Shown: piece by piece, positions 1 through 23,362 of the stretch
Layout of the letters: the number at the start of each line of letters is the position of its first letter
Numbering within the stretch: the stretch's first letter is position 1
Virus record (IMG/VR): IMGVR_UViG_3300049482_000066
Coordinates: 1-23,362 of that record
Reading direction: 5' to 3' (one strand)
DNA: 23,362 nucleotides
DNA from: a virus
Made by a program: the position numbers and the translations under genes
The notes under the pieces: generated by a model
Database searches by the model: none
What the model was told of the DNA's origin: nothing
The model's input: only the letters and a program-made list of their open reading frames with translations

Positions 1-56
1 CACCCACCGACCCCCCATTTATAACCCCTTCCCTCACGTCAACGGCTGCCCTAGCA

Positions 57-78
57 CAAAACAAAGGGGCCCCCCTTT
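57..78 (-). terminator. possible Rho-independent terminator of the leftmost minus-strand gene
   Basis: Read on the minus strand, AAAGGGG and CCCCTTT can pair (plus positions 63-69 and 72-78) around a 2-nt gap, and GTTTTGTG follows directly. The stem is GC-rich and the short T run lies on the side expected for a minus-strand transcript, about 30 bases past the stop codon of the small gene at 110-340. The T tract is short and interrupted, so the call is tentative. The rest of 1-109 shows nothing else I can name. Confidence 0.35.
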
Positions 79-109
79 CGGAAGGCCCGTAATTCAAACA
101 ATGCCGGAT

Positions 110-340
110 TTACTTGGTTTTATCAGGCGCCTTGACCGTCTTGGTGGCGTCTGCCTCAGGCGGTGGCGGCTCCTCAGGCTGCACGTAGCCTCCCGGATAA
201 GCACCCCCCTTCTTGGCATACCCTCCACCGTGGAAGGGTACGCTGTCGGCCGCAGGCTCTGTGCCTTCCCGTGGCGCTGCCGCCTCGTTGGCCGAAGGCA
301 CGATGTCGGACGTGGGCTTGGGATGTGGTTGGATGGCCAT
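110..340 (-). CDS. small proline/glycine-rich hypothetical protein
   Basis: This is a 76-residue protein on the strand opposite all other genes here. I prefer it to the overlapping plus-strand reading because a good Shine-Dalgarno (AGGAGAG) lies 5 bases before its ATG on the minus strand. Its composition is low in complexity but protein-like: an N-terminal Pro/Ala/Glu-rich stretch, a Gly/Tyr-rich middle (HGGGYAKKGGAYPGGY) and a Pro-rich C-terminus ending in lysines. No membrane segment, cysteine or known motif is visible, and it is probably disordered. It faces away from the terminase operon, so it may be the last gene of a neighbouring, oppositely transcribed module. I do not recognise a family. 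The function is unknown. Confidence 0.5.
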   Translation of the reverse strand: MAIQPHPKPTSDIVPSANEAAAPREGTEPAADSVPFHGGGYAKKGGAYPGGYVQPEEPPPPEADATKTVKAPDKTK

Positions 341-421
341 GTCGTCTCTCCTGTGTGCGGGAACATCCCTGTAATAGCACTTCTTGTCTCAATGTTCCTT
401 TGGGACTACACGTCTTCAGCT

Positions 422-895
422 ATGTCAGACGACGAACAGGACATAGACATCCCCGCCGAGGAACTGGCGAGGCGTTCCATCTTCGCCTCCCACGTCGCCC
501 GTGGGTCCGCCATACCTGACGCCCTGCATGCGGCCGGATACAGTTCCAACGCGCTGCATCTGGGTTGGACGCTCCTCTCTTACCCGGATGTGCGCGTTGA
601 GGTAGATAGACACAGGCAATACATACGCGACAAGCAGGCCCGCTCCGTCGGTGAACTCATCGAGCAGCTCGACCGTGACCGTGAATTTGCCATCGAAACA
701 AGGAACGCCGCCACGGCCGTCGCGGCCACGCTCGCCCAGGCGCGTATACTTGGCGCACTTGATCCCGCCACCGCTGCACTCAAGGCAGGCCAGAAGCGGC
801 TCGTACTCACCTGGGGCGGCGAAGACCTCTCCGATATCACGCCTGAGCGAATAGTAGAGCTTTTACCCCTGCAGAGGACCGGAACCGAGGAATGA
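422..895 (+). CDS. terminase small subunit (predicted)
   Basis: The protein is 157 residues from ATG 422. TerS recognises phage DNA and delivers it to the TerL motor. The N-terminal half resembles the helix-turn-helix fold of the Terminase_2-type small subunit: a stretch like FASHVARGSAIPDALHAAGY, then LLSYPDVRVEVDRHRQYIRD, in the usual 'natural gene set plus AGYS plus repeated helix' order. Helical coiled-coil-like sequence follows, and the end is acidic (DLSDITPERIVELLP). It directly precedes TerL with a 4-base ATGA overlap, the classic TerS-TerL arrangement. The frame stays open back to 101, but that upstream stretch is Arg/Cys-rich and overlaps the minus-strand gene, so I reject it. ATG 392 is an alternative start. 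Neither ATG has a clear Shine-Dalgarno. The family call is by motif resemblance and position only. Confidence 0.65.
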   Translation: MSDDEQDIDIPAEELARRSIFASHVARGSAIPDALHAAGYSSNALHLGWTLLSYPDVRVEVDRHRQYIRDKQARSVGELIEQLDRDREFAIETRNAATAVAATLAQARILGALDPATAALKAGQKRLVLTWGGEDLSDITPERIVELLPLQRTGTEE

Positions 896-2259
896 ACCCC
901 GAGGCCGCATATAATTCCATCTCACGGTCGCCGCGCGCCAACCCGCGCATACCCGTCGATCTGCGCCCTCTCGACAGGTCCGATCCGCAACAAGTCATCC
1001 AGCTGCCCTATACTCCACGAAGAGTATTTCTGCCCTATCATCGCCGCACCCAGCGCTTTGCCGCCATCGTGGCCCACCGTAGATGCGGCAAGACCGTCGC
1101 CGAGATCAACGAATGCATCGTCCGTCTCAGCCGCGTCGAAAGATCCTTTCCGCCTCCCCAGGTCGCCTACATCTCCCCTACCTTCTCACAGGGCAAGCGC
1201 AACGCCTGGATGTATGCCAAGCACTACACCAGGGTGATCCCTGGGATGAAGACGCTCGAGGCGGAGACCACCTTGGTGTTTCCCAACGAAGCAAGGTTGA
1301 TACTTGCGGGCTCCGATAATTATGGCGGTCTTAGAGGAGTTTATCTCGATCACGCTTCCCTTGACGAATATGCCATCCAGGATCCGCGCATTTGGACTGA
1401 GGTCATCCGGGCGAGCCTCAGTGAATATGCCGGTTCGGCTACTTTTATCGGCTCTGCCTATGGACGAAACCACTTCTACGACATTGTCCACGACTACGAA
1501 GACGACCCGGACTGGCTGATCATGACGCTCAAGGCGTCACAAACCGGGATCCTCTCCCAAAAAGAGCTTGATCTCGCCAAAAAGGCCATGCCGCCCGAGG
1601 AATACGCGCAGGAATACGAGTGTTCCTTCGATGCAGCGGTCAAAGGCACGTTCTTCGGGGCCGAAATCGAGCGCGCCGAGAACGAGAGGCGCATCACCAA
1701 CGTCTCTCACGACACCAATGCCAACGTATTGGCTGCTATGGACTTAGGCATTGGTGGCGGCGCATCATTGTGGATCTACCAGCTCGTCGCCAACAACATT
1801 CATCTTCTCAAGTTCATACAAGATAAAGACCAAGCCCTGCCGTATTACGCCGAGTGGATGGATCGGCTGCCCTACAAGGTCCACACGCTCTATCTGCCGC
1901 ATGATGCGGAACAAAGAGACCTCCAGACCGGCCTCACCCGCACCCAATTCTTCCAGAACCGTGGTTTTAATACTTTCCTGTTGCCCAAGGTGAGTGAACA
2001 TGGCTCCATTGCCGCTGCCAGGGTGGCGTTTTCCAGGTGTTGGTTTGACAAGACGGGCACCCGGGACGGCATTGACTGTCTCAGGATGTTCCGACGTGCC
2101 TGGGATCCAAAACGCAAGGTTTTCAGTGAAAACGCTTTTAAGGACTGGGCCTCACACGGCGGTGATGGTTTCAGATACGTCATACAATCCACCCCCTACG
2201 GCCAAAACAACTCCGATTGGTCGAAACCGATAAGACGAAACCTGCGGGTGGTGGTATGA
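892..2259 (+). CDS. terminase large subunit, DNA-packaging ATPase/nuclease
   Basis: The protein is 455 residues, the usual length for a phage TerL. It pumps DNA into the prohead with ATP and cuts the concatemer. The ATPase half shows Walker A AHRRCGKT (61-68), Walker B ending in LDEY (157-160, acidic pair D158 E159) and a coupling-like motif FIGSAYGRNHF (185-195). The C-terminal RNase H-like nuclease shows three acidic positions in the expected order: D284 in AAMDLGIG, D338 in LYLPHDAE and D425 in HGGDGFRY. All key residues are present, so it should be active. Its start overlaps the TerS stop by four bases, and its stop overlaps the start of the 38-residue membrane peptide by four bases. The type of genome end (cos or pac) cannot be told from this sequence. 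Confidence 0.95.
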   Translation: MNPEAAYNSISRSPRANPRIPVDLRPLDRSDPQQVIQLPYTPRRVFLPYHRRTQRFAAIVAHRRCGKTVAEINECIVRLSRVERSFPPPQVAYISPTFSQGKRNAWMYAKHYTRVIPGMKTLEAETTLVFPNEARLILAGSDNYGGLRGVYLDHASLDEYAIQDPRIWTEVIRASLSEYAGSATFIGSAYGRNHFYDIVHDYEDDPDWLIMTLKASQTGILSQKELDLAKKAMPPEEYAQEYECSFDAAVKGTFFGAEIERAENERRITNVSHDTNANVLAAMDLGIGGGASLWIYQLVANNIHLLKFIQDKDQALPYYAEWMDRLPYKVHTLYLPHDAEQRDLQTGLTRTQFFQNRGFNTFLLPKVSEHGSIAAARVAFSRCWFDKTGTRDGIDCLRMFRRAWDPKRKVFSENAFKDWASHGGDGFRYVIQSTPYGQNNSDWSKPIRRNLRVVV

Positions 2260-2372
2260 CGCGCGGAATAGATTGGCAGGAGCGTCTTTTGAAGACGGCG
2301 ATCATACTTGGCATCGCGGCGCTGCTGGTGGCGGCCGGAATGACGTTTTTGTGGCTTGGGGGAACTGACTGA
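2256..2372 (+). CDS. 38-residue single-pass membrane peptide
   Basis: This short ORF fits exactly between TerL and portal. Its ATG overlaps the TerL stop (ATGA), and its TGA overlaps the portal ATG (TGATG). The peptide begins MTRGIDWQERLLKTAIILGI and continues through a hydrophobic helix of about 20 residues (roughly 15-36, rich in Ile, Leu, Ala and Val) to a short polar end. Basic residues at the N-terminus suggest N-in topology. Precise overlap at both ends and a coherent amphipathic-then-hydrophobic sequence argue that it is translated. I do not recognise a family. A small holin- or pinholin-like role, or an inner-membrane role in assembly, is possible, but the better holin candidate is near the endolysin at 14145. 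The function is unknown. Confidence 0.65.
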   Translation: MTRGIDWQERLLKTAIILGIAALLVAAGMTFLWLGGTD

Positions 2373-4540
2373 TGTTCAAAAGCACACTCAAGAAGGCCAA
2401 GAAGGTCTTGAAGCCCATCCCGCAGGAAGCATTCGAGAGGATCATCAAGGATGAAATACTTCACGCCATCTCCTTCGTCACCTCCAGCCTCGTCAGCGGC
2501 AGAATACTTGCCGACAAGTACTTCCAGGGCGAAAGCAAGCTGCCTCATGAGACCGGAAGAAGTGGTGTTATTGTTACCTGTGTTCGCGATGGAGTTAGGA
2601 GCGTATTGCCGTCGATGGCACGCATCTTCACGCAGTCTGACACGGTGGCGGAATTTAACTCTGATGACGAAGAAGATGAGCAGATCTGCGAGCAGATGAC
2701 GCTCTTCGTAAATTCTGTCTATGACCGCTTTGGCGGCTACGAAGCGCTGATCCAGGGCTGCACGGATGCCCTGAAGGCCCGGGTTGGCGTGGTCAAGGTA
2801 ACGCTCGAGCAGAAAACCATTTCGACGCACCAGAAAGACCTCGTTCTTCCGCCCACGGAGCTTCCCTCGCTCGAGGAAGACCCCAATGCGCAGGTAACCG
2901 AAGTATCAGAGCCGTTTGACGGTGAAGACGGCGCTCCCGTCGTCCAGGCCGTCCAAACCAGACAGAATATAAGGAAGATATGGCACCTCGACACGGTGCC
3001 GCCCGAGAATTTCATCGTCAATGCATCCGCGACGTGCCTGGAGGATGCTCGCCTCATTGGTACTGTCGAAATCATGCGGATATACGATGCCGCCTCGATG
3101 GGGCTCGACCCGGAAGAACTCATCGCCATGCGCGGCTCGACCGACGAGAGCGCCATGTCGGATTACGAGAGCGGCGAGCGCGCCACCTACTACGTCAACA
3201 ACAACGAGCCTGACGCAGACGAAAAAGACCCGATGTCAGACGACATCACCATCGCTGAGATTTGGCTTCGTATAGATGCGGACGGTGATGGTGTCGCCGA
3301 GTTGCGACACATTATAACAGGCGGTTCCGAATATAAGATACTTCTGGATGAGCCGGTTAACTTCGTGCCACTCGGTATCTTCAAGACAGACCTGCAGCCG
3401 CATGTGTTTTTCCCTATCTCGCTCGCCGAGGATTTGATCCAGGATCAGGATGCGCAGACAGCGTTGCTCAGGTCAATACTCGACAACGCAGCACTGACCA
3501 ATAATCCGCAGCGCGCCTTCAATGAGAGCATGGTCAATGCCGAGGATATGGCAAACTCCGAGATCGGCGCGATGATCCGCACCAAGGGCCCCGGGCAGAT
3601 CGAGGAATTGACGACCCCGTTCGTGGCGGGCCAGACGCTGCCTGTTCTCCAGTATCTGGAGGAGGTCAGTGAAAAGAGATCCGGTATTTCAAGGATGAGC
3701 CAGGGCCTTGATCCCGACGCGCTCCAAAGCACCACCAAGATCGCCGCCAATGCAGCCGTGATGGGCGCTGACGCGCGCATGGAGATGATGGCCCGCAACG
3801 CAGGCGAGACGGGTATTAAATCTATGTTTTTGGCCAGTGCCAGGATTGCCATGAACGAGCTGCGCGGGCCGCAGTCTCTGAAAACCATGACCGGCTACCA
3901 GGAGGTGCTTCCAGACATCTGGCACGACCAGATCGGCGTGTCCGTCAATGTAGGCCTCGGGAACGGAAGGATCGACAGCAAGATCATGGCGCTTACTGCT
4001 GTCGCGGCCGTGCAGACCCAGGCGATCATGACGCTCGGCATGGCTAATCCGGTGTGCGGCTGGGAGCAGTTCCGCAACACCCAGAAACAGCTCCTCCGTC
4101 TTGCCGGGGAAAAGTCGATCAACCCTTATTTCCCGAGGGTCGACCCGAAGGTTCTCCAGCAGCTCGACCAGCAGCAGGCGGAGAAGGCGGCCCAGGCCAA
4201 CCAGGGTACGCCCGCACCGGATCTGGTGGGGGCCGAAAAGGTCAAGGGCGAGGTCAAGATGAAGGTTTCGGCGGCCGAGCTGCAGCAGAAGGGCCAGCTC
4301 AAGTCTGCCGAGATCGCCCAGAAAGGTCAGCAGGAGGCTCAGCAGCTCAAGACCACGACCGAGAGCGAGCTGCTGCGTGAGATGATGGCTGACGACCGTG
4401 AGCGCGACAAGCAGGCGGGCGATTATGCCGTCGCCGCCCAGAAGGTCCAGCTCGACGATGCCACCAAGCGGCAGGTGGCGATTGAACAGGCACAAGCCCG
4501 GCCCATGCCTGGGGCCAATGGAAAGGCAAAGGTGCAATGA
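2372..4540 (+). CDS. portal protein, P22-like family
   Basis: The protein is 722 residues. The portal forms the dodecameric ring at one head vertex through which DNA enters and leaves. The length, the position after TerL and the core match the P22-type portal family. Typical stretches are AEDLIQDQDAQTALLRSILD with NAALTNNPQRAFN following, then RSGISRMSQGLDPDALQSTT with a helix around AAVMGADARMEMMARNAGETG. Acidic, variable insertions lie around residues 155-195. The last 130 residues or so are Gln/Lys/Ala-rich and look like a long helix or coiled coil, as in the portal barrel or crown. ATG 2372 overlaps the stop of the preceding micro-ORF, and the stop overlaps the next gene by four bases. 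No damage is seen. Confidence 0.9.
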   Translation: MFKSTLKKAKKVLKPIPQEAFERIIKDEILHAISFVTSSLVSGRILADKYFQGESKLPHETGRSGVIVTCVRDGVRSVLPSMARIFTQSDTVAEFNSDDEEDEQICEQMTLFVNSVYDRFGGYEALIQGCTDALKARVGVVKVTLEQKTISTHQKDLVLPPTELPSLEEDPNAQVTEVSEPFDGEDGAPVVQAVQTRQNIRKIWHLDTVPPENFIVNASATCLEDARLIGTVEIMRIYDAASMGLDPEELIAMRGSTDESAMSDYESGERATYYVNNNEPDADEKDPMSDDITIAEIWLRIDADGDGVAELRHIITGGSEYKILLDEPVNFVPLGIFKTDLQPHVFFPISLAEDLIQDQDAQTALLRSILDNAALTNNPQRAFNESMVNAEDMANSEIGAMIRTKGPGQIEELTTPFVAGQTLPVLQYLEEVSEKRSGISRMSQGLDPDALQSTTKIAANAAVMGADARMEMMARNAGETGIKSMFLASARIAMNELRGPQSLKTMTGYQEVLPDIWHDQIGVSVNVGLGNGRIDSKIMALTAVAAVQTQAIMTLGMANPVCGWEQFRNTQKQLLRLAGEKSINPYFPRVDPKVLQQLDQQQAEKAAQANQGTPAPDLVGAEKVKGEVKMKVSAAELQQKGQLKSAEIAQKGQQEAQQLKTTTESELLREMMADDRERDKQAGDYAVAAQKVQLDDATKRQVAIEQAQARPMPGANGKAKVQ

Positions 4541-4782
4541 GCAAGCTCCCCCCCGAAGAGATCCGCAAGCGCGAGGTCCTGAAAACGCTTCTTGATGACG
4601 AATTGTTCGCGCAGGCAATGTATGACGTGCGCCGCGATCTGGCCGATCAGATGCTGCGCACCAATGACGCGGCCGAGCGCGAGAAGCTGTTCTACGAGAG
4701 CCAGCTCATGAACCGGCTGCAGAACAAGCTCACCGAATACACCAATGAATTGCTGTTCCTGAAGAAAGACGAGGCTGCGTGA
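4537..4782 (+). CDS. 81-residue helical head-module protein, unknown function
   Basis: This is a small, charged, almost wholly helical protein. It has MSKLPPEEIRKREVLKTLLD, then heptad-like segments with RRDLADQMLR and FYESQLMNRLQNKL. It overlaps the portal stop by four bases (ATGA), and its own TGA overlaps the scaffold start (TGATG), so translation is probably coupled to both. No signal peptide or membrane segment is visible. Small helical proteins between portal and scaffold are common in podovirus-like head modules, but I cannot name a family. An assembly cofactor is a reasonable guess from position only. Confidence 0.75.
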   Translation: MSKLPPEEIRKREVLKTLLDDELFAQAMYDVRRDLADQMLRTNDAAEREKLFYESQLMNRLQNKLTEYTNELLFLKKDEAA

Positions 4783-5804
4783 TGGCTGACGAACCGGATG
4801 CTGGCGATCAATCAGTTGTCGACGCGATCATGACGACCGAGGAGGGGCCGCGTGAGCCCGTAGTCGAGGGTGACGAGGATCCTGCTCCTGACGATGAAAA
4901 CCCCGACGAGGGTGACACTCCCGATGAGGAAGGGGAGGGCGAAGGCGAGGAAGACGAGAAAAAAGCCTCTGCCGAAGACGAGCCCGAAGAGGAGGTCGAT
5001 GTCGACGATCTCCTGGTGGAAATTACGATTAACGGTCAAAAGCAGGAAATTCCGCTCAAGGAACTCAAGCAAAACTACAGCGGAAACGAGTACATAAAGC
5101 AGAACATTCAGAAGTCGGTCGAGGTCCGAAAGGCGGTCGAATACAACGCCGCCGCGCTCTATCAGGCCAATCAGGAGGTGGCGGGCAAGCTCAAGAGCCT
5201 GAACGAGGTTCTTGACACGCTGGCTCAGCCAGCTATTGATTGGGATGAGCTTCGGGCTCGAAACCCCAATGAGTACCTACTCAGGCGGGAAGAGCTTAGG
5301 GAAGTTCAAGAAAAGCAGATACTCGTCGCACAGGAAGTCGAGCGTATCGAAGCCGAACAGGCTGCACTGCAGTCTCAAGCTCGGCAACGTGTAGTGCTTG
5401 ACCAAGCCCAGCGCCTAGCATCGATCCTGCCCGATCTGGCCGATCCCAAAAAGGCCCCTGTGGCCATGAACCGGCTGATCCGAACGGCAGAGTACTGTGG
5501 GATACCGCAGTCGGAAGTCGAGCAAGTCATCGACCACCGATACATGCTTGTCCTGGAGTTGGCCGCGCGCCAGTTGCAGGGCGAATATGAGAGATCCCAG
5601 GTACGCCAGAGAGCCAATGGCAATGGCGATGCTTCTGCGCAGACACCGTCCAGAAAAGTCGTCCTACGCCCTGGTTCTTCGCAAGGTTCCGCTGCCACGT
5701 CGGCCAAGCGCCTGACGGCAGAGGTTTATAACCGGGCGAAACGGACGGGATCGGTCGAGGATGTCGCCAAGACCCTGATCATGTCGTCGCCCACACGCAG
5801 ATAG
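4782..5804 (+). CDS. capsid scaffolding protein (predicted)
   Basis: The protein is 340 residues from ATG 4782. A GTG at 4779 is an alternative start one codon upstream. The first 90 residues or so are extremely acidic (Asp/Glu-rich). A short beta-like stretch follows (VEITINGQKQEIPLKELKQN), then long helices rich in Glu, Gln and Ala (about 110-215) and a basic C-terminus with Arg/Lys clusters. Acidic N-terminus, coiled-coil middle and basic C-terminal helix are typical of internal scaffolds that bind coat through the C-terminal end. Its place between portal and major capsid supports this. No serine-protease motif is visible, so I see no fused prohead protease. The stop codon lies inside the hairpin that precedes the capsid gene. 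Scaffold sequences are poorly conserved, so the call rests on composition and order. Confidence 0.75.
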   Translation: MADEPDAGDQSVVDAIMTTEEGPREPVVEGDEDPAPDDENPDEGDTPDEEGEGEGEEDEKKASAEDEPEEEVDVDDLLVEITINGQKQEIPLKELKQNYSGNEYIKQNIQKSVEVRKAVEYNAAALYQANQEVAGKLKSLNEVLDTLAQPAIDWDELRARNPNEYLLRREELREVQEKQILVAQEVERIEAEQAALQSQARQRVVLDQAQRLASILPDLADPKKAPVAMNRLIRTAEYCGIPQSEVEQVIDHRYMLVLELAARQLQGEYERSQVRQRANGNGDASAQTPSRKVVLRPGSSQGSAATSAKRLTAEVYNRAKRTGSVEDVAKTLIMSSPTRR

Positions 5805-5840
5805 GGGGCTTATGCCCCCTGACCACAGGGGGCCCCGATG
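5803..5840 (+). promoter_or_regulatory. hairpin and competing ribosome-binding site before the major capsid gene
   Basis: AGGGGGC (5803-5809) and GCCCCCT (5814-5820) form a perfect 7-bp stem with loop TTAT, overlapping the scaffold stop codon. An identical AGGGGGC occurs again at 5827-5833, and its AGGGGG is the likely Shine-Dalgarno, five bases before ATG 5838. The single GCCCCCT can therefore pair either with the upstream copy, leaving the ribosome site free, or with the downstream copy across a 6-nt loop, hiding it. No T run follows, so it is not a standard terminator. The pairings are seen in the sequence. A control role, for example boosting capsid translation when the scaffold has been read through, is inferred. 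Confidence 0.5.
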
Positions 5841-6827
5841 GGCGTTACAGCAGGCACAATCCAGACCTATGCATTTGCGACGCTGCGCGAGGATCTCTCC
5901 TCGGCAGAGAACATGATCACCCCGACCGAAACTCCCTTCCTGACCGCAATCAAGAAGGTCAAGGCGAAGAACAAGCTCCACGAATGGCCGCTCACTGAAT
6001 TGGGCGCCGTGGATGCCTCGAACATCGTAATTGAAGGCGAGGCAGCGCCCGCCGTCAATTCCGGCATCACGCCGTTCCGCAGGCAGAACTTCTGCCAGAT
6101 CTCGGACAAGGTGCTGCTCATCTCCGACAGCACACCAAAGCATGACGAAGCGGCCGGGACCGAAAGCCTTGCCAAGCAGGTTTCCTACAAGCTTAAGGAA
6201 CTGAAGCGCGACAAGGAGACGATGCTCCTTCAGGGCAACGCCGCAGCTCCGGGTTCAGCTTCCGTGGCGCGTCAGTCAGCGGGTTTTGGTGCTTTCCTTA
6301 TCACCAACCCGACACGCGCGGCGGCTGGTACGCCGCTCGCTCCGACGCTGTCGAACTCTCCTCGTACTGGGGATGGCTATCCGAACGCGGCTGCGTCAGG
6401 TGGCACAGCGGAAGCGCTCACTGAGGCGAACTTTAACCTCGCCATGATGAATGCCTGGAACTCGGGCGGTAACCCGACCTATGCCTATGTGACTGCCAGT
6501 CACAAGCGGAAGATCTCCACCACGTTTGTGGCCAATGCGACGCGCTACAAGTCAGCCGACGACAAGAAGCTCATTGCCGCCATTGACGTCTACGAGAGCG
6601 ACTTTGGGCAGGTGCAGATCGTGCCGGATCGTTTCATGGTGTCGGGCTCCATCTATCTGGTCGACCCGGAATATGTGGCGCTTGCCACGCTCATGGAGAC
6701 CCGTCAGGTGCCCTTGGCGCGTACCGGCCACGCCGAGAGCGTCCTCATCCAGGGCGAATACTGCCTGGAAGTGGGCAACGAGAAGGCCCACTCGGGCGTC
6801 ATGAACCTGACGTCCACGGGTTCGTAG
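5838..6827 (+). CDS. major capsid protein, SU10/DUF5309-like (HK97 fold)
   Basis: The protein is 329 residues. It builds the head shell. The N-terminal part MITPTETPFLTAIKK (26-40), the segment HEWPLTELGAVDASNIVIEG (48-67) and a middle helix LKELKRDKETMLLQGNAA match the pattern of the SU10-type/DUF5309 major capsid family. A Gly/Ala/Thr-rich insert (around 145-195) precedes the conserved-looking beta segments VYESDFGQVQIVPDRFM and YLVDPEYVALATLMETRQVP near the C-terminus. It has a strong Shine-Dalgarno (AGGGGG, spacing 5) and sits after the scaffold, as expected for the most abundant product. A possible terminator lies just downstream. No N-terminal delta-domain or protease site is evident. 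The family name is recalled from motif pattern, not searched. Confidence 0.85.
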   Translation: MGVTAGTIQTYAFATLREDLSSAENMITPTETPFLTAIKKVKAKNKLHEWPLTELGAVDASNIVIEGEAAPAVNSGITPFRRQNFCQISDKVLLISDSTPKHDEAAGTESLAKQVSYKLKELKRDKETMLLQGNAAAPGSASVARQSAGFGAFLITNPTRAAAGTPLAPTLSNSPRTGDGYPNAAASGGTAEALTEANFNLAMMNAWNSGGNPTYAYVTASHKRKISTTFVANATRYKSADDKKLIAAIDVYESDFGQVQIVPDRFMVSGSIYLVDPEYVALATLMETRQVPLARTGHAESVLIQGEYCLEVGNEKAHSGVMNLTSTGS

Positions 6828-6844
6828 GAACTGTCGCCGTGAAC

Positions 6845-6872
6845 TGAAGCGTCTACGGCGGCGCTTCATTTT
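6845..6872 (+). terminator. possible Rho-independent (partial) terminator after the capsid gene
   Basis: TGAAGCG (6845-6851) pairs with CGCTTCA (6862-6868) over a 10-nt loop, and TTTT follows at 6869-6872. A stem-loop with a short T run just after a major capsid gene is a common place for partial termination. The stem is only 7 bp and the T tract is short, so read-through into the next genes is likely. Confidence 0.5.
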
Positions 6873-6887
6873 CAAACGAGGTAAGCA

Positions 6888-7184
6888 ATGGCTGATAAGA
6901 AAGACGAAGGTCTCTACATCGAATTGACCCGTGACCTGGGTTACCGGGGCGTCCATCTGGGCAAGGGCTTTGTCCTCGATGGCAGTGTCGACAAGGCGTG
7001 GGCCGAGCATCTGGTCCTCAATGGCGATGCCAAGAAGGTCGACAAGCCCGACTACGCAATCGAGAAGCCGTGGGAAGAGGCGTTGAAGGAGCGCGAAGCC
7101 GAGGCGAAAGCCAAGCTTGCCGAGAAGCTCAATCCCAATCCTACGGCGGCCAAGTCTTATGACGCACCGCAGCCTAAGAAGTGA
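6888..7184 (+). CDS. 98-residue head-module protein, unknown function
   Basis: This small charged protein begins MADKKDEGLYIELTRDLGYRG and continues with a beta-like segment (VHLGKGFVLDGSVD), a short helix and a long Lys/Glu/Ala-rich helix (about 63-85), ending in a Pro/Lys tail. GAGG lies about 8 bases before the ATG. Its place just after the major capsid gene would suit a decoration, head-completion or other minor head protein, but no family motif is recognised. Translation probably restarts here after the 60-base capsid-trailing gap. The next gene appears to start inside its 3' end. Confidence 0.7.
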   Translation: MADKKDEGLYIELTRDLGYRGVHLGKGFVLDGSVDKAWAEHLVLNGDAKKVDKPDYAIEKPWEEALKEREAEAKAKLAEKLNPNPTAAKSYDAPQPKK

Positions 7185-7485
7185 GGATATTCTCGCACCT
7201 CGTACCTCCCGCGAGGTGTGGGACCAAGAGCGGGGGCTCATCATTCACTATGAGCAGGATGTAGAGCCCCTTCTCGACGAGAACCATGCCGACCGCACCT
7301 CCGGGAACAATGGCTACAGTCCTTCCCGGACGTGGCGGCGGATTGGGTCTATACCGAATATCCTGGTCGAGCAGGCCATGAAGGAAACGGGGATCAATGT
7401 CTTCGACGGTAGCCCAGAGGCTGCGAAGCTGCTTCGCAAGATGCTGGAAGACAATTATAAGCTACGCACCGTGGAGAAGCTCTGA
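7159..7485 (+). CDS. 108-residue conserved phage protein of unknown function
   Basis: From ATG 7159 the product is 108 residues and overlaps the preceding gene by 26 bases. The start is uncertain because no good Shine-Dalgarno precedes it. The protein has an N-terminal segment with a Trp and charged residues (REVWDQERGLIIHYEQDVEP), a middle Arg/Trp motif (SRTWRRIGSIPNILVEQAMK) and a C-terminal helix ending EDNYKLRTVEKL. The C-terminal pattern, a short helix followed by 'ny-klRT-ekl', is one I associate with small podovirus proteins in the head-tail region, but I cannot name it. The stop overlaps the next ATG (TGATG). Confidence 0.65.
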   Translation: MTHRSLRSEDILAPRTSREVWDQERGLIIHYEQDVEPLLDENHADRTSGNNGYSPSRTWRRIGSIPNILVEQAMKETGINVFDGSPEAAKLLRKMLEDNYKLRTVEKL

Positions 7486-7616
7486 TGCCTCTCAAGAAGG
7501 GTTCTGGCCGGAAGGTGATTTCAGCGAATATCAAGGCCGAGATGGCCGCTGGCAAACCCCAGAGACAGTCAATCGCTATCGCCCTATCGAAGGCGGGCAA
7601 ATCGAGGAAGAAGTGA
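7485..7616 (+). CDS. 43-residue basic phage protein, DUF6496-like
   Basis: This tiny ORF starts at the TGATG junction with the gene before and ends at a TGATG junction with the one after. The sequence begins MPLKKGSGRKVISANIKAEM and continues AAGKPQRQSIAIALSKAGKS plus a basic end. 'Lys-rich, KxISxNIKxEMxAGKPxxQxIAIALSKAGK' is a pattern I recall for a small DUF6496-type protein frequent in phage structural regions, so I regard it as real despite its size. It is strongly basic and may bind nucleic acid or a partner surface. The function is unknown. Confidence 0.75.
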   Translation: MPLKKGSGRKVISANIKAEMAAGKPQRQSIAIALSKAGKSRKK

Positions 7617-7711
7617 TGGCAAAAGGTAAACCGAAGGGCAAAGGCAAGCCGATCTTTCCTGCTGCGACCAGCAAGGAAGGCAACAAGGGGCCAAAGTATC
7701 CGGCGAAGTAG
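7616..7711 (+). CDS. 31-residue basic peptide, possible gene
   Basis: The ATG overlaps the preceding stop (TGATG), and the peptide MAKGKPKGKGKPIFPAATSK plus 11 residues is Lys/Gly/Pro-rich. The GAGGAAG stretch just before the start gives a usable ribosome site. Evidence is limited to the stop-start junction and a coherent basic composition. It could instead be a spacer read in a lucky frame. A 59-base gap with no recognisable signal follows before the adaptor gene. Confidence 0.45.
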   Translation: MAKGKPKGKGKPIFPAATSKEGNKGPKYPAK

Positions 7712-7770
7712 TAGACCGATATCGGCGCGACGCCACTCTGGCAGGGCCACTTACATGATGGGATGCTGGC

Positions 7771-8415
7771 ATGGCCTTTCCGACGTCTTACAATGGCTGG
7801 ATAGCGCATATCCGTAATTGGATAGGTGCCGACGATTACTCTGATGCGCAGATCGGGACGTTCCTGGATCTCGCTCAGACCCGCATGAATGTCGAGTTGA
7901 TGAGCTTCCACATGGAGGCTCAGTATACCAAGACTATCCTGGCGCCGGATGCAGGCAACCCAATCAACCTGTCCCTGGAAATGGCGGATTTCGGCAAGAT
8001 CCGTCTGGTGTCGGTCAGGGGCACGGGTCCGCTCGATGTCGCGGCCCTCAACGAGTATGTCGAGAAGGCGCAGGATCTCTTCGACACCAGCTACATGCCA
8101 GAGCTGTACACGATAGACAGCAAGAAGCTCTATATCTGGCCGTGGCCTGCCGAGAACGCCATCGTCGATATCTACTACTACATGAACGTGCCGAGCCTGT
8201 CGGCCAGCGTAGCCACGAACGTCTTCTCGCTCTACCACCCGGACATTTTGACCTACGCGGCTGCGCTCGAGGCAGCGCCCTACATGGTCGAGGATGAGCG
8301 GATCGCTGTCTGGGAGAGCAAGTACATGGGTGGTGTTCTCGCCGCCAATGCCAATGTTCCCAAGATCAAGATGGGCTCGACGCCCCTGCTCAGAAAAATC
8401 ACGGGTCTGTCATGA
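7771..8415 (+). CDS. head-tail adaptor protein, SU10 adaptor-like
   Basis: The protein is 214 residues. Adaptors dock under the portal and connect it to the short tail. The pattern fits the SU10/podovirus adaptor type: a helical N-terminus with YSDAQIGTFLDLAQTRMNVE (23-42), a beta-rich middle with YTIDSKKLYIWPWP and VDIYYYMNVPSLS, and a C-terminal helical region (HPDILTYAAALEAAPYMVED, then an AVWESKY segment). Its position between capsid and tail genes agrees. The next gene overlaps its stop by four bases. No defects are seen. The name is by motif resemblance. Confidence 0.8.
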   Translation: MAFPTSYNGWIAHIRNWIGADDYSDAQIGTFLDLAQTRMNVELMSFHMEAQYTKTILAPDAGNPINLSLEMADFGKIRLVSVRGTGPLDVAALNEYVEKAQDLFDTSYMPELYTIDSKKLYIWPWPAENAIVDIYYYMNVPSLSASVATNVFSLYHPDILTYAAALEAAPYMVEDERIAVWESKYMGGVLAANANVPKIKMGSTPLLRKITGLS

Positions 8416-8763
8416 GCCATCTGGTTGGACCGGGATATCACTCTGACTTCGCCGTGGTCGGCAATACCTTCCGGCGTCAGTACCAGTGCAAGGCGGAGAA
8501 CGGTACGGCGGTCAATTTGACCGGCTACACGGTCAAGTGGCGCGGCGTCTATGGCGACACCATCATCGAGAAGTCGACGGCGTCTGGTACCCTGTCGATG
8601 ACTACGCCGTCCAACGGTACTATCACCCTGACCTTGACGCCCACCGAGACGCGCCTGATCCCGGTCGAGCAGAACATGCGCTACGAGCTGGAGTTGATCG
8701 CCCCGGACCTGACCCAGCAGACGGTGCTGTGGGGCGACTTGGTCGGCAAGGGGGGTGCCACCA

Positions 8764-8771
<8 letters not shown>
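8412..8771 (+). CDS. Ig/BppU-N-like beta domain virion protein
   Basis: The protein is 119 residues. It starts in the ATGA overlap with the adaptor. The sequence [20 protein letters not shown], then [13 protein letters not shown] and later [19 protein letters not shown] with YELELIAPD, follows the pattern of small beta-sandwich modules found beside tail-fibre genes (BppU N-terminal-like: 'nLTGatv....GtitltLtp.eT..l..g.Y.yel'). It probably mediates attachment or docking of the adhesin encoded next. It ends inside the start region of the collagen-like gene. The role is inferred from fold pattern and neighbourhood. Confidence 0.6.
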
Positions 8772-9941
<1,170 letters not shown>

Positions 9942-9942
<1 letters not shown>

Positions 9943-11204
9943 TGCCCAGCACCTATTTTGGTTCAGCATCAAATCCTGCCGACAACGGCACGTTGGCCAC
10001 GACGACTATTACTGTTACGCCGCCTGCCAGCATGTTGGCAGGTGATCTTGTTGTCGTCCATGCGAAGGCTATTGGCGCTGCTACTCTATCTGTCACTACT
10101 ACGGGAGGGCAGACTTGGTTTGCTGAAGGCGTGACCTCTATGGACGGCGGTACGGCCACGCTCTTTTGGTGCGTATTCAACGGCACATGGGGAGCCAATC
10201 CGGTCGTTAGCTTTGGAGTGACCACTTGTAACTCAGCCATCATGCACGTCTTCAGGCCGCCCTCCACATCTTATACTTGGGAGCGGGCACAGGGAGGACT
10301 TGTAGAAGCTACTTATACCTCGACCACAACGCCAACGCGGGCTGGTTTGACGACAGCGGCTCCTGACACAGTTGTTCTGGCTGGCTGGCGAACAAGTGGT
10401 GTCACGGCGCAGACATTTGGTTCTTTGACGGGTGCTGGCTGGGTTGTCACAGGTACGGCGCAATATCGCAATCTTGCCAGCACTGACATGACGCTTTCCT
10501 ATGCTCACAATCTACCAGTTGCGGCAGGGTCAGTTGTACCTACGGCGCAGAAGACCCAAAGCGCGGCGTCGGCAGGCTCTACGTTCCTTATGTCGTGGGT
10601 GCCCATGCTGATGAGTACCTATACCGATGCGCTTCCTGAAAGTTTTGATACTGTTTTAGTGCATTATGGTCATGGCGTCTCTGCACAGCACACTATTTTT
10701 GGGAGTAAAACTGCAAATTGGAACTCCTATGGCACTCTTATTGCTGGGGTAGCTCCCGGATTGGACACTACTCGCAAGACGGAAGGCGCTTTTTGTTGGA
10801 AGTTTGTAGCCGGTCTTAATTCTGGAACTTACTACAACTATTTATATAAGGGATCAGGTGCAAGTCCCGTAGATAAGTTGAGCCTTACTGGTTTTGATCT
10901 TCTCAAGTTTGACTGGTATTTGGAGACAGTCGGCGCTTCGTGTGTTCTTGCAGTCTCTTTAGCTTCAGGGGATACGTCGGATAAATTCTGGACTGATTTA
11001 GCGACCGCCGTAGGGGGTGGTACTGCCTCACTAAGTCTAGCCACGCTAACCGATAAATCAGATGTTAGTGTTGAGCTAGGTGTCTTTGCCAATGATGCCC
11101 TACATGGCAATTTCCCGACCACTACGAACACCTTCTATATAGATTATATGCGGGCTGAAGTAGCAGTGCTTGGCAAGAGCCAAGCAATCATGCTGGGGGC
11201 GTAA
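9942..11204 (+). CDS. beta-rich virion/adhesin protein, unknown family
   Basis: The protein is 420 residues and starts in a TGATG junction with the collagen-like gene. The N-terminal ~200 residues (SMLAGDLVVVHAKAIGAATL, later APDTVVLAGWRTSG) resemble a beta-sandwich module that I also see in the 209-residue protein at 15293. The C-terminal half (from about residue 225, FDTVLVHYGHGVSAQHTIFG onward, to NTFYIDYMRAEV) looks like a jelly-roll or lectin-type domain. The DNA for the C-terminal half, roughly 10630-11180, is visibly richer in A and T and uses codons such as TTA and ATA that are rare elsewhere, suggesting domain exchange. No catalytic motif is recognised. A surface or receptor-binding role is inferred from context. 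Confidence 0.65.
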
Positions 11205-11206
11205 AC

Positions 11207-11222
11207 AGGAGGCTATGTAATG
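11207..11222 (+). promoter_or_regulatory. strong Shine-Dalgarno with overlapping ATG-TAA-ATG
   Basis: AGGAGG (11207-11212) is a consensus Shine-Dalgarno. Two starts follow: ATG 11215 is immediately followed by TAA, and ATG 11220 overlaps that TAA as ATGTAATG. Spacing is 2 bases to the first and 7 to the second, which decides for 11220 as the start of the spike-base-like gene. The minimal start-stop may be chance. Confidence 0.7.
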
Positions 11223-11453
11223 TCACTCAACTCTCAATTGGCTACGTCAGCCGTGGCGGTGACCCCGTCTGACACGACCCGCTTCAATGCTTCGGCGATC
11301 TTTGCCGGGGGTGCTGGTACGGTGGTCATCGAGCCTATGAACAACCAAGGTACCTTCGTGACCTTCACGGTTCCGGCCGGGGGCTATGTGCTGTGCCAGT
11401 GTACGCAGGTACGGGCCGCTTCGACGGCAACCGGATTGGTGAGGCTCGCCTGA
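11220..11453 (+). CDS. small spike-base-like beta protein
   Basis: The protein is 77 residues. It begins MSLNSQLATSAVAVTPSDTT and continues with a beta-rich core GGAGTVVIEPMNNQGTFVTF and TVPAGGYVLCQCTQVRAAST before the end ATGLVRLA. 'AvTPsDtt.......y.GgaGtv.v....g..v.f..vpaG..l.v...qV.atGTtAt.iv.l' is the pattern I recall for the RCAP_Rcc01079-type spike base proteins of the alphaproteobacterial gene transfer agent and for many phage virion proteins. It is preceded by a consensus AGGAGG and so is probably made in quantity. It may sit at the base of head or tail spikes. The assignment is by recalled pattern. Confidence 0.65.
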   Translation: MSLNSQLATSAVAVTPSDTTRFNASAIFAGGAGTVVIEPMNNQGTFVTFTVPAGGYVLCQCTQVRAASTATGLVRLA

Positions 11454-11454
11454 C

Positions 11455-12837
11455 ATGACGATGCTGGCGCTCGGTCTGGCGATCTGCACACCGGCCACGG
11501 TCGGCGGGCTTGGCGCGGCTGCGTCAGTCATGATCCTCTCCAACAACACGGTGAATGAAAATCTGGCGAGCGGCACCCTGGTCGGTGTGCTGTCGACTAT
11601 CGGCACCACCGGCACTCCGGTCTTCACGCTCACCGATAGTGCGGGCGGCAAGTTCGCCATCAGCGGCGCCAACCTCAACACGGCAGCCATCCTCGATTAT
11701 GAGGCGGCCTCTTCCTACAACGTCATCGTGCATTGTACCGGCACCACCCCGGCCCTGTCGGATCAGACGTTTGGTATTTATGTCGGCGATATTGCCGAGG
11801 TGCCGGTCAACTCGGTGGCACCGACCCTGTCACCGACCACTGGTCCGGTTGGCACGGTACTGACCTGCGGCCAGGGCACCTGGAGCAATTCGCCTTCGTC
11901 CTATGCCTATCAGTGGATGAACAACGGCGTCGACATTGGTGGCGCTACCGCAGTCACCTATACGACAGTTGCCGGTGACGACACCGATACCATCACCTGC
12001 AAAGTACTGGCGACCAATGCGGCTGGTCCGGCTGCTGGCTACATCACCACCAGCAACTCGGCGTTGATCGGGGCTGGATGGACACCAGCAAGTCTGGGCT
12101 CAGCTCTCAGGCTGTGGCTCAAGGCGGATACGGGGATTACTCTTAATGGCTCGACGGTAGCCGCTTGGGCCGATCAGAGTGGCAATGGTCTTAATTTGGC
12201 TCAAGCTACAGGAGCAAAACAGCCTACCTATAACGCGACTGGACTTAATAGTCGGCCAGCGGTCTCGTTTGTTCCGGCGTCTGATACGTTTTTACTATCT
12301 GCTAGGGATGCTGCCTTTAATCTAGGTAACAACACCTCTTGGTTTATAGTTTTCCGAGTTACGGGCACCTCTGATCAATATGCCTCTGTGCTGAGTTACC
12401 TCAGTGCGGATGGCGCGGACGATGCGGGGGCCAATAACAGCAGCAACGTAGCTAAGGGGGCCGCTCCAATTGTACGATGGGATACGGATGGTTATAAACC
12501 CATGTATGCTGGGGAATGGGGAACGAGCGCCAATTTGTCAGCAAGTACTAATTATAGACTTGGAGCAATTCTTAGAACGGGTGGCATTGGAACAATGTAC
12601 GTCAATAATGTTTCCGGTGGAGATTTTACCTTCAGCGGGGCACCGACATTTACTCTTGGCGGTGCCGGGGGAAACATAGGCATAGGCAAAACTATCTCTT
12701 TTACTTCTGGCACTTTTACAGAAAATCCAGAAACTTTTGGAGGATTAATTTCGGAAGTAGTTGTTACTAATACGGCCTTGAGTGCGGGTGAACGAACCAG
12801 TCTGGATGACTACTTCAAAGCCAAGTGGGGTCTGTGA
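11455..12837 (+). CDS. multidomain adhesin: cadherin-like, Ig-like and LamG/lectin-like domains
   Basis: The protein is 460 residues. A hydrophobic, Gly/Ala-rich N-terminus (1-27) is followed by a cadherin-like repeat (about 25-112, with NENLASGTLVGVLSTI and ILDYEAASSYNVIV, the usual 'LDYE..y.v.V' signature). Next comes a bacterial Ig-like domain (121-195, with TCGQGTWSNSPSSYAYQWMN and ITCKVLATNAAG). The C-terminal domain of ~245 residues (from SALRLWLKADTGITLNGSTV, with AWADQSGNGLNL next, to ALSAGERTSLDDYF) has the concanavalin/LamG-type pattern common in glycan-binding proteins. The DNA for this last domain, about 12100-12830, is AT-richer than its surroundings. It probably decorates the head or tail and binds host-surface glycan. 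The start may be ATG 11455 or 11461. Confidence 0.75.
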   Translation: MTMLALGLAICTPATVGGLGAAASVMILSNNTVNENLASGTLVGVLSTIGTTGTPVFTLTDSAGGKFAISGANLNTAAILDYEAASSYNVIVHCTGTTPALSDQTFGIYVGDIAEVPVNSVAPTLSPTTGPVGTVLTCGQGTWSNSPSSYAYQWMNNGVDIGGATAVTYTTVAGDDTDTITCKVLATNAAGPAAGYITTSNSALIGAGWTPASLGSALRLWLKADTGITLNGSTVAAWADQSGNGLNLAQATGAKQPTYNATGLNSRPAVSFVPASDTFLLSARDAAFNLGNNTSWFIVFRVTGTSDQYASVLSYLSADGADDAGANNSSNVAKGAAPIVRWDTDGYKPMYAGEWGTSANLSASTNYRLGAILRTGGIGTMYVNNVSGGDFTFSGAPTFTLGGAGGNIGIGKTISFTSGTFTENPETFGGLISEVVVTNTALSAGERTSLDDYFKAKWGL

Positions 12838-13355
12838 TGACAAATTATCATGTCTATGCAGACGAACTAACTGCTCAGGCAGCGGCTGATGATATGTCTG
12901 CCAAGTATGTGCCTAGGGTTGAAGAAACTGATCTTGCGGGCAATCCGGCAGAGCATCCACAAGTTACAAGTGCGTGGGATGTTCCTCGTCAGCGCAATGA
13001 CGGGCAGTGGGTTATCCAAGAGTACCCCGGTTATGTGCCGACACCTGCGCCTGTTGCGACTGAACCCTATGACCCGGATTGGTTTGCCCGGCCACCGATT
13101 AACATCGTGCCCCCGTCGCTCTCTTACACTACGGCTTGGATTGGGCTGGCGGTCTCATGCATCAGCGGCGAATGGCTGAGCGCTCCTACTTTCAAGTATC
13201 AATGGCAGGCGGATGGCGAAGACATTCTGCAGGCCATCACTTCGGTTCACACGGTCACGCTTGCCGATGTTGGCAAGGTGCTGACTTGTGTGGTGACTGC
13301 TACCAATGAGTTTGGCTCTACCGATGCTGTCAGCAATGAATGTGTGGTGAACTAG
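12837..13355 (+). CDS. Ig-like domain virion protein
   Basis: The protein is 172 residues from ATG 12837 in a TGATG junction. The open frame extends only four more codons upstream. The N-terminal ~85 residues are polar with a repeat-free, Ala/Pro-rich sequence (MTNYHVYADELTAQAAADDM; VPTPAPVATEPYDPDWF). The C-terminal ~85 residues form an Ig-like domain whose core (SCISGEWLSAPTFKYQWQAD, then VGKVLTCVVTATNEFGS) parallels the Ig domain of the preceding 460-residue protein, so the two share a module. It sits just before the endolysin gene, which begins immediately after its TAG. It may be a second decoration or fibre-accessory protein. Confidence 0.7.
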   Translation: MTNYHVYADELTAQAAADDMSAKYVPRVEETDLAGNPAEHPQVTSAWDVPRQRNDGQWVIQEYPGYVPTPAPVATEPYDPDWFARPPINIVPPSLSYTTAWIGLAVSCISGEWLSAPTFKYQWQADGEDILQAITSVHTVTLADVGKVLTCVVTATNEFGSTDAVSNECVVN

Positions 13356-14144
13356 ATGGACAGGGCAGCCTTCTTTGATGTGATGCGCGATGAGTTTGGT
13401 TCGCTGTCCCAGTCGCAGGTCGAGGGCACCGAGGCGCTGCTCGATGCTGCGGAAGAGTATCAACTGCCGATGAACCAGCTCTCCTATGTGCTGAGTACGA
13501 GCTGGCATGAGACTGCGGCAACCATGATGCCCATCGCTGAGTATGGAAAAGGCGAAGGCCATGAGTATGGTGAACCGTGCCCGGAGTATAATGATCAAGT
13601 GGCCTATGGCCGTGGGTATGTGCAGCTCACTTGGGACTATAACTATGAAAAAGCCGACAGTGAGTGTTCCCTTAACGGCGCTCTATTGGAAGATTTTGAA
13701 CTTGCCCTCGACCCAGTCATCGCCTCCCAGATCATCTTCAGAGGAATGCTCGAAGGCTGGTTCACTGGAAAAAAGCTAGGCGACTATGTCAACGAGACGG
13801 TCACTGATTACTACAATGCTCGGCGTGTCGTTAATGGTACCGACAAGGCCGACATGCTCGCTGGCTATGCCGAGAGTTTCGAGCAGGCGCTTAGAGCTGC
13901 CAAGTATGGCGAGCCTGAGCCTGTGGACCCAGACGAAATCACTACGCCGCCCGAAGAGGGCGAGCATCCTCCACCGCTAGAGCCGCTGCCGCCGCGTGTG
14001 CTAAAACAAAAGAAGTACGACTACATTGTCCATCGCACCGACGTCGACGAGTTCGAGGCGCAGCTCAACAGGCTGGGTGCATTGGGCTGGCGACTGGTGC
14101 AGATGGGCGGCGACATCATCATCATGGAGCGCGTCAGAAGGTGA
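13356..14144 (+). CDS. GH19-like endolysin with C-terminal DUF4177-like domain
   Basis: The protein is 262 residues. The N-terminal ~182 residues follow the chitinase-like glycoside hydrolase 19 pattern of phage endolysins that cleave peptidoglycan. SWHETAATM (49-57) carries the likely catalytic E52, E62 in AEYGKG is a possible second acid, and YGRGYVQLTWDYNY (84-97) and YYNARRVVNG (152-161) match the conserved substrate-groove motifs. A Pro/Glu-rich linker (about 186-214) leads to a C-terminal domain (218-262) with KKYDYIVHRTDVDEFEAQLN and LGALGWRLVQM, the pattern of the small DUF4177 domain. There is no signal peptide or SAR helix, so export through the neighbouring holin is expected. The stop abuts the holin-like ATG. 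The enzyme class is well supported. The role of the C-terminal domain is unknown. Confidence 0.8.
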   Translation: MDRAAFFDVMRDEFGSLSQSQVEGTEALLDAAEEYQLPMNQLSYVLSTSWHETAATMMPIAEYGKGEGHEYGEPCPEYNDQVAYGRGYVQLTWDYNYEKADSECSLNGALLEDFELALDPVIASQIIFRGMLEGWFTGKKLGDYVNETVTDYYNARRVVNGTDKADMLAGYAESFEQALRAAKYGEPEPVDPDEITTPPEEGEHPPPLEPLPPRVLKQKKYDYIVHRTDVDEFEAQLNRLGALGWRLVQMGGDIIIMERVRR

Positions 14145-14414
14145 ATGAGGGAGTTCGACACAACCAAGGGTGCATTCCTTTTAGTGGCGATGATCATTGC
14201 CACGATGATGGCGTTGCTGTTTCTTGGTATGGGGACATGCACTTTTTTGGCTATTACTGGTCGGGCTATGCCCGTTTGTACCGATCTAAAGGACTTTGCC
14301 AAAGAATTGATCACCATGAGTTTTACGGCAGCGATTGCCTTTGCCGGGGGGAGAATGAGCGCCCCCGCCGCGCCTCCCCCGCCGAAATTGCCTGACAAGG
14401 ACAAGAAGCCATGA
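14145..14414 (+). CDS. holin-like small membrane protein
   Basis: The protein is 89 residues and starts directly after the endolysin stop. After a short polar N-terminus (MREFDTTK) comes a long hydrophobic segment (GAFLLVAMIIATMMALLFLG, with residues to about 37, possibly one long helix or a hairpin). A second, weaker hydrophobic segment follows around 55-69 (LITMSFTAAIAFAGG), then a Pro/Lys-rich basic tail (PPPPKLPDKDKKP). Two membrane segments with a short charged C-terminus next to an endolysin is the usual holin pattern. No family is recognised by sequence, so the name rests on topology and position. Its stop overlaps the next ATG (ATGA). Confidence 0.65.
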   Translation: MREFDTTKGAFLLVAMIIATMMALLFLGMGTCTFLAITGRAMPVCTDLKDFAKELITMSFTAAIAFAGGRMSAPAAPPPPKLPDKDKKP

Positions 14415-15293
14415 CCATCAACACCACGACCAACTATGGACTTGAGAAGCCGGTCATTGGCACCGAGATCGATGTGTGGGGTACGCCCTATAATTCGAAC
14501 TTTGACAAGATCTCGACCCAGATGAAGCTCAACGCCGATGCGGCAGCGGCGGCTTCAACTCTGGCTGGCACCAAGGCCAACGCTTCACATACACACGATG
14601 CTTCGACCGTGTTCAGTGGCGGCACTGTACCAGCCGCGCAGATGCCAGCCCACACTGGCGATGTTACTTCCCCTGCTGGCTCGGTCGTCAATACCATTGC
14701 CGCCAATGCGGTGGTCACCGCCAAGATCCTCGATGCCAATGTCACCAATGCCAAGCTGGCGGTGGGCGTTGCCAACACCGTCAAGGGCACGACCAACGGC
14801 ACGTCCAACACCGACATCCCCTTCGCCACCATCCTGGCCGGTGGCGAAGGGGATGTCCAATGCCATCCTGGCCAACATGGCGGCCAACACCATCAAGGGC
14901 TCGGTGGCAGGTGGCGACCCGGCCGATTTGACTGCCGCGCAGGTGCTGACGATCACCGGTGCTGCCACCACCACCCAGCTTACGGCGGCCACCACCCAGG
15001 AAATAGAGGTTCCCAAGACCGCCACCTACGTGCTGACCGCAGCCGAGGCTGGCAAGATGGTGACCTTCAACAGCGCCTCGGGTGTCAACTGCACCATCAA
15101 TTCGAGCGTGTTTGCCGCCGATGACCGGGTCGACATCCTGCAGCTCGGGGCAGGTGCGGTGTCCTTCAACGGCACGGCGACGCGGCGGGTGTTCCCGTCA
15201 GGTGCCACCAAGCTCGCCGGTCAGTATGCCGGGGCCACCATCTGGTTCGTCACTGCAACCGAGTGCGTCATCATGGGGAATATCATCGTCTGA
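14411..15293 (+). CDS. tail-fibre-like protein whose frame changes at an inverted repeat
   Basis: From ATG 14411 the first frame gives a fibre-like N-terminus (MTINTTTNYGLEKPVIGTEI, then DVWGTPYNSNFDKI) through VANTVKGTTNGTSNTDIPFA. From about 14840 that frame turns into His/Gly/Arg-rich nonsense to a stop at 15124. The natural continuation, LANMAANTIKGSVAGGDPAD (in the +1 frame), runs to 15293 and ends with a beta domain typical of fibres (TYVLTAAEAGKMVTFNSASG to CVIMGNIIV). ANTVKGTTNGTSNTDI and ANTIKGSVAGGDPADL are two copies of the same fibre repeat. Removing 14831-14864 (34 nt) joins the halves in frame and gives 282 residues. Mutation, assembly error, translational bypass or phase variation are all possible. 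Without a shift only a 237-residue product results. Confidence 0.65.
14813..14873 (+). repeat. 18-bp perfect inverted repeat plus 11-bp direct repeat at the frame change
   Basis: GACATCCCCTTCGCCACC (14813-14830) and its exact reverse complement (14840-14857) flank a 9-nt loop ATCCTGGCC, giving a perfect 18-bp hairpin. The same ATCCTGGCC recurs, as part of an 11-bp direct repeat CCATCCTGGCC, at 14829-14839 and 14863-14873, a 34-nt period. Deleting one period restores the reading frame of the host gene. The element lies wholly inside the fibre gene and is unlike any other segment of the window. Confidence 0.9.
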
Positions 15294-15922
15294 TGTACCA
15301 GACCCTTGGCATGCTGGTGGGAAGTGGCGGCGGCGCGCTGGCTTTCCCGACGCTTGTCTCGCATTCGCATGATGGTTCGCCGGGAGGTGCTGGTGTTAAC
15401 CGCACCTGTGCCTTGCCGGGCGGCATCGTTGCGGGCCAGATCATCGTCCTGGCGGTTTCCCTGGCTCCGGGATCGGTGACCGTTGCGGTTCCTTCTGGCT
15501 TTACGCGCGTGTCCGGTGAGGATGTCTTCTCCAAGGTAGCGGTGGGTGGCGAGACGTCGGTGACCTATGTGCTGTCCGGCAGCAGCCCGGCTTCCAATGT
15601 GAGCGCTCTGGTATTCGATAGCGGCTCGCTCATCGAGGCAGCGAACTTCGAAGCAAATCCCGGAACCAACGGTAATCCGCCTTCGCTGACGGTGAGTTGG
15701 GGAGCCGCCAACAATCTGTTCATGGCCATCTACCATAAGGTTGGTATCGGTAGTGGTGTGTCAGGCTACCCGTCCAACTGCCCGCTTTATCGTTCCATCG
15801 ACACCACGCCCGATGATGAGGGCGTGGCTGGCGCTGAGAGTACTCTAGCGACATTCGATCCGGCTACTTTCGCCTCGGGCAGCGGCAGCTACAACACCTT
15901 TACCATAGGACTTCGCGGATGA
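15293..15922 (+). CDS. beta-rich fibre-associated virion protein
   Basis: The protein is 209 residues from ATG 15293 at a TGATG junction; the frame is open ten codons further upstream but overlaps the fibre gene. The N-terminus MYQTLGMLVGSGGGALAFPT leads to a beta-sandwich-like domain with GGIVAGQIIVLAVSLAPGSV, VPSGFTRVSGEDVFSKVAVG and NLFMAIYHKVGIGSG. This resembles the N-terminal module of the 420-residue protein at 9942 in order and spacing of hydrophobic strands. No catalytic motif is visible. A structural or adhesin role is inferred from neighbours. It overlaps the nozzle gene start by four bases. Confidence 0.65.
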   Translation: MYQTLGMLVGSGGGALAFPTLVSHSHDGSPGGAGVNRTCALPGGIVAGQIIVLAVSLAPGSVTVAVPSGFTRVSGEDVFSKVAVGGETSVTYVLSGSSPASNVSALVFDSGSLIEAANFEANPGTNGNPPSLTVSWGAANNLFMAIYHKVGIGSGVSGYPSNCPLYRSIDTTPDDEGVAGAESTLATFDPATFASGSGSYNTFTIGLRG

Positions 15923-17481
15923 GCGGTCAGAATGTCAGTCTCCTAGAGCTGCCGCCCGGTGTGTTTCAGGACAGCACCCAGTACGCGGCCGGTCGGCGCT
16001 GGTTCTCAGCTAACCAGATCCGCTGGGTCAACAATGTCATGATCCCGGTGGGTGGCTGGCGCCAGTTGCTCAACTTCTCAGGGATAACCACCAAGGTGGT
16101 CAGGAAGCTGTTCTCCTGGCGCGATGATCTGAAAGCCCCGTGGCTGGCGGCGGGGTCAGAAGACAAGCTGATCGGTGTCTCTTACATCAACGGCATCTTT
16201 ACCCAGTACAACATCACGCCTGCTGGCTTGGCGTATAGCCCGGGCGGCGTCGTCGGCTTCGGCCGCCGTGGCTTCGGCACGGGCCCATTCAGCATCGATG
16301 GTGGTGGCTCTGGTTCTGTGCCCGATGCCACGGCGCTGAGGTCGATGGACAACTTCGGTAAGCTCCTGTGTGCTGTACACTCGCAGGACGGAAGATTGGT
16401 GTCCTGGGATCCGCTGACGCCCTCGACCATAGCGGTCCAGGTAGCGGGCTCCCCCGTTGATAACATGCTGGTGATCGCCACTGAGGAAGAACACCTGATG
16501 GTGCTGGGTGGTCACAACAACCCGCGCAACGTGGCGTGGTGTTCAAGGCGCGAGATCAACACCTGGACTGCGGCTGATGACAATTCGGCCGGTGGCTTCG
16601 ATCTCAAGAGTAATGGAGCGATCATAGGGGCCTGCAAGGTCCAGTCCGGTATCCTGGTCCTGACCGATACCGACGTACACCTGATCGAGTATGTCGGACC
16701 ACCGAACTACTATGGTCGTCGGAAGATTGCCGATGAAGGCGGCATCATTGGACAGAACACGCTCTCCCCCGTGCAGGGCGACGCCATCTGGATGGACCAC
16801 GCCAACCTGTTCTCCTACTCGGGGGGTGCTGTCACCAAGGTGCCCTGCTCGTTGCATACCGAGATGTTCTACAACTCCAATCTCGATCTCTCCTACACGG
16901 TTCATATGGGCCTCAATGAGTTCGCCCAGGAACTGTGGTTCTTCTATCCCAACAAGGACAGCTCCGAGCCGGATCGCTACATCGCCATGTCCTACAGCCA
17001 GGAGCCCTACTGGACCCAAGGCCGGATGGCGCGCAGCGCGTGGTGTACGCCAGTGTGGCAGGCAAAGCCCATCGCCGCCAACGGCACCATTCTCTACGAG
17101 CAGGAGTATGGCTCGCTGGCGGACGGCGTCTCCCGCAATGACGAGATCTATGCCGAGACCGGAGCGCTGGAACTGTCGACCGAAGACGACCCCGAGGGTG
17201 GGCGGGTCATGTGGATCGACCGCATCTACCAGGATGCGGGAGTGGAGGGGCCGGGGCAGACCGTGGGTGACCCGGCCGCCTTCGCTATGACTTTCAAGTT
17301 ATCTCAGGCGCCCGGTGCCCCGGAGAGGGTTGTCGGGCCGATCAACCTTGCCAACCCCAAGGGCTACACGACGGTGAGGATGCGGGGCCGTCAGGCTGTC
17401 GTCCGAATTGAACAAACCAAGGACGTGGTGTGGAAGCTGGGAAAGATCCGCCTGCGGATCAAACCGGGAGGCAAGCGATGA
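15919..17481 (+). CDS. tail nozzle / P22 gp10-like stabilisation protein (predicted)
   Basis: The protein is 520 residues. It begins MSGQNVSLLELPPGVFQDST with a Trp/Arg-rich segment (GRRWFSANQIRWVNNVMIPV) typical of gp10-like proteins, which close the portal channel and form the tail nozzle in short-tailed phages. Repeated beta-strand segments follow, each with short Gly turns and Trp-Ser/Asp or Trp-Cys motifs (LVSWDPLTPST, NVAWCSRREINTWTAADDN, AIWMDHANLFSY), as expected for a beta-propeller. The C-terminus (VRMRGRQAVVRIEQTKDVVW, KLGKIRLRIKPGGKR) is basic. Both the length and the place after the fibres and before the ejection proteins fit. It overlaps the genes on either side by four bases. 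The name is by pattern, not search. Confidence 0.75.
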   Translation: MSGQNVSLLELPPGVFQDSTQYAAGRRWFSANQIRWVNNVMIPVGGWRQLLNFSGITTKVVRKLFSWRDDLKAPWLAAGSEDKLIGVSYINGIFTQYNITPAGLAYSPGGVVGFGRRGFGTGPFSIDGGGSGSVPDATALRSMDNFGKLLCAVHSQDGRLVSWDPLTPSTIAVQVAGSPVDNMLVIATEEEHLMVLGGHNNPRNVAWCSRREINTWTAADDNSAGGFDLKSNGAIIGACKVQSGILVLTDTDVHLIEYVGPPNYYGRRKIADEGGIIGQNTLSPVQGDAIWMDHANLFSYSGGAVTKVPCSLHTEMFYNSNLDLSYTVHMGLNEFAQELWFFYPNKDSSEPDRYIAMSYSQEPYWTQGRMARSAWCTPVWQAKPIAANGTILYEQEYGSLADGVSRNDEIYAETGALELSTEDDPEGGRVMWIDRIYQDAGVEGPGQTVGDPAAFAMTFKLSQAPGAPERVVGPINLANPKGYTTVRMRGRQAVVRIEQTKDVVWKLGKIRLRIKPGGKR

Positions 17482-17714
17482 GTACCGTCGTCCCGCTTGC
17501 TCGGGAAGAATACGACCGCCGCGAGGAACAGAACTTCCGCGAGTGGACGCGGCGCAACATCATGAACGCCACCAACCTTGCGTCTGCTACGTCAGAGGCG
17601 CTGCGGTTCGCCATCCTCCCCGTCTATGCCGACAATGCCGCAGCAGGTGCTGGCGGGCTGGTGCAGGGGCAGTTCTACCGCACTGCGACCGGCCAAGTGA
17701 TGGTGAAGCTATGA
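17478..17714 (+). CDS. 78-residue small tail-module protein
   Basis: From ATG 17478, overlapping the preceding stop (ATGA); the frame is open 16 codons further upstream but overlaps the nozzle gene. The N-terminal part is charged and helical (LAREEYDRREEQNFREWTRR), the middle Ala/Thr/Asn-rich, and the end (GLVQGQFYRTATGQVMVKL) looks like a small beta hairpin. Similar 'short helix plus GQ.YR..tG.l.vk' proteins are common between tail-hub and accessory genes, but I cannot name one. The stop overlaps the next ATG. Confidence 0.7.
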   Translation: MSTVVPLAREEYDRREEQNFREWTRRNIMNATNLASATSEALRFAILPVYADNAAAGAGGLVQGQFYRTATGQVMVKL

Positions 17715-18040
17715 CCACCCGTGTCTACATCGAAGAGACCGACGTTCCGGGCAAATACAGCGTCCGAAAAGACAGCCCCACAGGGACGCTGCTGCAGGCC
17801 CACTCCAGGCAACCCCTGCTGGATGCCTGCCGGATCCTTCAAGGCCAACAATACGAGGGACGATGCGAGCTGTGGGATGCTTCCAGGCCCTATCCGAGAA
17901 TGTCGTGCGACATTGCCTGGGGGGCCACGAAGATCGTCATCGAGGATCCCAAGGGGGCCCCCATGAGGCTCTCGGCTTTCATCCCGTTCAAGCGCAAGGC
18001 CAACGTCTACGCAGACAAGTACGCAAACCAAGGAGGCTGA
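17711..18040 (+). CDS. 109-residue hypothetical protein
   Basis: The ATG at 17711 overlaps the stop of the preceding gene. The frame is open further upstream but that part is the nozzle and 78-residue genes read out of frame. The protein MTTRVYIEETDVPGKYSVRK is beta-rich and charged, with a helical segment HSRQPLLDACRILQGQQYEG, two Cys in the middle (ELWDASRPYPRMSCDIAWGA) and a Lys-rich end. No family motif is recognised. It is followed one base later by the next ATG, whose Shine-Dalgarno AGGAGG lies inside its last codons. Confidence 0.65.
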   Translation: MTTRVYIEETDVPGKYSVRKDSPTGTLLQAHSRQPLLDACRILQGQQYEGRCELWDASRPYPRMSCDIAWGATKIVIEDPKGAPMRLSAFIPFKRKANVYADKYANQGG

Positions 18041-18044
18041 CATG
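18031..18044 (+). promoter_or_regulatory. consensus Shine-Dalgarno
   Basis: AGGAGG (18031-18036) lies 5 bases before ATG 18042 and is one of the two strongest ribosome sites in the window, embedded in the end of the preceding gene. It fixes the start of the next gene and suggests strong translation of it. Confidence 0.75.
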
Positions 18045-18551
18045 GCTAAGGGTGAAGGTGGCGGTGGCCACTTCGACGAGAGGCGGCGGGCGGCGCGCAA
18101 GCCGACGACCGAGTTTGCCGATGACCCGGCGATCCTGGAGGCCATCGTCAAGCCGAGGGCCAAGCCGGTGGTGGTCAAGAAGAAGCCCAAACCCAAGATG
18201 ATGCCGATGGCTCCGCCCCGGAAGCTGGAGCAGGTGGTGAACCGGGGAGCCAAGCAAGATAAATTCTATGGCGATATTGTAAGTCGTGAAGCCAAAGCCA
18301 GTCGACAACCCGGTCCCTTCGATCTCCCCAACATTGTCATGCGGAAAGGCAAGGGCAACCTCGGAGGCGAGACGGTCAACCGCTACGCCAACTCCAAAGG
18401 CGACCGCCTGGGCATAGGCAGCCTGTTCGGGATGCCTGACTACAACCCGTTCCCGACTGGACGCCTCACCAGCCTAGCGGACGCTCGCGACGAGGCTGCG
18501 GCCGGTGAGAACGAGGGCTATGGCGTCATGAAGAGGAACCAGCGCTACTGA
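18042..18551 (+). CDS. 169-residue basic, low-complexity virion-module protein
   Basis: It starts MAKGEGGGGHFDERRRAARK, with a Lys/Pro-rich stretch (about 37-62, KPRAKPVVVKKKPKPKMMPM) likely to be disordered and possibly DNA- or membrane-contacting. The later part (GETVNRYANSKGDRLGIGSL, FGMPDYNPFPTGRLTSLADA) resembles short conserved patches of small virion proteins but I cannot name it. Its consensus Shine-Dalgarno predicts good expression. It sits between tail and ejection genes, so a role in ejection or tail assembly is plausible but only inferred from place. Confidence 0.65.
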   Translation: MAKGEGGGGHFDERRRAARKPTTEFADDPAILEAIVKPRAKPVVVKKKPKPKMMPMAPPRKLEQVVNRGAKQDKFYGDIVSREAKASRQPGPFDLPNIVMRKGKGNLGGETVNRYANSKGDRLGIGSLFGMPDYNPFPTGRLTSLADARDEAAAGENEGYGVMKRNQRY

Positions 18552-18552
18552 A

Positions 18553-18945
18553 ATGAACGCACCCGCTGAGTTCCCGACACAACGAATAGTGAACAGGCTG
18601 CGTCGATGGCGTCCTCTTATTGAGCGGGCCATCCGTGACGCTGACCTGATGACCTACGAGGACATCGAGCGTGGCGTTGTCGAACAGAAGATGTGGCTGT
18701 TTGATACTCCCAGGGCGTTTGCCGTCGTGCAGATATTTGATTATACCAAGGGTCGGGTTGGCCATGTGCTGGCGGCTGGCGGCTCCATCCAGGGGCTGAA
18801 GGAGCTGCAGGAGCTTTCCACCCCATTCTTCAAAGAGATCGGCGCGCGACGTCTCACAATGACAGGGCGCCAAGGGTTCATGAGGCGGCTTCCAGCACTC
18901 GGCTGGACGCAGCCTCGCATCTATATGGAGTTCAATTATGGGTGA
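18553..18945 (+). CDS. GNAT-like fold phage protein
   Basis: The protein is 130 residues. It opens with a polar N-terminus and an Arg-rich helix (RLRRWRPLIERAIRDADLMT), followed by a beta-alpha pattern: MWLFDTPRAFAVVQIFDYTK, VGHVLAAGGSIQGLKELQEL and RRLTMTGRQGFMRRLPALGW. This reproduces the general order of a GNAT-like fold. I recall similar sequences in alphaproteobacterial phages beside ejection proteins (W.f....a.av.ei.dyp...v.h...aGGd...l......l..w....g...v.ltGR.GW.r.lp), but cannot confirm an active site. I do not claim acetyltransferase activity. The following gene starts eight bases before its stop. Confidence 0.65.
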   Translation: MNAPAEFPTQRIVNRLRRWRPLIERAIRDADLMTYEDIERGVVEQKMWLFDTPRAFAVVQIFDYTKGRVGHVLAAGGSIQGLKELQELSTPFFKEIGARRLTMTGRQGFMRRLPALGWTQPRIYMEFNYG

Positions 18946-19810
18946 CATCCTTGGCGGCGGCGGTGGCGGCGGTGGATCCGGGGGCGACGAGACCAACACC
19001 ACCGAGAAGGCCCTGCCAAGTCCGGCCCAGATCGCCGCGACACGCGAGGCTTTCAACACGGCCTCCGGTATAGCCGGTGTCGCCAAGAACCTCCCCTATT
19101 ATGCGCAGATTGCCTCGAGCCCCGGCTATCGTCAGGCGCTTCAGAACACCGCGAATACCTGGTCGGACTGGATGGGCACTGCGCCGATGGATCTATCCCA
19201 GGGCTCAGCACCCATCACCCACGGCCAGTTCGGTGACGTGATCGATGCCGGGAAGGCGATGGAACAGAAGATCGCTGGCATGTCACCACAGATCCAGAAG
19301 ATCCTGCAGCAGTATACTGGCCCCGGAGCAATCGCTCAGGGCGATGCCTATTCGCCTGCCATCTACGACCCCTACGTGCAGCAGAAGCCGTTGCTGCACC
19401 AGGGTACGGCTGCGCAAGGTGGTGTGGGTACGATTGGCGCGGGTGGCATCCCGGTCACGGCACTACCGGGTACCGGCACTGGCACTGGCACTGGCACTGG
19501 CACAGGAACGGGCACTGGTACGGGCACTGGTACGGGCACTGGTACGGGCACTGGTACGGGCACAGGAACCGGTGGCACCATTCGGTTTGGTGGTAAAATT
19601 TATAAGAAGAACAGCAAGGGCCAGTACGTCCTAGTCGGTGGCTACAATCGAACCGGGAGCAACCAAGGCGGTCAGGGCGGCATGGGCCAGGGCGGTCTAG
19701 CCGCGCGTGGAGGCATGGCTCGTGGACCAACGAATATTAATCCCGGCGGTGGTGGCTGGTTTAGTGGAAGTAGTGCAGGCGGTGGTTTCAACCACGGCTT
19801 TGCTTCTTAG
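18938..19810 (+). CDS. Gly-rich predicted ejection/internal virion protein with (Gly-Thr)17 tract
   Basis: The protein is 290 residues. A poly-Gly N-terminus (MGDILGGGGGGGGSGGDE) precedes a polar helical region with PAQIAATREAFNTASGIAG and YRQALQNTANTWSDWMGTAP, then MEQKIAGMSPQIQKILQQYT. Residues 178-211 are an unbroken run of 17 Gly-Thr pairs. A short beta-like part (GTIRFGGKIYKKNSKGQYVL) and a Gly-rich C-terminus follow. The overall low-complexity design and the place after GNAT-like and before other Gly/Ala-rich proteins suggest a flexible internal or tail-channel protein released with DNA. No family is recognised. The ATG overlaps the previous gene by eight bases. Confidence 0.65.
   Translation: MGDILGGGGGGGGSGGDETNTTEKALPSPAQIAATREAFNTASGIAGVAKNLPYYAQIASSPGYRQALQNTANTWSDWMGTAPMDLSQGSAPITHGQFGDVIDAGKAMEQKIAGMSPQIQKILQQYTGPGAIAQGDAYSPAIYDPYVQQKPLLHQGTAAQGGVGTIGAGGIPVTALPGTGTGTGTGTGTGTGTGTGTGTGTGTGTGTGTGTGGTIRFGGKIYKKNSKGQYVLVGGYNRTGSNQGGQGGMGQGGLAARGGMARGPTNINPGGGGWFSGSSAGGGFNHGFAS
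19469..19570 (+). repeat. minisatellite coding (Gly-Thr)17
   Basis: The 102-nt stretch is 17 hexamers, each coding Gly-Thr, in the order GGTACC, four GGCACT, GGCACA, GGAACG, four 12-mers GGCACTGGTACG, GGCACA, GGAACC. The exact 4x repeat of the 12-mer (19511-19558) is flanked by GGCACA GGAAC[G/C] on both sides. All units are multiples of 3, so copy-number change would alter length without breaking the frame. Confidence 0.9.
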
Positions 19811-19819
19811 GAGAGAGTG

Positions 19820-20731
19820 ATGGGCGCACCGGCAGGCGGCGGACAGGCACAGGGCGGCACCCTTCCCCAGCAGGTGCAGGGCGCCTACGGCTCGGCTCTT
19901 GGCCAGTATGGCGGCATGGGAGAGACAGGCTCCAACCTGCTCAATGCGGCGGGTGGCCTGGGCCAGCAGTCGGCCGACATCTATGGCGAGATGGGCGGCA
20001 TGAAGCCGACCGACGTCACGGCCGGGCAGCTCAACGGCATGGACCTGTCGGGCTACATGAGCCCCTACACCCAGAACGTCGTCGACACTTCGATGCGGGA
20101 ATTGAACAAGCAGGAGGGTATCCAGCAGCAGGGTATCGACGATGCATCCCTGAGGCAGAATGCCTTCGGCGGAGACAGGATGTATCTGCAGAAGGGCAAG
20201 CTCGGCGGCGAGTTCGGCGACGTCAAGGCCAAGATGCTGTCGGATCTATACTCCAAGAACTTCCTCAATGCCCAGCAGATGGGCCAGTACGACATTGGCC
20301 AGAAGTCTCAGGCCGACCAGTTCAACCAGACCATGCATGGCAACCTTTATGGTGGTGCTGCGTCAGGGTTGGGTGGTCTGGCCGGTGCGGCCGGGCAGCT
20401 CGGCGGCTCGATGGCGGGCACCGGGGCGCAGGGCCTCGGCAATCTGGCTGGCTCAGGCTTCCAGATGGCCAACCAAGCCAATGCCGCGCAGACCGCCGCC
20501 GCCCAGGCGCAGCAGGCCCAGCAGCAGCAGGCCATCGACGCCGCCAATGCCAATTACGCGCGGCTGCTGGGGATCCCGGAAGACTACCTCAAGTCGATGC
20601 TGGGGATCTCTTCGGGGCTCGGCAACTTCGGCACCACCAAGACCAACGCGCAGCAGGATCCTGGTGCCCTGACCCAGATCGGAACGGGGGTCGGTATCCT
20701 CGGTCAGATCGCCGGAATGGCTGTCGGGTAG
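19820..20731 (+). CDS. predicted ejection/internal virion protein
   Basis: The protein is 303 residues from ATG 19820, with AGGAG 6 bases upstream; a GTG one codon earlier is possible. It is Gly/Gln/Ala-rich with helical patches. The motif region YMSPYTQNVVDTSMRELNKQ, then NAFGGDRMYLQKGKLGGEFG and a helix AKMLSDLYSKNFLNAQQMGQ, follows a pattern I know from many phage virion proteins ('Y..PYtq.VvD....el......a....aFGGdR......e...'). A Gln/Ala-rich helix (AAQAQQAQQQQAIDAANANY) precedes the C-terminus, which ends in a hydrophobic Gly stretch (GTGVGILGQIAGMAVG) that could insert in a membrane. It is likely part of the DNA-ejection apparatus. The exact role is unknown. Confidence 0.7.
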   Translation: MGAPAGGGQAQGGTLPQQVQGAYGSALGQYGGMGETGSNLLNAAGGLGQQSADIYGEMGGMKPTDVTAGQLNGMDLSGYMSPYTQNVVDTSMRELNKQEGIQQQGIDDASLRQNAFGGDRMYLQKGKLGGEFGDVKAKMLSDLYSKNFLNAQQMGQYDIGQKSQADQFNQTMHGNLYGGAASGLGGLAGAAGQLGGSMAGTGAQGLGNLAGSGFQMANQANAAQTAAAQAQQAQQQQAIDAANANYARLLGIPEDYLKSMLGISSGLGNFGTTKTNAQQDPGALTQIGTGVGILGQIAGMAVG

Positions 20732-20741
20732 GGGGAAACAG

Positions 20742-22001
20742 ATGCCGACACCATTGTGGCCAACCACCCCTGTCTCACCGGCCGGAGGCTATGCGCCTGA
20801 GCCCGAGCCCAAGGGGCTGCTTGGTTTCTTAGGGGGCGGCCCCGACATGGGCGCTGATATTGGCGACCGGCTTGGCGTCATCGCCCAGATCCTGATGAAT
20901 GCAGGCTCAGGGCGCGGCGGGGCTGGCCTCGCCGAGGCGACGGCTGCCGCCAATGAGCGCTCCACGGCGCGCCGAGAGAAGCGCAAGGCCGAGCGCATGG
21001 TCAATCGGGCGGCCGACAAGATCGAGCCGTCCAACCCGGAGATGGCGGCGGTCATGCGCGCCAACACGGCGTTCGGCATGCAGATGCTTGGCAAGCAGTG
21101 GGAGAACGAGTTCGACAGCAAGTCCCGCATGGCGGAACTCAATAAGCAGTACGAGCTGCAGGGCATCAACCAGCAAGCCCTCGAGCAGCAGAAGATTGAC
21201 GCCACCCGGGAGAACGCCCGCCTCAGGATGCAGGCGCTGGGCTATGACCTGGGTGGTGGTGGTGGCGGAGCGACCTCGGCTGTCACACCCACTGTCCAAG
21301 CCGATACGTCGGGTGCTGTGGTGCCTCCTGTCGCTGCGGTGGTACCTCCGCCTACCGACGGTATGGGGGGTGGTGGCGGACCTGCTCCTGCCGTCCCGGA
21401 TCAGCCGCCATCACAACCCCCACCGGCACCAACTATAGGAGGAGGTACTGACTACACTATTGGGTTGACCACCAACCCGCAGTTGCGGGCGGTCCAGCTC
21501 AAGCAGCGCATCCTCCATGACGACCCCGACATGCCCATCGAGGACGCCCTGCAGCTCATCGACAGTGCCTTCACCGACACTGCTGAAGGTGCCAACACGG
21601 TTCGCAAGAACGTCGCCGAGCGTCGGGCAAGGCGGGCCCGTGTGCAGGGCATCCAGACCCGTGGCGAGGCCGCCAACGCCACTTCCAGGCCGCCCAGGGA
21701 CTTCCCGGGATGGACATGTCGGCTCCTGGTGAAGCCGAAATGCGCGGCGCTGGCATCGACCCCAAACTTCGACCCGACCTTAACCCGGCACAGACGGCAG
21801 AAAGAATGCGCGTCGCGGCCGATACCGGCCCTGAACAGCTCAACTCGCTGCTCGGGGATCTCGCCAAGCCCGCGCCTGCAGGAGGCACCATCACTCTACC
21901 GGACGGCACACGCATTCAGACAGGTGCTGCGAAGGATACCGAGGCGCAGGATCGCAACGAGGCGCTGTCCCTGCGGGCGCAGATCTCGCTGCCGATACTG
22001 A
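20742..22001 (+). CDS. predicted ejection protein, upstream part of a frame-broken gene
   Basis: The frame is open for 419 residues, but only the first ~314 look real. It has a Pro-rich start with a hydrophobic Gly patch (KGLLGFLGGGPDMG), a long Ala/Arg/Gln-rich helix (about 60-170, with AEATAAANERSTARREKRKA and EQQKIDATRENARLRMQALG), a Gly/Pro-rich linker (about 170-228) and a helical part (TDYTIGLTTNPQLRAVQLKQ). After GEAANAT the reading turns Arg/Pro/Ser-rich, while the -1 frame reads FQAAQGLPGMDMSAPGEAEM and stays open to 22510. Adding one base near 21683 (for example a C before TTC) joins the halves into 589 residues. No canonical slippery heptamer is seen, so a deletion or sequence error is likeliest. 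Confidence 0.6.
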   Translation: MPTPLWPTTPVSPAGGYAPEPEPKGLLGFLGGGPDMGADIGDRLGVIAQILMNAGSGRGGAGLAEATAAANERSTARREKRKAERMVNRAADKIEPSNPEMAAVMRANTAFGMQMLGKQWENEFDSKSRMAELNKQYELQGINQQALEQQKIDATRENARLRMQALGYDLGGGGGGATSAVTPTVQADTSGAVVPPVAAVVPPPTDGMGGGGGPAPAVPDQPPSQPPPAPTIGGGTDYTIGLTTNPQLRAVQLKQRILHDDPDMPIEDALQLIDSAFTDTAEGANTVRKNVAERRARRARVQGIQTRGEAANATSRPPRDFPGWTCRLLVKPKCAALASTPNFDPTLTRHRRQKECASRPIPALNSSTRCSGISPSPRLQEAPSLYRTAHAFRQVLRRIPRRRIATRRCPCGRRSRCRY

Positions 22002-22510
22002 ATGACCCAACCAACGCAGCGGCACTGACGTCCAACCTGAATTACTTCAAGGACCAAGCCTTGCCGACATGGCTGACTAACAGCCTGCGGATGCTTCCAC
22101 CGGAGTACCGGATAGCCAGGGCGGCGGGGGCCAACTACCTGTCGGCTATTCTGCGCCAGGAGAGCTTGTCCTCCATTAAGCAGGAAGAGTTCGATATGTA
22201 CGGACCCTTCCTGCTGCCGCAGCCGGGCGATGACGACGCGATCAAGGCCTTCAAGTCGGAGCTGCGCCAGCGCACCTATCTGGGCATGCTGCGGAACATG
22301 AGCCCGGCTGCCCAGCTCAGCTACGCCACAACAGCAACCCAGCAGCATAAGGAGGCCATTGCCAGGGGCGAAACGCCGCCGCCACTGCCGGACATCAACC
22401 AGTGGCCGACGGGTACGGGTACGGGGGAGGTACCCCAGCCTGGACCGGTGCCCTCCGCAGCGGACGAGCTGTTGAAGAAGTATCCGCCCAAGCCAGCGGC
22501 AGGGCCATAG
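21710..22510 (+). CDS. downstream part of the frame-broken ejection protein
   Basis: The in-frame sequence actually begins around 21683 (FQAAQGLPGM...), and ATG 21710 or 21716 is only a possible restart without a clear Shine-Dalgarno. It is 266 residues from 21710. Its sequence is orderly: PDLNPAQTAERMRVAADTGP, GTITLPDGTRIQTGAAKDTE, a helical part around RNEALSLRAQISLPILNDPT, ALPTWLTNSLRMLPPEYRIA and a polar Gly/Pro C-terminus ending SAADELLKKYPPKPAAGP. It follows its partner in the -1 frame and is followed 1 base later by the next gene. No family is recognised. I treat the pair as one protein, although a separate overlapping gene is possible. Confidence 0.55.
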   Translation: MDMSAPGEAEMRGAGIDPKLRPDLNPAQTAERMRVAADTGPEQLNSLLGDLAKPAPAGGTITLPDGTRIQTGAAKDTEAQDRNEALSLRAQISLPILNDPTNAAALTSNLNYFKDQALPTWLTNSLRMLPPEYRIARAAGANYLSAILRQESLSSIKQEEFDMYGPFLLPQPGDDDAIKAFKSELRQRTYLGMLRNMSPAAQLSYATTATQQHKEAIARGETPPPLPDINQWPTGTGTGEVPQPGPVPSAADELLKKYPPKPAAGP

Positions 22511-22511
22511 C

Positions 22512-23362
22512 ATGGCATCTCTCAAGGAACTCCAGGACGGTCTCGCTGCTGCTGACGCTGCTGGCAACACCGCCGATGCGCAGGTCTTCGCCGACGAGAT
22601 CCGCAAGATGCAGGCGGCTCCCCCCGCTCCTGAGCAGGCGTCGCAGCGTGAGCATGGCTCGGATCCCATGATGGCGCTCGGCCAAGGGCTCGCCAAGAGT
22701 GCCGTGTCGACGCCCGGCATGGCGGCCTCGATCTGGGACAGCATCAAGAACGTCAAGCCGACGACTGAGGCAGGCAAGTGGTTCGCCGAGAATGTCGGCC
22801 CCTATGCCACCAAGGCCTTGGAGAGTTCTATCATAGGCCCGGCCCTCAAGGGCCCGACCTCGCAGCAGCTCCTCGATACGGTCGAGAAGGTGGTGCCCTT
22901 CAAGGAGTACTCAGGCCCCAACAGCTATGTCGAGCGTGTTGGCGAGAGCTATATGCCCGGCCCCGGTGGCAAGGTGCAGGCGGCGCGCGATCTTACTGCG
23001 GCAGTGGGTGCCGGTGTGGGAGGGAAGGGTCTCTCCGACGTCACCGATGCGTTCAACCTTGGGCCACGGGCCCAGTCGGTGGCCGACTTCCTCGGCTCGC
23101 TTGGCGGGGCCATTGTCGGCGGCGGCAAGTCAGCCAAGCCGGTCAAGATCGCCGCCGAGAGAGCGCCGACGGAGCAGCAGCTCGCCTCGCGAACCAAAAC
23201 GGCCTACGATGCCATCAAGCCGGTGGCTCTCGACAAGGCAGGCTATCACCAGACATTGAAGGACATCGCCGCCGAGATAAAGACGGCTGGCGTGGTGAAG
23301 AGCGACAACCCGGAACTGTTCAATGGCCTTGGCGAATTGCTCAGGCGTCGTCACCTCACGAT
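22512..23362 (+). CDS. predicted internal virion/ejection protein, cut by the window edge
   Basis: This is an open frame of 283 codons from ATG 22512 with no stop before the window ends, so the C-terminus is missing. The N-terminus MASLKELQDGLAAADAAGNT, continuing ADAQVFADEIRKMQAAP, fits the 'L..A..AGdt..A...A..i' helical motif that I associate with the start of large podovirus ejection or transglycosylase-bearing proteins. The rest is Ala/Gly-rich with helices and a hydrophobic stretch around SVADFLGSLGGAIVGGGKSA that might contact a membrane. No lytic motif appears in the part seen. It lies one base after the stop of the preceding gene, the last visible member of the ejection group. Confidence 0.7.
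   Translation, partial: MASLKELQDGLAAADAAGNTADAQVFADEIRKMQAAPPAPEQASQREHGSDPMMALGQGLAKSAVSTPGMAASIWDSIKNVKPTTEAGKWFAENVGPYATKALESSIIGPALKGPTSQQLLDTVEKVVPFKEYSGPNSYVERVGESYMPGPGGKVQAARDLTAAVGAGVGGKGLSDVTDAFNLGPRAQSVADFLGSLGGAIVGGGKSAKPVKIAAERAPTEQQLASRTKTAYDAIKPVALDKAGYHQTLKDIAAEIKTAGVVKSDNPELFNGLGELLRRRHLT

Follow-up and report, generated by a model that had tools for sequence, protein, structure and literature searches.

The micro-gene between terL and portal

The stretch of DNA analysed here, referred to as the window, comprises the 23,362 nucleotides of IMG/VR virus record IMGVR_UViG_3300049482_000066. Its plus strand encodes the terminase large subunit (TerL, 892..2259; phrog_2, E 1.6e-24) and the portal protein (2372..4540; phrog_1216, E 4.1e-96), and between them lies a plus-strand micro-gene (2256..2372) whose translation, MTRGIDWQERLLKTAIILGIAALLVAAGMTFLWLGGTD, is 38 amino acids long. 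The ATG at 2256 shares bases with the TerL stop codon TGA at 2257-2259 (ATGA), and at its other end the portal ATG, at 2372, shares a base with the micro-gene stop codon TGA (2370-2372). A sequence-only reading of the window had pointed out this frame as interlocked with both neighbours, and its coordinates and overlaps proved exact. An alternative TTG start at 2217 would give a frame of 51 amino acids; the one relative that carries the gene, contig L002, keeps the start at the TerL stop (as GTG).

The single hydrophobic helix ascribed to the peptide in the same reading was also found, with a mean Kyte-Doolittle hydropathy of 2.43 over the best 19-residue stretch. AlphaFold2, run on the single sequence, predicted one helix covering residues 3-36 (mean pLDDT 86.8), a model that adds little to what the sequence says. 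In the predicted topology the peptide spans the inner membrane once; its charged N-terminus (MTRGIDWQERLLK) lies inside and a short tail at the C-terminus outside. Searches against PHROG, Pfam and NCBIfam models gave no confident match (best E 0.094, 0.69 and 0.093, respectively), and tblastn against 50,697 phage records gave no match. A DNA pattern covering the peptide's conserved part retrieved only L002 from viral contigs and nothing from genome contigs. The peptide was also sought in six related records and found in none, an empty answer that is uninformative since the search had no positive control.

An open frame of this length is not in itself remarkable, as 30.4% of dinucleotide shuffles of the stretch remain open. 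A frame that is both open and as hydrophobic was not reached in 5,000 shuffles, and among same-length stretches of the window (n = 46,502, both strands, every offset) the proportion was 0.12%. Further evidence comes from L002, an IMG/VR contig of 4,919 bases with a portal 86% identical to that of the window. Its homolog (L002:418-528) has 36 amino acids, is 75% identical to the micro-gene peptide and starts with GTG at the equivalent TerL overlap; the length change of 6 nt is in frame, and the overlaps with the TerL stop and the portal start are both preserved. The 35 aligned codons contain 29 nucleotide differences, distributed 9/4/16 over the codon positions, and 9 amino-acid changes versus 17.8 expected if substitutions were placed at random. 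Among 20,000 random placements none gave 9 or fewer amino-acid changes, and 48% created a stop codon. The dN/dS ratio of the micro-gene is about 0.12 and that of the portal gene of the same pair 0.09, with a dS of 1.5 that is near saturation; for the TerL part dS lay beyond the formula. Purifying selection thus acts on the amino acids of the peptide, as measured in one sequence pair, the window and L002. Residues 6-17 (DWQERLLKTAII) are identical in both and, should the positive-inside rule apply, would face the cytoplasm. Because L002 keeps the allele with an in-frame length change, a low dN/dS and a substitution pattern not reached by random placement, the micro-gene is very likely a genuine gene. 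The selection and the retained overlaps led us to reject a chance open frame, to which we assign a negligible probability.

The terL-portal junction in related contigs

The junction was compared in 11 IMG/VR contigs in which it is readable, namely the window and ten contigs with portals 72-87% identical. The micro-gene peptide, designated TM-A, occupies it in two (window, L002), and a second one-helix family, TM-B, is present in three: alone in L005, followed in L004 by a 61-aa ORF that matches DUF4177 below threshold (E 0.021), and preceded in L010 by a 167-aa ORF. The TM-B peptides resemble TM-A in their position, in their length of 38-41 amino acids and in having one hydrophobic stretch, but form a sequence family of their own with a C-terminal WPxxPPP tail. 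Within TM-B, the L005 and L010 peptides are 50% and 45% identical to that of L004 (tblastn). TM-A is 29% and 23% identical to the L004 and L005 peptides in gapped alignment, at a length too short to test common ancestry. The L005 peptide had no tblastn match in the 50,697 phage records. The 167-aa ORF of L010 carries a DPPY-type motif, which we take to be methylase-like; ten phage records match it, one annotated as DNA methyltransferase (28%, 2e-9) and nine as hypothetical. It gave no Pfam match over the cut-off, and its AlphaFold2 model had a mean pLDDT of 39.

In sum, one-helix peptides of two sequence families are found in five of the 11 contigs. Non-membrane genes occupy the junction in another five. 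Two of these (L003 and L007, identical) hold a hydrophilic 103-aa ORF of no known family that is unrelated to the micro-gene and, for L003, had no tblastn match in phages; two hold a Phage_gp49_66 gene (L006, E 1.1e-21; L008 identical); and L009 holds a 44-aa ORF together with an Acb2_Tad1_hairpin gene (L009:4674-4865, 2.6e-15, over the curated cut-off). The remaining contig, L017, has no ORF, and TerL abuts portal. The conservation of a membrane micro-ORF, proposed earlier as a check, therefore holds for five of the 11 close-clade contigs, and the arrangement named in advance as speaking against it, TerL directly next to portal, does occur; the peptide is no constant part of the junction. Counting the stop codon, the TerL-portal gap measures 115 nt in the window, 109 in L002, 313 in L003, 300 in L004, 138 in L005, 330 in L006, 453 in L009, 617 in L010 and 3 in L017. 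The TerL proteins in this comparison are 71-92% identical, those of L002 and L004 being represented by the C-terminal part only. With the flanking genes conserved, a slot gene found in some contigs is thus missing from close relatives or exchanged there for another; judged from these sequences, what lies between terL and portal is a variable cargo slot, with the micro-gene as one allele.

This variability bears on the idea that the peptide partners portal or terminase and tethers the assembly of procapsids, or packaging, to the membrane. The tight interlock with both genes would suit such a role, as would the recurrence of one-helix peptides in nearly half of the close contigs, but a core part would be expected to persist, and L003, with a TerL 91% identical, has the unrelated 103-aa ORF instead. 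A part in the packaging machine is unlikely because unrelated genes or none occupy the slot in close relatives; a fixed partner was rejected for this reason, and we consider the idea as a whole highly improbable. Because L017 lacks any slot ORF, the micro-gene is probably not needed for virion production.

Some contigs were left out of these counts: L018-L084 (TerL 30-42% identical, portal without tblastn match except L045 at 27%; junction not compared), L111 and L113-L141 (portal at most 31% identical; junction not compared), L146, and L092, L011 and L012 (contigs beginning inside portal). L001, L013-L016, L085-L089, L142-L145, L164, L167, L168, L171 and L172 duplicate the window or counted contigs. 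A scan with a TerL alignment gave nine loci and no new close relative. Scanning for the last TerL codons gave eight stretches, five in known contigs and three in new ones, where tblastn matched none of the window proteins that were tried; the tail motif of L004 and L005 gave three, two known and one likewise unmatched. A portal alignment in genome contigs produced 36 pattern matches and no relatives, and hence no host or prophage.

A wider set comprised 15 contigs in which tblastn identified TerL and the portal identity was 44-54%; they are not all independent, as L090/L091 and L098/L099 show identical junction ORFs. Eight of the 15 (L090, L091, L093, L103-L106, L108) have no ATG ORF of at least 28 amino acids in the slot, and seven (L094, L095, L098-L100, L102, L107) have a slot ORF. 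Among the latter, L095 carries an Acb2_Tad1_hairpin gene (L095:2276-2479, 1.3e-12, over the curated cut-off). None of the seven has a strongly hydrophobic slot gene, save for a 34-aa frame (mean 1.90) nested within the L107 ORF of 192 amino acids. Six more contigs, in whose fetched stretches tblastn did not identify TerL, fall outside the TerL-confirmed count; a slot ORF is present in L096 and L101, and in L097, L109, L110 and L112 the upstream ORF ends at the portal start. A small slot ORF beginning much like MSNAGPGLSPNKQAA recurs in L094, L095, L096 and L098-L102; in the three scanned (L094, L095, L098) it matched no Pfam model over the cut-off, and its PHROG matches did not improve on E 0.027. 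A further Acb2/Tad1-hairpin gene lies downstream of the slot in the record of L091 (L165:1462-1653), flanked by ORFs that by eye resemble the 122-aa and 214-aa ORFs of the window.

Among 14 named phages, TerL adjoins portal in seven, and one to six ORFs lie between them in five with an annotated TerL; in the other two, C72C1 and Octadecabacter DB virus 2, a large ORF without annotation was taken as TerL, and small ORFs come after it. The slot ORFs of the latter seven phages include no strong membrane helix, the highest hydropathy mean being 1.37. In what was compared, a membrane peptide in the terL-portal slot thus appears confined to the close clade. The cultivated Sinorhizobium phage phiM5 has a strongly hydrophobic 37-aa ORF (hydropathy 2.43), annotated as hypothetical, in the portal-scaffold interval (L148:5117-5230).

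Of the junctions compared, terL-portal differs most frequently. The portal-p81 and p81-scaffold gaps are -2 to 17 nt in the readable close-clade contigs, except for L004, which has an 843-nt insertion downstream of portal. A 288-aa ORF with an AYHGSPH stretch lies there between portal and the 81-aa gene (L004:2717-3583). Further downstream, larger gaps occur in L004 (129 nt) and L006 (289 nt). Between terS and terL, the window and L010 have no additional ORF and a gap of -1 nt. In L003 and L005 this gap measures 133 nt and harbours a 45-aa ORF (L003:208-345, L005:1208-1345) that overlaps both the TerS stop and the TerL start by ATGA. The two versions share 28 of 45 residues and differ 14/8/23 times at the three codon positions. 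This suggests that cargo slots are present at more than one packaging-gene junction.

Possible signals for expression of the slot genes

The last codons of TerL (..LRVVV, GGGTGGTGG) form a G-rich Shine-Dalgarno-like run directly 5' of the micro-gene start, with a computed anti-Shine-Dalgarno duplex energy of -7.2 kcal/mol (without shuffled control). A second run, GGGGGA (2358..2363, plus strand), precedes portal with -8.4 kcal/mol, a value equal in L002. Throughout the window, L002-L005, L009 and L010 the duplex energy, likewise without shuffled control, ranges from -7.2 to -9.0 kcal/mol at the cargo start and from -7.6 to -12.1 kcal/mol at the portal start; the corresponding values in L006 are -3.1 and -3.7 kcal/mol. 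In L017 the run before portal is supplied by TerL itself (-5.6 kcal/mol). The anti-Shine-Dalgarno bases used may not be those of the host, and the TerL run may be kept only for encoding LRVVV. Because of the start/stop overlaps and these runs, we infer coupled translation from terL via the micro-gene to portal. Ribosomes ending TerL would restart at the ATGA overlap, aided by the G-rich run in the last TerL codons, and those ending the micro-gene would restart on portal, aided by the similar run at the 3' end of the cargo.

The same signals, present at both ends of the micro-gene, would also be expected of a spacer or leader ORF that merely couples portal translation to that of terL and whose peptide is irrelevant. 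This is very improbable, since the amino acids are under purifying selection in the pair available and L017 joins TerL and portal without a micro-gene.

Between positions 1900 and 2700 no sigma-70-type promoter-like site was found, versus 0.5 expected (other promoter types fell outside the scan), and no terminator-like site on the plus strand; one occurs on the minus strand, with 0.9 expected. Because neither a promoter nor a terminator of its own was found, the micro-gene is cargo in a broad sense and not a classical, autonomously transcribed moron. Hotspots of antiviral genes in phages are known, for example in P2 and P4 (PMC9122126). Like phage morons and such hotspots, the slot holds interchangeable non-core genes between conserved genes, and one of its alleles belongs to a known anti-defence family. 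It differs from them in its very small cargo, its place inside the packaging cluster, the start/stop interlock and the lack of a promoter-like site. Homing nuclease genes close to terminase genes are already on record (PMC10448857). Neither 'transmembrane' nor 'moron' occurs in the available part of PMC10386132, which deals with podoviruses whose portals are related (phiGT1, phiM5, EPV2). A description of a terL-portal cargo slot was not recognised among the literature matches listed, which give titles and the start of abstracts and leave most subscription journals outside.

Lysis genes and possible function of the micro-gene

The window has a separate lysis module, consisting of an endolysin gene (13356..14144, plus strand; phrog_181, E 1.2e-21) and an adjoining gene (14145..14414, plus strand) for a hydrophobic, holin-like 89-aa protein without confident family match. 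Nine related records were searched. Endolysin matches were obtained in three, L109 (85%), L107 (47%) and L112 (44%), the other six being fragments of 6-13 kb. Each of the three has a relative of the 89-aa protein adjoining the endolysin (L161, 80%; L162, 51%; L163, 35%), in line with the holin-like label it had been given earlier. The endolysin match to the L109 record spans residues 1-208 only. A DUF4177 match below threshold, as seen for the 61-aa ORF of L004, also involves the C-terminal part of the window endolysin (14034-14108; E 0.0067).

Small phage membrane peptides include pinholins, antiholins and exclusion proteins, and the micro-gene peptide resembles these in being short, with one predicted helix and a predicted N-in/C-out topology. 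It differs in having no confident PHROG, Pfam or NCBIfam match and in its location outside the lysis module, about 11 kb from the endolysin/holin-like pair. The main-holin role was rejected and appears unlikely, because that pair lies elsewhere, also in relatives without a slot peptide: it coexists with an ORF-less slot in L109 and L112 (TerL not confirmed by tblastn) and with a methyltransferase-like slot ORF in L107. The peptide might still be an accessory, antiholin- or pinholin-like regulator tuning the main holin, presumably the 14145 protein. Single-helix peptides of about 38 amino acids can serve in this way, and small residues recur along the helix at A15/G19 and A22/A26/T30 (with S in place of A22 in L002), a spacing that favours helix packing. 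The distance to the lysis genes argues against such regulation, and the occurrence of the pair in the L109, L112 and L107 records without a slot peptide would make the peptide accessory at most; we regard this explanation as doubtful but not far-fetched.

The reading that we favour, and hold to be reasonably probable, is that the micro-gene encodes a translationally coupled, one-pass inner-membrane accessory peptide that is exchangeable, dispensable for packaging and probably directed at the host. Such a peptide would modify the infected cell, either by blocking a membrane-acting defence effector or by excluding competing phages. The host-directed role is a best guess from the position in the slot. 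Acb2/Tad1 sponges (PF24729), the only alternative allele whose role is known, occupy the equivalent slot in L009 and, more distantly, in L095; this allele is found in other genomes, its tie to the micro-gene is positional only, and the micro-gene peptide, unlike these proteins, has no PF24729 match. For most slot genes a host-directed role is not known.

CBASS and Thoeris use immune signals that Acb2 and Tad1 bind (PMC10286901, PMC12657218), and in the Panoptes system nucleotide sponges can trigger the membrane-disrupting effector OptE, which is related to Cap15 (PMC12657218). Because sponges trigger a membrane effector in Panoptes, a more specific version can be conceived in which the slot is a plug-in site for counter-defence genes expressed along with the packaging genes, and its one-helix peptides are a new class that holds membrane-disrupting effectors such as Cap15 and OptE inactive. 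The peptides would then pack against the transmembrane part of the effector, as an alternative to sponges such as Acb2, which act at an upstream step of the same pathways. We consider this version improbable. If the slot is a site for counter-defence cargo, its fixed position could serve as bait for small anti-defence genes in uncultivated phages, and would reach membrane peptides short enough to escape annotation. A gene wedged between two packaging genes need not serve packaging.

Repeat-containing frames were noted elsewhere in the window: the ORF at 8755-9942 has collagen-like Gly-x-Thr/Pro repeats, and an ORF at 18938-19810 contains a long Gly-Thr repeat.
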